Origin: Rhodospirillaceae bacterium bin65
GTDB lineage: Bacteria > Pseudomonadota > Alphaproteobacteria > Bin65
Length of the DNA: 64,000 nucleotides
Assembly (NCBI GenBank): GCA_002238725.1
Contig: MPMX01000013.1
Span: 1-64,000, forward strand
Direction: 5' to 3'
The notes beneath the pieces are model-generated. The model had not been told where the DNA came from and ran no database searches. It saw only the letters and a list, made by a program, of their open reading frames with translations. Below are positions 1 to 64,000 of the stretch, piece after piece (the first letter of the stretch is position 1; each line of letters starts with the position of its first letter). The position numbers and the translations under genes were made by a program.

Positions 1-64
1 GGGCGGCGTTTGCAGGTGTCGCCGGCGTCCCCGCCGCCGCGTGTCAAGTAATCGGGATAAGCCC

Positions 65-176
65 CCTTCGATACGCCGCCTGCGGCGGCTACTCAGGGTG
101 AGGGAGAGTGTGGTTGACACTGAGAATAACCCCCTCATCCCGAGTAGCCCCGGACGCGCCCGGGGCGTATCGAGGG
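65..176. repeat. Inverted pair of palindromic intergenic repeats (REP/BIME-like)
   Basis: Two related elements face each other downstream of the peroxiredoxin gene. Copy 1 (about 65-104) reads TTCGATACGCC, a GC hairpin, then GGCTACTCAGGGTGAGG. Copy 2 (about 132-176) is the same design in reverse: CCTCATCCCGAGTAGCC, a hairpin (CCCCGG / CCGGGG), then GGCGTATCGAGG. Each copy is itself an imperfect stem-loop, and together they make a larger inverted repeat around a spacer of about 27 bp. Elements with GAGTAGCC...GGCGTATCGA ends are familiar as dispersed intergenic palindromes in alphaproteobacteria (general knowledge, not searched here). They could also serve as the transcription terminator of the flanking gene. 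GTATCGAGGGG recurs once more at about 179-189. Confidence 0.7.
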
Positions 177-234
177 GGGTATCGAGGGGCGGCCTGGGCG
201 AAGCCGAAGGGGCCTCGTCCCGCACTCCCCCGGA

Positions 235-786
235 TCAGGCCGCCAGCGCCTGCGGCGCCCGGTCCGCGAGGTGGCCGCGCAGCCAGTCCAGCATCGTGTC
301 GGCGTCCGAGACCTCGAACGGGTCGGCCGGGCACTCGTCCTCGAAGCCGGGCTCGACGAACATCTTCACGATCTCGCCGTCGTCGACGAAGGCGGAATAG
401 CGCCAGGAGCGCATGCCGAAGCCGAGATTGTCCTTCGAGACCAGCATGCCCATCCGCCGGGTGAAGGCGCCGGAGCCGTCGGGCAGCATCGTGACCTTCC
501 CGACGCCCTGGTGCCGGCCCCACTGGTGCATGACGAAGGCGTCGTTAACGCTCAGGCAGACCACCTCGTCGACGCCGAGCGCCCGGAAATCGTCGTGCAG
601 CGCCTCGTAGCGCGGCAGATGGGTCGAGGAGCAGGTCGGCGTGAACGCCCCCGGCAGGGCGAACAGCACGACCCTGCGGCCGCCGAAGATGTCGGCGCCG
701 GCCCGGTCCTGCCAACGATAGGGGTTCGGCCCGCCGACGCTCTCGTCGCGGACGCGGGTCTTGAAGGTGACGTTGGGTACGCGCAT
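235..786 (-). CDS. Peroxiredoxin (Prx5/hybrid-type, thiol peroxidase)
   Basis: A 183-residue cytoplasmic peroxidase of the AhpC/TSA redoxin superfamily, Prx5 group, which reduces H2O2 and organic hydroperoxides using glutathione or thioredoxin/glutaredoxin. The peroxidatic site is the classic PxxxTxxC motif: P45, T49, C52 in PGAFTPTCSS. Further cysteines at C77 and C152 could act in resolution. Length fits the stand-alone Prx5 family. An in-frame upstream extension exists, but ATG at 784-786 is preferred because the protein then begins with the usual redoxin N-terminus (MRVPNVTFKT) and a GAGGA-type ribosome site lies just upstream. The promoter carries a Fur-family-like operator, so peroxide- or iron/heme-responsive control is likely. 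Family is secure; the reductant is inferred. Confidence 0.95.
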   Translation of the reverse strand: MRVPNVTFKTRVRDESVGGPNPYRWQDRAGADIFGGRRVVLFALPGAFTPTCSSTHLPRYEALHDDFRALGVDEVVCLSVNDAFVMHQWGRHQGVGKVTMLPDGSGAFTRRMGMLVSKDNLGFGMRSWRYSAFVDDGEIVKMFVEPGFEDECPADPFEVSDADTMLDWLRGHLADRAPQALAA

Positions 787-818
787 GGGTGGGTCCTCGG
801 AAGTGAGTTGTTGGCCTT

Positions 819-846
819 TATTTAGAATAATTCTAATAGGCGTCAA
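819..846 (-). promoter_or_regulatory. prx promoter with Irr/PerR-like palindromic operator
   Basis: On the minus strand a -35 TTGACG (plus 841-846) is followed after 16 bp by TAAATA (819-824). Between and over them lies a perfect 7-1-7 palindrome, TTAGAATAATTCTAA (822-836). This resembles the Fur-superfamily operators of Irr (TTAGAA-N3-TTCTAA type) and PerR (TTATAAT-N-ATTATAA). The palindrome sits in the repressor position, overlapping the -10 element and spacer, 36 bp upstream of the peroxiredoxin ATG. Binding by Irr or PerR is inferred from similarity only. Confidence 0.7.
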
Positions 847-1130
847 GGGCGCATCGCCCTGCCTTGTTGACATTATCGTGACTGCGGGTGGCGTAACTGG
901 AGGCAAATTCGCGGCAATCCGCCGGCGAACTCGGCAAAAAGCCGCCGTCCGGGCGCTTGTAAATTGCGGGTTAGTGGGCCTGTCCCGCGTCTAAGAGCAG
1001 TCGCAACGAACTTCTCTGTGCCCACGTTGGATGAGTGTTCTCGACGACGCCCTACTGTTCGGCTAGACCCTCAGAGCCTAGAAGAGCAAAGGCGACCCCT
1101 GATGCTGATTTTACACAGGTAGGTTAGAAG
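837..1130. other. Intergenic region upstream of the orphan gene
   Basis: The gap between the prx promoter and the orphan gene at 1131 holds no convincing gene or RNA. Base composition drops noticeably from about position 1000 onward, which suggests that the acquired segment begins before the orphan coding region. A weak ribosome site (AGG at about 1121) precedes the GTG start. No direct repeat matching the downstream flank (2235-2508) could be seen by eye. Confidence 0.4.
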
Positions 1131-2234
1131 GTGGCGAGGAAGAATAGAACAGTATCTGATCGGAAACAGTCACTGCAATCGACTGCCCCGGAAGGCCACA
1201 TTACGGTCGCCGGAGCACGATTGATGTACGAAGGCGTCCAAGGCAAAGAGTATCGCTGCATCATCGCTGGCCACTGTCGTACGCAAATTTTTGAGTTCCC
1301 ACGGATCCACTTGAATGCGATCAGCAGCCTACCTTACCAGACCATTTACGAATCTCTGCCGCTTCACGCTTGCATTGTATTAAATCTGGTTGACTACTTT
1401 ACAAATGGAACGCGCAGCAAACATTACGCCATCAGTCCTTCCTTGCGGCATGCTGTTGGCGAGACTTACGAAAAAGTAAAATTTCAGTACAAAGACGCTG
1501 TACCTGTGTTCATAGTCGTCGAAGAAAATAACATGCTGACACCTGTCGAAATGACTAATGGAGAATGCAGCATCACAAACGAAGTAGGCAAACGAGATGG
1601 CAAAAATGTACCATACTTGATCGGCGGCAGGGAGGGCAAGGAATTCATTACCGCTTGGCATACTGCTGACGGAGCATGGCCGATATTACCCAACAATCAA
1701 CAATTGGTAAATTTGATATTGGCCGGCATTCGCGCTGGCCAAGAGACACCCGACCCAATCCATAAGTACTTAGATCAGAATTGTCTCGTCACAGACGATG
1801 ACCGATTTGTCGTTCCAATGCGACCTACAGTGTCAGCGAGAGCGGGAACTGCAACGGTGATGGATGCCCAAGCGTATCAGGACAAAGCCTCAGAAATAAG
1901 GAACGCTATAACTTCCATAGAAAGGGACATGAAGACTCCTCACATAGCGTTGTTAATCAACTCCATGTACCGCGAGGAATATAAAGACGACGCATATCAG
2001 CGGCTCCACTACTTACGGTTGTGGGAATCCTTAGTAGAGTCGGGAGAAAAGTATTTGAGTTATCAAGGAAATGTCCGGAAGGACAACAAAGTTGTAGCTG
2101 GGAAGAAGACCTTACGGGAGCTGAAGGATTACAGGGATGATATCGCACATTGGTGGACTGAAAGCATCGACGAGAATTTCTTAGCCGATCTACAACGTAC
2201 GATAAATGAACTGCTTCTCCGGAAATACTTCTAG
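1131..2234 (+). CDS. Orphan protein of unknown function with C-terminal HEPN-type motif
   Basis: A 367-residue protein from a GTG start, not assignable to a named family by eye. It has no signal peptide or obvious membrane segment. Near the C-terminus the sequence YRDDIAHWW contains R335-x4-H340, which is the R-x4-6-H signature of HEPN domains, placed after a charged helical stretch as in Apea-type HEPN proteins. HEPN proteins are often RNases in toxin-antitoxin or anti-phage systems, so a defence role is possible but unproven. Base use differs sharply from neighbours: row 1501-1560 is 40% GC, against about 73% at 4381-4440 in preT, which points to horizontal acquisition. It stands alone, with no partner gene on either side. 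The real start could be a few codons downstream. Confidence 0.75.
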   Translation: MARKNRTVSDRKQSLQSTAPEGHITVAGARLMYEGVQGKEYRCIIAGHCRTQIFEFPRIHLNAISSLPYQTIYESLPLHACIVLNLVDYFTNGTRSKHYAISPSLRHAVGETYEKVKFQYKDAVPVFIVVEENNMLTPVEMTNGECSITNEVGKRDGKNVPYLIGGREGKEFITAWHTADGAWPILPNNQQLVNLILAGIRAGQETPDPIHKYLDQNCLVTDDDRFVVPMRPTVSARAGTATVMDAQAYQDKASEIRNAITSIERDMKTPHIALLINSMYREEYKDDAYQRLHYLRLWESLVESGEKYLSYQGNVRKDNKVVAGKKTLRELKDYRDDIAHWWTESIDENFLADLQRTINELLLRKYF

Positions 2235-2508
2235 GAAAATGCGAATTGGTTAACCGACTTTGGACAGCCTCAGTTACCGGTATGGGATTCGCCCAGCCAA
2301 CCTTCTTCATCCTTCCTTCTTTTCGCGTCTTGGATTTGGGCAGGGAGAAGACCTTGCGTCCTCCAGCGCCTCACCACGAGGGATTGAGAATTACCGGTGC
2401 TGATTCTTTGTTCTGCTTAGCGGCCCTGACCGGTGCGGTCCGAAGAACCGTACACTGACCGCTTCTCAGCAAGGCTGGGTGGTAAGCGGCGCTTCGCCCG
2501 CCCATCCC

Positions 2509-3225
2509 TCAAACCACCCGCGCCATCCCCTCCGTCCGCTTGCCCTCGCGCAGCCAGAAGTAGGCGGCGAGGAGGCCGAGCAGGCTCCAGGCGGCGAGGC
2601 CCGTGCCGAGGGACCGGGCGGCGAACAGGCTCGCCAGTTCCGGCGGCGCCGGGCCGAAGAACTCGTCCGGGTGCGGCGCGCCGATCAGGTGCGGCGCCAG
2701 GAGGAGCAGGGCGGCGACGCCGCGCAAGGCCCAGCTCCGGGCGAAGGCGACGAGCGCGAGGCCGGCCGCCGTGGCGCCGACCGTCCCGAACCACCAGATC
2801 TGGCGCGGGCCGATCTCCGCCGCCGCGGAACCCGGCAGTTCCGGCGGCGCGCCGAGCGCCGGGGCGAGCTGGAACGCCACGAAGCCGGCCACGCCCCAGA
2901 CCAGCCCCTGCCGGACGGTGATCCGGAAGCCGCGGTCTTCGGCCAGCGCCATCGCGGCGACCAGCAGGAAGGCGAAGCCGGTATAGGTGAGCGCGGTGAA
3001 CAGCACGCTCAGGCCGTCGCGCTCCAGGTCGACTCCCGGAATTGCGGCCGCTGCGCCGCCCGCCCCATTCGCCGCCGCGTCGTCGCCGAAATGGTTCAGC
3101 GCGCCGCTCTCATACAGCTCGGCGTGCAGCAGCACCGGCTGGACGAAGACCAGTTGCAGCAGGGCCGCGATCAGCCCCGCCAGGAAGCCAGCGAACAGGG
3201 CGCTGACCAGTATGCGGGAAAACAT
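2509..3225 (-). CDS. cbtA: Cobalt transporter subunit CbtA (predicted)
   Basis: A 238-residue integral membrane protein of the CbtA family (PF09490), the predicted core of a B12-regulated cobalt uptake system. The N-terminus MFSRILVSALFAGFLAG forms the first membrane helix, and His34 follows it in QPVLLHAEL. Further hydrophobic segments lie near residues 73-93, 104-124, 140-160, 165-182 and 200-222. A conserved GAPHPDEF loop precedes the last helix. It lies 38 bp downstream of cbtB and behind a cobalamin riboswitch, the standard arrangement for this pair, so expression should fall when cobalamin is plentiful. The family assignment comes from sequence pattern plus context; transport has been inferred, not shown, for most members. 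Confidence 0.92.
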   Translation of the reverse strand: MFSRILVSALFAGFLAGLIAALLQLVFVQPVLLHAELYESGALNHFGDDAAANGAGGAAAAIPGVDLERDGLSVLFTALTYTGFAFLLVAAMALAEDRGFRITVRQGLVWGVAGFVAFQLAPALGAPPELPGSAAAEIGPRQIWWFGTVGATAAGLALVAFARSWALRGVAALLLLAPHLIGAPHPDEFFGPAPPELASLFAARSLGTGLAAWSLLGLLAAYFWLREGKRTEGMARVV

Positions 3226-3230
3226 GGCCG

Positions 3231-3278
3231 GTGGCCGGGTCAGTGGCCGGGTCAGCGGCAGGCTCAGTGGCAGGGAAA
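3231..3278. repeat. 12-bp tandem repeat across the cbtB stop
   Basis: Four consecutive 12-bp units, two identical (GTGGCCGGGTCA at 3231-3242 and 3243-3254) and two diverged (GCGGCAGGCTCA at 3255-3266, GTGGCAGGGAAA at 3267-3278). The array starts in the short cbtB-cbtA spacer and runs into the end of cbtB. The third unit supplies the cbtB stop codon. Copy-number change would mainly alter the spacer ahead of the cbtA start. Confidence 0.75.
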
Positions 3279-3434
3279 GCCCATGGCGTGGCGCGAATCG
3301 TGCGCGGCGTCATGCAGGGCGGCCGTCTGCACATGGCCGGCAAGCGTCACGATCGCGAGGCCGATGAAGGCAGACAGCGCGATGGCGGCGAGTTTCGCCG
3401 AAATTCCGGTTCTGCTCTGGATCTGGGCAGTCAT
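3264..3434 (-). CDS. cbtB: Cobalt transporter small subunit CbtB (predicted)
   Basis: A 56-residue protein that is easily missed because of its size. It has one membrane helix (about residues 13-32) and the diagnostic C-terminal histidine-rich tail HDAAHDSRHAMGFPCH. CbtB family members carry this H-D-x2-H-D-x-R-H-A-x2-F-P-C-H motif, thought to bind cobalt. GGAG lies 6 bp before the ATG at 3432-3434. It is the first gene after the cobalamin riboswitch, followed by cbtA on the same strand. The role, presenting cobalt to CbtA, is inferred from family and context. Confidence 0.93.
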   Translation of the reverse strand: MTAQIQSRTGISAKLAAIALSAFIGLAIVTLAGHVQTAALHDAAHDSRHAMGFPCH

Positions 3435-3474
3435 TCAAATCTCCGTCGTAGCACCCGACAACGATACCGTCCCG

Positions 3475-3650
3475 GTTGCGAGGCAGGTTTCCTGGCTCAC
3501 GGCTTGCAGCCACTCGCGCTCGCCTTCCCGGAACTTCGCCAGTGGCTTCCGAGCGCGGCCAACCGTCTACAGTTGCGGGGACAGCTCCGGACTTGATCTG
3601 CCGATCGCACCGGATTCCCTATTAAGCCCCTCCCCTTCCGGTTCGGGGCG
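3475..3650 (-). ncRNA. Cobalamin (AdoCbl) riboswitch
   Basis: Read on the minus strand, the region shows the cobalamin riboswitch core in order: TTAATAGGGAA (plus 3615-3625), CCGGTG, the GCTGTCCCCGCAACTGTA block, GCCACTG, GGGAAGGCG, and the B12-box AGCCAGGAAACCTGCC (plus 3482-3497). Spacing and order match the class I consensus closely. The cbtB ribosome site lies about 40 nt after the B12-box, so control may be at translation or by premature termination. Ligand binding should shut off cbtBA. Exact ends are approximate. Confidence 0.95.
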
Positions 3651-3917
3651 CCAAGCCCGCTAGCATTAGCCCCATGATTCGAACGCCGTCAAGCATCCGT
3701 TCCGGATGCGGACGCCAAGGCCGGCAACCGGCGCCGACGGCCGGCCCTCAACAGTTCTTGACGGGTTCCGGGGCCGCAATTAGGGTCAATTCTTTTTTCT
3801 CCGGGCATCCGCCGCTGCGGCGCCCGGGTGTCCGGCGGGTGTCCGGCCGCGAAAACCGGGCGAAACGCGCCGGTTCGGCATCGGAATTGGGGAGCAGCAT
3901 GAACCAAGGGAATCCCG

Positions 3918-5264
3918 ATGCCGGCGCAGCCTGACCTCGCGGCCGGCCGGCTTTCGCAAGCGGAATACGCGCGGAATTTCGGCGACATCAAGCCGCCGCT
4001 GAGCCCGCAGCAGGCGCCGATCGAGGCGAGCCGCTGCTACTTCTGCTACGACGCGCCCTGCATCGAGGCCTGCCCGACCGGCATCGACATCCCGAGCTTC
4101 ATCCGCAAGATCGCCACCGGCAACGACCGCGGCGCCGCGATGGACATTCTGCAGGCGAACATTTTCGGCGGCGCCTGCGCCCGGGTCTGCCCGGTCGAGG
4201 AACTGTGCGAGGAGGTCTGCGTGCGCACCGCGCAGGAGGGCAAGCCGGTCAACATCGGCCTGCTCCAGCGCCATGCGACCGACCGGTTCTTCGAGCGCGG
4301 CGAACAGCCCTTCGAGCGCGCCGCGCCGACCGGCAAGCGGATCGCCGTGGTCGGCGCCGGACCGGCGGGGATCAGCTGCGCCCACGGCCTCGCCCGGCTC
4401 GGCCACGAGGTCACGGTCTACGAAGCGCAAGCCAAGGCCGGCGGGCTCAACGAATACGGCATCGCGGCCTACAAGGTGATCGACGATTTTGCCCAGCGGG
4501 AACTGGATTTCATCCTCGCGGTCGGCGGCATAACGCTGGAGTTCAACCGGGCGCTCGGCGCGGACATCTCCCTCGCCGGGCTGCGCCGGGACTATGACGC
4601 GGTGTTCCTGGCGACCGGCCAGGCCGGCGTGAAGGCGCTGGAGGTCGAGGGACAGGCGCTCGAGGGCGTCCGGCCGGCGATCGACTATATCGCCGAGCTG
4701 CGCCAGGCCGGCGATCTGGCGGCGCTGCCGGTCGGGCGCAGGATCGTCGTGATCGGCGGCGGCAACACGGCCATCGATATCGCGGTCCAGACGAAACGGC
4801 TGGGCGCGGAAGACGTCACCATCTGCTACCGGCGCGGACCGGAGGAGATGGGCGCGACCTGGCACGAACAGGAGGTCGCGCAGACCAGCGGCGTCAGGAT
4901 CAAGCACTGGGTCCGCCCGGTGCGGCTGCACGGCGCGAACGGCCATGTCGGCGGCATCGAGCTGGAATACACAAGGCTCGGCGACGACGGCCGGCTGACC
5001 GGAACCGGCGATACGACAACCCTGCCGGCGGACAGCGTGTTCACCGCGATCGGCCAGATCCTGATCGCCGATCCGGTGGCGGACGGCGCCGGCGCGCCGC
5101 TCGACATCCGCGGCGGCCGGATCGCCGTGAACGACGAACGCCAGACGTCGCTCTCCGGCGTGTTCGCCGGCGGCGACTGCATCGACGGACTCGATCTGAC
5201 CGTGCAGGCGGTGGAAGACGGCAAGATCGCCGCGCGGTCGATCCACAGCTCCCTGACCCGATGA
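3918..5264 (+). CDS. preT: NAD-dependent dihydropyrimidine dehydrogenase subunit PreT
   Basis: The flavin/Fe-S electron-input subunit of bacterial dihydropyrimidine dehydrogenase, which reduces uracil and thymine with NADH as step one of the reductive pathway. The 448 residues resemble the glutamate synthase small subunit family. An N-terminal double 4Fe-4S module has C40, C43, C48, C52 and C87, C91, C97, C101. Then come an FAD-binding GAGPAG at 146-151 and an NAD-binding GGGNTA at about 280-285, with a closing GGDC near the end that contacts flavin. The ATG at 3918 follows AAGGGA at good spacing. preA begins 16 bp downstream on the same strand, forming the two-gene unit. Confidence 0.95.
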   Translation: MPAQPDLAAGRLSQAEYARNFGDIKPPLSPQQAPIEASRCYFCYDAPCIEACPTGIDIPSFIRKIATGNDRGAAMDILQANIFGGACARVCPVEELCEEVCVRTAQEGKPVNIGLLQRHATDRFFERGEQPFERAAPTGKRIAVVGAGPAGISCAHGLARLGHEVTVYEAQAKAGGLNEYGIAAYKVIDDFAQRELDFILAVGGITLEFNRALGADISLAGLRRDYDAVFLATGQAGVKALEVEGQALEGVRPAIDYIAELRQAGDLAALPVGRRIVVIGGGNTAIDIAVQTKRLGAEDVTICYRRGPEEMGATWHEQEVAQTSGVRIKHWVRPVRLHGANGHVGGIELEYTRLGDDGRLTGTGDTTTLPADSVFTAIGQILIADPVADGAGAPLDIRGGRIAVNDERQTSLSGVFAGGDCIDGLDLTVQAVEDGKIAARSIHSSLTR

Positions 5265-5280
5265 GCGGAAGGCAAAGACA

Positions 5281-6555
5281 ATGGCCGACCTGAGAACCGA
5301 CCTGGCGGGAATCACATCGCCCAATCCCTTCTGGCTCGCCTCGGCGCCGCCGACCGACAAGTATTACAACGTCGAGCGGGCTTTTAAGGCCGGCTGGGGC
5401 GGCGTGGTCTGGAAGACTGTCGGCGAGCCGATCGTCAACACCACGTCGCGCTACGGCGCGGTGGAGCACAACGGCTCCCGCATGGCCGGCTTCACCAACA
5501 TCGAGCTGATCTCGGACCGGCCGATCGCGGTCAACCTGCGCGAGGTCAAGCAGATCAAGCGGGAATGGCCGGACCGGGCGCTGGTCGTCTCCCTCATGGT
5601 GCCGTGCGACGAGGAAAGCTGGAAGACCATCCTGGCCGACGTCGAGGACACCGAAGCCGACGGGATCGAGCTCAATTTCGGCTGCCCCCACGGCATGTCC
5701 GAGCGCGGCATGGGCTCGGCGGTCGGCCAGGTGCCGGACTATGTCGAGATGGTCGCGGCCTGGTGCAAGAAGCACACGCGGATGCCGGTCATCGTCAAGC
5801 TGACGCCGAACATCACCGACATCCGCTACCCGGCCCGCGCGGCGCGCAAGGGCAACGCCGACGCCGTATCGCTGATCAACACGCTGGCCTCGGTGATCGG
5901 CGTCGACCTCGATACGATGGCGCCGCTGCCGCTGGTCAACGGCAAGGGCACCCATGGCGGCTATTGCGGCCCGGCGGTCAAGCCGGTCGCGCTGCGCATG
6001 GTTGGCGACCTGGCGCGCGACCCGGAATGCCGGGGCATGGCGATTTCCGGCATCGGCGGCATCTCGACCTGGCGCGACGCGGCGGAATTTCTCTCGATGG
6101 GGGCCACCAACGTCCAGGTCTGCACGGCGGCCATGCATCGCGGCTTCAAGATCGTCGAGGACATGATCGACGGCCTGTCCAACTGGATGGACGGGAAAGG
6201 CTACCGCACGCTCTCGGATTTCCAGGGCGCCGCGGTGCGGAATTTCGTCGAATGGGGCGACCTCGACATGAACTACGAGATCATAGCCCGCATCGACCAG
6301 GACCTGTGCATCAAGTGCGGCCTGTGCCACGTCACCTGCGAGGACACCTCCCACCAGTCGATATCGGCCCTGCGGATCGACGGCGAACGGCGTTACGAGG
6401 TCATCGACGAGGAATGCGTCGGCTGCAATCTCTGCATGTATGTCTGCCCGGTCGACGGCTGCATCACCATGGAGCCGGTCGACAACGGCAAACCCTATGT
6501 CGTCTGGGCCGACGACCCGCGGAACCCGGCCAACCGGGTGCAGGCTGCCGAATAG
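5281..6555 (+). CDS. preA: NAD-dependent dihydropyrimidine dehydrogenase subunit PreA
   Basis: The 424-residue catalytic subunit that reduces the pyrimidine ring. The first 310 residues form an FMN-binding dihydroorotate dehydrogenase-like TIM barrel, with the family landmarks NFGCPHGMSERGMG, VKLTPN and GIGG. The C-terminus carries two 4Fe-4S motifs, CIKCGLCHVTC and CVGCNLCMYVCPVDGC, which pass electrons from PreT. GGAAGG precedes the ATG. It is translationally close to preT and converges with the dihydropyrimidinase gene 31 bp away. The product, 5,6-dihydrouracil, is the substrate of that next enzyme. Confidence 0.96.
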   Translation: MADLRTDLAGITSPNPFWLASAPPTDKYYNVERAFKAGWGGVVWKTVGEPIVNTTSRYGAVEHNGSRMAGFTNIELISDRPIAVNLREVKQIKREWPDRALVVSLMVPCDEESWKTILADVEDTEADGIELNFGCPHGMSERGMGSAVGQVPDYVEMVAAWCKKHTRMPVIVKLTPNITDIRYPARAARKGNADAVSLINTLASVIGVDLDTMAPLPLVNGKGTHGGYCGPAVKPVALRMVGDLARDPECRGMAISGIGGISTWRDAAEFLSMGATNVQVCTAAMHRGFKIVEDMIDGLSNWMDGKGYRTLSDFQGAAVRNFVEWGDLDMNYEIIARIDQDLCIKCGLCHVTCEDTSHQSISALRIDGERRYEVIDEECVGCNLCMYVCPVDGCITMEPVDNGKPYVVWADDPRNPANRVQAAE

Positions 6556-6586
6556 ATCAGCCGGCGGCGACTCTACTTTTTGGGCC

Positions 6587-8188
<1,602 letters not shown>

Positions 8189-8256
8189 TTAAAATCCGCT
8201 TTTGCACGCTTCGCCCGGGACCGGCGAAGAGTACAGCATCCCGAAGGAGGCAGGAC

Positions 8257-9126
8257 ATGACCACTGTCAGGGCCGGTCTGATCCAGTTCGCGCTCAATAC
8301 CAGCACCGACGAAAGCCCCGAGGCCATCAAGGCCAAGATGATCGAGGCCCACCTGCCGCTGATCGACGAGGCGGGCGAAAACGGGGTCCAGGTCCTGTGC
8401 CTGCAGGAGGTGTTCAACCAGCCCTATTTCTGCCCGAGCCAGGACGTGAAGTGGTACGCCGCCGTGGAGAAAATCCCCGACGGGCCGACGACCCGGCTGA
8501 TGCAGGACTATGCGAAAAAGCATTCCATGGTCATCGTGGTGCCGATCTACGAGGAAGAGCAGACCGGCGTCTATTACAATACCGCGGCGGTGATCGACGC
8601 CGACGGCAGATATCTCGGCAAATACCGCAAGACGCACATTCCCCAGGTCGCCGGTTTCTACGAGAAGTTCTTCTTCAAGCCCGGCACCTCGGGCTGGCCG
8701 GTCTTCGAGACCGCCTATTGCAAGCTCGGCGTCTATATCTGCTACGACCGGCACTTCCCGGAAGGCTGGCGTGCGCTGGCGCTCAACGGCGCCGAATATA
8801 TCGTCAACCCGTCGGCGACCGTCGCCGGGCTCAGCCAGTATCTCTGGAAGCTGGAACAGCCGGCCTCGGCCGTCGCCAACGGGGTCTTTATCGGCGCCTG
8901 CAACCGGGTCGGCACGGAAGGGCCATGGAACATCGGGCGCTTCTACGGCTCGTCCTACATCGTCGATCCGCGCGGCGAATTCCTGTGCGAGGCCAGCGAG
9001 GACAGGAACGAGCTGATCTACGCCGACATGGACATGGAAAAGGTGCGCGAGGTGCGCAACCTCTGGCAGTTCTTCCGCGACCGCCGGCCGGAAACCTACG
9101 ACATCATCTCAAGCGGCGACCACTGA
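8257..9126 (+). CDS. pydC: Beta-ureidopropionase (N-carbamoyl-beta-alanine amidohydrolase), nitrilase superfamily
   Basis: Hydrolyses N-carbamoyl-beta-alanine to beta-alanine, CO2 and ammonia, the third step after PreTA and dihydropyrimidinase. The 289 residues show the nitrilase Glu-Lys-Cys triad: E51 in LCLQEVFNQPYF, K125 in YRKTHIP and C162 in GVYICYDRHFPEGWR. The NQPYF and EGWRAL signatures fit the beta-ureidopropionase/carbamoylputrescine branch, and location beside the other pyrimidine genes favours ureidopropionase. GGAGG precedes the ATG. Beta-alanine could feed coenzyme A synthesis or further catabolism; no beta-alanine aminotransferase is in this window. Confidence 0.92.
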   Translation: MTTVRAGLIQFALNTSTDESPEAIKAKMIEAHLPLIDEAGENGVQVLCLQEVFNQPYFCPSQDVKWYAAVEKIPDGPTTRLMQDYAKKHSMVIVVPIYEEEQTGVYYNTAAVIDADGRYLGKYRKTHIPQVAGFYEKFFFKPGTSGWPVFETAYCKLGVYICYDRHFPEGWRALALNGAEYIVNPSATVAGLSQYLWKLEQPASAVANGVFIGACNRVGTEGPWNIGRFYGSSYIVDPRGEFLCEASEDRNELIYADMDMEKVREVRNLWQFFRDRRPETYDIISSGDH

Positions 9127-9167
9127 GCGGCGCGAAGCTCCGTGTCGAAACACCGGACCTGCGGACG

Positions 9168-10610
9168 TCAAATCGAATGTCCCGAATCCTTGTAATAGGC
9201 GCGCACGGCCTCGCGCCGCCGGTGCCCGCGGGCGAACTGCCCGGGATCGTCCGCCGCCGCGCGGCGGGCGCGGGCCATGAGTTCGGCTTCCGTTGCCGCG
9301 AGATCGATCCCGGCAAGTCTGCCGCCGCTCACGACCGTCCGCCCGGCGACGATGAGGTCGCGGACGTGGCGGCTGGTGGCGCGGGTGAGCAGAACCTGGG
9401 TTTCATCCAAGTCTGCGATCAGGCTGTATTCGGCCATCCCGGCATAGTCCAGAATGGCGATATCGGCGCGCGCGCCCGGCGCGAGCGCGCCGTAATCGCC
9501 GCTGCCGTCGATGGCCCGGAAGCCGTCGCGGAGGGCCGCCCGGAACAGCCGGGCCGGCGGTAGCGCCGGGTCCAGCCCGGCGCCGTTGTGCAGCCGCCAG
9601 GCGAGGCGCAGGTCGCGGAAATAATCCTGGTCGTCGTCATGGGCGGCGCCGTCCAGCCCGAAGCCAAACCGCACGCCGTGGCGGATATAGCGCGGCACCG
9701 GCGCCAGGCCTGAGCGCATCCGCAGGTTGGACGAGGTGTTGACCGAAACGGTGACGCCGCGCTCGGCCAGCAGGGCGCATTCGTCTTCGGTCAGATGGAC
9801 GCCGTGCGCCACGGTGAGCCGCGGCGACAGCAGCCCGATGTCGTCGAGAAAGCGCACGATGCCCTGCCTGTAGGTCGCGTCGAGCCACTCCCGCTGGCGC
9901 GGCGATTCCAGCAGATGCATGTGGACCCGCCGGCCGTGCAGGGCCGAGGCCTCGGCGATCCGCTCCAGCGTCGCATCCTGGCACCATTGCGGCCCGACCG
10001 GACCGTACTGGACCTGGAAGAGTTCGCTCTCGTGCGCCGCGGCGATCTCCTCGACCTGCTCGACCTGGCGGTGCGCCGGCGCCGCTGCGGCCAGGGCGGC
10101 CTCCATCGCCGCCCGGTCGCCGTCGCTCAGGTAAGGCAGCAAATCTTGCTGGTCGCCGTAGACCCACGGGTTGCGGTCGCGCACCGGGCAGGAGAAGGCG
10201 ACCCGGATGCCGACCTCGGCCGCGGCGCGGGCGACGCCCTCCGCTTCGCTCTCCAGGCGGTCGACCGCGAGCGAATTGTGGCAATGCACGGTCGCCCCGA
10301 TGCCGGCGAGCGCCATGCGGCCGAAGGCGACGGCGGCTTCGAGCCGCGGGTCGAGCGGCAGGCGCAGGAAGGAGGCGATCCAGCATTCCAGGGCATCGTC
10401 GCAGCCGCCCATGGCGAGCGGGAGGACGCCGTAGCCGTGATCGTGGGCGTTGACCATGGCCGGCAGCGCTATCCGGCCGTCGCGCGGCGCGCCGTCCGAA
10501 CCGGCGATCCCGGCGATCCGGCCATCGGCGATCGTCAGCTCGGCGTTGCGCCGCGCCGGCGCCATGCCAGGCTCGGCCAGCAGGCGGCCGACGGAAAGGC
10601 GCCGGGTCAT
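9168..10610 (-). CDS. Amidohydrolase of the cytosine/guanine/chlorotriazine deaminase group
   Basis: A 480-residue mononuclear metal hydrolase of the ATZ/TRZ-guanine deaminase type. Metal and catalytic residues are visible: H56 and H58 (NAHDHGYG), H232 (MHLLES), H269 and H272 (VAHGVHLTEDE), and D320 (FGLDGAAHDDDQ). Related enzymes deaminate or dechlorinate N-heterocycles such as cytosine, guanine and s-triazines; the true substrate cannot be read from sequence. It is the last gene of the nine-gene minus-strand operon and overlaps the LysR gene by 4 bp (ATGA), so it should be co-translated with it. The C-terminal residues beyond 440 are basic and less conserved. Confidence 0.85.
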   Translation of the reverse strand: MTRRLSVGRLLAEPGMAPARRNAELTIADGRIAGIAGSDGAPRDGRIALPAMVNAHDHGYGVLPLAMGGCDDALECWIASFLRLPLDPRLEAAVAFGRMALAGIGATVHCHNSLAVDRLESEAEGVARAAAEVGIRVAFSCPVRDRNPWVYGDQQDLLPYLSDGDRAAMEAALAAAAPAHRQVEQVEEIAAAHESELFQVQYGPVGPQWCQDATLERIAEASALHGRRVHMHLLESPRQREWLDATYRQGIVRFLDDIGLLSPRLTVAHGVHLTEDECALLAERGVTVSVNTSSNLRMRSGLAPVPRYIRHGVRFGFGLDGAAHDDDQDYFRDLRLAWRLHNGAGLDPALPPARLFRAALRDGFRAIDGSGDYGALAPGARADIAILDYAGMAEYSLIADLDETQVLLTRATSRHVRDLIVAGRTVVSGGRLAGIDLAATEAELMARARRAAADDPGQFARGHRRREAVRAYYKDSGHSI

Positions 10611-11527
10611 CGGCCGCCCGGCGCGGGATTATCGGAAAGGCCGACCAGATCCCGTCCCAGATGGTCCGCCATCACCTGTGCCGCCACGGTCGGGCTGCGC
10701 TCGGACGGGGCGAGCAGGCACAAGCGCAACTCCGACAGCCGCTCACTTTGGAGAGGCACGGCGACCAGCCGCCCCTCGGCCAGTTCCTCGACGAAGCCGA
10801 GCCGGGTATAGAAAGCGACGCCGACGCCGCGCAGCAGCAGGCGTTTGAGCAATGCCAGCGTGTTGGAGGTCAGCACCGGCTTGTGGGCCCGCTTGAAGGT
10901 GTCCAGGCTGTCGCCGAGAAAGCCGCGGATCGAACCGGTGTTGTCTTGATAGATCAGGGGAAAGGCGCTGCATTCGTCGAGCGTGACCGAGCTTCGGCCG
11001 GCGAGGTCGTGATCCGGCTTCATGATGGCGTGCAACGGACAGGGTATATTCTGCAATTCGTGGATGCCGCCGCGCCAGACCGGATCGAAAGTCAGGCCGA
11101 GATCGGCGTTGCCCCGGGCGACCGAATGCAGGATTTCGTTGGGATCGCCGGCCGTCACGCGGATCTGCACAGCCGGATGGGTCTCGATGAATCGGGTCAG
11201 CGTGTCGGGCAGGAAATGCTGGGTCAGGCTGTCCAGGGTGGCGATCGTAACCTCGCCGCTGACAACACTGCGCAAGTTGTCAATTTCGCCGTGTAAACGC
11301 TTGAAATCATGTAATGTATTGCGCGAATGGCGCAGCATAAGCTGTCCCGCCTCGGTGAGCCGCATACCGTCCGGATGACGCTCGAACAGGGGCGTGCCGA
11401 AATAGTCCTCGATTTTGAGGATCTGCCGGTTGACCGCGGAGGCCGAGATGTTCAGCCGTTCCGAGGCCCGGCGGATCGACCCCTCTTCGGCGACGGCCTC
11501 GAAATAGCGCAGCACCGCGGCGTGCAT
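10607..11527 (-). CDS. LysR-family transcriptional regulator
   Basis: A 306-residue LysR-type regulator. A winged helix-turn-helix occupies residues 1-60 (RYFEAVAEEGSIRRASERLN helix pair, then SASAVNRQILKIE), followed by a periplasmic-binding-protein-like effector domain from about residue 90. Position inside the catabolic operon, 10 bp after the ferredoxin gene and overlapping the amidohydrolase by 4 bp, suggests that it senses the pathway substrate and controls the whole cluster. A LysR gene embedded within its own target operon, rather than divergent from it, is less common. A candidate TTGC-N7-GCAA site lies upstream of the first operon gene (18244-18260). Confidence 0.93.
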   Translation of the reverse strand: MHAAVLRYFEAVAEEGSIRRASERLNISASAVNRQILKIEDYFGTPLFERHPDGMRLTEAGQLMLRHSRNTLHDFKRLHGEIDNLRSVVSGEVTIATLDSLTQHFLPDTLTRFIETHPAVQIRVTAGDPNEILHSVARGNADLGLTFDPVWRGGIHELQNIPCPLHAIMKPDHDLAGRSSVTLDECSAFPLIYQDNTGSIRGFLGDSLDTFKRAHKPVLTSNTLALLKRLLLRGVGVAFYTRLGFVEELAEGRLVAVPLQSERLSELRLCLLAPSERSPTVAAQVMADHLGRDLVGLSDNPAPGGR

Positions 11528-11537
11528 GGCGTCGTTC

Positions 11538-11870
11538 TCACCCGTCGCCGGTGTCCCAGGCGGCGACCACCGGATGGTCCTTTTCGGTGCGGAATTCCGG
11601 CTCCAAACCGCCGGGCTGTCCCCAGCCGGTGACCGCTTCTCCGAAAAACTCGGCGTTCACGGCGACGAAACCTTCCGAACCTGCGGGCAACTCGTCATCG
11701 GCCCAGATCGCCTCGACCGGACAGACCGAGACGCACAGGGCGCAATCGACGCATTCGTCGGGCTGGATGTAGAACATCCGGCCGCCCTCGTAGATGCAGT
11801 CGACCGGGCAGACCTGGGTGCAGACGCCGTCCTTCACGTCGATGCAGGTTTCGGCGATCACGAAGGCCAT
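11538..11870 (-). CDS. fdxA: 7Fe-type ferredoxin (3Fe-4S plus 4Fe-4S)
   Basis: A 110-residue ferredoxin with cysteines at C9, C17, C21, C25, C40, C43, C46 and C50. The spacing matches Azotobacter FdI-type proteins shifted by one: C9, C17 and C50 for the 3Fe-4S cluster, and C21, C40, C43 and C46 for the 4Fe-4S cluster. A C-terminal extension (AVNAEFFGE onward) is normal in the group. FdxA-type genes are often housekeeping, but here the gene lies between the enoyl-CoA hydratase (21-bp gap) and LysR (10-bp gap), which argues for electron transfer to the operon's oxidoreductase. The start is supported by the standard MAFVIAETC beginning. Confidence 0.93.
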   Translation of the reverse strand: MAFVIAETCIDVKDGVCTQVCPVDCIYEGGRMFYIQPDECVDCALCVSVCPVEAIWADDELPAGSEGFVAVNAEFFGEAVTGWGQPGGLEPEFRTEKDHPVVAAWDTGDG

Positions 11871-11891
11871 GGCAAACGTCCGGGCGCCGGT

Positions 11892-12659
11892 TCAGCTGCC
11901 GGTCCAGACCGGCGCGCGCTTTTCCCGGAAGGCCAGCACGCCCTCGTCGGCATCCCGGCTGCGCAGCGCGGCGGTCAGGGCCGGCAGACGGGCGTTGCGG
12001 GCTTCGGCCAGGCCCATATGGGCCGTGTCGTAGACCGAGCGCTTGACCGCCTTCAGGCTGAGCGGCGCGCAAGCCAGGACATCCGCAACCCAGCTGTCGA
12101 CCGCAGCGTCCAGCCCGTCCACCGGCACAACCTGGTTGATCAGCCCGTAACTCAGCGCCTCATCCACGCCGATGCGCCGGCCAGTCAGCAGCACGCCGAG
12201 CGCCTGCGCCCGCGGGATCAGGCGCGGCAGCGCCACCCTTGCGTCGAGCGGCACCCGGCCGACCCGGGGTTCCGGCAGGCCGAAGACGGCGTTCTCCGCC
12301 GCGACGACAAGATCGCAGCCGAGCACCATCTCGAATCCGCCGCCGAGCGCCGGCCCGTTGACCCGGGCGATCAGCGGCACGGACAGGCGGCCGCCCAGGG
12401 CGATGCCGCCGAAGCCCCAGGGGTCGGCGTCGGCCCAGTATTCGAGGCCTTCGACGCCCTCCTCTTTCATATCCGCGCCGGCGCAGAATGTCTGGCCGGC
12501 GCCGGTCAGGACGGCGCAGCGGATATCGGGGTCGGCTTCGATCCGGTCCCATATTTCGCCGAGCGTCGCCTCGGCTGCCCGGTCGATGGCATTCCTGCGG
12601 TCCGGGCGGTTCAGGGTGACCCGGGCGACTCCTTCGGAAACATCGAGGTCGATACTCAC
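11892..12659 (-). CDS. Enoyl-CoA hydratase/isomerase family protein
   Basis: A crotonase-fold enzyme of 255 residues acting on an acyl-CoA thioester. The oxyanion-hole loop CAGADMKEEG is at about 59-68 and GGGFEMVLGCDL at about 106-117. Both glutamates used by true hydratases are present, E110 (GGGFE) and E130 (FGLPEPRVG). The GTG start at 12657-12659 is chosen because it overlaps the CoA-transferase TGA in a GTGA junction and begins exactly where homology should. An open extension upstream runs through the CoA-transferase gene and is rejected. In context it would hydrate an unsaturated CoA ester made by the preceding two enzymes. Confidence 0.9.
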   Translation of the reverse strand: MSIDLDVSEGVARVTLNRPDRRNAIDRAAEATLGEIWDRIEADPDIRCAVLTGAGQTFCAGADMKEEGVEGLEYWADADPWGFGGIALGGRLSVPLIARVNGPALGGGFEMVLGCDLVVAAENAVFGLPEPRVGRVPLDARVALPRLIPRAQALGVLLTGRRIGVDEALSYGLINQVVPVDGLDAAVDSWVADVLACAPLSLKAVKRSVYDTAHMGLAEARNARLPALTAALRSRDADEGVLAFREKRAPVWTGS

Positions 12660-13834
12660 GCTGCGCAACCCCGGCGGCTTTCCGCAAGCACGTCGTCGGT
12701 ATGCTCGCCCAGTTTCGGCGGCGCGTGACGGACCCGGAACGGCGCGTCCGACATGTCGATGGGCGACGCGACCAGCCGCACCGGCCCGCCGGCGGATGGC
12801 GCGAGCTCGACGATCATCTCGTTGCACGCAGTCTGCGGATCGTCCAGCGCCTCCGGCAACGATTTGACCGGCGCACTAAGGATATCGACTTCGCCGAGCC
12901 GCTCCAGCCAGTGTTCTGTGCTGTTGCCGCGGAAGCTGTTACGGAAAATCTGCTGCAATTCGGGCCGGTGACGCTTCTGCTGTTCCAGATCGGCGTATCG
13001 CGGATCCGCAGACAGATCCTCGAGGCCGAGGGCGCGGCAGATATCCTGCAACGGGTTTTTCTTGAAGGCGCCGACCATGACGATCGCGCCGTCAGTCGTC
13101 TCGAAAACCCCGCACAGCGGCATCGCCGCCCAGTTCAGATCCTCGCCGCGCATCATCCACGCCGCCGCTTCCTGCATCTGCATGGCGAGCATCGAATTGT
13201 AGAGCGATACGGCGACCTGCTGGCCCTTGCCGGTCTGCTGGCGTTGCAGGAGCGCGAGCAGGATGCCCTGGACCAGATGCATCCCGGCGGCATAATCGGC
13301 GAGCGCGGTCGGGTAGACCGAGAGCGGCAGATCGGGATCGGCCCTCCGGTGCATGACGCCGCTCATCGCCTGGGCCAGCACATCCTGCCCGCCCCGTTCC
13401 ACATAAGGCCCTTCGAGCCCGTAGCCCGTCCCGACCGCGTAGATGATACGCGGATTGATCGCCTGCAGGCGGGCATAGCCGAATCCCATGCGGTCCATCA
13501 CGCCCGGGCGAAAATTGTTCACGACGACGTCGGCGGTTTCGACCAGGCGCAGAACCGCCTCCCGGTCTTCGTCGGCCTTCAGATTGACGGCGATGCTGCG
13601 CTTGTTCCGGTTCAGGCTGGAGAACACCGGATTGTTGCCGCCGTCCGGATCGTCGCCGACGCTCCAGCGCGACAGGTCGCCGCTTTCGGCGCGCTCGATC
13701 TTGATGACATCGGCGCCGTAGTCGCCCAGCATCTGGGTGCAGCACGGACCCATCATCACCTGGCTGAAATCGAGAACCCGCACCCCGTCGAGGGGAAGGG
13801 CCCCGGCGTCGCCGCCTTTATCCGGTATCGGCAT
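12656..13834 (-). CDS. CaiB/BaiF (class III) CoA-transferase
   Basis: A 392-residue formyl-CoA transferase-type enzyme that moves CoA between carboxylic acids. N-terminal LPLDGVRVLDFSQVMMGP, YGADVIKIE and NRNKRSIAVNLK are typical of the family. D151 in GGQDVLAQAMSG matches the catalytic aspartate of formyl-CoA transferase. Its ATG overlaps the oxidoreductase stop by one base, and its own stop overlaps the hydratase GTG, so the three enzymes are translationally coupled. It would activate the carboxylic acid intermediate of the pathway; donor and acceptor are unknown. Confidence 0.92.
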   Translation of the reverse strand: MPIPDKGGDAGALPLDGVRVLDFSQVMMGPCCTQMLGDYGADVIKIERAESGDLSRWSVGDDPDGGNNPVFSSLNRNKRSIAVNLKADEDREAVLRLVETADVVVNNFRPGVMDRMGFGYARLQAINPRIIYAVGTGYGLEGPYVERGGQDVLAQAMSGVMHRRADPDLPLSVYPTALADYAAGMHLVQGILLALLQRQQTGKGQQVAVSLYNSMLAMQMQEAAAWMMRGEDLNWAAMPLCGVFETTDGAIVMVGAFKKNPLQDICRALGLEDLSADPRYADLEQQKRHRPELQQIFRNSFRGNSTEHWLERLGEVDILSAPVKSLPEALDDPQTACNEMIVELAPSAGGPVRLVASPIDMSDAPFRVRHAPPKLGEHTDDVLAESRRGCAA

Positions 13835-15195
13835 CAGGCGGCCTCCGCGACCAGGGCATTGTCAGCCGGCCGGTCTCCCGGATCGGCGCCCTGCGCCCGC
13901 ATCTGCTTCTGAATCGCGCCGACATCCGCCTCGCGCACCGTAATGCCGCTGCCCAGCGTTTGCGCTGCCGCAATGCCCACGGCCTCTCCCATCGCCATGC
14001 ACGGCGGTATCTCGCGGCTCAGCTTCTGCGCCTGCGGCGTCGCCGAATAGTGGCGGCCGGCGACCAGCAACTGTTCCACACCCTTGGGAAGCAACGCGCG
14101 GTAGGGCGTGTAGTAGTCGCGCCCGCGGCAGATGCTGTCGTGGAAGTGCACCCGGTCCATCACATCGCGTTTGGTGACGACGTAGTCGCCCTCCAGCAGA
14201 CGGGTCTGCCGGACCCCGGTCTGCGGCGCGAAATCGACGAAATAGGCCTTGGCAAAGCCGGGCACGTTCTCGCGCGCGAACTCCAGCAGCGCCTTCATGC
14301 GGCGCCGGCCTTCGATCTCGGCAGCGGTCAGATCGGCGATTTTCATGCCGTCGAACCCGACCATGTGCGGGCAGTTGCACCAGACGATGCCGGGCAAGGG
14401 CGTCTTCAGCCACCAATACTGCCAGCTGCCGTTGATGATGCGCTTGGCCTGACGGTCGATTTCGGCGAAACGCTCGGGTTCCTCGTACTGGAAGCGCTCC
14501 GCCTCGTCCGTATCCACGCCACCGATACGCGACACGGTGGTGACGATGTAGGCGCCTTCGGTGAAGGCGGCGTTGGCGCTGGCGGCAACGTCGAGGTCGC
14601 CGGTGGCGTCGATCACGACCGATCCTCGAATCGCCTGGGCGCCCTCTTTGGTCTCCACGATCACGCCGGCCGCGCGGCCGTCCTCGACGATGGTCGACTG
14701 GAACCAGCTGTGCAGGCGCAGGTTGACCCCGGCCTCGCGCACCATGTCCAGCGACGCCTGCTTGAAGCCCTCGGGGTCGAAGGCGGCGGCGAAGATCACG
14801 GGATGCGGCTTGGTGTGGGTGTGAAAGTCGAACACGCCCCAGCGCGACCACTTGCGCCACATTTCCTCCGTCGCGCGGACTGCGGGATCGCGGTCGGCCT
14901 CGGACGGGTAGACGCACAGCCCCTTGGCGTGCATCCGGTCGATGATCTCCATGGCCTGGCCGCGCACGGAAATCTCTGTGTCGTTGTGCATGTCGTCCAG
15001 CACCAGCACCATGCCGCCGGACGCCAGCCCGCCCAGATAGGGATAGCGCTCCACCAGGGTCACGGAGACGCCATTGCGCGCGGCGGAAACCGCCGCGGAA
15101 ACGCCGGCCGGGCCGCCGCCGACGACAACCACGTCGGACGTGGCGACGATCGGCACCGTGGCTTCGGGGCGCCGTACGCTATCGGGATGAGTCAC
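13834..15195 (-). CDS. FAD-dependent oxidoreductase (FAD_oxidored family)
   Basis: A 453-residue flavoprotein. The ADP-binding GGGPAG motif is at 26-31, followed by VTLVERYPYLGGLASGG, which marks the PF12831 group of soluble FAD oxidoreductases. VIDATGDLDVAASA near residue 200 is the second FAD contact, and the IPPCMAMGEAVGIAAA segment closes the fold. Family members are poorly characterised and act on diverse small metabolites. Placement between the permease (21-bp gap) and the CoA-transferase (1-bp overlap) puts it as the likely first chemical step after import, possibly with the operon ferredoxin as electron acceptor (inference). Confidence 0.88.
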   Translation of the reverse strand: MTHPDSVRRPEATVPIVATSDVVVVGGGPAGVSAAVSAARNGVSVTLVERYPYLGGLASGGMVLVLDDMHNDTEISVRGQAMEIIDRMHAKGLCVYPSEADRDPAVRATEEMWRKWSRWGVFDFHTHTKPHPVIFAAAFDPEGFKQASLDMVREAGVNLRLHSWFQSTIVEDGRAAGVIVETKEGAQAIRGSVVIDATGDLDVAASANAAFTEGAYIVTTVSRIGGVDTDEAERFQYEEPERFAEIDRQAKRIINGSWQYWWLKTPLPGIVWCNCPHMVGFDGMKIADLTAAEIEGRRRMKALLEFARENVPGFAKAYFVDFAPQTGVRQTRLLEGDYVVTKRDVMDRVHFHDSICRGRDYYTPYRALLPKGVEQLLVAGRHYSATPQAQKLSREIPPCMAMGEAVGIAAAQTLGSGITVREADVGAIQKQMRAQGADPGDRPADNALVAEAA

Positions 15196-15216
15196 GCCGG
15201 TATCTCCGTTCTCGGG

Positions 15217-16053
15217 TCAGATGACATTGCCCGGTTTCCACTTGAGGACACGCCGTTCGACGATCGTGGTGATCGTGAAGGCGGCCACCGCCATGCCCGC
15301 GCCCAGGATCACCGCGGCGTAGAGCAGGGGCGCGCGATAATTGTACATCGCCTCGAGAATGATCGATCCGAGGCCGTAGTTCGAACCGATCCACTCGCCG
15401 ACGATGGCGCCGATGACCGAGGTCGTCGACGCGATCTTGAGGGCCGCGAACAGGAAGGGCAGCGAACTCTGGAGCCGGATCTTCCACAGCACTTCGGCCT
15501 GGTTGGCCGAAAGGACCCGCATCAGGTCCAGCATCTGCGGGCTGACCGATTTCAGGCCCCGGACCATGTTCACCAGGGTCGGGAAGAAGCAGATCAGCGC
15601 GGCGATGACGACTTTCGGTTCATAGCCGTTGCCGAGCATCAGCACCAGGATCGGTGCGATGGCGATGATGGGAATCGTATTGACGAAGACCGCGATCGGA
15701 TAGAAGGCCCGCTCTGCTAGCTGGCTGTGGACGAACCAGACGGCGAGCGCAACGGCGATGGTATTGCCGAGTGCGAAACCGGCCGCCGCCTCCAGCAGCG
15801 TCGGCCAGAAATTGTTCCACAGGATGTGGCCTTCCTCGGCGAACACCCCGACAATCTGCAGCGGGCTGGGCGCGATATAGGTCGGAATGCCGAAGCCATC
15901 GACGATGAGCTGCCACAGCAGCAGCAGGCCGACGGCCGCGACGATGGCCGGGGCGCGATGGCGCCAGACGCCGGCCCGCCGGCCCGGACCGGCGGCGGTC
16001 CCGGTGGCAGTCCCGGTGGCAGCGCCCCTGCCCGCGAGTTGGACCGCCTTCAT
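15217..16053 (-). CDS. ABC transporter permease (SsuC/TauC/ThiX type)
   Basis: A 278-residue inner-membrane permease of the BPD_transp_1 family. About six membrane helices follow a glycine/alanine-rich N-terminus. The cytoplasmic coupling loop lies around the GEWIGSNYGLGSIILEA segment near residues 215-235. It belongs to the nitrate/sulfonate/taurine/hydroxymethylpyrimidine permease class. Its ATG overlaps the ATPase stop by 4 bp, and the binding protein is encoded just beyond the ATPase, completing a three-part importer. Substrate cannot be deduced from the permease. Confidence 0.92.
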   Translation of the reverse strand: MKAVQLAGRGAATGTATGTAAGPGRRAGVWRHRAPAIVAAVGLLLLWQLIVDGFGIPTYIAPSPLQIVGVFAEEGHILWNNFWPTLLEAAAGFALGNTIAVALAVWFVHSQLAERAFYPIAVFVNTIPIIAIAPILVLMLGNGYEPKVVIAALICFFPTLVNMVRGLKSVSPQMLDLMRVLSANQAEVLWKIRLQSSLPFLFAALKIASTTSVIGAIVGEWIGSNYGLGSIILEAMYNYRAPLLYAAVILGAGMAVAAFTITTIVERRVLKWKPGNVI

Positions 16054-16862
16054 TCCGCCACCTCGAGCAGGCTGCGCAGATGCGAGGTAATCTGCACGAA
16101 TTCCAGGGTATCGCGGATGCCGAGCTGCCGCGGCTCAGGCAGGTCGATGTCGGGATAGCCGCGCACCCGGCCCGGCTGGGCCGACAGCACCAGGCATTTC
16201 TGACCCAGGAATGCGGCTTCGGGTACCGAATGGGTCACGAACATGATTGTCGTCCCGGTTTCGCGCCAGATGCGCAGCAGCTCCTCGTTGAGCTTGTCGC
16301 GGGTGATCTCATCGAGCGCCCCGAAGGGTTCGTCCATCAGGAGGACGCGCGGCTTCTGGACCAGCGCCCGGGCGATCGCGACCCGCTGTTTCATGCCGCC
16401 GGACAGTTCGTGCGGCAGCGCGTTTTCGCGGCCTTCCAGCCCGACCAGCGCGAGCAGATCCTCCGGTTCCGCATGCCGTTCGAGCTCGACCCCGCCGCGC
16501 CGGCCGACTTCGAGCGGCAGCCGGACATTGTCGAGCGCACTGCGCCACGGCAACAGCGTCGAATCCTGGAACACGAAGGCGAAATCCCGGGCCCGGCGCG
16601 ATTCTTCCGGAGTCCGGCCGAACACCCGGATTTCCCCGTCGCTCACCGGCACCAGATCGGCGATGGCCCGCAGCAGGGTTGACTTGCCGCATCCCGAGGG
16701 CCCCAGCATGGTCACGAACCCCGCTTCCGGCACCTCGAAATCGACATTGCTCAAGGCGGTGACGCCGCCGTCGTTCCCGTCGAACCGGACTACGAGCCGG
16801 TCGACGGAAATCGCTGTAACGCCGGACCGGGACGCGACCTCCGCAGCCGTAGCGTCGTTCAT
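16050..16862 (-). CDS. ABC transporter ATP-binding protein (SsuB/TauB type)
   Basis: A 270-residue ATPase that drives the importer. Walker A is GPSGCGKST at 54-62, Q-loop Q99, signature LSGGMKQR at 153-160 and Walker B LLMDEPFGALD at 174-184. The FGALDEITR and HSVPEAAFL stretches are typical of the nitrate/sulfonate/aminopyrimidine group. It starts one base after the binding-protein gene ends and overlaps the permease start by 4 bp. Confidence 0.94.
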   Translation of the reverse strand: MNDATAAEVASRSGVTAISVDRLVVRFDGNDGGVTALSNVDFEVPEAGFVTMLGPSGCGKSTLLRAIADLVPVSDGEIRVFGRTPEESRRARDFAFVFQDSTLLPWRSALDNVRLPLEVGRRGGVELERHAEPEDLLALVGLEGRENALPHELSGGMKQRVAIARALVQKPRVLLMDEPFGALDEITRDKLNEELLRIWRETGTTIMFVTHSVPEAAFLGQKCLVLSAQPGRVRGYPDIDLPEPRQLGIRDTLEFVQITSHLRSLLEVAE

Positions 16863-16863
16863 G

Positions 16864-17910
16864 TCATCCGATCTGCTTTCTGATCTTCTCGGTGGCCGCC
16901 AGAATCTCGTTCGTCATGACGTCGTTCACCGTCGGCGTCGCGCCCTTGAACTGCTTCAGGCTGGCGTAGGTATCGATCTGCGCCTGCCAGTTCGCCGGGT
17001 TCATCGCCGCCCAGCCATCCTTGGCCGTCACCTTGTCGAACGAGAAGCCGAGCACGCCGCCGACCGCCTCCATCTCGCTCGCCTTGTTCAGGTTCGTGTA
17101 CTCGGCGACCAGATGATCGACGGCCTTCCCGGGATTCTTGCGCGCGAAGTCCCAGCCGCGGGCCGATCCGGTCAGGAAGCGGGTCAGCACGTCGGCGTGT
17201 TTCGCCAGCATATCGTCGGTCGTGTAGTAGACATTGGCATACAGCTGGATACCGGCGTCCCACAGCATCATGTCGACCCGGTCCTTACCGAGAATCTTGA
17301 GCGCGTTCGTGTTCGTCATCCAGCCGGTGACCGCGGCGACCCGCCCGGTGGTCAGCTGGGCCATGTCGCTGCCCATCTTCACGATCTTGACCTGATCTTC
17401 GGCGATGCCGTTCTTGGCCAGCAGCGCGCGCAGCAGGATCACCGCCGTCGGCTGCGTGGCAATGGTCTTGCCGATCATGTCCTTGGGCGTGCGGATCGGG
17501 GTTTTCTTCAGCGAAAAATAGGTGAACGGGTGCTTCTGGTAGCCGGCGGCGAAGGCCTTGACCGGAATTCCCGCCGAGCGCGCCAGCATCAGCGACGGGC
17601 TCGAGGAAAGCTGGCCCGCCTGCGCCCGGCCGGCGGCGACCGAGGCGACGCCGTCGACGCCGGGGCCGCCCGGCGTGACGTTCAACTCGATGCCCAGTTC
17701 CTTGTAGTAACCCATACGCTTGGCGACGACTTCGCCCATGATGCCGTTGCTGGCCAGCCAGCCCAGCTGCATGTTGACCTTGGCCTTGCCGGCAGCAAGG
17801 GCCTCCACGCCGATCAGGGACGACATGGCGGCGGTGCCGCCCAGGGCTGCGCCATATCCCAGAACTCTTCGGCGGCTGACCGAATTTACCTGTTTTTCAT
17901 GCATTTCCAT
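16864..17910 (-). CDS. ABC transporter substrate-binding protein (NMT1/SsuA-like), Tat-exported
   Basis: A 348-residue periplasmic binding protein that heads the operon. The N-terminus holds a twin-arginine signal (SRRRVLGYGAALGG, arginines at 13-15) with a cleavage region near EALAAG at about 40. The mature part starts KVNMQLGWLASNGIMGEVVAKRMGYYKELG, characteristic of the NMT1/THI5-like and sulfonate-binding family. This family binds sulfonates, nitrate, riboflavin and pyrimidine or thiamine precursors, so a nitrogen heterocycle is plausible but unproven. The start is supported by GGGGAG 8 bp ahead. Tat export implies folding in the cytoplasm before secretion. Confidence 0.9.
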   Translation of the reverse strand: MEMHEKQVNSVSRRRVLGYGAALGGTAAMSSLIGVEALAAGKAKVNMQLGWLASNGIMGEVVAKRMGYYKELGIELNVTPGGPGVDGVASVAAGRAQAGQLSSSPSLMLARSAGIPVKAFAAGYQKHPFTYFSLKKTPIRTPKDMIGKTIATQPTAVILLRALLAKNGIAEDQVKIVKMGSDMAQLTTGRVAAVTGWMTNTNALKILGKDRVDMMLWDAGIQLYANVYYTTDDMLAKHADVLTRFLTGSARGWDFARKNPGKAVDHLVAEYTNLNKASEMEAVGGVLGFSFDKVTAKDGWAAMNPANWQAQIDTYASLKQFKGATPTVNDVMTNEILAATEKIRKQIG

Positions 17911-18485
17911 GGTGTTTCTCCCCTACGATGGTAGTAATTGAATTCGGTCGAGCGGCTCCGACGGCGCCAGCCGGCAGAACTATGCCGGCCCTTGCAGCGC
18001 ACTGGCAAGCGGCTCGAAATTCGGTATTGCGCTTCGGGCGCACACAAGCCCGGCGGCCTGCATCCTGCTGGACAGACGTCCGCGCGGCGGCAACGGCCGG
18101 TCCCGACGGTCTGGCCGGCTTGTCTTTCACCGCGACGGCTCTGGCGGGTAAAAGGGCATAGCAACCGCTATTCCGATCCCGAAAATCGAACCAAGCGTAG
18201 ATCGGTCGGGTGTTATGATAAAGTGCAAAATTCTGCTTCCCGCGTTGCGTTTTTTGCAACGGACAGGAGCCAAATTCAGGAACCTCTGCGATCCCCCGAC
18301 GCCGCACTCGCCGGCGCCGGGCGGGAACTGTCCCGGCGGCGTACACGATTTCGAGCGCGGGGGGATGGCGGGGCGGCCTGCCCCTTGTGCGCCGGGCGCT
18401 CCGATTCGATGATACGGGCCGGCCGCCGGCGGACCTGCAGGACGACGTCGTCGCCAAGTGGAGAGACATTCTGGGGAATCCTTAG
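17911..18485. other. Divergent promoter region between the catabolic operon and upp
   Basis: A 575-bp gap between the binding-protein gene (minus) and upp (plus). Frames that stay open here (for example minus 17897-18469) are basic, low-complexity translations without recognisable features and are not believed. A near-palindrome GTTGC-GTTTTTT-GCAAC (18244-18260) lies in the middle, and an AT-rich patch with TGTTATGAT (about 18209-18217) resembles an extended -10. I saw no TPP-riboswitch core here, although the transporter family made me look for one. Confidence 0.4.
18244..18260. promoter_or_regulatory. Candidate regulator site (TTGC-N7-GCAA)
   Basis: The inverted repeat GTTGC, seven T-rich bases, GCAAC is centred about 340 bp upstream of the binding-protein ATG and about 235 bp upstream of upp. 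A 15-bp TTGC-N7-GCAA fits the T-N11-A pattern bound by LysR regulators, and a LysR gene lies in the adjacent operon. As a hairpin with a T-rich loop it could equally be coincidental. Confidence 0.3.
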
Positions 18486-19115
18486 ATGGGTAACGTCACG
18501 GTCGTCGATCATCCGCTGGTTGGGCACAAGCTTTCCCTGCTGCGGCGGAAGGAAACCGAAACGGCGCAGTTTCGCCTGCTGTTGCGCGAAATTTCGCTCC
18601 TGCTCGGCTACGAGGTGACCCGCGACCTGAAGACCGAAGACCGGACCATCGAAACACCGCTGGCAGCGATGCAAGCGCCGATCCTGAGCGGCGGAAAACT
18701 CGTTCTGATCTCGATCCTGCGGGCCGGAAACGGGCTCCTGGAAGGAATGCTGGATCTCATTCCCTCGGCGCCGGTCGGCCATGTCGGGCTCTATCGCGAT
18801 CCGGAAACGCTGCAGGCGGTGGAATATTATTTCAAGGTCCCCGACGATCTGGGCGACCGGCCGGTCATCATGCTCGATCCGATGCTGGCGACCGGCAACT
18901 CGGCGATCGCTGCGGTCGAGCGGATCAAGGCGGCCGGCGCCCGGCAGCTCAAATTCCTGTGTCTGCTGTCCGCGCCGGAAGGCATCGAGGCCTTCCACGC
19001 CGCCCACCCGGATGTGCCGGTGTTCACCGCGGCCATCGACGAGCGGCTCAACGATCACGGCTATATCGTGCCGGGCATCGGCGATGCCGGAGACCGGTTG
19101 TACGGCACCAGGTGA
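18486..19115 (+). CDS. upp: Uracil phosphoribosyltransferase
   Basis: Converts uracil and PRPP to UMP in pyrimidine salvage. The 209 residues match the bacterial family length. The PRPP-binding loop [10 protein letters not shown] is at 131-140, and the family motifs [14 protein letters not shown] (74-87) and [24 protein letters not shown] at the C-terminus bind uracil. Its presence near the uracil-degrading genes gives the cell a choice between reusing and catabolising imported pyrimidines. It appears to be a single-gene unit, with hairpins downstream and a long gap before dnaB. Confidence 0.97.
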
Positions 19116-19132
19116 GCGGGCCCGGCCCGCTC
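19114..19132 (+). terminator. GC hairpin at the upp stop codon
   Basis: A perfect 8-3-8 stem-loop, GAGCGGGC-CCG-GCCCGCTC, begins inside the upp stop codon. No T-run follows, so it is more likely an RNA-end stabiliser or pause site than a stand-alone terminator. Confidence 0.5.
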
Positions 19133-19185
19133 AATGGCGCAGCCGGACTCGCCCGGAACGTGCGGACGCAACCGCCGTCAACAAG

Positions 19186-19208
19186 CCCGGATCGCGCTCC
19201 GGGATTTT
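19186..19208 (+). terminator. Rho-independent terminator after upp
   Basis: CCCGGA (19186-19191), loop TCGCGC, TCCGGG (19198-19203), then ATTTT. It is a short GC stem with a T-run about 70 bp past the upp stop, well placed to isolate upp from the dnaB promoter. Confidence 0.65.
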
Positions 19209-19307
19209 CGTTGCAGTCTTAGCCAATCCGTACAGCGCCTTGAATGCAACGCGCTTTCCCGAACCCGGCCGGAACGCCGCATCGGGCTGTCCGGCAGTTT
19301 ATGTCCG

Positions 19308-19328
19308 CTTTCCACAATCTGTGCATAA
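19308..19328. promoter_or_regulatory. Two DnaA-box-like sites upstream of dnaB
   Basis: A perfect DnaA box, TTATGCACA (consensus TTWTNCACA), lies on the minus strand at 19320-19328. A second, CTTTCCACA (19308-19316), matches in eight of nine positions on the plus strand. The two face each other 3 bp apart, about 107-127 bp ahead of the dnaB start. DnaA control of replication genes is known in alphaproteobacteria; its use here is inferred. The rest of the 19209-19434 gap holds the dnaB promoter region and a perfect palindrome, ACTGTACAGT, at 19375-19384. Confidence 0.5.
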
Positions 19329-19434
19329 CTTCTCTTGGGACTGTTGAATTTTCGTCCGTTTTTTCTTTTGCAATACTGTACAGTCCTTCTTTCGCCGACG
19401 CGAAGATTGACCCGAAAATCGAGAGGAATGTTGC

Positions 19435-20955
19435 ATGGAAGGTTCGGGTCCGGTTCCGGCCCGCGGCATCGATGGAGGCGGTCCGCCTGCGGACGGCCTG
19501 CACGAGGGCGCCGCTTTCCGTGTACCGCCACACAATTACGAGGCGGAGATGGCGCTGCTCGGCGCCCTGCTCGCGAACAACCGGGCGTTCGACCGGGTCG
19601 CCGACTTTCTGCAGGCCGAGCATTTCGCCGACGCCCGCCACGGCCGCATCTACGACGCGATCCGCAAACTGGTCGAGATGGGCCAGGTCGCCGATCCGAT
19701 CACGCTCAAAAACCTGTTCGAGAGCGACGGGTCGCTCGACGAGGTCGGCGGCGTCGATTATCTCGCCCGCCTCGCCGCCTCCGTCGTTACCATCATCAAT
19801 GCGGGCGATTACGGACGCACCGTCTTCGACCGCCATTTGCGCCGGGCCCTGATCGAGATCGGCTCGGACATCGTCAACGAAGCCTATAACATCGACCTGG
19901 ATCTGGACGCCGGCGCTCAGATAGAGCAGGCCGAGCAGCATCTGCACAATCTTGCCACAAAAGGCGATACGCAGCGCGATTTTACCGCCTTCACGACGGC
20001 TTTGGGCAGTGCGATCGGCCGGGCCGAAGCCGCCTTCAAGCAGGACGGGCGGATTACCGGTGTCGCAACCGGCCTGCGCGATCTCGACAGCAAGCTGGGC
20101 GGCCTCCAGCCATCGGAGCTGGTCATCCTGGCCTCCCGCCCCTCGATGGGCAAGACCGCCCTGGGCACCAACATCGCGTTCAACGCGGCCAGGGCCTATC
20201 GCGAAGAAAAGGGAGAAGACGGACGGCCCGTATGCACGGACGGCGCCGTGGTCGGCTACTTCTCCCTCGAAATGTCAGCCGAAGAGCTGGCAACCCGGAT
20301 CCTCGCCGAGCAGTCCGGCGTTTCCTCCCACCGGATCAGGCGCGGCGAGGTTTCCGGGGACGATTTCTCCCGCTTCGTTCAGGTTTCGCAGGAACTGAAT
20401 TACCTGCCGCTCTATATCGACGACAGCGCGGACCTGAACATCGCGGCGCTGCGCAGCCGTTCCCGGCGTCTGCACCGCCAGCACGGCCTGTCGCTGATCA
20501 TTATCGATTATGTCCAGCTGATGCGGCCTTCACCGGGACAACGGCCGGAAAACCGGGTGCAGGAACTTTCGGAAATCACCCGCTCGCTGAAGGCACTGGC
20601 GAAAGATCTGAACCTCCCCGTTCTGGCGCTGGCCCAGCTCTCGCGCAAGGTCGAGGAGCGCGAGGACAAGCGTCCGCAACTGGCGGACCTGCGCGAATCC
20701 GGCTCGATCGAGCAAGATTCCGACGTCGTCATGTTCCTCTATCGGGAGCAGTATTACCTGGAGCGTCAGGAGCCGCCGCCGAATACCGACAAATGGACCA
20801 AATGGTCGGAGAATATGGAGCGCGCCTACAACAAGGCGGACATAATCGTCGCCAAACAGCGCCACGGACCGATCGGCGGCATAAAACTGCATTTCGAGCC
20901 GGAACTGACACGCTTCAGCGACCTCGCACAATCCTACAATGACGAGGCGCGCTGA
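19435..20955 (+). CDS. dnaB: Replicative DNA helicase DnaB
   Basis: The hexameric 5'-3' helicase of the replication fork. The 506 residues have the N-terminal DnaB domain (about 30-135, HNYEAEMALLGALL), a linker, and a RecA-like C-terminal ATPase. Walker A is SRPSMGKT at 234-241, Walker B around LIIIDYVQLM (about 352-361), and the conserved DLRESGSIEQDSD near 428. No intein interrupts it. The first 30 residues are a low-complexity glycine-rich extension. AGAGGA precedes the ATG. The dnaB stop lies 17 bp inside alr, so dnaB heads a long co-oriented chain. Confidence 0.97.
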   Translation: MEGSGPVPARGIDGGGPPADGLHEGAAFRVPPHNYEAEMALLGALLANNRAFDRVADFLQAEHFADARHGRIYDAIRKLVEMGQVADPITLKNLFESDGSLDEVGGVDYLARLAASVVTIINAGDYGRTVFDRHLRRALIEIGSDIVNEAYNIDLDLDAGAQIEQAEQHLHNLATKGDTQRDFTAFTTALGSAIGRAEAAFKQDGRITGVATGLRDLDSKLGGLQPSELVILASRPSMGKTALGTNIAFNAARAYREEKGEDGRPVCTDGAVVGYFSLEMSAEELATRILAEQSGVSSHRIRRGEVSGDDFSRFVQVSQELNYLPLYIDDSADLNIAALRSRSRRLHRQHGLSLIIIDYVQLMRPSPGQRPENRVQELSEITRSLKALAKDLNLPVLALAQLSRKVEEREDKRPQLADLRESGSIEQDSDVVMFLYREQYYLERQEPPPNTDKWTKWSENMERAYNKADIIVAKQRHGPIGGIKLHFEPELTRFSDLAQSYNDEAR

Positions 20956-22111
20956 TCCGGAAATCGCCCCGCAGAGCGGCGGGAGCGCAGGACTGCTGAC
21001 CATCGACCTGGATGCGCTCGCCGCCAACTGGCGGCTGTTGCGCGACAGGATGGGCGGCCCCCAGGCGGGAGGGGCCTGCGCCGCCGTGGTCAAGGCCGAC
21101 GGATACGGCCTCGGCGCCCTCCCGGTCGCCCGGCGCCTTGCGGCCGAAGGCTGCACGACCTTCTTCGTTGCCAGTGTCGAAGAGGGCGTCGCGCTGCGGC
21201 AGTCCCTGCCGGAGCCCGAGATTTTCGTACTGAACGGGCTCCTGCCGGACACGGCGGCCCTTTTCGCCCGCCACCGGCTGGCGCCCTGCCTCAACGACCC
21301 GGAGCAGGTGAAAAGCTGGCTGGCCCATTGCGCCAGGTCCTCGCCGTCGCCGGCCGCCCTGCATGTCGATACCGGCATGACCCGGCTGGGTCTCGATCCC
21401 GACGACCTGGATGAACTCGATCTCGACGCGGCCAATGCCCTGCCCGGCCTCATCCTGATGAGCCAACTCGCCTGCGCGGACGAACCGGGCCATCCGTTGA
21501 ACCGCCAGCAGCTGGCCGACTTTGCCAAATTGAGGCCGCGCGTGGCAGCAGCGCGGGCCAGCCTGGCCAATTCCTACGGCCTGTATCTGGGCAGCGACTA
21601 CCGCTTCGATCTCGGCCGGCCGGGCTATGCCATTTATGGCGGCAATCCGACGCCGGCGGCCGGCGCCAATCCCATGCGGCCGGTCGTGCGGCTGCGGGCG
21701 CCTGTCTTGCAGCTGCGCGAAATCCGGAACAGCCGCACGGTCGGATACGGGGCGACCGCCCGAACCGAACCGCCCGCCTGGATCGCGACGCTTGCGATCG
21801 GCTATGCCGACGGCTATCTCCGCTCCCTGAGCAGTCGGGGCGGCGTTATCGTCGACGGCTGCCCCTGCCCGGTCACAGGACGGGTATCCATGGATCTCCT
21901 CACCGTCGATGTCACCGATGCGATGCGTGCGGGCAGCGAAATCCGCCCGGGCACGTTTGTCGACCTGATAAACGACGAACATACCATCGACGATGTTGCG
22001 GACCGTGCCGGCACGATCGGCTACGAGATACTCACCGGACTGGGCAGCCGGTACCGCCGGCGCTATCTCGGCGAGGCCGAGGCGGCGCGGCCGGCGCAGG
22101 GCCGCGCATGA
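20939..22111 (+). CDS. alr: Alanine racemase
   Basis: A PLP enzyme that makes D-alanine for peptidoglycan. The 390 residues carry the PLP lysine K52 in AVVKADGYGLGA and the second catalytic base Y270 in VGYGATART. The C-terminal beta domain contains GRVSMDLLTVD. Where many relatives have histidine before LACADE, this protein reads MSQLACADE. The ATG lies within the last 17 bp of dnaB; a start a few codons later is possible because the first 18 residues are not conserved. The mlaE start overlaps its stop by 4 bp. Confidence 0.95.
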   Translation: MTRRADPEIAPQSGGSAGLLTIDLDALAANWRLLRDRMGGPQAGGACAAVVKADGYGLGALPVARRLAAEGCTTFFVASVEEGVALRQSLPEPEIFVLNGLLPDTAALFARHRLAPCLNDPEQVKSWLAHCARSSPSPAALHVDTGMTRLGLDPDDLDELDLDAANALPGLILMSQLACADEPGHPLNRQQLADFAKLRPRVAAARASLANSYGLYLGSDYRFDLGRPGYAIYGGNPTPAAGANPMRPVVRLRAPVLQLREIRNSRTVGYGATARTEPPAWIATLAIGYADGYLRSLSSRGGVIVDGCPCPVTGRVSMDLLTVDVTDAMRAGSEIRPGTFVDLINDEHTIDDVADRAGTIGYEILTGLGSRYRRRYLGEAEAARPAQGRA

Positions 22112-22881
22112 ATTTCCTTGCGCCGATCGGCCGCGTCTTCATCGCCTTTCTGGTCGCGACCGGGCGGCTGGTTGCGTTCGCCGCGGTCTCGGTCAGCCAC
22201 TGCGTGCGCCCGCCCTTCTACGGCCGGTCGATCGGCCGGCAGATGATTCAGATCGGATATTTTTCCCTGCCGGTGGTCGGGCTGACCGCAATCTTCACCG
22301 GCATGGTCCTGGCGTTGCAGTCCTATACCGGCTTCGCCCGGTTGAACGCGGAATCCGCTATCGCCACCGTCGTCGTGCTCTCGATGACGCGGGAACTGGG
22401 TCCGGTGCTCGCCGGCCTGATGGTCGCCGGACGGGTCGGCGCCGCCATCGCCGCCGAGGTCGGCACCATGCGGGTGACCGAGCAGATCGACGCGCTCACG
22501 ACCCTGTCGACGAACCCCTACAAATACCTGATCGTACCGCGCCTGATCGCCGGCGTGGCGACGCTGCCGCTTCTGGTGCTGGTGGCCGATATCATAGGCG
22601 TGTTCGGCGGCTATGCGGTGAGCGTCCATTCGCTCGATTTCAACGCGGCCAACTACCTCAAACTTACCTGGGAGTTCCTGCAGCCGATCGACATCGTAAC
22701 CGGCCTCGTCAAGGCGGCGGTCTTCGGATTCCTGGTCACGCTGATGGGCTGCTATCACGGCTTCCACTCCCGGGGCGGCGCCCAGGGTGTCGGCGCCGCA
22801 GCGACCAACGCGGTGGTCTCCTCCTCCGTGCTGATCCTGGCGTCCAACTACATGCTTACCCTGGCGTTCTTCGGGGCCTGA
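22108..22881 (+). CDS. mlaE: MlaE-family ABC permease (lipid asymmetry / resistance)
   Basis: A 257-residue inner-membrane permease of the MlaE/YrbE group, which moves phospholipids between the outer membrane and inner membrane. Conserved stretches include FTGMVLALQSYTGFARLNAE, MTRELGPVLAGLMVAGRVGAAIAAE and GTMRVTEQIDAL. About five helices are visible, and the C-terminus ends in the usual hydrophobic ASNYMLTLAFF. It overlaps alr by 4 bp and is followed by its ATPase after 3 bp. The MlaD and MlaC partners are not in this window. Confidence 0.9.
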   Translation: MNFLAPIGRVFIAFLVATGRLVAFAAVSVSHCVRPPFYGRSIGRQMIQIGYFSLPVVGLTAIFTGMVLALQSYTGFARLNAESAIATVVVLSMTRELGPVLAGLMVAGRVGAAIAAEVGTMRVTEQIDALTTLSTNPYKYLIVPRLIAGVATLPLLVLVADIIGVFGGYAVSVHSLDFNAANYLKLTWEFLQPIDIVTGLVKAAVFGFLVTLMGCYHGFHSRGGAQGVGAAATNAVVSSSVLILASNYMLTLAFFGA

Positions 22882-22884
22882 TCG

Positions 22885-23679
22885 ATGAGCGCACCGGCCG
22901 ACGCAATTGGAACCGAGCCCAAGATCGAACTCCGCGGGCTGAAAAAGGCCTTCGGCGCAAAAACCGTTCTCGACGGGATCGACCTCTCTGTCGGCGAAGG
23001 CGAATCTGTTGTCATCATCGGCGGGTCGGGCACCGGAAAATCGGTCATGCTGAAATGCATTCTGGGCCTGTTGTGGCCGGATGCCGGATCGATTTGCATC
23101 GACGGCATGGACGTGTCCGCACTAGCCGACCGGACGCGCCAGACCCATACTGCGAAAATCGGCATGCTGTTTCAGGGGTCCGCGCTATTCGATTCGCTGA
23201 CGGTCTGGGAAAATGTCGCCTTCGCCTTGCGCAGCAGAACGGCAATGTCCCGGAGTGAAGCCAGGGAAATCGCCCTCGGCAAGCTGGCTCAGGTCGGTCT
23301 CGGACCCGATGTGGCCGACCTGTCGCCCGCGGAATTGTCGGGCGGAATGCAGAGGCGCGTGGCACTCGCGCGCGCCATCGCGACGGATCCGGAAATCGTC
23401 TTCTTCGACGAACCGACCGCTGGCCTCGATCCGATCCTGGGCGACATTATCAACCGGTTGATTGTGGACTGCGTCCGGCATGTCGGCGCGACCGCCGTTT
23501 CGATCACCCACGACATGACGAGCGCCCGCAAGATCGCCGACCGGATCGCCATGCTGCACGACGGCCGAATTATCTGGGACGGACCGGCCGGCGACATCGA
23601 TTCGAGCGGCAATGCCTTCGTCGACCAGTTCATCCATGGCCGCGCTGAGGGGCCGATCGGAATGGCGGTCAGGAGGTAG
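22885..23679 (+). CDS. mlaF: MlaF-family ABC ATPase
   Basis: The 264-residue ATPase partner of the MlaE-type permease. Walker A GGSGTGKS lies at 46-53, the signature LSGGMQRRVALARA in the middle, and Walker B IVFFDEPTAGLDP after it. The unusual GLKKAFGAKTVLDGIDL opening is typical of this group. The ATG is 3 bp after the mlaE stop. It is followed directly by radA, whose ribosome site (AGGAGG) is within the last codons of mlaF. Confidence 0.93.
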   Translation: MSAPADAIGTEPKIELRGLKKAFGAKTVLDGIDLSVGEGESVVIIGGSGTGKSVMLKCILGLLWPDAGSICIDGMDVSALADRTRQTHTAKIGMLFQGSALFDSLTVWENVAFALRSRTAMSRSEAREIALGKLAQVGLGPDVADLSPAELSGGMQRRVALARAIATDPEIVFFDEPTAGLDPILGDIINRLIVDCVRHVGATAVSITHDMTSARKIADRIAMLHDGRIIWDGPAGDIDSSGNAFVDQFIHGRAEGPIGMAVRR

Positions 23680-23681
23680 GC

Positions 23682-25109
23682 TTGGCGAAGACCGTCACCC
23701 GCTATGTTTGCCAGTCCTGCGGCACCGTCCATCGCCGGTGGACCGGCAAGTGCGACGGTTGCGGCGCGTGGAACAGCATCGTCGAAGAGGTCGAAGCGGC
23801 GGCGCCGGGCGGCATCGGCGCCGGACCTCGGGCGAAAGGCCGGGAACTGGATCTCGCCAGCCTGTCGGGCGCGTCCTCCGGACCGCCGCGGCGGACCAGC
23901 GGAATCGCCGAATTCGACCGCGTGCTCGGCGGCGGTCTGGTGCCCGGCAGCGCCGTATTGATCGGCGGCGATCCCGGCATCGGCAAGTCCACGCTGTTGC
24001 TGGCGGTCGCGGCGCGGGCGGCGACGGAATGCGCCGTCTATGTCTCCGGCGAGGAAGCGATCGACCAGATCCGGATGCGGGCCGCGCGTCTGGGCGTAGC
24101 CGATGCCCCGGTCGAACTGGCGACCGCAACCAGCGTCCGCGACATCGCCGCCAGCATGGACGCCGCGGGCGGTCCTGACCTCGTCGTCATCGATTCGATC
24201 CAGACCATGTATGTCGACACGCTGGAGGCCGCGCCGGGCACAGTTTCCCAGGTCCGCGCTTCGGCCCAGGAACTGATCCGGGCGGCCAAGAAACGTGGCA
24301 CCGTGCTCCTGCTCGTCGGCCATGTCACGAAGGAAGGCGCCATCGCCGGGCCGCGGGTGCTGGAGCATATGGTCGATACCGTGCTCTATTTCGAAGGCGA
24401 GCGCAGCCACCAGTTCCGCATCCTGCGCGGCGTCAAGAACCGGTTCGGCCCGACCGACGAAATCGGCGTGTTCGAAATGACCGGCCGGGGACTTACGGAA
24501 GTCCCCAACCCGTCCGCCCTGTTCCTTGGCGATCGGGAGGAAGGCGGCGCGCGGGCAAGCGGCGCGGCCGTTCTGGCAAGCATGGAAGGCAGCCGGCCGC
24601 TGCTGGTCGAAATCCAGGCGCTGGTCGCTCCGGCGACTTTCGCCGCGCCGCGCCGCGCCGTAATCGGCTGGGACGCGGCTCGTCTGCACATGGTGCTCGC
24701 GGTGCTCGAGGCCCGGTGCGGGCTTGCTCTGGCCGGACGCGACGTTTATCTCAACGTTGCCGGAGGGATGCGGGTTGCCGAACCGGCCGCGGACCTCGCC
24801 GTCGCCGCAGCGCTGGTTTCGTCGCTGACGGACTGCCCGGTGCCCGACCGTGCGGTTGTATTCGGCGAAATCGGTCTGTCGGGTGAGATCAGGGCGGTCA
24901 GTCAGATGGACAACCGGCTGAAGGAAGCTGCCAAACTCGGCTTCGAAAGGGCCATCGTGCCGAAGCGACAGGCCCGTGCCGGGAAAGACAGCGATCCTCA
25001 CAACGGCTTGAGGCAGAAATCGATCGGCCATCTTGCCGAACTGTTGCCGCTGTTCGAAACGCCGGCCGGGCAATCCGGTATCCGGGCCGGAAGCCGAGGC
25101 CGCGGGTGA
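23682..25109 (+). CDS. radA: DNA repair protein RadA (Sms)
   Basis: A 475-residue DnaB-like ATPase that drives branch migration in recombination. It has an N-terminal zinc finger (C10, C13, C24, C27), Walker A GGDPGIGKST at 95-104, the RadA-specific KNRFG motif at 252-256 and a C-terminal Lon-protease-like domain. The start is TTG at 23682, supported by a perfect AGGAGG 5 bp upstream and by the standard MAKTVTRYVCQSCG beginning. cvpA starts inside the last codon with a 4-bp GTGA overlap. Confidence 0.97.
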   Translation: MAKTVTRYVCQSCGTVHRRWTGKCDGCGAWNSIVEEVEAAAPGGIGAGPRAKGRELDLASLSGASSGPPRRTSGIAEFDRVLGGGLVPGSAVLIGGDPGIGKSTLLLAVAARAATECAVYVSGEEAIDQIRMRAARLGVADAPVELATATSVRDIAASMDAAGGPDLVVIDSIQTMYVDTLEAAPGTVSQVRASAQELIRAAKKRGTVLLLVGHVTKEGAIAGPRVLEHMVDTVLYFEGERSHQFRILRGVKNRFGPTDEIGVFEMTGRGLTEVPNPSALFLGDREEGGARASGAAVLASMEGSRPLLVEIQALVAPATFAAPRRAVIGWDAARLHMVLAVLEARCGLALAGRDVYLNVAGGMRVAEPAADLAVAAALVSSLTDCPVPDRAVVFGEIGLSGEIRAVSQMDNRLKEAAKLGFERAIVPKRQARAGKDSDPHNGLRQKSIGHLAELLPLFETPAGQSGIRAGSRGRG

Positions 25110-25708
25110 ACCCGACCTTCCTGGACTTCGTCGTCATCGGCGTGGTGCTGCTGTCCGCGATTCTGGCATTTGTCCGCGGTTTTACCCGCGAGATGTTCAG
25201 CCTGCTCGGCTGGGTCGGCGCTGCCGCAGCCGCCTGGTTCCTGCTGCCGTATACGGAGCCCTTTGCGCGGCAGATCGTCGACGACGTGCTGGCATCCCGG
25301 ATTATCGCCTCGGTCGCCGTCTTCATCGTGGTGCTGTTCGCCATCACGTTCGTCAGCGCGCCGATCGCCGGCCGGGTTCGCGAGAGTAAATTCAATTCCA
25401 TGGACCAGCTGTTGGGCGGGCTGTTCGGAGTGGCCCGCGGGGCTGTGCTGATCGTCCTCGGCTATGTCGTGCTGATCCTGTTTTATCCGAAGGACAGCCA
25501 GATTTCCTGGATGCGCGATGCGGTCTCCAAGCCTTATCTGGAACAGGGGCTGGGCATCGCCGAAGGGTTGCTGCCGGAGGGCGTGATCCAGACGGGCCGT
25601 AAAGCGGCGCAGGACTTGCGGACGGGCGCCGAGATCAAGAAAAAAATCGACGATGCCGGAAAATCGGGCAACAACCGCTCCAAAGCCAAAGAAGATGGCG
25701 CGCAGTAG
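25106..25708 (+). CDS. cvpA: CvpA family membrane protein
   Basis: A 200-residue inner-membrane protein of the CvpA (colicin V production) family. It has about four hydrophobic segments (residues 4-22, 28-46, 62-82 and 100-124), the family motif FVRGFTREMFSLLGW and a charged C-terminal tail. The GTG start overlaps the radA stop. Linkage to purF is a long-known arrangement in proteobacteria. CvpA has been tied to envelope and bile-salt tolerance; its mechanism is unresolved. Confidence 0.9.
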   Translation: MNPTFLDFVVIGVVLLSAILAFVRGFTREMFSLLGWVGAAAAAWFLLPYTEPFARQIVDDVLASRIIASVAVFIVVLFAITFVSAPIAGRVRESKFNSMDQLLGGLFGVARGAVLIVLGYVVLILFYPKDSQISWMRDAVSKPYLEQGLGIAEGLLPEGVIQTGRKAAQDLRTGAEIKKKIDDAGKSGNNRSKAKEDGAQ

Positions 25709-27203
25709 CTCCCCGCCGGATGCAGCAGCCCCCGGGCATCCGCAGATAGCGACGACGAACCCGTTCGACGACGACAAGCTGCACGAGGAATGCGGCGTTT
25801 TCGGCGTTTTCGGCCACGTAGATTCGGCTGCGCTGACAACCCTCGGGCTGCACGCCCTCCAGCACCGCGGACAAGAGGCGGCAGGCATCGTCGCCTACGA
25901 TGGCGAGCATTTTCACATGCACCGCGCGAAGGGCCAGGTCGGCGACACCCTGAACGCGCCGGACGTGATCGCCCGGCTCCCCGGGTATTTGGCGATCGGC
26001 CATGTCCGCTATTCGACAACCGGCGACAGCATCTTGCGCAACGTCCAGCCGCTGTTCGCGGATTTCGCGTTCGGCGGCCTTGCAGTCGCGCAGAACGGTA
26101 ACTTCACCAACGCCCGGGCGCTGCGCGCCGCAATGGTCCGGGAGGGCCGGCTGTTCCAGTCGACGACCGATACCGAGGTGATCATCCACCTTGTCGCCAA
26201 AAGCGGCAGCGACACGCTCGTCGGCCGCGTGACGGATGCGATCCGCCATCTGGAGGGCGGCTACGCCCTGGTTCTGATCAGCCGGAAAAAGGTGATCGGG
26301 GTGCGCGATCCGCTCGGCGTCCGACCGCTGGTACTGGGCAAGCTCGACGCGAGTTACGTCCTCGCGTCGGAAACCTGCGCGCTCGATATCATCGGCGCGG
26401 AATTCGTGCGCGATATCGAACCTGGCGAAATGGTGGTGCTGGACGACAACGGCATAGACAGCCTGCGACCTTTCCCGCGCCAGGCGAGCCGGTTCTGCAT
26501 CTTCGAATATATCTATTTCGCCCGGCCGGACAGCAAGGTCGAAGGCCGCGGCGTCTACAGCACGCGCAAGGCCATCGGCGCCGAGCTGGCCCGGGAAGCC
26601 GGCGTGGACGCCGATGTCGTGGTGCCGGTGCCGGATTCCGGCGTGCCGGCGGCCATGGGCTATGCCGACGCGACCGGCCTGCCGTACGAACTCGGCATAG
26701 TCCGCAATCATTATGTCGGGCGAACCTTCATCGAGCCGGCGGACCAGATCAGGCATCTCGGCGTCAGGCTGAAACACAGTCCCAACCGCGACGCACTGGA
26801 CGGCAAGCGTGTGGTGCTGGTCGACGACAGCATCGTCCGCGGCACGACCTCGACCAAGATCGTGGAAATGATCCGTAACGCCGGCGCACGCGAGGTTCAT
26901 TTGCGCATATCCAGCCCGCCGACCGGCTATTCCTGCTTCTACGGCATCGACACGCCGGAGCGCGACAAGCTACTTGCCGCCCGGCACGACGTTGCGGAAA
27001 TGGCGGCGCTGATCGGCGTCGATTCGCTGTCCTTCCTGTCGATCGACGGGCTGCACCGGGCGATGGGCGAGGCGGCCGGGCGCAACAAGGCCGCGCCGCA
27101 ATTCTGCGACGCCTGTTTTACCGGCGACTACCCGACAGGCCTCACCGACTTCGAGGACGGATCGATCGGCAACGAACTCTCGCTGCTGGAAGAGGACGTC
27201 TGA
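25695..27203 (+). CDS. purF: Amidophosphoribosyltransferase (purine step 1)
   Basis: Forms phosphoribosylamine from PRPP and glutamine. The N-terminal Ntn amidotransferase nucleophile is C33 in HEECGVFGVFG, exposed after removal of the 32-residue propeptide. The PRPP motif VVLVDDSIVRGTTST lies in the C-terminal half. Cysteines in CIFEYIYF, YSCFYG and FCDACFTGDYP suggest the Fe-S containing, B. subtilis-like class. The start at 25695 lies within the end of cvpA, with AAAGAAG ahead; an in-frame start at 25653 is possible and would lengthen the propeptide by 14 residues. A 4-bp gap separates it from the next gene. Confidence 0.96.
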   Translation: MARSSSPPDAAAPGHPQIATTNPFDDDKLHEECGVFGVFGHVDSAALTTLGLHALQHRGQEAAGIVAYDGEHFHMHRAKGQVGDTLNAPDVIARLPGYLAIGHVRYSTTGDSILRNVQPLFADFAFGGLAVAQNGNFTNARALRAAMVREGRLFQSTTDTEVIIHLVAKSGSDTLVGRVTDAIRHLEGGYALVLISRKKVIGVRDPLGVRPLVLGKLDASYVLASETCALDIIGAEFVRDIEPGEMVVLDDNGIDSLRPFPRQASRFCIFEYIYFARPDSKVEGRGVYSTRKAIGAELAREAGVDADVVVPVPDSGVPAAMGYADATGLPYELGIVRNHYVGRTFIEPADQIRHLGVRLKHSPNRDALDGKRVVLVDDSIVRGTTSTKIVEMIRNAGAREVHLRISSPPTGYSCFYGIDTPERDKLLAARHDVAEMAALIGVDSLSFLSIDGLHRAMGEAAGRNKAAPQFCDACFTGDYPTGLTDFEDGSIGNELSLLEEDV

Positions 27204-27207
27204 AGCC

Positions 27208-27915
27208 GTGGGCGCCCTGGACGGCCGGATCGCCCTGGTCACCGGCGCGTCGCGCGGCATCGGCGCGGCGGTGGCAGAGCGTTTCGCGGCGGAAGGCGCC
27301 CGCCTGATCCTCGCCGCCCGGACCGCCGGCGCGCTGGAAGAGATCGATGACCGGATCGCGGCGGCGGCGGGAGGCGCCAAGGCGACACTGGTGCCGGTCG
27401 ACCTGGCCGACCACGAACGGATCGACGAAATGGCCGGGGCGATCGCCGAACGGTTCGGCCGGCTCGATATCCTGGTCGGCAATGCCGCCATACTGGGCGG
27501 CCTGGCGCCGCTCGCCCATGTCGAACCGGCGCGCTGGGCGGAGGCCATCGACGTCAACCTCACCGCCAACTGGCGCCTGATCCGGGCATTCGAACCGCTG
27601 CTCCGGTTGTCTTCCGCCGGCCGGGCAATTTTTGTGACCAGCGGTGTCACGCGCGGCGCTTTTCCTTATTGGGGGCCCTACGCCGCAAGCAAGGCCGCGC
27701 TGGAAGCGCTGGTCCGGACCTGGGCGGCAGAGATCGAAAAGACCGCGATCCGGGCCAACAGCGTCAGCCCCGGCATCGTGCGGACCCGGATGCGCGCCGA
27801 AGCCATGCCCGGCGAAGATCCGATGACCTTGCCGCCGCCCGAAAGCGTCGCTGGAATGTTCGTCGAGCTGGCGGCGGCGGACTGCCGGCGGAACGGGGAA
27901 ACGCTATTCGCGTGA
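27208..27915 (+). CDS. SDR-family oxidoreductase
   Basis: A 235-residue classical short-chain dehydrogenase/reductase using NAD(P)H. The nucleotide motif TGASRGIG is at 12-19, NAA at 92-94, and the catalytic S145, Y158 and K162 (YAASK). Substrate is unknown. The GTG start sits 4 bp after purF, so it closes the dnaB-purF transcription chain, and it converges on der with only 7 bp between stops. Neighbouring SDRs beside purF are common in alphaproteobacteria, without an assigned function. Confidence 0.9.
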   Translation: MGALDGRIALVTGASRGIGAAVAERFAAEGARLILAARTAGALEEIDDRIAAAAGGAKATLVPVDLADHERIDEMAGAIAERFGRLDILVGNAAILGGLAPLAHVEPARWAEAIDVNLTANWRLIRAFEPLLRLSSAGRAIFVTSGVTRGAFPYWGPYAASKAALEALVRTWAAEIEKTAIRANSVSPGIVRTRMRAEAMPGEDPMTLPPPESVAGMFVELAAADCRRNGETLFA

Positions 27916-27922
27916 ACGACCG

Positions 27923-29311
27923 TCAGGCGTTGTCCGCGTACGGGTTCTTGCCTTTTCGCAGGTGCAGGCGCAGGGGCACGCCGTCGAGACCGAACGTGTC
28001 GCGCAGGCCGTTGGCGAGATAGCGCAGATAGCTGTCCGGCAGGTCTGCCGGTTTGTTGACGAAGAGCGCGAAGGTCGGCGGCCTGGCCTTGACCTGGGTG
28101 GCATAGCGGATCCGGATCCGGCGGCCGTTCACCAGCGGCGGCTGGTGCGCGTCCTGCATCGCCTCGATCCAGCGGTTGAGCGCGCCGGTGCCGACCCGGC
28201 TGTTCCACGCAGCATCGATCTGCAGGACCGCGCCCATCAGCCGGTCGATCCCCTGCCCGTCCAGGGCGGAGATGCAGGCGAGCGGAACGCCGCGCAGCTG
28301 GCTGAGCGATTTCTCCAGGCTCTCGGTAATCTGGCGGCGCAGCTTCTGCGGTTCCGACACCATATCCCACTTGTTCGCAGCGATCGCCAGGCCGCGGCCT
28401 TCCTCCTCGACCTGCCGGGCGATCGTCAGGTCCTGCTTCTCGATGCCATGCCCGAAAGCCTGGACCGTCCGCGCGTCGATCATCAGGACGACGATGTCGG
28501 CGTATCGGATCGCGCGCCAGGTATCCATGACCGACAGCTTTTCGAGCGAACCGTCTACTTTCGCCCGGCGCCGGACCCCGGCCGTGTCGATCAGGCGGAT
28601 CGCGCGGCCGCCCTCCCGGTCCGGCCATCGCCAATCGAACGAGATGGCGTCGCGGGTGATCCCGGGTTCCGGGCCGGTCAGCACCCGCTCTTCGCCGATC
28701 AGGCAGTTGAACAAGGTCGATTTGCCGGCATTGGGGCGCCCGACGATGGCGAGCGACATCGGCCGGTCCGCAACGTCCGGGACGGTGCCGTCCTCCTCTC
28801 CGGCGGGCATTTCCAGATACGGCGCCAGAGCGTGCCGCAGGTCGTCCATGCCCAGCCCGTGCTCGGCAGAGATCGCAAGCGGTTCGCCCAGTCCGAGGCC
28901 GAAGGCGTCGAGCCGGCCCGGCTCCGCCTCCCGGCCTTCGCACTTGTTGGCGAGCAGCACGACGGGCGTGCCGGCGCGGCGCAGCAGATTGGCGAAATGC
29001 CGGTCGTCCGGCGTAACGCCGGCCCGTGCGTCGATCAGGAACAGGGCGACCGCCGCATCTTCCAGCGCACGGAGCGCCTGCGCGGCCATCCGGCCTTCGA
29101 TCGCACCGGACGCAGCCTCTTCGAGTCCGGCCGTATCGACGACCGAGAAGTGCAGGTCCTGCAGGCGCGCCGGCGCTTCCTTGCGATCGCGGGTAACGCC
29201 CGGGGTATCGTGCACCAGGGCGGCGCGGCGGCCGACCAACCGGTTGAACAAAGTGGATTTTCCGACGTTCGGCCGGCCGACTATGGCGACCCTCGCCGCT
29301 TCGGCGGACAT
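27923..29311 (-). CDS. der: Ribosome-assembly GTPase Der (EngA)
   Basis: A double-GTPase protein needed for 50S ribosome maturation. The 462 residues have two G domains with P-loops GRPNVGKST (12-20) and GRPNAGKST (191-199), each with DTAG and NKxx motifs (ANKCEG, ANKWDM). A KH-like RNA-binding domain follows at the C-terminus. Its ATG shares one base with the bamB stop (TAATG), so the two genes are translationally coupled, an order widespread in proteobacteria. Confidence 0.97.
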   Translation of the reverse strand: MSAEAARVAIVGRPNVGKSTLFNRLVGRRAALVHDTPGVTRDRKEAPARLQDLHFSVVDTAGLEEAASGAIEGRMAAQALRALEDAAVALFLIDARAGVTPDDRHFANLLRRAGTPVVLLANKCEGREAEPGRLDAFGLGLGEPLAISAEHGLGMDDLRHALAPYLEMPAGEEDGTVPDVADRPMSLAIVGRPNAGKSTLFNCLIGEERVLTGPEPGITRDAISFDWRWPDREGGRAIRLIDTAGVRRRAKVDGSLEKLSVMDTWRAIRYADIVVLMIDARTVQAFGHGIEKQDLTIARQVEEEGRGLAIAANKWDMVSEPQKLRRQITESLEKSLSQLRGVPLACISALDGQGIDRLMGAVLQIDAAWNSRVGTGALNRWIEAMQDAHQPPLVNGRRIRIRYATQVKARPPTFALFVNKPADLPDSYLRYLANGLRDTFGLDGVPLRLHLRKGKNPYADNA

Positions 29312-30663
29312 TACCGCATGGCGGTCAGGCGACCGCTGTCGTCCAAAAACAGAATCGTGCGCTGCACGATCGCCGGCGGGATGAATACGCCCCTGTCGAG
29401 CGGTATCCAGCCGATGACTTCGCCCGTATAGGGCGAGACGGCCAGAGCCTCACCATGGGATCCGGCAACCACCAGACGGTCGCCGGCCAGCACCGGTCCG
29501 GTCCAGAAGGGCCGTCCGTCGAACAGGTGATCGTCGTCGGTAAACCGGTCCAGCCGAACCGTCCAACGAACACGGCCGTCGCTGCGCCGGATTGCTGCCA
29601 GCACCGCATGGCTGGTCAGCACAAACACATAGTCGCCGGCGGCCCACGGTGTTTGCAGGCCGCTCATTTCGACATCCCACAGGCGGCGGCCGGAGCCCAG
29701 TTCGATGGCGACCAGCCGTCCCGCGTTGCTCACGGCGTAGACCACGCCGCGGTCGATCACCGGACTGGCGGTGATGGCGTTGAGGCCGAGCACCGGATCG
29801 CCGCGCTGGACCACGCCGATATTCTCCGTCCATATCGACCGGCCGGTTCCGGCCCGCAGCGCAACCAGCTCTCCGGTCGACTGCGGTGCGACGACGACGC
29901 CCTCGTCCACCGCCGGCGCCCCGCCGCCCAGAATGCCGGTCAGGGCCGCGACGCCTTCATAGTTCCACAGCTTGCTGCCGTCGCTCGCGTCATACGCGAT
30001 CACGGTATTTTCAGACGTGACGACGAACACGCGGCCATCGCTTACCGCCGGCGCCGAACGTACCGGCGCACCGGTACTGCGGCGCCACAGCACCTTGCCG
30101 TTCGACGCATCCATGGCGAGCACTTCGGCGGCGCCGGTCGCCGCAACGAGCTGTCCGTCATGAAAGCCGATACCGCCGCCGACATCGCCGTCCCGCTCCT
30201 GCCGCGGCAGGATCGACTGAGACCAAAGCCGCCGCCCGGTCTTCAGGTCGAAAGCCCGGACCCTGCCTGCCGAATCCATTGTGAAAACGCGGTTGCCGCC
30301 TGTCACCGGCTGCGCCAGCAGCCGTCGGCTCCTGGAAAGGGACAACAGGCCCTGGCGCTCCGAGCCGGACCCGGCCCTCACCGACCAGGCCGTGCGCGGA
30401 TCCTTGCCGAGCGCCAGGTGATGCATGGCGTGGTTCGGATAGCCGGCATGCTGCGGCCAGGCGGCGTTCGGTGTCGGCCGGGGCAGGACGATCCGGACAT
30501 CCGAAATTCTTATGTCGGCCCGGAGAATGCCGGCGGTCGGCAGGACGGCAAGGCGCCGGCCCTGCAGCGGCGGTTCCTCGGAATCCACAAGATTCTTGAT
30601 CGCATCGCAGCCCGCTGCGGCCAAACCGGCCGCCATGGCCAACGCAATTTTGAGCTTCCTCAT
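29311..30663 (-). CDS. bamB: Outer-membrane assembly lipoprotein BamB
   Basis: A beta-propeller lipoprotein of the BAM complex that inserts outer-membrane proteins. The 450 residues begin with a lipoprotein signal, the lipobox ending LAAAGC at C19. PQQ-like repeats fill the rest (FDLKTGRRLWSQS, MDASNGKVLWRRS, YDASDGSKLWNYE, and further copies), consistent with an eight-bladed propeller. ATG at 30661-30663 is preferred over a GTG three codons upstream because it gives a standard short n-region. It sits between the YfgM-like gene and der, the classic order. Confidence 0.93.
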   Translation of the reverse strand: MRKLKIALAMAAGLAAAGCDAIKNLVDSEEPPLQGRRLAVLPTAGILRADIRISDVRIVLPRPTPNAAWPQHAGYPNHAMHHLALGKDPRTAWSVRAGSGSERQGLLSLSRSRRLLAQPVTGGNRVFTMDSAGRVRAFDLKTGRRLWSQSILPRQERDGDVGGGIGFHDGQLVAATGAAEVLAMDASNGKVLWRRSTGAPVRSAPAVSDGRVFVVTSENTVIAYDASDGSKLWNYEGVAALTGILGGGAPAVDEGVVVAPQSTGELVALRAGTGRSIWTENIGVVQRGDPVLGLNAITASPVIDRGVVYAVSNAGRLVAIELGSGRRLWDVEMSGLQTPWAAGDYVFVLTSHAVLAAIRRSDGRVRWTVRLDRFTDDDHLFDGRPFWTGPVLAGDRLVVAGSHGEALAVSPYTGEVIGWIPLDRGVFIPPAIVQRTILFLDDSGRLTAMR

Positions 30664-30706
30664 TCCGTACACCCGTTGGCCGACACGTCCGCAACCCTGC
30701 GAACGA

Positions 30707-31414
30707 TCAGGATTCTCCCAGCATGGACAGCATTTCGCGAGCGCGCTTCTTCAGCGATCCCGGCGCGCCGTCGTCATCTGACAGCTGCTTGAATATACGC
30801 ACGGCTTCGTCTTTCCGCCTGGCCTTGCGGTGATAGTGGGCGATCACTTCCAGCGCCGTGTAGCGCCATGTCGCTTCGGCAGCGGCAAGCGGCTTCAACC
30901 GGGCGATCGCGTCGTCCGGGCGGGCGCTGTCGAGAGCGTGCAGGCCCCACAATACCGTACCGAGATCGCGGAACACCGACGCCAGCCTATCGTCGTTGGC
31001 AAGTTGGAGATAGAGCGTTGCGGCGGCTTTCGAATTGCCGGATTTTCCCACCAGTGCGGCCTGGCGCAGCCGGGCAAGCGCCGCATATCCGCCATCGGTC
31101 TCCCTCGCCAGCTTGTCGAAGACTTTTCCGGCCTGGCCATTCTTTCCGCCGGCCACGAGCGCGGCGGCAGAGGCAAACTCCACGCTCTGCACCTCCTGCA
31201 CGCTGCGGATATTACCCTTGTACCATTGCCAGCCCGCTACGCTGCCGATCGCCAGAATCGCGCAGCCGACGAAATACTGCCCGTACTTCTTCCAAGTCTG
31301 GAGATACCGCTCCTGTTTGAGTTCTTCATTCACTTCCTGAATGAAGAGCTCTCCCTCGCGGTCGATTTCCGTCTCCGGCGCGCCGCCGTCGTCCCGTTTG
31401 CGCTTGCGTGCCAA
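30707..31414 (-). CDS. YfgM-like TPR protein (ancillary Sec translocon subunit)
   Basis: A 235-residue single-pass membrane protein. After a charged cytoplasmic N-terminus come EEELKQERYLQ-type helices, one membrane span (about residues 46-64, YFVGCAILAIGSVAGW) and a periplasmic TPR-like alpha-helical domain with repeated alanine/leucine-rich helices. This matches the TPR_21/YfgM family, which in E. coli associates with SecYEG and periplasmic chaperones. Its stop is 43 bp before bamB, so it is likely the first gene of a yfgM-bamB-der operon. Confidence 0.88.
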   Translation of the reverse strand: MARKRKRDDGGAPETEIDREGELFIQEVNEELKQERYLQTWKKYGQYFVGCAILAIGSVAGWQWYKGNIRSVQEVQSVEFASAAALVAGGKNGQAGKVFDKLARETDGGYAALARLRQAALVGKSGNSKAAATLYLQLANDDRLASVFRDLGTVLWGLHALDSARPDDAIARLKPLAAAEATWRYTALEVIAHYHRKARRKDEAVRIFKQLSDDDGAPGSLKKRAREMLSMLGES

Positions 31415-31714
31415 CGATTGTCGCTCCTAGGGGGCGTCGACGAAAAAGCCCACGCGCCATCCCTCTGCCCGCGTGCCGAACCGGAAAGCGCGGTTCCCGG
31501 GAATAATGGCTGCACAGGGCGGCGCCCGACCGCCCGCATTTCCATGAACGCGCATATAGTAGGGCGGCGCCAGTGCAAGATAAACCGCGACAGGGTCGCG
31601 CGGCGGCGGCGGCCGAACCGGTTGAACACAAAAGCAACAGAAGCGATAATCCAGGGTCCGGGCCGCAGGCCCGACAATCGTCGCGGTAACGCAACGCAAG
31701 AGTGGCCTTCCAGA
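31415..31714. other. Divergent promoter region (YfgM-like / secreted protein)
   Basis: This 300-bp gap separates two outward-facing genes. It holds a hairpin CGGGCC-GCA-GGCCCG near 31660-31675 and a GC-rich CGGCGGCGGCGG run near 31600, but no RNA gene or believable small coding region. Open frames that run through it from the YfgM-like gene's complement are shadows. Confidence 0.35.
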
Positions 31715-32290
31715 ATGCCCCGGCCCTTTCGCTATCTCTCTGCCCTGCTTTTTTCCCTGTTTTTGAGCGGTCTGGCCGGATGGTCGCCTGCGGCCGCGGC
31801 GCAATGGTCGGTCGGCGACTGGACCGGGAATTCCTATGTCAACCGCGAAGGCGGCTTCAGCCACTGCATCATGTCGGCAAAGTACAACAGCGGCATCACT
31901 CTCTATTTCCTGCTCTTTCGCAATCACGATCTGTTCATCGGCGTGTCCGCACCGGACTGGTCCCTCAGTCCGCACAGTCCCTACACGATGACATTGGCGA
32001 TCGACGGCAAGGTTATCCATTCGGCCCCGGGCACGGTGCTTCGGTACGATACGAAACGGCTGTGGCTGGCGCTGGGCAAGGACGCAGAGAAACGGAAACG
32101 ACTGCGCCGCGGGCTGAAGCTTCGCTTGTTGCAAGGCAAGCGCGATTACGGTTTCCAGCTCACCGGGACAGACCGTTCCCTGAAACGGCTCGAGCAATGC
32201 GTACGGCAGGGCAATGAATCGAAGCCGCAAGAACAACCGGCGAATCCGTCGGCGCCGCCTGAGCCGGCGCCGAAGCCGCAATCGGGGTAG
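31715..32290 (+). CDS. Secreted conserved protein of unknown function
   Basis: A 191-residue exported protein. A clear Sec signal (basic start, hydrophobic core YLSALLFSLFLSGLAG, cleavage near AAAA-Q29) precedes a compact mature domain with two cysteines (SHCIMSAKY and LEQCVRQG) likely to be disulfide-bonded. The QWSVGDWTGNSYV start and the FQLTGTDRSLKRLEQCV ending recall IalB-like periplasmic proteins of alphaproteobacteria, but the match is only by eye. A proline-rich tail ends the protein. The ATG is preferred because it gives the signal peptide; upstream open frame is non-coding. It stands alone ahead of the trp leader. Confidence 0.7.
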   Translation: MPRPFRYLSALLFSLFLSGLAGWSPAAAAQWSVGDWTGNSYVNREGGFSHCIMSAKYNSGITLYFLLFRNHDLFIGVSAPDWSLSPHSPYTMTLAIDGKVIHSAPGTVLRYDTKRLWLALGKDAEKRKRLRRGLKLRLLQGKRDYGFQLTGTDRSLKRLEQCVRQGNESKPQEQPANPSAPPEPAPKPQSG

Positions 32291-32446
32291 AGAGCGTCCG
32301 CTTCCGGCGCCCGGCGGCACGGTAGGCATGTGCGGTAACAAGCAATGCAAGGCGATCCCGGCGCTTCGTGGCCACGCAAACCAGGCGGTCGTAACGCTCG
32401 GCCTATGGGCCCCATCACATTTTATCGGCACAAACGCTACGAGCGG

Positions 32447-32475
32447 TTGACCGCACCGCCGGAACGCTGTAGACG
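32447..32475 (+). promoter_or_regulatory. trp leader promoter
   Basis: TTGACC (32447-32452) and TAGACG (32470-32475) are separated by exactly 17 bp. Transcription would start about 7-9 bp later, at 32482-32484, essentially on the A of the leader peptide ATG. That would make the leader mRNA leaderless, as is known for the Sinorhizobium meliloti trpE(G) transcript. No other promoter between 32291 and 32447 looks better. Confidence 0.6.
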
Positions 32476-32483
32476 CCGCGCCC

Positions 32484-32549
32484 ATGACAGGAATCTGCAC
32501 ATCGGGCCAGTGGTGGCGGTGCGCCGGAACGGCGGCTGCTTCGGGTTGA
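32484..32549 (+). CDS. trpL: trp leader peptide with tandem Trp codons
   Basis: A 21-residue reading frame, start MTGICTSGQWWR, ending in TGA at 32547-32549. Codons 10 and 11 are consecutive TGG TGG (32511-32516). It has no ribosome-binding site, which fits translation from a leaderless transcript beginning at its ATG. It lies just upstream of an intrinsic terminator and trpE(G), so it acts as the tryptophan sensor: ribosomes stall on the Trp codons when charged tRNA-Trp is scarce. In S. meliloti the equivalent peptide and the attenuated RNA also act in trans. Confidence 0.88.
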   Translation: MTGICTSGQWWRCAGTAAASG

Positions 32550-32606
32550 TCGTGCCTCACATTTGAACCCGCACCAGGGCCGCCCCGGATGGAGAGCGGC
32601 CTTTTT
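32522..32606 (+). promoter_or_regulatory. trp attenuator: protector, antiterminator and terminator
   Basis: Three mutually exclusive pairings can be drawn. The protector hairpin is CGCCG-GAA-CGGCG (32522-32534), right after the Trp codons. The antiterminator pairs GGCGGC (32531-32536) with GCCGCC (32579-32584). The terminator pairs GGCCGC (32578-32583) with GCGGCC (32596-32601), followed by TTTTT (32602-32606). A ribosome stalled on 32511-32516 would cover the protector's left arm, freeing GGCGGC to form the antiterminator and allowing readthrough into trpE(G). This is textbook transcription attenuation. Confidence 0.88.
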
Positions 32607-32654
32607 CGATCCTGCGGTTCTCTTCCCGGCTCCCTTTCGCTCCAGGAAGAGACC

Positions 32655-34898
32655 ATGCTTGCAATCGAATACCGAAATTCACCCGTTTCCGCCGGCGGCC
32701 GGCCACCGGTCGAATTTTCGCCGGACGGCCCGATCCCCGGAATATCCATCGCGCGGACGACCGCCGAAGTCGATGGCGCGGCCGCGATCGCCGACCTGAT
32801 CGACCGCCTCGACGAAAGCCGTGGCGGCGTTTTCACCAGCGGCTTTGAGTATCCGGGGCGCTACTCGCGCTGGGACACGGGCTTCGTCGACCCGCCCATT
32901 GGCATTACGGTAGAGCGCAACCGGATCCGCGCCGATGCCTTGAACGCGCGCGGCGCTGTCCTCGTTCCGGTGATGCACCGGGCTCTTGAGAACGCCGATT
33001 GCCTGGACGTCGATTTCGTTTCCGACACCGCGGTCGCGGCCAGTCCGCAACCGGCCGGCGGCGCCTTCTTCGAAGAGGAACGGAGCAAACAATCCAGCGT
33101 TTTCGCGGCTTTGCGGGAAATTCTCGCAGCGTTCCGCACCGACAGGGACAGCCATCTGGGCCTCTATGGCGCGTTCGGCTACGACCTCGCCTTCGCCTTC
33201 GATCCGATCCGGTTCAAATTGGAGCGGCCGGCGAAACAGCGCGATCTGGTGCTCTACCTGCCCGACGAATTGTTTGTCGTCGACCGCCGCGCCGGGACCG
33301 CCCATCGCCTCCGTTACGATTTCGGTTTCGACGGCGCGAGCACGCACGGCCTGCCGCGCGACGGCGCAGCTATGGCTTATCGGCCGGACCGTATCGGCGG
33401 GAACCGGACGGATCGCCGTCCGGGCGAGTATGCGGGCCTGGTGCGCAAGGCGCAAAGGGAGTTCCGCAAGGGCAATCTGTTCGAAGCCGTTCCCGGCATG
33501 CTGCAATCCAGGCCCGCGCCTGAGCCGCCTTCCGCAATCTTTCGCCGGCTGTGCGAGACCAATCCCTCGCCCTACGGCTTTTTCCTCAACCTGGGCGGCG
33601 GCGAATATCTGGTCGGCGCTTCGCCGGAAATGTTCGTGCGGGTCACCGGCGACCGGGTCGAGACCTGTCCGATTTCCGGCACCATACGGCGCGGCGCAAC
33701 GCCGATGGAGGATCACGCGCAGATTCGACGGCTGATCAATTCCGCCAAGGACGAAGCCGAACTGACGATGTGCACCGATGTCGATCGCAACGACAAGTCC
33801 CGCATCTGCGTGCCGGGCAGCGTCAGGGTGATCGGACGGCGGCAGATCGAGATATATTCGCGGCTGATCCATACCGTCGATCATGTCGAGGGCACGCTGC
33901 GCCCGGGTTTCGATGGGCTGGACGCATTTCTCTCCCATATGTGGGCGGTTACGGTTACCGGAGCACCCAAGCTTGCGGCCATGCAATTCATCGAGGACAA
34001 CGAGAAATCGCCTCGTCGCTGGTATGGCGGCGCTGTCGGCGCCTTCGGCTTCAACGGCAACGTCAACACGGGCCTCACCCTCCGGACGATCCGCATTGCC
34101 GGCGGCCGGGCCGAAATCCGCGCCGGCGCCACGCTGTTGCACGATTCAGTCCCCGAAGAGGAAGAGGCGGAGATTCATCTGAAGGCCTCGGCCCTGGTTA
34201 CGGCGATTTCCGGCGAGGAGCCGGCAGCGCCGGTCGCGTTGCGGGCGGCCGCCGTCGCATTGCCGGGCGTGGGCATGACGGTCGCCATGATCGACCACCG
34301 GGATTCCTTTGTGCACACGATCGCCGACTATTTCCGGCAGACCGGCGCCCGTGTCGCAACGCTGCGCACCCATGCCGGAACCGGCTTCGCCGACGGGGCA
34401 GCCCTGCGCGATCTCGACCCCGATCTGGTCGTCATGTCGCCGGGACCCGGAACGCCGGCGGATTTCAGGGCCGCGGACACGCTGGCCCTGCTCGGCGATA
34501 TGAAGGTGCCCGTGTTCGGCGTCTGCCTCGGACTCCAGGCGATTGTCGAATTCTGCGGCGGCCGCCTGAGCCTGTTGCCGGAACCGTACCACGGTAAGGC
34601 TTCCGGCATCCGGTGCAGCGGTACAGGCCTGTTCGAAGGCCTGCCCCGGCACCTGACCCTCGGGCGCTACCACTCGCTGCATGCCCGCACCGACGCCACG
34701 CCTGCAGAACTGGCGATCACGGCGGAAGCCGACGGCGTGGTCATGGCGATCGAACACCGCTACCGGCCGTGGCGCGCCGTCCAGTTCCATCCGGAATCGA
34801 TCCTGAGCATGGATGGAGAAGCCGGACTCGCCATTATCCGGAATGCGGTAAGGCTTGCCCGTCGGGCGCAATCGGAAGAGCCGGTCAAGGCGGCCTGA
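32655..34898 (+). CDS. trpE(G): Fused anthranilate synthase TrpE(G)
   Basis: A 747-residue fusion of both anthranilate synthase parts, converting chorismate and glutamine to anthranilate. The TrpE portion (about 1-520) includes GRYSRWDTGF near the feedback site, GAFGYDLAF, SPEMFVRV and the catalytic core (TCPISGTIRRGATPMED, DVDRNDKSRIC). The TrpG amidotransferase follows at about 540-730, with nucleophile C624 in FGVCLGLQ and the HPES motif. ATG at 32655 has AGGAAGAG ahead; an in-frame ATG at 32589 lies inside the terminator stem and is rejected. The fusion is typical of Rhizobiales and Rhodospirillales. Control is by attenuation upstream. Confidence 0.96.
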   Translation: MLAIEYRNSPVSAGGRPPVEFSPDGPIPGISIARTTAEVDGAAAIADLIDRLDESRGGVFTSGFEYPGRYSRWDTGFVDPPIGITVERNRIRADALNARGAVLVPVMHRALENADCLDVDFVSDTAVAASPQPAGGAFFEEERSKQSSVFAALREILAAFRTDRDSHLGLYGAFGYDLAFAFDPIRFKLERPAKQRDLVLYLPDELFVVDRRAGTAHRLRYDFGFDGASTHGLPRDGAAMAYRPDRIGGNRTDRRPGEYAGLVRKAQREFRKGNLFEAVPGMLQSRPAPEPPSAIFRRLCETNPSPYGFFLNLGGGEYLVGASPEMFVRVTGDRVETCPISGTIRRGATPMEDHAQIRRLINSAKDEAELTMCTDVDRNDKSRICVPGSVRVIGRRQIEIYSRLIHTVDHVEGTLRPGFDGLDAFLSHMWAVTVTGAPKLAAMQFIEDNEKSPRRWYGGAVGAFGFNGNVNTGLTLRTIRIAGGRAEIRAGATLLHDSVPEEEEAEIHLKASALVTAISGEEPAAPVALRAAAVALPGVGMTVAMIDHRDSFVHTIADYFRQTGARVATLRTHAGTGFADGAALRDLDPDLVVMSPGPGTPADFRAADTLALLGDMKVPVFGVCLGLQAIVEFCGGRLSLLPEPYHGKASGIRCSGTGLFEGLPRHLTLGRYHSLHARTDATPAELAITAEADGVVMAIEHRYRPWRAVQFHPESILSMDGEAGLAIIRNAVRLARRAQSEEPVKAA

Positions 34899-35169
34899 CC
34901 CGCAACCGCGCCGGCGGCCTCGAAGACCTGAAGCCGGAGGAGATGGCGCGGATCGCCGCGAGCGGCGCCGGACTCTCCGGCGCAATCCGGTTCGAGGATA
35001 ACCCGCCGAACGGACCGGTTCGCCGAAATTCGGATAGCCGCCCGGGCGTTGCGGACCTTACGAACCGTTCCATGGCCCAGCGGCCTGCTTCTCACTCCTT
35101 AAATGCGATTCACTCTGTTGCAAAAGCGGCAGGTAGCGCGCTAATTTCCAATCCAGGGAGAAATTGGCG

Positions 35170-36408
35170 ATGCTGCTGGCTCGACTGTTGGACAAATGCG
35201 TGTCCGCCGGCCGGCTAACCATTGTGGATGCTGCCGGGGCACGCCAGACGATCGGACAACGGCGCGACAGTGCGCCGGACGTGACGGTGCGTGTTCACGA
35301 CCGCGCGGCCCAACGGCGGCTGCTTTACAATCCGAAGCTTGCGTTCGGCGAACTCTATATGGATGGCCGCCTGACGATCGAGCAGGGTTCGCTTTACGAC
35401 CTCCTGGACCTGCTGTGCAGCGCCGTTAGCGAATTCGAGGAGAATACCTGGATCGGCCGGACCGGCATCGCCTGGGGTCGGGTTACGCGCCGTATCCGGC
35501 AATACAACCCGGTCAGCAAGGCCCGGCGCAACGTCGCGCATCACTACGATCTGTCCGGCCGGCTTTACGACCTGTTCCTGGACGAAGACAAGCAATATTC
35601 CTGCGCCTACTTCAACAGCGGCAGCGATAGCCTGGAAGAGGCGCAACACAACAAGAAACGCCATATCGCCGCAAAATTGCTGCTGGAACCCGGACAGAAG
35701 ATCCTCGACATCGGGTGCGGCTGGGGTGGGCTGGCGCTTTACCTTTCGCGGGAAGCCGAGGCCGAAGTGACCGGCCTTACCCTGTCGGCCGAGCAGCACG
35801 GCGTTGCCGAGAAGCGTGCTGCCAAGGCAGGACTCGCCAGAAAGGTCAGCTTCCGCCTGCAGGACTACCGCGAAGAGCGGGAAACCTACGACCGAATCGT
35901 GTCCGTCGGCATGTTCGAGCATGTCGGCGTGACCCACTATCGCGAGTTCTTCGGCAAACTCCGCTCGATGCTGAAGGAGGACGGCGTCGCCCTGCTCCAT
36001 ACCATCGGCCGGGCCGGCCCGCCCGGTTCGACCAATCCGTGGCTGGCGAAATATATCTTCCCGGGCGGCTATACGCCGGCCCTGTCCGAAATCATGGCGG
36101 CGATCGAAAAGGAAGGGCTGTGGGTGACGGATGTCGAGATGCTGCGCCTGCACTACGCGAGCACATTACGGGAATGGCGCCTCCGCTTCGAGGCAAACCG
36201 CGACGAAATCCGCAACCTCTACGACGAACGCTTCTGCAGGATGTGGGACTTCTACCTGACCGGCTGCGAACTGTCGTTCCGGCGGATGGACCAGCTGGTC
36301 TTCCAGATCCAGATCGCCCGGCGGCAGGACGCCGTGCCGCTCACGCGCGGCTACATCGACCGCTGGGAGGATATGCACGACGACGAAGCGGCGTCTGCCG
36401 CCGCGTAG
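35170..36408 (+). CDS. cfa: Cyclopropane-fatty-acyl-phospholipid synthase
   Basis: Adds a methylene from SAM across the double bond of unsaturated membrane lipids. The 412 residues have an N-terminal lipid-binding domain and a SAM methyltransferase core with LDIGCGWGG (179-187). VSVGMFEHVGVTHY and the PGGYTPALSEI stretch are strongly conserved in the family. ATG at 35170 has AGGGAG 9 bp ahead; a TTG two codons earlier is too close. A TTGCAA-N18-TAATTT pair at about 35118-35147 may be its promoter. CFA synthases commonly respond to stationary phase and acid stress. It converges on dapA. Confidence 0.95.
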   Translation: MLLARLLDKCVSAGRLTIVDAAGARQTIGQRRDSAPDVTVRVHDRAAQRRLLYNPKLAFGELYMDGRLTIEQGSLYDLLDLLCSAVSEFEENTWIGRTGIAWGRVTRRIRQYNPVSKARRNVAHHYDLSGRLYDLFLDEDKQYSCAYFNSGSDSLEEAQHNKKRHIAAKLLLEPGQKILDIGCGWGGLALYLSREAEAEVTGLTLSAEQHGVAEKRAAKAGLARKVSFRLQDYREERETYDRIVSVGMFEHVGVTHYREFFGKLRSMLKEDGVALLHTIGRAGPPGSTNPWLAKYIFPGGYTPALSEIMAAIEKEGLWVTDVEMLRLHYASTLREWRLRFEANRDEIRNLYDERFCRMWDFYLTGCELSFRRMDQLVFQIQIARRQDAVPLTRGYIDRWEDMHDDEAASAAA

Positions 36409-36460
36409 CGCCGGAGCAGCCTCGGCCGGCCTGCACCGGCCTCCCGGAATGCAGCTTCGC

Positions 36461-37357
36461 CTACTCCGCAGCCTCCCGCGCCGCGCTCCACAGGCCGACA
36501 TGCTCGAGCGCGGCCTCGACCTGTCGCTTCGAGCTCTCGGCGATTTCGGTCAGCGGCAACCGGGTTTCCGGCGAAGCCAGCCCCATCAGGCTGGCGGCGT
36601 ATTTCACCGGTCCGGGGCTCGATTCGCAGAACAGCGCCTCGTGCAGCGGCATCAGCAGTTCGTTGAGGCGGATCGCCTCCTGCAGGTTGCCGGCGCGCCA
36701 GGCCTTGTGCATCGAGGCCAGCAGGCCCGGCGCGACATTGGCGGTAACCGAGATGCAGCCGTCGCCGGACTGGGCCAGCAGGGCAAGCGCCGTCGCGTCC
36801 TCGCCGGACAGGATCGCGAAATCCGGGCCGCAGGCCAGGCGCGTCGCCAGCGGGCGTTCCAGTTTCGCCGTTGCGTCCTTGACGCCGGCGATATGCGGCA
36901 GCTTCGCCAACTGCGCCATCGTCTCGACCGTCATGTCGATCACCGAGCGCGGCGGGATGTTGTAAATGATGATCGGCAGGTCGGTCGCGTCGTGCAGCGC
37001 CGTGTAATGGTCGATCAGCCCCGCCTGGGTCGGCTTGTTGTAGTAGGGCGTCACGACAAGCTGGGCGTCGGCGCCGACCGCGCTGGCGTGTTCGGCAAAC
37101 TCGATGGCCTCCCGGGTCGAATTGGAGCCTGTCCCGGCGATCACCGGCACCCGGCCGGCCGCCTTTTTCACGCACAGTTCGACCACCCGCATGTGCTCGT
37201 CATGACTCAAGGTCGGCGATTCGCCGGTCGTTCCGACCGGGATCAGACCCTCCGTTCCTTCCGTAATCTGCCAGTCGACCAAACGGCAAAAGCTGTCTTC
37301 GTCGACGGCGCCATTGTCAAACGGCGTGATCAGGGCAACCATCGAACCCTTGAACAT
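36461..37357 (-). CDS. dapA: 4-hydroxy-tetrahydrodipicolinate synthase
   Basis: Condenses pyruvate with aspartate semialdehyde in lysine and diaminopimelate synthesis. The 298 residues have the aldolase-type barrel with Schiff-base K160 (HIAGVKDAT), Y132 (IIIYNIPPR) and T44-T45 (VGTTGESPT), matching E. coli K161, Y133 and T44-T45. It is divergent from the lytic transglycosylase gene across a 121-bp promoter region. Supplying diaminopimelate for peptidoglycan fits its neighbour. Confidence 0.97.
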   Translation of the reverse strand: MFKGSMVALITPFDNGAVDEDSFCRLVDWQITEGTEGLIPVGTTGESPTLSHDEHMRVVELCVKKAAGRVPVIAGTGSNSTREAIEFAEHASAVGADAQLVVTPYYNKPTQAGLIDHYTALHDATDLPIIIYNIPPRSVIDMTVETMAQLAKLPHIAGVKDATAKLERPLATRLACGPDFAILSGEDATALALLAQSGDGCISVTANVAPGLLASMHKAWRAGNLQEAIRLNELLMPLHEALFCESSPGPVKYAASLMGLASPETRLPLTEIAESSKRQVEAALEHVGLWSAAREAAE

Positions 37358-37478
37358 CGCGCTATCTCCCCGGTCGGCAGTCCAATATGTTCTGCGTTAC
37401 CCTATACCGGCCGTCGGCCGCCATCAAGCAACGGCCTGTCGCGGAAATCGAGGTGGAAGGCATGACGGAAAAGGCACG

Positions 37479-39692
37479 GTGACCCGCCGCTCGCTCGTCT
37501 CGACCTGGGCGCGCTGTTGCCTCGTCGCCGGTGTGTTTGCCGTCCTGGCCCCGGTATCCCTCCCGCCGTCTGCGGGCGAGGCCCAGGCGGCGAAGCGGAG
37601 GGCGGATCCCGTCCGACAAGCGCTGTCCGCGATCCGGCGGGGGCGGTTCTCCCGGGCCAGGCGGGCGATCCGGCGGGTCGGCAACCCGTTCGAGCGCGAC
37701 GCCCTGCTGTTCGCCCTGTATCGGCGCGACGGCAACCCGGCGAAGATGCGGGAAATAGCCGGATTTATCGGGAAGCATCCGGATTGGCCGTTACAATTCA
37801 TCCTGCGGCAGCGGGCAGAGGTCGCACTGCCCGGCCGGGTCGCGGCGGCGGATCTAGCCGCCTGGTTCGCCCGCCATCCGCCAGTCACGCCGATCGGCTG
37901 CATCCGCCATATCGATCTGCTGGGCAAGCGCGGCGACCGGTCGGCGGCGAAGCGCGAAATCTCCCGCTGCTGGAAAAGCCTCGCGATGCCGACCTCGGCC
38001 GAGAAGAAATTCTTCCGGAGATACGGGCGCAGGATTTCCCACACAGACAGGGCGGCCAGGGTCCGCATGCATCTCGACCGCGGGCGCTACCGCAGCGCAT
38101 ACAGGCTGATACTCTTTCACAAGCTGTCGGCCGGCTATGCCGTACCGCTCAGGGTGCGCATCGACCTTCAGCGAAGGCCGCGTCCGTGGACGGTTCCGAA
38201 AATGCTGAAACGGATCCCTAAAGTGCCTGCCAAAAGCCGCTCCGAGCCCGGTTTCCGTTTCGACCTGGTGCGCTGGAATCGGCGCAGGGGCGAACTGACG
38301 GCGGCAAGCGCAGGACTCGAAACCGCTCCAGAACCGGGCCCGGCCGCGGCGGGACGCTGGTGGCTCGAACGCACGCTTACGGTGCGCGAATTGCTGAAGG
38401 AGCAGCACTATGCCCGCGCCTATGCGGTGGCGGCCAGCCATCGCCAGGCTTCCGGCTACCGATTTGCCGCTGCCGAAAGCCTCGCAGGCTGGATCGCGCT
38501 GCGCAAGCAGGGCCGGTCCGAGGCGGCATTGAAGCATTTTCAACGGATTCATGCCGGATCGCGGCGTTCCGATCTTCGCGCAATGGCGGCCTGGTGGGTC
38601 GCCGAGACCTGGCGCGACAGACACAATCCCGGCAAGGCGGAAGCCTGGTATCAGAAAGCCGCTCCGGCGGCCTTCAGCCTGCACGGTCAGCTATCGAGGA
38701 TGCGGCTAAAGGAACGGACATTGGTCCTGCCCCCGGATACGGCGATCCCGACGAAATCCAGAGCGGCCTTCGACCGGGAAGCGGCGGTGAGGCTCACCCG
38801 TTTCTACAGCCGCAACCGGGCAAGTAAGGAGAGCCGCCAGCTGCTCTGGTGGCTGATCCGCCGGAGCGCCCGCCGATCCGCCAACGGTTCCGCCGGCGAG
38901 ATGCAACGAACCGGCCGGCGCCTGGTGCTGATCGCCGAACTGGCCGCGGAATTGGGCGAACGCCATATCGCGGTCCGCGCCGCGCGCCGCGCGCTGCCGC
39001 TGGGCTTCGTCCGCAACCGCCTCGCCTATCCGGTTATCGCCCTGCCGAAACGGTTGCCGGTCGAACCGGCGCTGGTTCTGGCCGTGATACGCCAGGAGAG
39101 TGAATTCAATCTCAAGGCCCACAGCCGCGCCAGCGCGCGCGGTTTGATGCAACTCGTGCCGTCGACCGCGAAATTCGCCGCCCGGCGCGCGCGCTTGAAA
39201 TGGAGCCGCAGGCGCCTGACGCGAGACGCTGCTTACAACATCCGCCTGGGATCCGCGTATCTCGATTACCTGCTGGACCGGTTCGAAGGGTCTTACCTGC
39301 TGGCCGCGGCTGCCTATAACGCCGGCCCGGCGCGGGTGGCGCGCTGGATCGAGCGCTACGGCGACCCCGGCCGCAACATCGAGCCCATCGACTGGATCGA
39401 ATCGATCCCGTTCGGCGAAACCCGCAACTTCGTGCGCCGCGTTCTGGCGAATGTCGCCGTGTACCGTGCGCGGCTCGGCAGCAACGGATTGGCAGCGACG
39501 CCGGTGGCGGCCTGGCGACGCCCGGGATCGGAAATCACTTGCAGCGTCGCCGCAGACTGCAAGAAAGCCCGCGGTACGAACGGCAATTCGGGACAGCCCG
39601 GAGATGCGGGCGGTCAGGCGCCCTTACGGCACACGACAGCCGGCGCCAGTCCTGCACCTGCCATGACAACGACAGCCGGATGGGAAAAATGA
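37479..39692 (+). CDS. slt: Soluble lytic murein transglycosylase
   Basis: A periplasmic peptidoglycan-cleaving enzyme. The 737 residues start with a signal peptide (residues 1-37, basic MTRRSL, hydrophobic core, AGEAQA-AK). A long alpha-helical U/superhelical region rich in arginine follows, then the SLT domain at about 525-670. The catalytic glutamate is E540 in VIRQESEFN, with ARGLMQLVPSTA and AAAYNAGPARV motifs. The GTG start at 37479 has GGAAAAGG ahead; the frame continues upstream into the dapA promoter, which is not coding. The C-terminal 50 residues are low complexity. Confidence 0.93.
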   Translation: MTRRSLVSTWARCCLVAGVFAVLAPVSLPPSAGEAQAAKRRADPVRQALSAIRRGRFSRARRAIRRVGNPFERDALLFALYRRDGNPAKMREIAGFIGKHPDWPLQFILRQRAEVALPGRVAAADLAAWFARHPPVTPIGCIRHIDLLGKRGDRSAAKREISRCWKSLAMPTSAEKKFFRRYGRRISHTDRAARVRMHLDRGRYRSAYRLILFHKLSAGYAVPLRVRIDLQRRPRPWTVPKMLKRIPKVPAKSRSEPGFRFDLVRWNRRRGELTAASAGLETAPEPGPAAAGRWWLERTLTVRELLKEQHYARAYAVAASHRQASGYRFAAAESLAGWIALRKQGRSEAALKHFQRIHAGSRRSDLRAMAAWWVAETWRDRHNPGKAEAWYQKAAPAAFSLHGQLSRMRLKERTLVLPPDTAIPTKSRAAFDREAAVRLTRFYSRNRASKESRQLLWWLIRRSARRSANGSAGEMQRTGRRLVLIAELAAELGERHIAVRAARRALPLGFVRNRLAYPVIALPKRLPVEPALVLAVIRQESEFNLKAHSRASARGLMQLVPSTAKFAARRARLKWSRRRLTRDAAYNIRLGSAYLDYLLDRFEGSYLLAAAAYNAGPARVARWIERYGDPGRNIEPIDWIESIPFGETRNFVRRVLANVAVYRARLGSNGLAATPVAAWRRPGSEITCSVAADCKKARGTNGNSGQPGDAGGQAPLRHTTAGASPAPAMTTTAGWEK

Positions 39693-40567
39693 CCGCACTG
39701 CCCTACGCAGAACGGCAGTTCCTGACCCAGGACGGGCTGAGCCTGTACTACCGCGATTACGACAGCGGAACCGGGGCCGGCGCCACATTGCTCTGCCTGG
39801 CAGGCCTGACACGCAATTCGGCCGATTTTGCCGAGCTGGCCGAAGCCCACGCCGGGGAGCGCCGGATCGTCTGCCTGGATTACCGCGGCCGGGGCAGGTC
39901 CGACCGTGCCGGCGACTGGCGAACCTACACGCCGGAAACCTACGTCAACGATATCCGGCACCTGATCGTTGCCACCGGCCTGCACGGTTTCGTTCCCGTC
40001 GGCACCTCGTTGGGCGGATTTCTTTCCATGGTGCTCGGCGCCGTAATGCCCTCGGCGATTGCCGGCGTTGTCCTGAACGATGTCGGCCCGCAGATCGAAA
40101 CCGCCGCGACAGCTGAAATTGCCGACTATGCCGGGGCGGATCGGCCTGTGCCCGACTGGCCCGCGGCGGTTGCCGCCGTCAGGGAACGCTTCCCGGAATT
40201 CGAGGCCTGGGATGACGCAACCTTCGAAGCTGCCGCCCGCGCGAATTACCGCGAAGGCAGCGACGGTCTGCTCCACTACAACTGGGACGTCGATCTGGTG
40301 AAGCCGATCCGGCGCGCCACTGCGCCCCGGCAAGACCTGTGGGCGATGTTCCGGTCGCTGCATCATGTGCCGGTTCTGGCTATCCGGGGCGGAAACTCCG
40401 ACCTCCTGACCGACGCCGGCCTCAACGCCATGCTGGACGATCATCCGGACATAACCGGGGTCACCGTTCCCGGGGTCGGACATGCGCCGCGCCTTCACGA
40501 GCCGGCCGCCGCCGGAGCGGTCTCGACATTCCTGGAGTCGATCGATCGGCAACGGCGGCATGAATAG
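39689..40567 (+). CDS. Alpha/beta hydrolase
   Basis: A 292-residue alpha/beta-hydrolase-fold enzyme. The nucleophile elbow is GTSLGG with S107, the acid is probably in RGGNSDLLT and the histidine in GVGHAPRLHEP. The oxyanion region is LAGLTRNSADF. Substrate unknown; such proteins in alphaproteobacteria are often annotated as generic esterases or lactonases. It overlaps the lytic transglycosylase end (4 bp) and the following dehydratase start (8 bp), so the three are likely co-expressed. A start 3 codons upstream at 39680 is also possible. Confidence 0.88.
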   Translation: MTALPYAERQFLTQDGLSLYYRDYDSGTGAGATLLCLAGLTRNSADFAELAEAHAGERRIVCLDYRGRGRSDRAGDWRTYTPETYVNDIRHLIVATGLHGFVPVGTSLGGFLSMVLGAVMPSAIAGVVLNDVGPQIETAATAEIADYAGADRPVPDWPAAVAAVRERFPEFEAWDDATFEAAARANYREGSDGLLHYNWDVDLVKPIRRATAPRQDLWAMFRSLHHVPVLAIRGGNSDLLTDAGLNAMLDDHPDITGVTVPGVGHAPRLHEPAAAGAVSTFLESIDRQRRHE

Positions 40568-41564
40568 CCCGGCAGACCTCCGGCCGCCGGACTTCGACAG
40601 CATCGTCGATGCAGCGCGGCTGTTGCACGGCGTCGCTGCCGTCACCCCTCTCCTGCGCTCCGATGCTCTCGACGCCCGTTTGGACGCCGCCGTCTGGATC
40701 AAGGCGGAATGCCTGCAACGGACCGGATCGTTCAAATTCCGCGGCGCCTGGACGAACATCTCCCGCCTGCCGGCAGAGGACCGGAGCTGCGGCGTTGTCG
40801 CTTATTCGTCGGGCAATCACGCCCAGGCCGTTGCCGCTGCCGCCATGCTGCATGACATTCCGGCGACCATTGCCATGCCGCAGGATGCGCCGGCCATCAA
40901 ACGCACCCGGACCGAGGGCTGGGGCGCGGCAGTCCGGTCGTTCGACCGTAACGCCGAGGATCGGATAGAGCTTGCCAGAGCGCTGGCCGAAGAACGCGGC
41001 TGTCCCATCGTTCCGCCGTACGATCATCGGGATACGATTGCCGGGCAGGGCACCGTTGGCCTGGAGATCGCGAGCCAGTGCCGCGCGCTCGGGATTGTCC
41101 CCGATGCCGTTGTCGTGCCCTGCGGCGGCGGCGGACTGATCGCCGGCGTTGCCACGGCGCTCAAAACGGCGATGCCCGGCGTGCCGGTCCATCCCTGCGA
41201 ACCCGCCGCCGGTGACGACACCAAACGCTCGCTGGAAGCCGGGCGGCGGATCGTCCTGACCGGCCCGGTTCGCTCCGTTTGCGATTCCCTGCTTGCAGAC
41301 ACGCCGGGCGAATTGACTTTCGAAATTAACCGGCGAACGCTGGCGCCCGGCATCGTCGTTACCGATGCGGAAGCGCTCTACGCCATGCGCATCGCGTTCG
41401 GCGATCTCAAGCTCGTCCTGGAACCCGGCGGCGCCGTCGGGCTTGCGGCCTTGATCTCAGGCGAATTGCCGTGCCGTGGGCGCACGGTCGTTGCGGTGGC
41501 TTCGGGCGGCAATGTCGATGCTGAAATTTTTGGCCGGGCGCTGCGCGATCCGGACATGCATTAG
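40560..41564 (+). CDS. PLP-dependent threonine/serine dehydratase-like protein
   Basis: A 334-residue fold-type II PLP enzyme. The PLP lysine is K59 in RTGSFKFRGA, the phosphate-binding loop CGGGGLIAG begins at 188, and SSGNHAQAVA (83-92) binds the substrate carboxylate. No ACT regulatory domain follows, so it resembles catabolic threonine/serine dehydratases or serine racemase rather than biosynthetic IlvA. The start at 40560 overlaps the hydrolase end by 8 bp; the longer open frame upstream lies in the hydrolase gene. Substrate specificity is not decided by sequence. Confidence 0.88.
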   Translation: MNSPADLRPPDFDSIVDAARLLHGVAAVTPLLRSDALDARLDAAVWIKAECLQRTGSFKFRGAWTNISRLPAEDRSCGVVAYSSGNHAQAVAAAAMLHDIPATIAMPQDAPAIKRTRTEGWGAAVRSFDRNAEDRIELARALAEERGCPIVPPYDHRDTIAGQGTVGLEIASQCRALGIVPDAVVVPCGGGGLIAGVATALKTAMPGVPVHPCEPAAGDDTKRSLEAGRRIVLTGPVRSVCDSLLADTPGELTFEINRRTLAPGIVVTDAEALYAMRIAFGDLKLVLEPGGAVGLAALISGELPCRGRTVVAVASGGNVDAEIFGRALRDPDMH

Positions 41565-41618
41565 CCAGCTGCGCAGCACCGGCACGCGCCTCGCGCTTCC
41601 GACAGGAGCCTACGGCCT

Positions 41619-42209
41619 TCAGTTGGCCGGCGTCGCCGATGCACCAACGGCTTTCGCCGGCTTAACGGGCGGCACAGACGCCTGAGGCTGGGCCTTCGCA
41701 GTCTTCTGCGTCGCCTGACCCGGCTTTTGTTCCTGCGCCATCTGCGACGCCGTCTTGGGCACTTCCAGTTCGTTTGCCGGCCGGCGCTGACACCGGCCCT
41801 GGAATTCGGCGCCGCTTTCGATCGAAAGCACGTCGTGCAGCACGTCCCCGGTGACATGGGCGGTCCGGCCGATCATCACCGACTTGGCGCTTATCTGACC
41901 ATCGACAGATCCGGAAACGGTAATTTCTTCCGCCACTATCTTGCCTTCGACCTTGCCGGAGGCGCCGATCGTCAATGTACGCACATGGATATCGCCGGTC
42001 ACGGCGCCATCGACCAGCAACTCGCCGCCGGACGCAAGGTTGCCGGTGACGTGAAGGCTTTCTGTAATGACGGACGGCTTGACGGCCGCACGCTGCGGCG
42101 GCGGCTGGTTCTCGGCCGCGGGATCGGGACGTTTAACCGGCGCCGGCTTCGGAACCGCCGGAGTGGCGCCAGGACCGGCACTTTCCTTCGACTTGTCTCT
42201 CGAAAACAT
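41619..42209 (-). CDS. Bactofilin (polymer-forming cytoskeletal protein)
   Basis: A 196-residue bactofilin. A disordered proline-rich N-terminus (to about 45) is followed by the beta-helical DUF583 core, with repeating strands VTGNLASGGELLVDG, VTGDIHVRTLTIG, VEGKIVAEEITVSG, VDGQISAKSVMIG and HVTGDVLHDVLSIESG. A long alanine/proline/lysine tail ends it. Bactofilins polymerise without nucleotide and place peptidoglycan enzymes, stalks or DNA-partition proteins. It is a single-gene unit with a long upstream region. Confidence 0.93.
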   Translation of the reverse strand: MFSRDKSKESAGPGATPAVPKPAPVKRPDPAAENQPPPQRAAVKPSVITESLHVTGNLASGGELLVDGAVTGDIHVRTLTIGASGKVEGKIVAEEITVSGSVDGQISAKSVMIGRTAHVTGDVLHDVLSIESGAEFQGRCQRRPANELEVPKTASQMAQEQKPGQATQKTAKAQPQASVPPVKPAKAVGASATPAN

Positions 42210-42754
42210 GTTTCCCTGCCGTACTCGATTTCAGAGGAAATCACGGGCGCCCGCCCGCGATGTCGGGTTTCTCGCGCGGACCATTATGGGCCAGCTATCG
42301 GCCCTAGACCAGAGCCGGCTTTTTCCCAAAACTGCGGAATCCAGATCGACAGTCGGCCGTTACAGCGATCGACACGACGTGCAACGGGCGGCCTGCAAGA
42401 CACTGCGCTGCGCGAGAGCGCCTGACCCGTCACCGGCAACCGACAGTCGGCGAAGAGCGGCGCTGGCCGGTGCATCCCTGTTTCTTCCTGATGTTCCGCG
42501 AACTACCGCTCGACACTCGCAAAATATCGTGTGCGCCAATATCGATCAACTGATTTTTCATTTAATTACCGAGGGATACCTTTCGTTCTGCATAAGGTAT
42601 TCTAACTGGTTTTGCTGACTGCCGCATTGAGTGTTGGCGAAGTCTTGCGTCAATTCGACAGGTCTTCCCCGAGACCGGGCTGATTTCTTCCGGTCGCGGA
42701 CACGACGAAGTGAATGTCGGGGCCGCTTCACTACCCGTGCGCAATCACCCATTC
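42210..42754. other. Long upstream region of bactofilin with a repeated palindrome
   Basis: A 545-bp non-coding stretch between bactofilin and tRNA-Val (both minus). It contains two copies of the palindrome-cored sequence CGACAGTCGGC (42347-42357 and 42441-42451), 94 bp apart. The second lies within a perfect CCGAC-A-GTCGG. Around 42520-42610 the DNA becomes AT-rich (ATTTTTCATTTAATTACC). No tRNA, known RNA or convincing small gene was seen. Confidence 0.45.
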
Positions 42755-42830
42755 TGGTGGGCGGTGACGGGATCGAACCGCCGACCTACTGGGTGTAAAC
42801 CAGTCGCTCTCCCATCTGAGCTAACCGCCC
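42755..42830 (-). tRNA. tRNA-Val (anticodon TAC)
   Basis: A complete 76-nt cloverleaf on the minus strand with encoded CCA. The acceptor stem is GGGCGGT/ACCGCCC, the D arm TAGCTCAG-ATGGGAGAGC, the anticodon arm ACTGG-TTTACAC-CCAGT giving anticodon TAC, and the T arm GGCGG-TTCGATC-CCGTC type. Location downstream of hupB on the same strand is common in alphaproteobacteria. Confidence 0.97.
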
Positions 42831-42913
42831 GCGATTCCGCCTGAGATTCGCTGCGAGGGCCCGCCGGGACAATGGAGCCGCAGTTTGCGCCGGCCGTCGC
42901 GGAAATCCGGACA

Positions 42914-42947
42914 GAAAATGGCCATCCGCAACCGGACGGCCATTTTC
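42914..42947 (-). terminator. Terminator of hupB
   Basis: A strong inverted repeat, AAAATGGCC (42915-42923) and GGCCATTTT (42938-42946), with an inner TCCG/CGGA pairing. It has a T-run on both strands and so can terminate in either direction. It lies 32 bp past the hupB stop and separates hupB from tRNA-Val. Confidence 0.85.
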
Positions 42948-42978
42948 CGTTTCGCGCTAGATGCGCAACACGGTCTGT

Positions 42979-43251
42979 CTAGTTCAGCGCATCCTTCAGG
43001 CCCTTACCGGCCTTGAACTTCGGCTGCCGGGAGGCCGCGATCTGGATCGTTTCGCCGGTGCGCGGATTCCTGCCCGTCGAAGCTGCCCGCTGAGTCACAT
43101 GGAAGGAGCCGAATCCGACAAGTTTCACCTCGCCGCCGGATTTCAGGGTGTCGGTAATCGAAGCGAGCGTCGCATCGATTGCTGACGCGACGTCGGTCTT
43201 GCTCAAGCCCGTGCTGTCGGCAACGGCGGCAATAAGATCATTCTTGTTCAC
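42979..43251 (-). CDS. hupB: DNA-binding protein HU
   Basis: A 90-residue histone-like nucleoid protein. The family signature GFGSFHVTQRAASTGRNPRTGE lies at about 47-68 and includes the DNA-intercalating RNPRTG arm. The length is exactly typical. It follows lon on the same strand, a classic arrangement, but a 229-bp gap implies its own promoter. The gene ends at a strong terminator. Confidence 0.97.
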   Translation of the reverse strand: MNKNDLIAAVADSTGLSKTDVASAIDATLASITDTLKSGGEVKLVGFGSFHVTQRAASTGRNPRTGETIQIAASRQPKFKAGKGLKDALN

Positions 43252-43480
43252 GTAAGTCCCCTTTTTTACTCTAGGATTACAAATGTCTATCCGCCGGCTC
43301 GGCTTCGGGCGACGACCAATTCGGAAGCCGTCCCGCCCACCCGTGCCTCGGGTCCGACCAGTCAGACTGTTCCAAGTTTACGGCGATCCCGGCGATCCGG
43401 TCAATCACCGGAACCACGGCACAGCGTGTTTCTCGCAAGGAATTTACCGGCACCGGGCATGGCGCACGGCAACGGCCTCG

Positions 43481-45889
43481 CTAGTGGGTCACCACCCCGA
43501 CCTCTCCGCCGGTGCTGTCGCTGCGGACCGCGGCAACGTCGTCGTCGGCTTCGGCCCATTCGATCGGCGTCAGGGGCGCGGTCAGCGCATGTTCCAGAAT
43601 CTGATCGACAGCGCTGACTGGGACAATGGTCAGGCCGCGTTTCACATTGTCCGGAATTTCGGCAAGATCCTTCTCGTTCTCATCGGGAATCAGCACCGTC
43701 TTCAAGCCGCCGCGCAGCGCTGCGAGCAATTTTTCCTTGAGGCCGCCGATCGGAAGAACCCTGCCCCGCAGGGTGATTTCGCCGGTCATCGCGACGTCCT
43801 TGCGAACCGGAATGCCGGTCACGACGGAAACGATGGCTGCGATCATGGCGACGCCGGCCGACGGCCCGTCCTTGGGCGTCGCCCCTTCGGGCACATGGAC
43901 GTGGATGTCGCGCTTTTCGAAAATGGTCGGCTTGATGCCGAAGCTGACTGCGCGGGATTTCACGAAGCTCTCGGCTGCATGAACCGATTCCTTCATGACC
44001 TCGCCGAGCTTTCCGGTCGCGGACACCTTGCCCTTGCCGGGAAGAGTGACGGCTTCGATCGACAGCAGTTCGCCGCCGACTTCCGTCCAGGCCAGGCCGG
44101 TGACGACGCCGACGGCGTCTTCGTCTTCGACCAGCCCGAAACGGTATTTTCGGACGCCGGCGTATTTTTCAACGTTCCGGTTGGTGACGGCGACCTTGTC
44201 CGCGGCGTCGCCAACGATCTGCTTGACCGCCTTGCGGGCAAGATTGGCGATCTCCCGCTCGAGATTCCGGACCCCGGCCTCCCGCGTATAGTAGCGGATC
44301 AGCGAGCGCAGGGCGGCATCGGATACCGACCACTCTTCTTCCTTCAGGCCGTGTGCCTCGACCTGCTTGGGAAGCAGGTGCCGTTTGGCAATCTCGACCT
44401 TCTCGTCCTCGGTGTAGCCCGGCAGGCGGATGATCTCCATGCGGTCCATCAGGGGCTGAGGCATGCGCAGCGTGTTGGCCGTCGTGATGAACAACACATC
44501 CGAGAGATCGTAGTCGACCTCCAGATAGTGGTCGTTGAAGGTTCCGTTCTGCTCCGGGTCCAGAACTTCGAGCAGAGCCGAGGAGGGATCGCCCCGCCAG
44601 TCCGCGCCCAGCTTGTCGACCTCGTCGAGCAGGAACAGCGGGTTCGAGGTCTTCGCCTTCTTCATCGACTGGACGACCTTGCCCGGCATCGAGCCGATAT
44701 AGGTGCGGCGGTGCCCGCGAATTTCGGCTTCGTCGCGCACGCCGCCGAGGGAAAGGCGGACGAAGTTTCGGCCGGTCGCCCGGGCAACGGACTTACCCAG
44801 CGAAGTCTTGCCGACGCCGGGCGGGCCGACCAGGCAGAGGATCGGTCCCTTGATCTTTTTCATCCGCTGCTGGACGGCGAGATACTCGATGATCCGCTCC
44901 TTGACTTTCTCGAGGCCGTAATGGTCCTCGTCGAGGATGCGTTCCGCACGCCCGATATCGCGCTTAATCTTCGTCCGCTTTTTCCAGGGAATCCCGAGGA
45001 GCCAGTCGAGATAGTTGCGCACGACCGTCGATTCGGCGGACATCGGGCTCATCGAGCGGAGTTTCTTCAACTCGGCCTCGGCCTTTTCCCGCGCCTCTTT
45101 CGATAGCTTGGTCTTCTTGATCTTCTCTTCGATTTCGGCCAATTCGTCCTTGCCGTCCTCGCCGTCGCCCAGCTCCTTCTGAATCGCCTTCATCTGTTCG
45201 TTCAGGTAATACTCGCGCTGGGTCTTCTCCATCTGGCGCTTGACGCGGTTGCGGATGCGCTTCTCGACCTGCATCACGCCGATCTCGCCCTCCATATAGG
45301 AGTAGATCTTCTCCAGCCGCGCGCCGATCGGTGCGGTCTCCAGCAATTCCTGTTTCTCGGGAATCTTGAGATTCAGATGCGAGGCCACAGTGTCGGCAAG
45401 CTTGCCCGGCTCGTCTATCTGGTTGATCGAGACCAGGACCTCGGGCGGAATCTTGCGGTTCAGCTTGATATACTGTTCGAACTGCGAAACGGCAGTGCGC
45501 ATCAGCGCTTCGACTTCCTTGTCGTCCTCCCCTTCTTCGTCCATCACCGCGGACCAGGCCTGGAAAAACGAGTCATTGTCGGCGTAGCGCAGAATGCTGG
45601 CGCGCTGACCGCCTTCGACCAGCACTTTGACCGTCCCGTCGGGCAGCTTGAGCAGCTGCAACACCGTACCGATCGTCCCGACGGTGAAGATATCCGCGGT
45701 CGAAGGATCGTCCTGCGCAGCATTCTTTTGGGCGACCAGCAGAATCTGCTTGTCGTCCTTCATGATGTCTTCGAGCGCCCGGACCGATTTTTCCCGGCCG
45801 ACGAAGAGCGGCACGATCATATGCGGAAAGACAACGATATCCCGAAGCGGGAGAACAGGCAGCAGCACACCGCCCTCAAGTTCGAACAT
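43481..45889 (-). CDS. lon: ATP-dependent protease Lon
   Basis: Degrades misfolded and regulatory proteins. The 802 residues comprise the N-terminal substrate domain ([26 protein letters not shown]), AAA+ module (Walker [10 protein letters not shown], Walker [12 protein letters not shown]) and Ser-Lys protease domain. The catalytic serine, in PKDGPSAG, is S677, close to E. coli S679. This alignment supports ATG at 45887-45889 over an in-frame start 31 codons upstream, whose extra residues are unlike Lon. The lysine of the dyad lies in IGGLKEKLL. It is part of the tig-clpP-clpX-lon-hupB order. Confidence 0.95.
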
Positions 45890-46141
45890 ATGGATCACCC
45901 GAATGGTTGGCGGCCGACCCGCTACAGGCACCGGCCGCAGAAAATCTTGTGGCCCGAGATCCGGCGCCGTTACGATGGCCACGATACGCGTTCCAGCGGC
46001 CCGTCACTCGCAAAGCAACCGCCGCACACCGTGCCTTTCACCCAGTAAATCGGATCGATCGGCGGCGGATCAAGGCCTGGCAGAGAAGGTGCGACGCCGG
46101 ATCATGCCACCGGCCCGGCGATGTCGCGCCGGCCGTGCAGA

Positions 46142-47410
46142 TCAGGCGCTGACGCCGCCCATTTCCGCCTTGCGGTCGGCATAGAGCAGCAACGGCTGTG
46201 CGCGGCCTTCGACGACCTCCTGGTTTATCGCAACCTCTTCGATTCCTTCGTCGCCCGGCAGATCGAACATCGAATCCAGCAGGATATTTTCCATGATCGA
46301 GCGCAGGCCGCGGGCGCCGGTCTTCCTTGCTATGGCCTTGCGGGCGATCGCACCCAGGGCGTCGTCCGTGAAACTGAGTTTGGCGCCTTCCATGTCGAAC
46401 AGGCGCTGATATTGCTTGACCAGCGCATTCTTCGGCTCGGTCAGGATCCGGACCAGCGTGTTCTCGTCCAGATCCTCAAGCGTCGCGATGACCGGAAGCC
46501 GTCCGACGAACTCGGGTATCAGGCCGAATTTGAGCAGGTCTTCAGGCTCCAGATCGCGCAACACTTCGCCGGTCTTGCGCTCGTCCGGAGCGCGGACATC
46601 GGCGCCGAAGCCGATCGACTTGCTCTGGCCGCGCGACGTAATGATCTTCTCCAGGCCGGAGAAGGCGCCGCCGCAGATGAACAGGATGTTGGTGGTATCG
46701 ACCTGGAGGAATTCCTGCTGCGGATGCTTGCGTCCGCCCTGGGGCGGCACGGAAGCGACCGTTCCCTCCATGATCTTGAGCAGCGCCTGCTGCACGCCCT
46801 CGCCGGAAACGTCGCGCGTGATCGACGGGTTGTCGGCCTTGCGGCTGATCTTGTCGACCTCGTCGATATAGACGATGCCGCGCTGCGCCCGCTCGACATT
46901 GTAGTCGGCCGCCTGAAGCAGCTTCAGGATGATGTTTTCGACATCCTCGCCGACATAGCCCGCTTCGGTCAGCGTCGTAGCGTCGGCCATGGTAAAGGGC
47001 ACGTCGATGATCCGCGCCAGGGTCTGGGCCAGCAGGGTCTTGCCGCAGCCGGTCGGGCCGACCAGCAGGATGTTCGACTTGGCCAGTTCGACGCCGTTGG
47101 ACTTCGCGCCGTGGGCCAGGCGCTTGTAATGGTTGTGCACCGCCACAGACAGGACGCGCTTGGCGTGATGCTGACCGATCACATAGTCGTCAAGGACATC
47201 GTTGATCTCGAGCGGGGTTGGCACGCCGTCGCGGCTCTTGACGACGTTGGACTTGTTCTCCTCCCGGATGATGTCCATGCACAGCTCGACGCACTCGTCG
47301 CAGATGAACACCGTCGGCCCGGCGATCAGCTTGCGCACTTCGTGCTGGCTCTTGCCGCAGAACGAGCAGTAGAGCGTGTTCTTCGAATCGCCGTTGCCGG
47401 ATTTGCTCAT
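46142..47410 (-). CDS. clpX: ATP-dependent Clp protease ATP-binding subunit ClpX
   Basis: A 422-residue AAA+ unfoldase that feeds ClpP. It has the N-terminal C4 zinc finger (C15, C18, C37, C40), Walker A GPTGCGKT at 118-125, Walker [10 protein letters not shown], sensor motifs [10 protein letters not shown], and the IGF-equivalent loop ([13 protein letters not shown] region) for ClpP docking. In alphaproteobacteria ClpXP also drives the cell cycle through CtrA turnover. The ClpP gene lies 166 bp upstream on the same strand. Confidence 0.97.
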
Positions 47411-47576
47411 CGGTATTCGGCCCCGTCAGGATCGGCTTTAGGATCGAAAACCCGCATCGGTCGGATTGGCCCCGAACCGCAGCGACGCGGCCCGAGACGT
47501 CGAGTTGGGCGCGCATGATAGCGACAGGGCCGCATCGTGACCAGATCGAATCGGTCTTGAGGCAAGCGGCACCGGT

Positions 47577-48215
47577 TTACGTGCCGTCGCCGTTCTCGCT
47601 GTCCTGCGGCCGGTTGGTCACGACTTCGTCGATAATGCCGAAATCTCTCGCTTCCTCCGGCGTCAGGAAGCGGTCGCGGTCCATCGCATCCTCGATCACC
47701 GCAAGATCCTGGCCGGTGTGCGCGACATAGATGTCGTTCAGCCGCGCACGCACCGCGAGAATTTCCCGGGCGTGGATTTCGATGTCCGTCGCCTGGCCCT
47801 GGAAACCGCCGGACGGCTGGTGGATCATGATGCGGGCATTCGGCAGCGCGAACCGCTTGCCCGGAGCGCCGGCAGCGAGCAGCATCGAGCCCATCGAGGC
47901 CGCCTGCCCGACGCAGACCGTCGACACTTCCGGCCGGATATATTGCATCGTGTCGTAGACCGAGAGGCCGGAGGTCACGATACCGCCAGGCGAGTTGATG
48001 TAGATCGAGATATCCTTGGTCGGGTTCTCGGCTTCCAGAAACAGCAGCTGTGCGCAGATCAGCGACGACATCTGGTCCTCGACGCCGCCGGTGATGAAAA
48101 CAATCCGCTCTTTCAGCAGGCGCGAATAGATGTCGTAGGCCCGTTCGCCCCGGTTGGTCTGCTCGACGACCATGGGCACGAGCGTGTTCATGTAGAATTC
48201 GGCAGGATCGCGCAT
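47577..48215 (-). CDS. clpP: ATP-dependent Clp protease proteolytic subunit ClpP
   Basis: A 212-residue serine peptidase. The triad is S107 (GQAASMGS), H132 (MIHQPSGG) and D181 (AMDRDRF), each ten past the mature E. coli numbering. ATG at 48213-48215 is chosen because GAGAG sits 5 bp upstream; a start ten codons earlier lacks a ribosome site. N-terminal residues up to about 14 are probably removed. clpX follows on the same strand. Confidence 0.96.
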
Positions 48216-48414
48216 GCAGCTCTCTCGAATTGGTGTCGCTATCAAGGAAGGCGGGTCGCGGCGGCCGCCGGGGCGCCGCGCGGGTTGACCCTACATAGGC
48301 CGCGCCGGGCGCCGCTGCCAGTCCCGCTCCGGCCGGGACGCGGACCCGCCGGCGTCCTCACGACAGGTCGCCGCGGCGGGAAATTTCGCGCCGCCTTCCA
48401 CCGTCCGGCGCCGG

Positions 48415-49737
48415 TCAATCCTCCGGTTCTGCGGCGAAATCTTCCAGGGTCGTTTCCTTGTCGTTCACTTCGGCCAGTTCGACGATGTAGTCGATCACCT
48501 TGTCCTCGTAGAGCGGCGCCTTGAGGCTGTCCTGCATCTGGGCGTTCTTCTGGTAGGCTTCCAGCACCTCGCGCTCGCGGCCGGGATAATTCTGGGCCTC
48601 GCGCACTATCGCCCGGTTTATTTCTTCGTTCGACACTTCGATATTCTGCTCGGCGCCGACCTTGCTGAGCACGATGCCCAGACGCACCCGGCGCTCGGCA
48701 ATGTCGCGGAAACCGGCTTTCAATTCCTCTTCGGGCTTGTCCTTCTCGTCCTCGTCGAGCTGGTTATTGGCCTTGCGCTCTTCGTAATGCTTCCAGATCG
48801 CCTCGAATTCGACCTCGACCATGCCGGGCGGCAGGTCGAAATCGTGGCCGTCGGCGAGAATGTCGAGCAGATCCCGTTTCAGGCGGGTTCGCGTCAGGCC
48901 GTTGTAGTTCTGCTCGATATCGGCCTTCACGGCCTCCTTCAACGCGTTCAGATTTTCCGCGCCGACGGACTTCGCGAATGCATCGTCGATTTCCGGCAGC
49001 TTTCCCGTCCGCAGCTCCTTGACCGTAACGTCGAAGACCGCGTCCTTTCCGGCCAGATGTTCGGCCCGATACTCTTCCGGAAAGGTGACCTTCACGTCCA
49101 TCCGGTCGCCGGCTTTCGCGCCGATCAGCTGGTCCTCGAATCCGGGTATGAAGGTATTGCTGCCCAGATTGAGGTAGAAGTCTTCCGCCTCTCCGCCATC
49201 GAACGCCTCGCCGTCCACGGTTCCGCGAAAATCTATGACAGCGATGTCGCCGGATGCCGCTTCGTGCGCTTCCGGCGCCGCTTCGGATTCCTTCCGCGAT
49301 TCGGCAAACGAAGCGACAGCCTCGTCCACCGTTTCTTCTTTCACCGGCACCTTGAACCGTTCGAGGCTGATCGATTTGAGGTCCATGACCTGGAATTCGG
49401 GCAGGATTTCCAGCGACATGGTGTATTCCAGGTCGCCGCCGTCCTTATAGTCGCCGATTTCGATTTTCGGCTGCATTGCCGGCTTCAGTTCCTTGTCGTC
49501 GAGCGTCTTGGCGACACTTTCCTGGAGCGCCTCTTCCAGCACCTCGCCCAGTACGGACTTGCCCAACCGCATCTTCAGGACCGGAAGGGGCGCCTTGCCC
49601 CGGCGGAATCCGGGGAGCTGCAGATCCTTGCCGACTTCGGCCAGCTTGCTGGTGACCTTGCCGTCGATATCCGTCGCCGGGATGGATACCCTGTATTCGC
49701 GTTTCAGGCCCTCGGCCGTCGTTTCCGTCACCTGCAT
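48415..49737 (-). CDS. tig: Trigger factor (ribosome-bound chaperone and prolyl isomerase)
   Basis: The 440 residues show the ribosome-binding signature GFRRGKAP at 43-50, a central FKBP-type prolyl isomerase domain (about 155-245, IDFRGTVDGEAFDGGEAEDF) and a helical C-terminal chaperone domain. The ATG at 49735-49737 starts the typical MQVTETTAEGLKREY; open frame upstream reads through the 8-bp repeats and tRNA and is not coding. tig precedes clpP and clpX in the standard order. The acidic tail ends in EPED. Confidence 0.95.
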   Translation of the reverse strand: MQVTETTAEGLKREYRVSIPATDIDGKVTSKLAEVGKDLQLPGFRRGKAPLPVLKMRLGKSVLGEVLEEALQESVAKTLDDKELKPAMQPKIEIGDYKDGGDLEYTMSLEILPEFQVMDLKSISLERFKVPVKEETVDEAVASFAESRKESEAAPEAHEAASGDIAVIDFRGTVDGEAFDGGEAEDFYLNLGSNTFIPGFEDQLIGAKAGDRMDVKVTFPEEYRAEHLAGKDAVFDVTVKELRTGKLPEIDDAFAKSVGAENLNALKEAVKADIEQNYNGLTRTRLKRDLLDILADGHDFDLPPGMVEVEFEAIWKHYEERKANNQLDEDEKDKPEEELKAGFRDIAERRVRLGIVLSKVGAEQNIEVSNEEINRAIVREAQNYPGREREVLEAYQKNAQMQDSLKAPLYEDKVIDYIVELAEVNDKETTLEDFAAEPED

Positions 49738-49805
49738 GTCTCGGCAATTCCAATCTTTCGAGCCGGGCGGCACCGACGCCCGGACGGTTCGTCTCCGTTC
49801 AATCC

Positions 49806-49859
49806 GGATGGCCGGATGGCCGGATGGCCGGATGGCCGGATGGCCGGATGGCCGGATGG
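49806..49859. repeat. 8-bp tandem repeat (GGATGGCC) abutting tRNA-Leu
   Basis: Six perfect GGATGGCC units run from 49806 to 49853, followed by a partial GGATGG whose last three bases (TGG) are the complement of the tRNA-Leu CCA end. The array fills about half of the spacer between tRNA-Leu and tig (both minus). A repeat of this unit length with perfect copies is prone to slippage, so copy number probably varies between strains. Confidence 0.95.
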
Positions 49860-49941
49860 TGCGGGCGGAGGGACTTGAACCCCCACGACTTTCGTCACTG
49901 GCACCTAAAGCCAGCGCGTCTACCAATTCCGCCACGCCCGC
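49857..49941 (-). tRNA. tRNA-Leu (anticodon TAG)
   Basis: An 85-nt class II tRNA on the minus strand. The acceptor is GCGGGCG/CGCCCGC with encoded ACCA; the anticodon arm CTGGC-TTTAGGT-GCCAG gives TAG. A long variable arm (TGACGAAAGTCGT) and a T arm with GGTTCAAGTCC complete it. It lies 119 bp upstream of the tig start and may share its transcript. Confidence 0.97.
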
Positions 49942-50082
49942 CCGGTCCGGAAGCGCCCGGAAAAGCCGGAACGGGCCGCCGGCGCGCGGGGAGCGTATAA
50001 GGCCGCCTCCGCCACCGTTCAAGCTTTGCCACCCGATCAAGACGTTGCGCCGCAATCGCCCGGAAGCCCGGCAGACCGCCCG

Positions 50083-51954
50083 TCAGCCGGCAAACGCCAC
50101 CTCATAGTCGACCGGAAAACCGCGCAGCAGCGTCTTGACCCGTTCCGCCGCATCCTCCGGCGCATCGCCCCCCAGTTCGATCCGGGCCGACAGGCCGGCG
50201 GCCGATTGCTCCCCGGCCACCGACACGGTAACGCCGTCCTCCCGCAGGGGCGCCAGCGCTTCGCCGAAGACCCTTTCGATCGACTGCAGCCGCAGGGCCG
50301 GCTTGAACACCTTGCCGAGCGCGGTCTGCGGCAGGTCGGGCAGGATATGCACCCGCTTCGGCACGGCCGGCCGTTCGGCTATCAGCGGCGCGACGAAGGC
50401 GAGGATTTCCTCTTCGGTCGCCGCAGCGCCCGCTTTGAGGGCGATGTAGACGACCGGCAGTTCACCGGCATAGGCATCCGGCTGCCCGACAGCCGCGCTC
50501 ATTTCGACGGCGGGATGCCGGTTCACGATCTCCTCGACCATGGCGGGGTCGATATTGTGGGCGCCGCGGATGATGACATCCTTGGACCGGCCGGTGACGT
50601 AAACATAGCCGTTCTCGTCGAGATGGCCGAGATCGCCGCTGATCAGCCAGCCGTCTTCGGTGAACGTGCCGGCATTGCGCTTGCGATCGGTGTAGCCGGG
50701 ACTGACGTTGGGGCCGTGCACCGCGATCACGCCGGTTTCGCCGGGCGGGACCGGCTTCGAGACGTCGGCGCCGTCCGGGCCGAGTGCCGCAGCGATGACT
50801 TCGGTATGGGGCAGGGGAAGGCCGCAGGATCCCCGCACCCGCGCCGGCGCAAGGTAGGGCTCTATGGTAATGATGCCGGCACTCTCGGTCATGCCGAACG
50901 CGTTGCGCACCGGAATGCCGTAGGTTTCCTCGAACGCGTCGGCCATTTCCGTCGGCAGCGGCGACCCGCCGATCACCATGCGGCGCACGCACGAAATATC
51001 GGCCTCCGGGTAGGGCTGGCTGAGCAGCGCCGCCAGCAGCGTCGGGACTGCGGACAGAAAACTCACGCGATGCTCCGCGACATGGTCCCAGTAACGGGCG
51101 ATGACCTCGGGATGGCGGACGCCCAGCCGGGTCGGCAGCAGCAGGCCGGCGCCGCCGGCCAGAAGCGAGAGGCCGAACACCATCGAACCGGCGACATGGA
51201 ACAGCGGAAAGCCGTTGATCGCCATATCGTCCGGCCGGATATGGAACATCTGGCTGGCGGACCACGCGACATGCACCTGGTTGCCGTGACTGTGCAGCGC
51301 CAGTTTCGGCGCACCGGTCGTGCCGCCGGTATGGAAGCAGGACGCGATATCGTCCCGCCCGATCGCGCGGCCCGAAGTCAGGCGGTCGGCGGGATAGCCG
51401 GCGATCGCAGAGGCAAAATCGTCCGCCCCGTCCTGCGCGCCGCCGATCGACAGGACGGCGTTGAGGCCCCGCGCCCGGTCGCAGACGTCCAAGGCCTTGC
51501 GCCAGATATCGAGCGCCGGGTCCGACCCCAGCGCCACCAGCACCTTCGCGCCGGCCGCTTCGACCAGTTCCACGATATGGTCGGTGTTGAGCAGATTGTT
51601 GACGAGGCAGGCCCGTCCCGCCGCGGACCCGCCCCACAGGGCGAAGTGCGCCTCCGGGATGTTCGGCGCCAGCATGGCGACCGCGTCGTCCGGGCCGACG
51701 CCGAGATCGGTAAACAGGTTGGCCGCCTGGGTCACCCGGGCAAACAGGTCGGCATGGGTGATTTCGACCGCCGGGCCGCCCGGCATGCCGGTTTCGAGGA
51801 AGCGAAAGGCCGGCCGGTCGCCGAACAGGTCGCGCCCCCGGGCGAGCAGTTCCCAGGTCGAGGCGACGGGCAGGAAGCCGTCCGCGGTCGCCGCCTCCAG
51901 GGCCTTGATATCCGCCCGGTTCCGGATTCTCCGGTTTGCGGCAGGCCCGGTCAT
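50083..51954 (-). CDS. AMP-forming acyl-CoA synthetase/ligase
   Basis: A 623-residue member of the ANL superfamily that activates a carboxylic acid as acyl-AMP and then acyl-CoA. The P-loop-like motif TGGTTGAPKLAL, the adenine motif NAFGMTES, the SGDLGHLDENGYVYVTGR hinge and the catalytic lysine in PQTALGKVFKPAL are all present. Its length and N-terminus resemble the FadD-like ligases with an acyl-CoA synthetase core plus a C-terminal extension past the usual end. The start overlaps tenA by 4 bp (ATGA). Substrate unknown. Confidence 0.92.
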   Translation of the reverse strand: MTGPAANRRIRNRADIKALEAATADGFLPVASTWELLARGRDLFGDRPAFRFLETGMPGGPAVEITHADLFARVTQAANLFTDLGVGPDDAVAMLAPNIPEAHFALWGGSAAGRACLVNNLLNTDHIVELVEAAGAKVLVALGSDPALDIWRKALDVCDRARGLNAVLSIGGAQDGADDFASAIAGYPADRLTSGRAIGRDDIASCFHTGGTTGAPKLALHSHGNQVHVAWSASQMFHIRPDDMAINGFPLFHVAGSMVFGLSLLAGGAGLLLPTRLGVRHPEVIARYWDHVAEHRVSFLSAVPTLLAALLSQPYPEADISCVRRMVIGGSPLPTEMADAFEETYGIPVRNAFGMTESAGIITIEPYLAPARVRGSCGLPLPHTEVIAAALGPDGADVSKPVPPGETGVIAVHGPNVSPGYTDRKRNAGTFTEDGWLISGDLGHLDENGYVYVTGRSKDVIIRGAHNIDPAMVEEIVNRHPAVEMSAAVGQPDAYAGELPVVYIALKAGAAATEEEILAFVAPLIAERPAVPKRVHILPDLPQTALGKVFKPALRLQSIERVFGEALAPLREDGVTVSVAGEQSAAGLSARIELGGDAPEDAAERVKTLLRGFPVDYEVAFAG

Positions 51955-52640
51955 ACTGCATCCAGTCCCATCTGCCAGAAACCCGATTCGAGCCGGGTCG
52001 CTTCGTCGAAAATCTTCTGCACCGCGGGAAGGCGGGCTTCGCCGCCGCGGCGGGCCCAGAGATCGTCCAGGGCGGCGGCGGCGCCCCGCGCGACCCCCTG
52101 ATACTCCTCGCCCGAATACATGTCGATCCAGGCACGGTAGGGGTTATTCGCCACCGCCTCGAGATTGCCGAGCGTCCGCCCGATCTCGCCGTAACCGACC
52201 ACGCAGGGGGCGAGCGCGACATGCAGGTCCAGCAGGTCGCCGCGCAGGCCGGTCTCCAGCACGTAGCGGGTATAGGCAAGGCAGCCCGGCGCCTCCGGCG
52301 CGGCCTCCATGTCGGCTTCGGTCAGGCCCCAGGACGCGCAGAATTCAACGTGCAGGCGCATTTCGGTATCGGAAATGCCGGCCAGCACCTCCGCAGCCGA
52401 CCGGATGTCCGCCAGGGTCTCGGCCTTGTAGGCCGCGAGCGCCCAGGCCCGCGAGAAATGGATGAGAAACAGGTAGTCCTGGATCAGGTAATGCCGGAAC
52501 GCCGGCTCCGCCAGGCTGCCGGAACCGAGCTGCCGGACGAATTCGTGCCCGACATAGGCGTCCCACTGCGCGCCGGCGCCGGCCCGCAGCCGGTTGAACA
52601 GCGCGCCGTCGTAAACCGGTTTTGTCAGGTCTTCGGACAT
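51951..52640 (-). CDS. tenA: TenA/THI-4 family aminopyrimidine aminohydrolase
   Basis: Salvages the pyrimidine half of thiamine by hydrolysing aminopyrimidines. The 229 residues have the all-helical TenA fold with a nucleophile C146 in LAPCVVGYGE, E218 near the C-terminus (RLESGFWQM), D55 in YLIQDYLF and Y123 or Y126 in the LAYTRYV helix; these align with B. subtilis C135, E205, D44 and Y112. The start MSEDLTKP at 52638-52640 lies one base after the ferredoxin stop. No other thiamine gene or TPP riboswitch is visible nearby. It overlaps the acyl-CoA ligase by 4 bp. Confidence 0.92.
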   Translation of the reverse strand: MSEDLTKPVYDGALFNRLRAGAGAQWDAYVGHEFVRQLGSGSLAEPAFRHYLIQDYLFLIHFSRAWALAAYKAETLADIRSAAEVLAGISDTEMRLHVEFCASWGLTEADMEAAPEAPGCLAYTRYVLETGLRGDLLDLHVALAPCVVGYGEIGRTLGNLEAVANNPYRAWIDMYSGEEYQGVARGAAAALDDLWARRGGEARLPAVQKIFDEATRLESGFWQMGLDAV

Positions 52641-52641
52641 G

Positions 52642-52971
52642 TCACAGCAGCATGTTGCGGACGTCCTTCGGCAGACGCACAACGAGCCCGTCCAGCGCAT
52701 CGGTTAACGTAATCTGGCAGCCGAGGCGGGATGTCTTCTGGATGTCATAGGCCAGGTCGAGCATATCCTCCTCATCCTCGGAAGGATCGGGCAGCCGGTC
52801 GAACCAGGCCGGATCGACGATGACGTGGCAGGTCGCGCAGGCCATCGAGCCTTCGCACGCCCCCTCGACGTCGAGATCGTTGTCCCACGCGATTTCCAGC
52901 AGCGTCTGACCGACCCGGGCCTCGATTTCCCGCAGATTGCCGTTGCGCTCGACGAAGGTGACTTTGGGCAT
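52642..52971 (-). CDS. Adrenodoxin-type 2Fe-2S ferredoxin
   Basis: A 109-residue vertebrate/bacterial-type ferredoxin. The cluster ligands are C39, C45, C48 and C85 (GACEGSMACATCHV ... RLGCQI), the adrenodoxin/Fdx pattern used in Fe-S cluster assembly and P450 reduction. Beside the SUF genes it most likely supplies electrons for cluster assembly, as Fdx does in ISC operons. It is followed after 1 bp by tenA. A gap of 84 bp separates it from the sufA-like gene upstream. Confidence 0.93.
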   Translation of the reverse strand: MPKVTFVERNGNLREIEARVGQTLLEIAWDNDLDVEGACEGSMACATCHVIVDPAWFDRLPDPSEDEEDMLDLAYDIQKTSRLGCQITLTDALDGLVVRLPKDVRNMLL

Positions 52972-53055
52972 GGCAGTTCCGGCGACCTTGGGTCGCGTCG
53001 TGCGTCAGCGGTAGCGGGCTGTCAGGAAATGTAATGATTTGTCGGGAATCGAAGT

Positions 53056-53397
53056 CTAGACCGTGAAGGATTCTCCGCAGCCGCACCGGCCCTTTTCGTT
53101 GGGATTGACGAAATCGAACCGGGCGTTGAAGCGGTCTTCCACCCAGTCCATTTCGCTGCCGAACAGGAACATGGTCGCCGAGGGCTCGATGAAGATCCTG
53201 ACACCCTTGTCCTCGACCACATCCTCGAACTTCTTCTGCTCCCGGGCGTATTCGACATAATAGCTCATGCCGGAGCAGCCGGTGGACTTCACACCGACAC
53301 GCAGGCCCAGCACCTCCTCCTCCGACTTGGCGATCAAGGCTCTGGCCTGGTCGGCGGCGCGGTCGGTCAGCGTGATTACCTGTGGCATCATGGGCAT
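53056..53397 (-). CDS. sufA: A-type Fe-S carrier (SufA/IscA/ErpA family)
   Basis: A 113-residue HesB-fold carrier that holds new Fe-S clusters and passes them to target proteins. The three conserved cysteines are C41 (STGCSGMSY), C105 and C107 (RCGCGESF). Length and SUF context favour SufA. Unlike most alphaproteobacterial SUF operons, two unknown genes lie between it and sufT. The start may be a methionine later (MPQVITL), because the first residues are MPMMPQ. Confidence 0.92.
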   Translation of the reverse strand: MPMMPQVITLTDRAADQARALIAKSEEEVLGLRVGVKSTGCSGMSYYVEYAREQKKFEDVVEDKGVRIFIEPSATMFLFGSEMDWVEDRFNARFDFVNPNEKGRCGCGESFTV

Positions 53398-53421
53398 CGA
53401 CTCGTTTTCGGTTGGAGCAGC

Positions 53422-53847
53422 TTATTCGGCGACACGCCCAACGATCATCGCCAGATCGGAACCTAGCCAACGTACAACAATATACAAGATGAGCAGCAGG
53501 ACGCTGTAGGCAAGGGCTGCAGCGAAGCTTTGGCCGAACCCGCGCCACCAGTTTTCACGGTGTCGCTCAAAGGCCGAATCCAGATCGTCCAGCAGCGCCT
53601 GTTGCTGCAAATCCTTGATCGTCCTATTGGAAATTTGGCGATAGCGGCGGACGTCTTCCGGCGAAAATTCGTTGCCTATCCTGTACTGTTGCTCGACGGT
53701 TAGAGGTTTGCCGTCATTCTGCCGCTCCCAATCTACAATCCGGTCCCACTTGTGGTAGTGGAACAGGCCGAGGGTAAGCAGGACCGCCGTATCGGGTTCG
53801 CCTTGCTGTTCGATCAGGCCGGCGAAAATTTCCCGTTCCTTCGGCAT
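53422..53847 (-). CDS. Membrane-anchored protein of unknown function in the SUF block
   Basis: A 141-residue protein of no recognised family. A soluble, charged helical region (residues 1-105, with several tryptophans and glutamates, e.g. KWDRIVDWERQN) is followed by one strong membrane helix at about 109-131 (AAALAYSVLLLILYIVV), so it is probably tail-anchored in the inner membrane with its bulk in the cytoplasm. Its ATG overlaps the preceding small gene's TGA (TGATG), so the two are translationally coupled. Base composition is somewhat lower in GC than the suf genes (row 53581-53640 about 52%). Function unknown; it could be an accessory factor or a recent insertion. Confidence 0.7.
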   Translation of the reverse strand: MPKEREIFAGLIEQQGEPDTAVLLTLGLFHYHKWDRIVDWERQNDGKPLTVEQQYRIGNEFSPEDVRRYRQISNRTIKDLQQQALLDDLDSAFERHRENWWRGFGQSFAAALAYSVLLLILYIVVRWLGSDLAMIVGRVAE

Positions 53848-54014
53848 CAGGCAGATTTCTTAACGGAATTCCACGGATATTTCGCGCGAGTGGTGGCGTG
53901 AAGGTGATCGGACAGGGTTTTGCTTTTGACACTCATGAATTCGTCGGTTGCGGAATTTTTCTTTTTTCTTTTCAATACAACGACTTTTTTCTTTTTCGCG
54001 GCGCTGTCCGTCAT
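53847..54014 (-). CDS. Lysine-rich small protein of unknown function
   Basis: A 55-residue basic protein starting MTDSAAKKKKVVVLKRKKK, followed by a less charged C-terminal part ending NSVKKSA. The lysine codons make this gene AT-rich (row 53941-54000 is 35% GC). The ATG at 54012-54014 has GGGAAAA ahead and is preferred over an upstream in-frame TTG at 54035. It overlaps the 141-residue membrane gene by the TGATG junction. No family is recognisable; nucleic-acid or membrane-lipid binding through the lysine cluster is a guess. The pair lies between sufT and the sufA-like gene. Confidence 0.6.
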   Translation of the reverse strand: MTDSAAKKKKVVVLKRKKKNSATDEFMSVKSKTLSDHLHATTRAKYPWNSVKKSA

Positions 54015-54055
54015 CGGCTTTTCCCAGGTTTCCAAGACAAGAAATAGCGTCCTGC

Positions 54056-54475
54056 CTAGAACATATCAAGAATAAATTTCGCGTCGTCGCTCATATGGTC
54101 CGGCGTCCAGGGCGGCGACCAGGTGAGCGTCACCTTGACGACCCCGACTCCGTCGACCGCGGCCACCGCGTCGGCGACCTGTTGGGGCATCTCGCCGGCG
54201 ACCGGGCAATGCGGCGCGGTCAGCGTCATGGTGATCTCGACATTGCCGTTCAGCCGGCGGTCGGCTTCGTAGATCAAACCCAGATCGTAGATGTTGACCG
54301 GGATTTCCGGGTCGTGGACGGTTTTCAGCGCCTCGATCACCGCGTCCCGGCCGGCCCGCCCTTTCGGGTTTTCGAGCGCCGAGCCGGCGACAGCGGTCAG
54401 CCCCTCTTCGGCCGGCCCGTCCATGAAATCGGCGAGGCCGGGCACGCCTGATCCGGTGTCGGCGCTGCCGGCCAT
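54056..54475 (-). CDS. sufT: SUF system maturation protein SufT (MIP18/DUF59)
   Basis: A 139-residue MIP18-family protein that helps mature Fe-S proteins. The family signature HDPEIPVNIYDLGLIY is at 54-69 and the conserved cysteine C90 lies in LTAPHCPVAGEMP, ahead of the VKVTLTWSPPWTPDHMS ending. The first 35 residues are a variable extension. It follows sufE after 2 bp. Confidence 0.93.
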   Translation of the reverse strand: MAGSADTGSGVPGLADFMDGPAEEGLTAVAGSALENPKGRAGRDAVIEALKTVHDPEIPVNIYDLGLIYEADRRLNGNVEITMTLTAPHCPVAGEMPQQVADAVAAVDGVGVVKVTLTWSPPWTPDHMSDDAKFILDMF

Positions 54476-54477
54476 CG

Positions 54478-54900
54478 TCAGGCGGCCTGGATGCCCGGCC
54501 GGGCGCCGGCCAGCTTCTGGATATGTTTCAGCATCGCCATCATGCCGACCTGGCGCTGCGTGGTCAGCGCACCGAGATTGAGCCGGCGCACATGATCCAG
54601 GGTGATCTGCGCCAGTTCCGCCGTCGTCAGGCCGCTGAAACTGTCGGTCATCATGGCGACGAGGCCCTTGACGATGGCGGCATCGGAATGGCCGCGGAAA
54701 TAGTGACGATCGTCCGCGATGTCATGGATGATCCACACCCGCGACATGCAGCCGTGCATCAGGTGGGCGTCGCCCATCGCCTCTTCGGGGAACGGTTCGC
54801 CCCGCTTTTTCTTCGCGATATCGAGCAGGTATTCGAAGCGCATCTCGTCGTCGAGCGCTTCGAGTGTCTCCGCGTAGTCCTCGTAAACCGACAGGTCCAT
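54478..54900 (-). CDS. sufE: Sulfur acceptor SufE
   Basis: Takes persulfide sulfur from SufS and passes it to SufB. The 140 residues include the acceptor cysteine C51 in LMHGCMSRVW and the YLLDIAKKK and LNLGALTTQRQVGM motifs. The start at 54898-54900 follows sufS by 5 bp; a longer open frame upstream lies in sufS and is rejected. Presence of SufE indicates a SufS-SufE (not SufU) sulfur relay. Confidence 0.95.
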   Translation of the reverse strand: MDLSVYEDYAETLEALDDEMRFEYLLDIAKKKRGEPFPEEAMGDAHLMHGCMSRVWIIHDIADDRHYFRGHSDAAIVKGLVAMMTDSFSGLTTAELAQITLDHVRRLNLGALTTQRQVGMMAMLKHIQKLAGARPGIQAA

Positions 54901-54905
54901 CGCGC

Positions 54906-56171
54906 CTAACCCAGCAGCTTCTGCGCATGGCGGATGCCGGCGGCCAGCGCATCGATTTCTTCCGCCGTGTTGTAGAGCGCCATGGAAGCCCGGACCGTCG
55001 ATTCGATGCCCATCCGCGCCATCAGGGGCTGGGCGCAATGATGGCCGACGCGCACGGCAATCCCCTGCCGGTCGAGAATTGCGCCGACGTCGAGGGAATG
55101 CAGGCCATCGACGACGAAGGACATGATGGCCGCCTTGTCCGGCGCCTCGCCGATCAGGCGCACGCCGGGAACGTCGCGCAACACGTCGAACGCATGCGCG
55201 CGCAGGGCATGCTCGTGGGCGCCGATGGCCTCCATGCCGAGCGCCTGGACATAGTCGATGGCCGCGCCGAGGCCGATGGCCTGCACGAAAGGCGGCGTGC
55301 CGGCCTCGAACCGCATTGGCGGTTCGGCATAGACGGTCTGCTCGAACGAGACCGAATCGATCATGTCGCCGCCGCCCTGCCAGGGCGGCATCGCTTCGAG
55401 CCGGTCCGACCTGCCGTAAAGGATGCCGACGCCTGTCGGCCCATAGAGCTTGTGGCCGGTAAAGGCATAGAAATCGCAGCCGATGGCCTGCACGTCGACC
55501 GGCTGGTGGACGATCCCCTGAGCGCCGTCGATCAGGACGCAGGCGCCGACCGTCTTCGCCAGGCGCGTCACCTCGGCGACCGGGACGACCGTGCCGAGGA
55601 CGTTCGAGACATGGGTCACGGAGACCAGCTTCGTCCGTTCCGTCAGCAGGGCGGCGAAGCGGTCGAGATCGAAACTGCCATCGTCCTCCACCGGCGCGAC
55701 CCTGAGCACGACCCCCTTGCGGTCGCGCAGCAGCTGCCAGGGCACGATATTGGCGTGGTGCTCCATCTCGGTGATGACAATCTCGTCGCCGGCCGAGAGA
55801 TGGGCCTCGGCCCAGGAACAGGCGACCAGATTGATCGACTCGGTCACGTTCTTGGTGAATACGATAGTGTCGGGGCCGGGCGCGTTCAGCAGTCCGGCCG
55901 CTTTCTCGCGCACGCCTTCATAGGCTTCGGTCGCCGCGCCGCTCAGGAAATGGGCGCCGCGATGGACGTTGGCGTATTCGCGGGCATAGCTGTTTTGCAG
56001 CGCATCGAGGACGGATTGCGGCTTCTGCGCGCTCGCGCCGTTGTCGAGGAACCGCAGCGGCTTGTTGTAGACGGTACGCGACAGGATCGGGAAATCCGCC
56101 CGCACGACGGCAGGGTCGTAGGTATTGCGGCCGCGGGCCGGCATCTCGCGAATGGCTGGAATTGCAGTCAT
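54906..56171 (-). CDS. sufS: Cysteine desulfurase SufS
   Basis: A PLP enzyme that removes sulfur from cysteine for Fe-S assembly. The 421 residues have PLP lysine K241 (FTGHKLYGP) and the active-site cysteine C379 in VRVGHHCAQPLM, the group II desulfurase pattern that needs SufE. MEHHANIVPW and GAQGIVHQ are further landmarks. ATG at 56169-56171 overlaps the sufD stop by 4 bp; upstream open frame is sufD antisense-frame sequence. The first 15 residues are a small extension. Confidence 0.96.
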   Translation of the reverse strand: MTAIPAIREMPARGRNTYDPAVVRADFPILSRTVYNKPLRFLDNGASAQKPQSVLDALQNSYAREYANVHRGAHFLSGAATEAYEGVREKAAGLLNAPGPDTIVFTKNVTESINLVACSWAEAHLSAGDEIVITEMEHHANIVPWQLLRDRKGVVLRVAPVEDDGSFDLDRFAALLTERTKLVSVTHVSNVLGTVVPVAEVTRLAKTVGACVLIDGAQGIVHQPVDVQAIGCDFYAFTGHKLYGPTGVGILYGRSDRLEAMPPWQGGGDMIDSVSFEQTVYAEPPMRFEAGTPPFVQAIGLGAAIDYVQALGMEAIGAHEHALRAHAFDVLRDVPGVRLIGEAPDKAAIMSFVVDGLHSLDVGAILDRQGIAVRVGHHCAQPLMARMGIESTVRASMALYNTAEEIDALAAGIRHAQKLLG

Positions 56172-57517
56172 GGGGTCGGTTGGGGGCGCTCCCCCATCCA
56201 GCGCGCCACGTTCTGCTCCAAGGGCAGGCGCATGCCGGCGAGCGCCACGGCATCGATGGCCTCGTTCAGGAAGGCTTCGACCAAAAGCTGCCGGGCCTGC
56301 CCCTCCGGCACGCCGCGCGAGCGCAGGTAGAACAGCGCCTCGGCGTCCAGGTCGCCGGCGGTCGCGCCGTGGCTGCACTGCACGTCGTCGGCATGGATGA
56401 ACAGTTCGGGCTTGGTGTTGACCTCGGAGGTTTCCGACAGCAGCAGGGCGCGGCTCATCTGGTGGCCTTCGACCTGCTGCGCGTCCTGCCGGACCACGAC
56501 CTTGCCCTGGAACACGGCGCGGGCGCGCCCGTCCAGCACACCCTTGTAGAGCTGGTCGCTATGGGTTTCCGGCGCGGCATGATCGACGGCGGTCGTGTGA
56601 TCGCAATGCTGATGCCCGCCGACCAGATAGGCGCCGTTGAGGCGGCAATGGGCGCCCGGGCCATCCAGCGAAACGCGCAGTTCGTTGCGTGAAATCCGGC
56701 CGCCCAGGGTGAAGCAGAAGCTGTCGAACATGGCGTCGCGGCCGAGCGTTGCGTCGAGCAAGGCGACGTGGATCGCTTCCTTCGATTCGTCCTGGACCTT
56801 GCAGTGGCGCACGATGGCTTCGGGCCCGGCGGCGACGTCGGTCACGACATTGGCGAAGTAACCGCCGATGCACAGGCCGACATGGTGTTCGACCACCGTC
56901 ACGCGGCTGCGCGCGCCCGCGATTATCAGGTTGCGCGGCTGGTAGGCCGGCGGCAGGGCGCCGCCGGTGCCGACGGAGAGGATCTCAATCGGCAGGTCGA
57001 CCGTCACGTCTTCAGGGACGATCAGGACATAGCCGTCTTCCAGCCAGCTGTCATTCAGCGCCTTGAGAGCGCCGTCGTCGACCGTCACCCGCTCCCGCAG
57101 CAGGTCTGCAACGCCGGGATGCCCGGTCGCCAGCGCTTCGGCCAGGGAGGTCAGTATCGTGCCTTCGGGCAGCGCCGGCACCGCGGACAGCGCTGGCCGG
57201 ACCTGCCCGTTGACCAGGACGAGCCGGCAATCCGCTTCCCGGCCGAAGACGAGGGCCGGCAGGCTCTCCTTCGCGACTTCGGCGGGCGCCGGCGCCCAGT
57301 CCAGTTCCAGGCCGGTCAACTGGGCTAGATTGGTATAGCGCCAGTCCTCGATCCGCCGGTTGGGCAGGCCGCGCGCAGCAAACCGCCCGGCCGCCTCGGC
57401 CCGGACCGGTGGCAGCCAATCCGGCGCCGCGGCCGTTCCATTGCCCGGGCCGGCGCGCCAGCCGCTCAGCCAGTCGGGATTCGCCGCCGGACCATCGATG
57501 GGGACCAGAGTCGCCAC
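56168..57517 (-). CDS. sufD: Fe-S assembly scaffold protein SufD
   Basis: Partner of SufB and SufC in the SufBC2D scaffold. The 449-residue protein has the SufBD beta-helix core (RVTVVEHHVGLCIGGYFANVVTDV, AHCRLNGAYLVGGHQHCDHTTAVDH, FQGKVVVRQDAQQVEGHQMS) and ends with helices ending RWMGERPQ. The N-terminal 100 residues are variable, as usual. SufC is encoded just 3 bp upstream and sufS overlaps its end. Confidence 0.95.
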   Translation of the reverse strand: MATLVPIDGPAANPDWLSGWRAGPGNGTAAAPDWLPPVRAEAAGRFAARGLPNRRIEDWRYTNLAQLTGLELDWAPAPAEVAKESLPALVFGREADCRLVLVNGQVRPALSAVPALPEGTILTSLAEALATGHPGVADLLRERVTVDDGALKALNDSWLEDGYVLIVPEDVTVDLPIEILSVGTGGALPPAYQPRNLIIAGARSRVTVVEHHVGLCIGGYFANVVTDVAAGPEAIVRHCKVQDESKEAIHVALLDATLGRDAMFDSFCFTLGGRISRNELRVSLDGPGAHCRLNGAYLVGGHQHCDHTTAVDHAAPETHSDQLYKGVLDGRARAVFQGKVVVRQDAQQVEGHQMSRALLLSETSEVNTKPELFIHADDVQCSHGATAGDLDAEALFYLRSRGVPEGQARQLLVEAFLNEAIDAVALAGMRLPLEQNVARWMGERPQPTP

Positions 57518-57520
57518 GGG

Positions 57521-58270
57521 TCAGGCCGCCCTGGCGGCGAAGGCGCCATAGCCCTCGTCTTCGAGTTGCAGGGCCAGCTCCTTGCCGCCGGAGGTCACGA
57601 TGCGGCCGCCGGCCAGCACATGGACCCGGTCCGGCACGATATAGTCGAGCAGACGCTGATAATGCGTGATAACGAGCATGGACCGCGCCGGCCCGCGCAG
57701 GGCATTGACGCCGTCGGCGACGATCTTCAGGGCGTCGATATCCAGGCCGCTGTCGGTTTCGTCGAGCACGGCGAACGCCGGCTCCAGCACCGCCATCTGC
57801 AGAATTTCGTTGCGCTTCTTCTCGCCGCCTGAAAAGCCGACGTTGACAGCGCGCTTCAACATGTCGTCGCTCATGCCCAGCGCCTTGGCCTTCTGCCGGA
57901 CCAGCTTCAGGAACTGCATGGCGTCGAGCTCTTCCTCCCCGCGCTGCACTTTCAACCCGTTCAGCGCGTGTTTCAGGAAGGTCATGTTGGTGACGCCCGG
58001 AATTTCGACCGGATACTGGAAGGCGAGGAAGAGGCCGGCCGCCGCCCGCTCTTCGGGATCGAGGTCCAGCAGGTTCCCGCCCTTGAACAGGACGCTGCCG
58101 TCGGAGACCTCGTAGCCGTCGCGGCCGGAAAGCACATAGCTGAGCGTGCTCTTGCCGGAGCCATTCGGTCCCATAACGGCATGGACCTCGCCTGGGGCGA
58201 CAGCGAGATCCACCCCGTTCAGGATCGGCTTTCCGCCAACAGAGGCATGCAGGTTCTTGATTTCAAGCAT
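57521..58270 (-). CDS. sufC: Fe-S assembly ATPase SufC
   Basis: A 249-residue ABC-type ATPase that drives conformational change in SufBD. Walker A GPNGSGKST lies at 34-42, the signature SGGEKKRNEILQMA in the middle and Walker B AVLDETDSGLDIDAL after it; this DETDSGLD form is SufC-specific. ATG at 58268-58270 is preferred over a frame start eight codons earlier, giving the normal MLEIKNLHA beginning. A 60-bp gap to sufB contains no other gene. Confidence 0.97.
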   Translation of the reverse strand: MLEIKNLHASVGGKPILNGVDLAVAPGEVHAVMGPNGSGKSTLSYVLSGRDGYEVSDGSVLFKGGNLLDLDPEERAAAGLFLAFQYPVEIPGVTNMTFLKHALNGLKVQRGEEELDAMQFLKLVRQKAKALGMSDDMLKRAVNVGFSGGEKKRNEILQMAVLEPAFAVLDETDSGLDIDALKIVADGVNALRGPARSMLVITHYQRLLDYIVPDRVHVLAGGRIVTSGGKELALQLEDEGYGAFAARAA

Positions 58271-58330
58271 GTTTTCCAAAGTCCACCTGTTCATACTCGA
58301 GGCGCTGGACGGTATTCCCGCAGAGGCCCG

Positions 58331-59797
58331 TCAGCCGACGCTCCCCTCGAGGCTGATGCTGACGAGTTTCTGGGCCTCGACGGCAAACTCCATCGGCAGT
58401 TCCTGGAGCACTTCCTTGCAGAAGCCGTTGACGATCAGCGCCACGGCATCCTCCTCGCCGATGCCGCGCTGGCGGCAATAGAACAGCTGGTCCTCGCCGA
58501 TCCGCGAGGTCGTCGCCTCGTGCTCCACCTTGGCGGTCCGGTTCCGGCTCTCGATATAAGGCACGGTATGGGCACCGCAGCGGTCGCCGATCAGCAGCGA
58601 ATCGCATTGGGTAAAATTGCGCCCCTCCGCGGCCTTCGGGCCCATGCGCACCAACCCGCGATAGGTATTGCGCGCCCGGCCGGCCGAAATGCCCTTGGAG
58701 ATGATGCGCGAGCGCGTGTTGCGGCCCAGATGGATCATCTTGGTGCCGGTATCGGCCTGCTGCGCGTTGTTGGTGATGGCGACGGAATAGAACTCGCCGA
58801 CGGAATTGTCGCCCTGCAGGATGCAGGACGGGTATTTCCAGGTAATCGCCGAGCCGGTCTCGACCTGGGTCCAGCGGATCTTCGAATCGTCGCCGCGGCA
58901 GGCGCCGCGCTTGGTGACGAAATTGTAGATGCCGCCCTTGCCGTTCTCGTCGCCGGGATACCAGTTCTGAACGGTCGAATACTTGATCTCGGCGTCTTTC
59001 AGCGTGACCAGTTCGACGACCGCGGCGTGAAGCTGGTTCTCGTCGCGCATCGGCGCCGTGCAGCCTTCGAGATAGGAGACGTAGCTGCCCTCGTCGGCGA
59101 TGATGAGCGTCCGCTCGAACTGGCCGGTGTCCTTCGCGTTGATGCGAAAATAGGTCGACAATTCCATCGGGCAGTGCACGCCCGGCGGGATGTAGACGAA
59201 CGAGCCGTCGGAGAAGACCGCCGAATTCAGCGTCGCGTAGAAATTGTCCGTATAGGGCACCACGGTGCCGAGATATTTGCGCACCAACTCCGGATGGTTC
59301 TGCAGCGCCTCGGAGATCGAGCAGAAGATGACGCCGTGGCTCTCCAACTCCTTCTTGAAGGTGGTGGCGACCGAGACCGAATCGAACACGGCGTCGACGG
59401 CGACCCTGGGCGCGCCCTGGACGCCGGCGAGAACCTCCTGCTCCTTCAGCGGAATGCCGAGCTTCTCGTAGGTCCGCAGCAGTTCCGGATCGACCTCGTC
59501 GAGGCTTTTCGGCCCTGCCGTGCTCTTGGGCGCGGCGTAGTAGTAGATGTCCTGAAAATCGATCGCCGGATAGTCGACCATCGCCCAGGTCGGCTCTTCC
59601 ATAGTCAGCCAGTGGCGATAGGCCTTGAGCCGCCAGTCGAGCATCCAGTCCGGCTCGTCCTTGCGGGCGGAAATGAAGCGGACGATGTCCTCGTTCAGCC
59701 CCTTGGGGGCCGTCTCCATCTCGATCTCGGTTTCCCAGCCATGCTTGTACTTGCCGAGATCGCGGACCTGGGCAACGGTCTGTGCGGTTGCAGCCAT
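58331..59797 (-). CDS. sufB: Fe-S assembly scaffold protein SufB
   Basis: The core scaffold on which the nascent cluster forms. The 488 residues match the SufB family end to end, with [20 protein letters not shown]-like and KCDSLLIGD-type segments. Visible landmarks are [60 protein letters not shown] and the C-terminal [10 protein letters not shown]. The cysteine in [10 protein letters not shown] corresponds to the conserved persulfide/cluster position. Its start lies 2 bp after the Rrf2 regulator stop, so the regulator and sufB are translationally close. Confidence 0.96.
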
Positions 59798-59799
59798 GG

Positions 59800-60273
59800 C
59801 TAGCGCGCCTCCCCCGCCAGGTGGACACCTGCAGCGCCTTCCGCCGCCCGGAACGGGACCCCGAACATCGTGGGAATGGCCATATCCTCCAGGCTTACGT
59901 CGGCAAGCGCGCTCCGGATCGCCGTATTGACCCGGTCCCAGTTACCGCGCACCGGGCACAGCAATTCGACATTGCAATCCCCTTCGGCGCCATCCACGCA
60001 CGCGGTCAGGCTGATCGGCCCTTCCAGCGCGCGAATGACCTCAAGCATCGAAATATCGCCGGCCGGCCGGGCCAGCCGGTAGCCACCGTTCACGCCGCGC
60101 TGGGAGGCGAGCACGCCTTCCCTGGCCAGCGCCTTCAGCACCTTGGCGACGGTCGGCGCCGGCACGTTCGATTCCTCCGACAATTGCGGCGCGGTTACGC
60201 GCTTGTCCGGCTCGTTCGCCATTTGAGTCAGCACGACGACGGCATAATCGGTAATCCTGTTCAGGCGCAGCAC
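59800..60273 (-). CDS. Rrf2-family SUF operon regulator
   Basis: A 157-residue winged-helix repressor of the IscR/SufR kind that senses Fe-S status. The DNA-binding domain opens [15 protein letters not shown] and has the Rrf2 wing [12 protein letters not shown]. Three cysteines, C92, C100 and C106 ([18 protein letters not shown]), are the IscR-type cluster ligands. As the first gene before sufB it likely autoregulates the operon. A promoter should lie in the 166-bp gap to the desulfurase gene upstream, but I could not identify an operator with confidence. Confidence 0.93.
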
Positions 60274-60439
60274 GGGCAGACCTCCCGAATTTCGACCGGC
60301 GCGGCCGGTAAACCGGACCGGATTTGTGCGGTTTAAGGTAGGACGGTCAGCGCGAATTCAAGACCGATCCGGTGCGGTATTGCCGCAGGACGGGAAGCGG
60401 GGCGCGGCAACGGCGCGCAGAACGCCGGATTCGCGGCAG

Positions 60440-61540
60440 TTATCTTGCAGTTTTGGCGGCGACGGTCTCGCGCCAGGCGGACAGGAAACGATCGATATCG
60501 CCGTCCGTCGTGTACGGCCCCTGGCTGACCCGGATGGCCGACTGTGCAAGCTCGTCCTCAACCCCCATGGCCGAAAGCACCGGCGACGCCGCCACCTTGC
60601 CCGACGCACAGGCCGATCCCGCCGAAATAGCAATCCCGGCAAGATCGAGGCGCATGGTCATCAGAGACGACGGGACGCCGGGAACGGCCGTACAACTGGT
60701 GTTGGGCAGCCGCCGGGCTGCGCCGCCGATGACCCGGATCTCCGGAACCGCGTCGCGCATCGCCGCTTCGAGACGGTCGCGCCGGTCGCGCACGTCGGTC
60801 CAGCCATCGGCCTCCTGCGCCGCCGCCTTCGCCGCCGCGCCGAACCCGGCGATGCCGGGAACGTTTTCAGTGCCGCATCGGAGGCGCTGCTCCTGCCCGC
60901 CCCCGGCGATCAGCGCCGGCCAATCGCCCGGATCCCTGACGATCAGGGCGCCGACGCCGGTCGGCCCGCCGATCTTGTGGGCGGTCACGCTCATGCTGTC
61001 GCAATGGGGCCAGACCTCCGAGAGATCGGCCTTGCCGGCATGCTGAACGGCATCGACATGCAGATGGGCGCCGTGCGCCCGGCACAGCCCGGCGGCCTCG
61101 GCGACCGGCTGCATCACCCCCGTCTCGTTGTTTGCCGCCATGACCGCGACCGTAGCGATGGCCTCCGGCCCCTCCATCAGGGTTTGCAATGCATTCAGAT
61201 CGATCGACCCGTCCGGAATGCTCGCAATCTCCCTGAAGTCCCCGATATTCTCGAGAATCGACGGATGTTCGATCAGGGCGGCGGCGACCGGCCCCGGCGA
61301 CCGCTTCATCGCCATGGCGTTGGCTTCCGTCGCGCCGCTGGTGAAGATGACCGAGGCGGGGTCGCAACCGGCCAGCGCCGCCACATCGGCGCGGGCATCC
61401 TCGACCACGGCGCGCATCGCACGCCCCTCGCCGTGAATGGACGAAGGATTGCCCCGCAAGGCCATGGCCGCCGTCATTGCCGCCGCGGATTCGGGACGCA
61501 GGGGCGCGCTGGCGTTGTGATCGAGATAAACGCGGTTCAT
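60440..61540 (-). CDS. Cysteine desulfurase (NifS/IscS-like)
   Basis: A second PLP desulfurase, 366 residues, of the NifS/IscS group I type. PLP lysine K189 lies in SVTAHKIGGPTG, and C311 in SAGSACASGKV is the persulfide cysteine on the mobile loop. The start MNRVYLDHNASAP is standard. A class I enzyme together with SufS/SufE gives the cell two sulfur donors; it may serve Fe-S assembly, tRNA thiolation or both. Placement between cysE and the Rrf2 gene is common in alphaproteobacteria. Confidence 0.94.
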   Translation of the reverse strand: MNRVYLDHNASAPLRPESAAAMTAAMALRGNPSSIHGEGRAMRAVVEDARADVAALAGCDPASVIFTSGATEANAMAMKRSPGPVAAALIEHPSILENIGDFREIASIPDGSIDLNALQTLMEGPEAIATVAVMAANNETGVMQPVAEAAGLCRAHGAHLHVDAVQHAGKADLSEVWPHCDSMSVTAHKIGGPTGVGALIVRDPGDWPALIAGGGQEQRLRCGTENVPGIAGFGAAAKAAAQEADGWTDVRDRRDRLEAAMRDAVPEIRVIGGAARRLPNTSCTAVPGVPSSLMTMRLDLAGIAISAGSACASGKVAASPVLSAMGVEDELAQSAIRVSQGPYTTDGDIDRFLSAWRETVAAKTAR

Positions 61541-61606
61541 CGGTCGCTGAGGCCTCGATAGCAGAGTGAAACGATCGGGTTCGGCCGGCGGAAGGCGGGC
61601 GGGCCG

Positions 61607-62317
61607 TCAGGCGGATTTGGCGGTGGGCGGTTTCTCGCGCCCTTCCCGTTCGGCTTCGAGTTCTTCGATCCGCTCGGTCAGGACCTGAACCTGGCTGCGC
61701 AGCGCTTCGATCGCCGGGACCATCGGGTCGCTCAGGTCGTCCGTCGTACCGTAGGCCACGAATTTCTTTACCGTCCGTTTGTCTTTCGGCATCACGGTCT
61801 TGGCCGGAATGCCGGTGACGGTGACGTTCGGTTGCACGTCGCGCACCACGACGGCATTGGCGCCCACCCGGGCGTTGGCGCCGACCGTGATCGGCCCCAG
61901 CACCTGGGCGCCGGAACCGACAATCACGCCGTCTTCCAGCGTCGGATGGCGTTTGACATTGCGTTGGGCTTCGGAATCGACGCTCGGCGACGTCCCGCCC
62001 AGGGTTACGTCGTGATACAGGGTCACGTCGTCTCCGATTTCTGCGGTTTCGCCGATCACAACCCCCATGCCGTGGTCGATGAACAGGCGCTTGCCGATCT
62101 TCGCGCCGGGATGAATCTCGATCCCGGTCCAGAACCGGCCCCACTGCGAGATCCAGCGGCCGAGCGGGTACAACCGGTGCACCCAGAACCACCGCGCCAC
62201 GCGGTAGAACAGCATGGCATGGAAGCTCGGATAGTTGAGGACGACCTCGAAGCCGCTCCGGGCCGCAGGGTCGCGGGCCATGATCCCGCCGATCTCGTCG
62301 CGCATTGTGCGAAACAT
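61607..62317 (-). CDS. cysE: Serine O-acetyltransferase
   Basis: Acetylates serine with acetyl-CoA, the first step of cysteine synthesis. The 236 residues have a short helical N-terminus and a left-handed beta-helix of hexapeptide repeats ([42 protein letters not shown]). Active-site histidines are H82 and H102. A C-terminal charged coiled-coil-like stretch ([14 protein letters not shown]) is an extension beyond the core. ATG at 62315-62317 gives the usual [10 protein letters not shown]. Cysteine produced here would feed the desulfurases downstream. Confidence 0.95.
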
Positions 62318-62593
62318 GTCGTGTCCGCTCCTGCCTGACCGGGCGCCGGCGGGGCCGGCCGCCGCCGCTCCGCTACAATCTGGCGCTTGAAACACCGGCG
62401 GTGCAGAAGCATATGGTCCGGCGCTCGATCTGTACCGGCGCCAGGTTGCACCGCTTGCGCCTCATGGGCCGATTCACCAGATAATGCGCGCCCCATAGCG
62501 GTCAAGACGCGCGAGTTGGGTGGCTTTCTTTCGGTATTCCGCCCGATTGAGCGCGCCGACGGGGACCGAGGCCGAACGAAGGGACGCTCCCGG

Positions 62594-63265
62594 ATGCCTG
62601 ACGTAATTCTTCCCGGCCCGGACGGCCGGCTGGAAGGCCGCTACCACCACAGCAGAAGGCCGAATGCGCCGATCGCGCTGATCCTGCATCCCCACCCGCA
62701 ACATGGCGGGACGATGAACAACAAGATCGTCTACCGCCTTTATCACATCTTCGCCCGGCGGGGCTTTTCCACCCTGCGTTTCAATTTCCGTGGCGTCGGG
62801 CGGTCCCAGGGCGTTTACGACCGCGGCGAGGGCGAGCTTTCCGATGCCGCAGCCGCGCTGGACTGGATGCAGCAGCATAACGAAAATGCCTCGGGCTGCT
62901 GGGTCGCCGGATTTTCCTTCGGCGCCTGGATCGGCATGCAGCTTCTGATGCGCCGGCCCGAACTGGACGGTTTCATCACCGTCGCGCCGCCGGCCAACAT
63001 GTATGATTTCTCCTTCCTCGCGCCCTGCCCCTCCTCCGGCCTCATGGTGCATGGCCGGGCGGATACGCTGGTTACGCTGGAATCCGTGGAAAAGCTGGCC
63101 GAGAAGCTGATGACCCAGAAGGGCGTCGTGATCGATCTGCGGGTGGTCGAAGACTGCGACCACTTCTTCAACGAGCATCTCGAGGAGATGCAAGGCCATG
63201 TCGAGCAATATCTGGACGTGGCTCTGGCAACGCCGCGCAAACGCGCCATCGGCGGCCGCCGGTAG
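62594..63265 (+). CDS. Alpha/beta hydrolase
   Basis: A 223-residue hydrolase of the compact dienelactone-hydrolase-like group found beside SUF genes in many alphaproteobacteria. It has LHPHPQHGGTMNN near the oxyanion site, nucleophile S108 in VAGFSFGAW, the aspartate in VHGRADTLV and histidine in EDCDHFFN. Upstream open frame (from 62387) lies in the cysE promoter region and is not coding; ATG at 62594 matches the family start. Substrate unknown. Confidence 0.88.
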   Translation: MPDVILPGPDGRLEGRYHHSRRPNAPIALILHPHPQHGGTMNNKIVYRLYHIFARRGFSTLRFNFRGVGRSQGVYDRGEGELSDAAAALDWMQQHNENASGCWVAGFSFGAWIGMQLLMRRPELDGFITVAPPANMYDFSFLAPCPSSGLMVHGRADTLVTLESVEKLAEKLMTQKGVVIDLRVVEDCDHFFNEHLEEMQGHVEQYLDVALATPRKRAIGGRR

Positions 63266-63276
63266 GCGGCAACGCT

Positions 63277-64000
63277 TCACCCCGGCCGGCTGATCGCGCC
63301 GCCGGTCGTCGGCTCGAACACCCCGGTTGTCGACGGCAGGCTGGTCGGCAACCCGTCGACAACCCGGAGCGCCAGCCAGGCGAACGCCTGGGCTTCGAGG
63401 GCGTCGCCGTCCCATCCGACCGCTTCGACGGGATCGACCGGCGCGTCGAGCGCATCGAGCAGGCTGTCCATTAGAAAGCCATTCCTGCGCCCGCCGCCGG
63501 TAACGAGCCAGCGGCGCGGCGGTTTCGGCATCCATTCGCGGGCGCGCGCGACGCATTGCACGGTGAAGGCGGCCAGAGTCGCCGCGCCGTCATCCGTTCC
63601 GAGGTCTTCGACCGCGGCATCGAACGTGTTCCGGTCCAGGCTCTTGGGCGGTTCGGCCCGGAAAAACGGGTGGCCGAGCCACGCGCCGACGCGGCCGGTA
63701 TCCGCCGTCCCGCGCGCGGCCGATTCCCCGTCGCGGTCGAAGGCGGCGCCTGTCCTGCGCACCATCCAGTCATCGAGCAGCGCGCTCGCCGGCCCGGTAT
63801 CGAACGCCAGAAGCGGCGTATCTTCGACGCCCCCGCCCGGCGCCCCGGCGCCGATCCAGGTGACGTTGGCGACGCCGCCGAGATTGAGCACGGCAAGCGG
63901 CTTTTCCAGCCCGGCCGAGAGGGCGGCATGATAGAGCGGCGCCAGCGGCGCCCCCTGCCCGCCCCGGCGCACGTCCGCGGCGCGAAAATCGCTGACCGCC
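63277..64000 (-). CDS. anmK: Anhydro-N-acetylmuramic acid kinase (partial, 5' end beyond the window)
   Basis: The C-terminal part of AnmK, which phosphorylates 1,6-anhydroMurNAc during cell-wall recycling. The visible 241 residues contain LNLGGVANVTWIG, DTGPASALLDDWM and VTGGGRRNGFLM, all typical, and end normally (TTGGAISRPG). The frame stays open to base 64000, reading AVSDFRAADVRRGGQGAPLAP, the expected sequence around the active site, so only the start is missing. It converges on the hydrolase gene 11 bp away. It complements the lytic transglycosylase at 37479-39692, which generates anhydromuropeptides. Confidence 0.93.
   Translation of the reverse strand, partial: AVSDFRAADVRRGGQGAPLAPLYHAALSAGLEKPLAVLNLGGVANVTWIGAGAPGGGVEDTPLLAFDTGPASALLDDWMVRRTGAAFDRDGESAARGTADTGRVGAWLGHPFFRAEPPKSLDRNTFDAAVEDLGTDDGAATLAAFTVQCVARAREWMPKPPRRWLVTGGGRRNGFLMDSLLDALDAPVDPVEAVGWDGDALEAQAFAWLALRVVDGLPTSLPSTTGVFEPTTGGAISRPG

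Follow-up and report, generated by a model that had tools for sequence, protein, structure and literature searches.

In the trp attenuator of Escherichia coli, tandem Trp codons in a short open reading frame (ORF) are combined with two mutually exclusive RNA pairings, 2:3 and 3:4, and both features recur at the locus described here. Unlike this locus, E. coli trpL has a 5' untranslated region (UTR) with a Shine-Dalgarno (SD) sequence, its stop codon follows shortly past WWRTS, and segment 2 begins near or after that stop codon. For actinobacteria, the trp attenuator of Streptomyces venezuelae is a literature example.

In Sinorhizobium meliloti, the fused anthranilate synthase gene trpE(G) is preceded by a leaderless trpL with tandem Trp codons, whose RNA was published as beginning with the ATG (PMC7298713; PMC10117765). 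The locus includes a terminator with a U-run and an antiterminator arm, GGCGGCC, that follows the final Trp codon by about 10 nt (PMC7298713). The RNA and its peptide, rnTrpL and peTrpL, were reported to destabilise trpDC mRNA and to exert antibiotic-dependent control of efflux genes. A leaderless trpL1 before trpE was also reported in Streptomyces lividans from RNA-seq (PMC8079986). Leaderless ribosome-mediated trp attenuation is a known kind of switch, and the view taken in a first-pass annotation, that the present locus would be an informative second case outside Rhizobiales, is anticipated by S. lividans trpL1.

Here, we analysed the leader of trpE(G) in a 64,000-nt stretch of contig MPMX01000013.1 from the sponge-associated Rhodospirillaceae bacterium bin65, referred to as the window. 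A ribosome-mediated transcription attenuator acting on a leaderless transcript is very probably the best explanation of this leader. It resembles S. meliloti trpLE(G) in the fused gene, the tandem Trp codons, the terminator with U-run, and a -35 element at -37 from the ATG. The peptides differ in layout: that of S. meliloti has 14 residues with the stop two codons past WWW, whereas that of the window has 21 residues and continues for 10 codons past WW, so that the antiterminator arm is coding, unlike in S. meliloti.

Leader elements upstream of trpE(G)

The elements assigned to the leader and to the start of trpE(G) are as follows.

32447-32452, forward strand: -35 hexamer TTGACC, read from the sequence; each of the five congeneric species has TTGAC at -36/-37 relative to the ATG
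32470-32475, forward strand: -10 hexamer TAGACG (TATCCG in L003), a weak consensus match after a 17-nt spacer
32482-32484, forward strand: predicted start of transcription, most probably at the A of the ATG, as judged by the conserved promoter spacing and the S. meliloti calibration
32484-32549, forward strand: leader ORF of 21 codons, MTGICTSGQWWRCAGTAAASG, with stop TGA at 32547-32549; 21 residues without indels in all five species
32511-32516, forward strand: tandem Trp codons TGGTGG, putative stall site, read from the sequence and kept in congeners
32531-32537, forward strand: segment 2, antiterminator 5' arm GGCGGCT within the leader ORF, separated from the last Trp codon by 14 nt in each of the five species
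32578-32584, forward strand: segment 3, GGCCGCC, partner of segment 2 or 4, from sequence and folding
32576-32603, forward strand: terminator hairpin 3:4, with segment 4 (GCGGCC) at 32596-32601; one loop base varies in five species
32602-32606, forward strand: U-run, predicted from the sequence as the 3' end of an attenuated RNA of about 123 nt
32619-32626, forward strand: anti-SD arm TCTCTTCC (UCUCUUCC), invariant in five species and complementary to the trpE(G) SD
32645-32652, forward strand: trpE(G) SD GGAAGAGA, predicted to be sequestered by 32619-32626 in a helix of 8-11 bp
32655-34898, forward strand: trpE(G), encoding a fused anthranilate synthase (TIGR01815 clade 3 in NCBIfam, 999 bits versus a cut-off of 739)

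The leader ATG lies 8 nt 3' of the -10 hexamer, and the predicted start is preceded by pyrimidines. Translation of trpE(G) is assigned to the conserved ATG at 32655, just downstream of GGAAGAGA, and not to 32589, where the mechanically listed long ORF begins within the terminator. Simple promoter and terminator scans returned no matches at the window leader, the weak -10 element being missed by the scan, and the predicted fold was no more stable than shuffles (z 0.10). Considering this weakness of single-sequence statistics, the support for the attenuator is comparative. An Rfam search detected no RNA family at the window leader. Elsewhere in the window, a cobalamin riboswitch aptamer (RF00174, 102 bits) is located at 3465-3670 on the minus strand.

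Conservation and predicted pairing of the leader stems

A trpE(G) of this kind was found in five of the seven genomes of the genus. All five species bearing it, that of the window and four closely related congeners, retain the promoter along with the 21-codon ORF, segment 2, and the terminator, and their leader peptides share a QWWR or RWWR core, placing tandem Trp codons before the trp gene throughout. In the congener comparison, identity across the core promoter was 0.93/0.66/0.79, versus 0.68/0.24/0.37 in the DNA just upstream. The stems hardly vary within the genus, so that no compensatory changes were visible there.

In all five species, segment 3 is predicted to take part in two mutually exclusive pairings. 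When a ribosome occupied the Trp codons before segment 4 had been made, 2:3 formed with a probability of 0.96-1.0; when it stood at the stop codon instead, 3:4 reached 1.0. Without a ribosome, 1:2 (0.76-1.0) and 3:4 were predicted together. At equilibrium, 3:4 prevailed over 2:3 even when the Trp codons were occupied by a ribosome, and the model therefore needs co-transcriptional folding and the order of synthesis, as do classical attenuators.

Across 23 leaders, complementarity of segments 2 and 3 scored 15.4, versus 5.9, and at most 9.5, when the segment-2 regions were shuffled. A covariation permutation, with five terminator arms set by hand and 7-nt helices dropped because many leaders have just 6 pairs, did not significantly favor own over swapped segment 2/3 pairs (p 0.19), since most lineages share GGCGGC:GCCGCC. 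A paired change, GGCGGT:ACCGCC, occurs in L044 and L052, and L034 carries a G-U variant, GCGGCC:GGCTGC. It had been proposed that protector, antiterminator, and terminator stems can all be drawn. The latter two recur in the congeners; a protector can be drawn in each of the five species, but its base pairs differ between them, and we rejected it as a conserved element.

According to the attenuation model, RNA polymerase would start on the leader AUG or no more than 2 nt from it, and a ribosome would load at the 5' end. With charged tRNA-Trp scarce, this ribosome would stall on the two UGG codons and leave segment 2 free, allowing 2:3 to pair before segment 4 is made and polymerase to continue into trpE(G). 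With ample tryptophan, it would pass through segment 2 inside the ORF and halt 9 nt beyond; segment 2 would be covered, 3:4 would form, and transcription would end near 32606.

An extended leader ORF

In each of the five species, the stop codon lies 30 nt beyond the last Trp codon, compared with 3-12 nt in 33 other leaders (L040, discussed below, counted by its peptide). The antiterminator arm consequently falls within the ORF: it encodes the residues AAA or AAV, and the stop lies 9 nt further on. The distance of 14 nt between the last Trp codon and the arm falls in the range of 8-15 nt that is typical of other leaders. The actinobacterial leaders in our data set stop two or three codons past WW, most of them directly after WWRR or WWRRP. 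The S. lividans trpL1 peptide, MFAHSTRNWWWTAHPAAH, has a 7-residue tail (PMC8079986), so that the genus of the window is not alone in having a longer tail, and judging from the peptide, S. lividans trpL1 may also carry the arm inside its ORF. No tandem-Trp leader was found before the plasmid-borne trpE(G) copies of Streptomyces and Embleya (L133-L135 and L138). Location of the arm inside the reading frame provides a natural test of stop codon position, as a terminating ribosome would cover the arm directly.

Transcription start and alternative modes of control

To place the promoter in a wider context, TrpE(G) loci were gathered from 77 relatives, 385 genomes of the class, named genome contigs, and two further orders. 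Among 20 distinct, nonredundant non-actinobacterial tandem-Trp leaders, 12 have at least a five-of-six match to TTGACA at -36 to -38 from the ATG, where shuffling gave a mean of 0.17 and a maximum of 3. The S. meliloti trpL locus, used for calibration, has its -35 element, TTGCGC, at -37, as in the window. Because the geometry is conserved and the S. meliloti element is likewise at -37, the window transcript would begin at the leader ATG or within 2 nt of it. This agrees with the earlier placement of the start on the leader ATG, and the window leader combines this geometry with the lack of any SD-like run before its ATG. Leaderless promoter geometry is conserved among the tandem-Trp trpE(G) attenuators of many lineages and is not a rhizobial peculiarity.

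A start further upstream, giving the RNA a real 5' UTR and a leader ORF that is conventionally translated or not translated at all, is very unlikely. The -10 element agrees with the consensus at three of six positions, and a codirectional ORF terminating at 32290 could read through; against this, conservation falls off 5' of the -35 element, the distance from -35 to ATG is fixed in many lineages, and a conventionally placed SD is missing. Activity in trans of the RNA, the peptide, or both is improbable. The first-pass annotation had suggested that a small RNA ending at 32606 and the 21-residue peptide may act in trans, like rnTrpL and peTrpL in Sinorhizobium. As a leaderless small mRNA, the attenuated RNA of about 123 nt would resemble S. 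meliloti rnTrpL in layout, and cross-talk would be useful considering that trpD is located apart from trpE(G), in the order trpA-D-C-F (trpA, trpC, and trpF assigned from translations, trpD by TIGR01245). By raw duplex energy, the best windows of trpADCF ranked in the top 1% of controls, and accessible pairing sites in the trpADCF of the window's genome matched the strongest controls. However, the accessibility-corrected scan of trpADCF yielded no site conserved across the five species, the region of the small RNA used differed between them, and regulation of trpADCF in trans was set aside on this ground. Outside WWR, most changes in the leader peptide are nonsynonymous; between the window and L003, for instance, the peptide differs by 18 nonsynonymous and 2 synonymous changes, and no amino-acid-level constraint beyond WWR was found in the five species. 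Lack of peptide conservation is not fatal to trans action, since rhizobial peTrpL peptides are likewise not conserved (PMC7298713). The S. meliloti trpL locus matches the RNA family RcsR1 (RF02552) at E 5.7e-20, whereas positions 32300-32800 of the window gave no match at E<=5. Trans activity, published for S. meliloti, is unsupported in the window.

Control of trpE(G) might alternatively be mainly translational, with the hairpin 32619-32626:32645-32652 hiding the ribosome-binding site and the Trp ORF being secondary. We consider this reading unlikely, as it leaves the tandem Trp codons, the antiterminator arm, and the terminator unexplained, and no partner was found that would open the stem. 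The hairpin itself has several points in its favor: the anti-SD arm is invariant in the five species while its surroundings vary, the SD is paired at 0.92-1.0 in folds, and the helix, of 8 bp in the window and L002, 9 bp in L003, and 11 bp in L004 and L005, exceeds shuffled sequences at a per-sequence p of 0.0015-0.024. Its loop tolerates changes in length, being longer in L004 and L005. The minimum-energy z-scores are modest (-0.55 to -2.3), and the five species are closely related; similar helices were predicted in Pleomorphomonas (p 0.0005-0.005). The terminator loop, GGAWGGAGAG, was considered as an opener of the SD stem through the anti-SD arm and rejected, its pairing having a probability of 0.0 in all folds. 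It is possible that the predicted SD-hiding stem adds a translational layer to attenuation. Tandem 10-nt repeats, CCCTTTCACT, enlarge the predicted SD-hairpin loop in L004 (1440-1500) and L005 (1460-1500), with more copies in L004.

Probable lateral origin of trpE(G) and its leader

The TrpE(G) tree places the genus as the sister of actinobacterial sequences (support 96), inside a half composed mostly of tandem-Trp loci, and L014 and L016 from its own family are placed in the other half (support 100). Constraining the genus to group with L014 and L016 was rejected with a p-AU of 2e-35, an optimistic value because the group was named after the tree had been seen. Grouping with actinobacterial homologs instead of its own family makes lateral transfer likely. 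These nearest relatives (Streptosporangiaceae and others) have trpE(G) attenuators that mostly share the QWWR core. Joint lateral acquisition of the gene with its attenuator by the genus is probable and offers the simplest interpretation. A TrpE(G) with the leader MLRRWWRPLT was observed in L040, from a contig of a metagenome-assembled genome titled Chloroflexi; it is placed among alphaproteobacterial and actinobacterial sequences, due to either a binning error or lateral transfer.

Four genomes of the same genus or family (G004, G006, G008, and G009) were found to be without TrpE(G) or another strong TrpE match. They contain trpD and a distant TrpB relative, and the absence of TrpE may reflect either assembly gaps or loss of anthranilate synthase. 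TrpB matches in the genus and family of the window, such as G000:C6:44277-45317, score about 150 bits versus the TIGR00263 cut-off of 392, which suggests that a TrpB2-type protein may replace standard TrpB in the whole family.

Single-Trp leader peptides in sister lineages

A leader peptide with a single Trp precedes many of the trpE(G) genes that lack a tandem-Trp leader. In one order and part of another, this peptide ends in HPPKF(I/V)(A/S)FLW or a close variant, Trp being the last sense codon. Such leaders were found about 80-250 nt upstream of trpE(G) in L091, L092, L106-L111, L113-L115, and L118, with further members in L088, L119, L012, L112, L116, and L013; variants occur at the edges. 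Among the 385 genomes of the class, the pattern PKFxxFLW-TGA occurred in three, at a distance of 110-185 nt upstream of trpE(G) in every case. Over 12 sequences, pN/pS was 0.27 for the last ten codons versus 1.7 for the first ten; by this substitution pattern, the HPPKFxxFLW-stop type is under selection at the amino acid level. Most of the first twelve of these leaders have TAGCGT 9 nt before the ATG, a leaderless-like arrangement.

Stalling at the Trp codon and termination would place the ribosome at positions differing by just 3 nt, so that attenuation by ribosome position is not an easy explanation for these leaders. We found no description of this peptide in the open-access papers searched. 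Judged by its conserved end, it could be an apparently undescribed nascent peptide responsive to tryptophan, and the comparison places this second, single-Trp type with its conserved motif before the same gene. It is tempting, if speculative, to propose that alphaproteobacterial trpE(G) genes draw on at least two exchangeable leader devices, the tandem-Trp leaderless attenuator and the single-Trp HPPKFxxFLW-stop nascent peptide. The same tentative proposal would regard the window attenuator as a form whose antiterminator arm has shifted into the reading frame and which probably entered the genus along with the gene. If true, the HPPKFxxFLW-stop device would respond to tryptophan through its nascent peptide and not through tandem codons.

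L014 and L016, from the window's own family, as well as L069 and L008, have short leader ORFs in which a lone Trp codon lies at the stop or close to it. Their endings are ...TTRW*, ...ALRW*, ...GRWRRC*, and ...RRWRDARD*, and, unlike the window leader, they have an SD-like run before the start codon.
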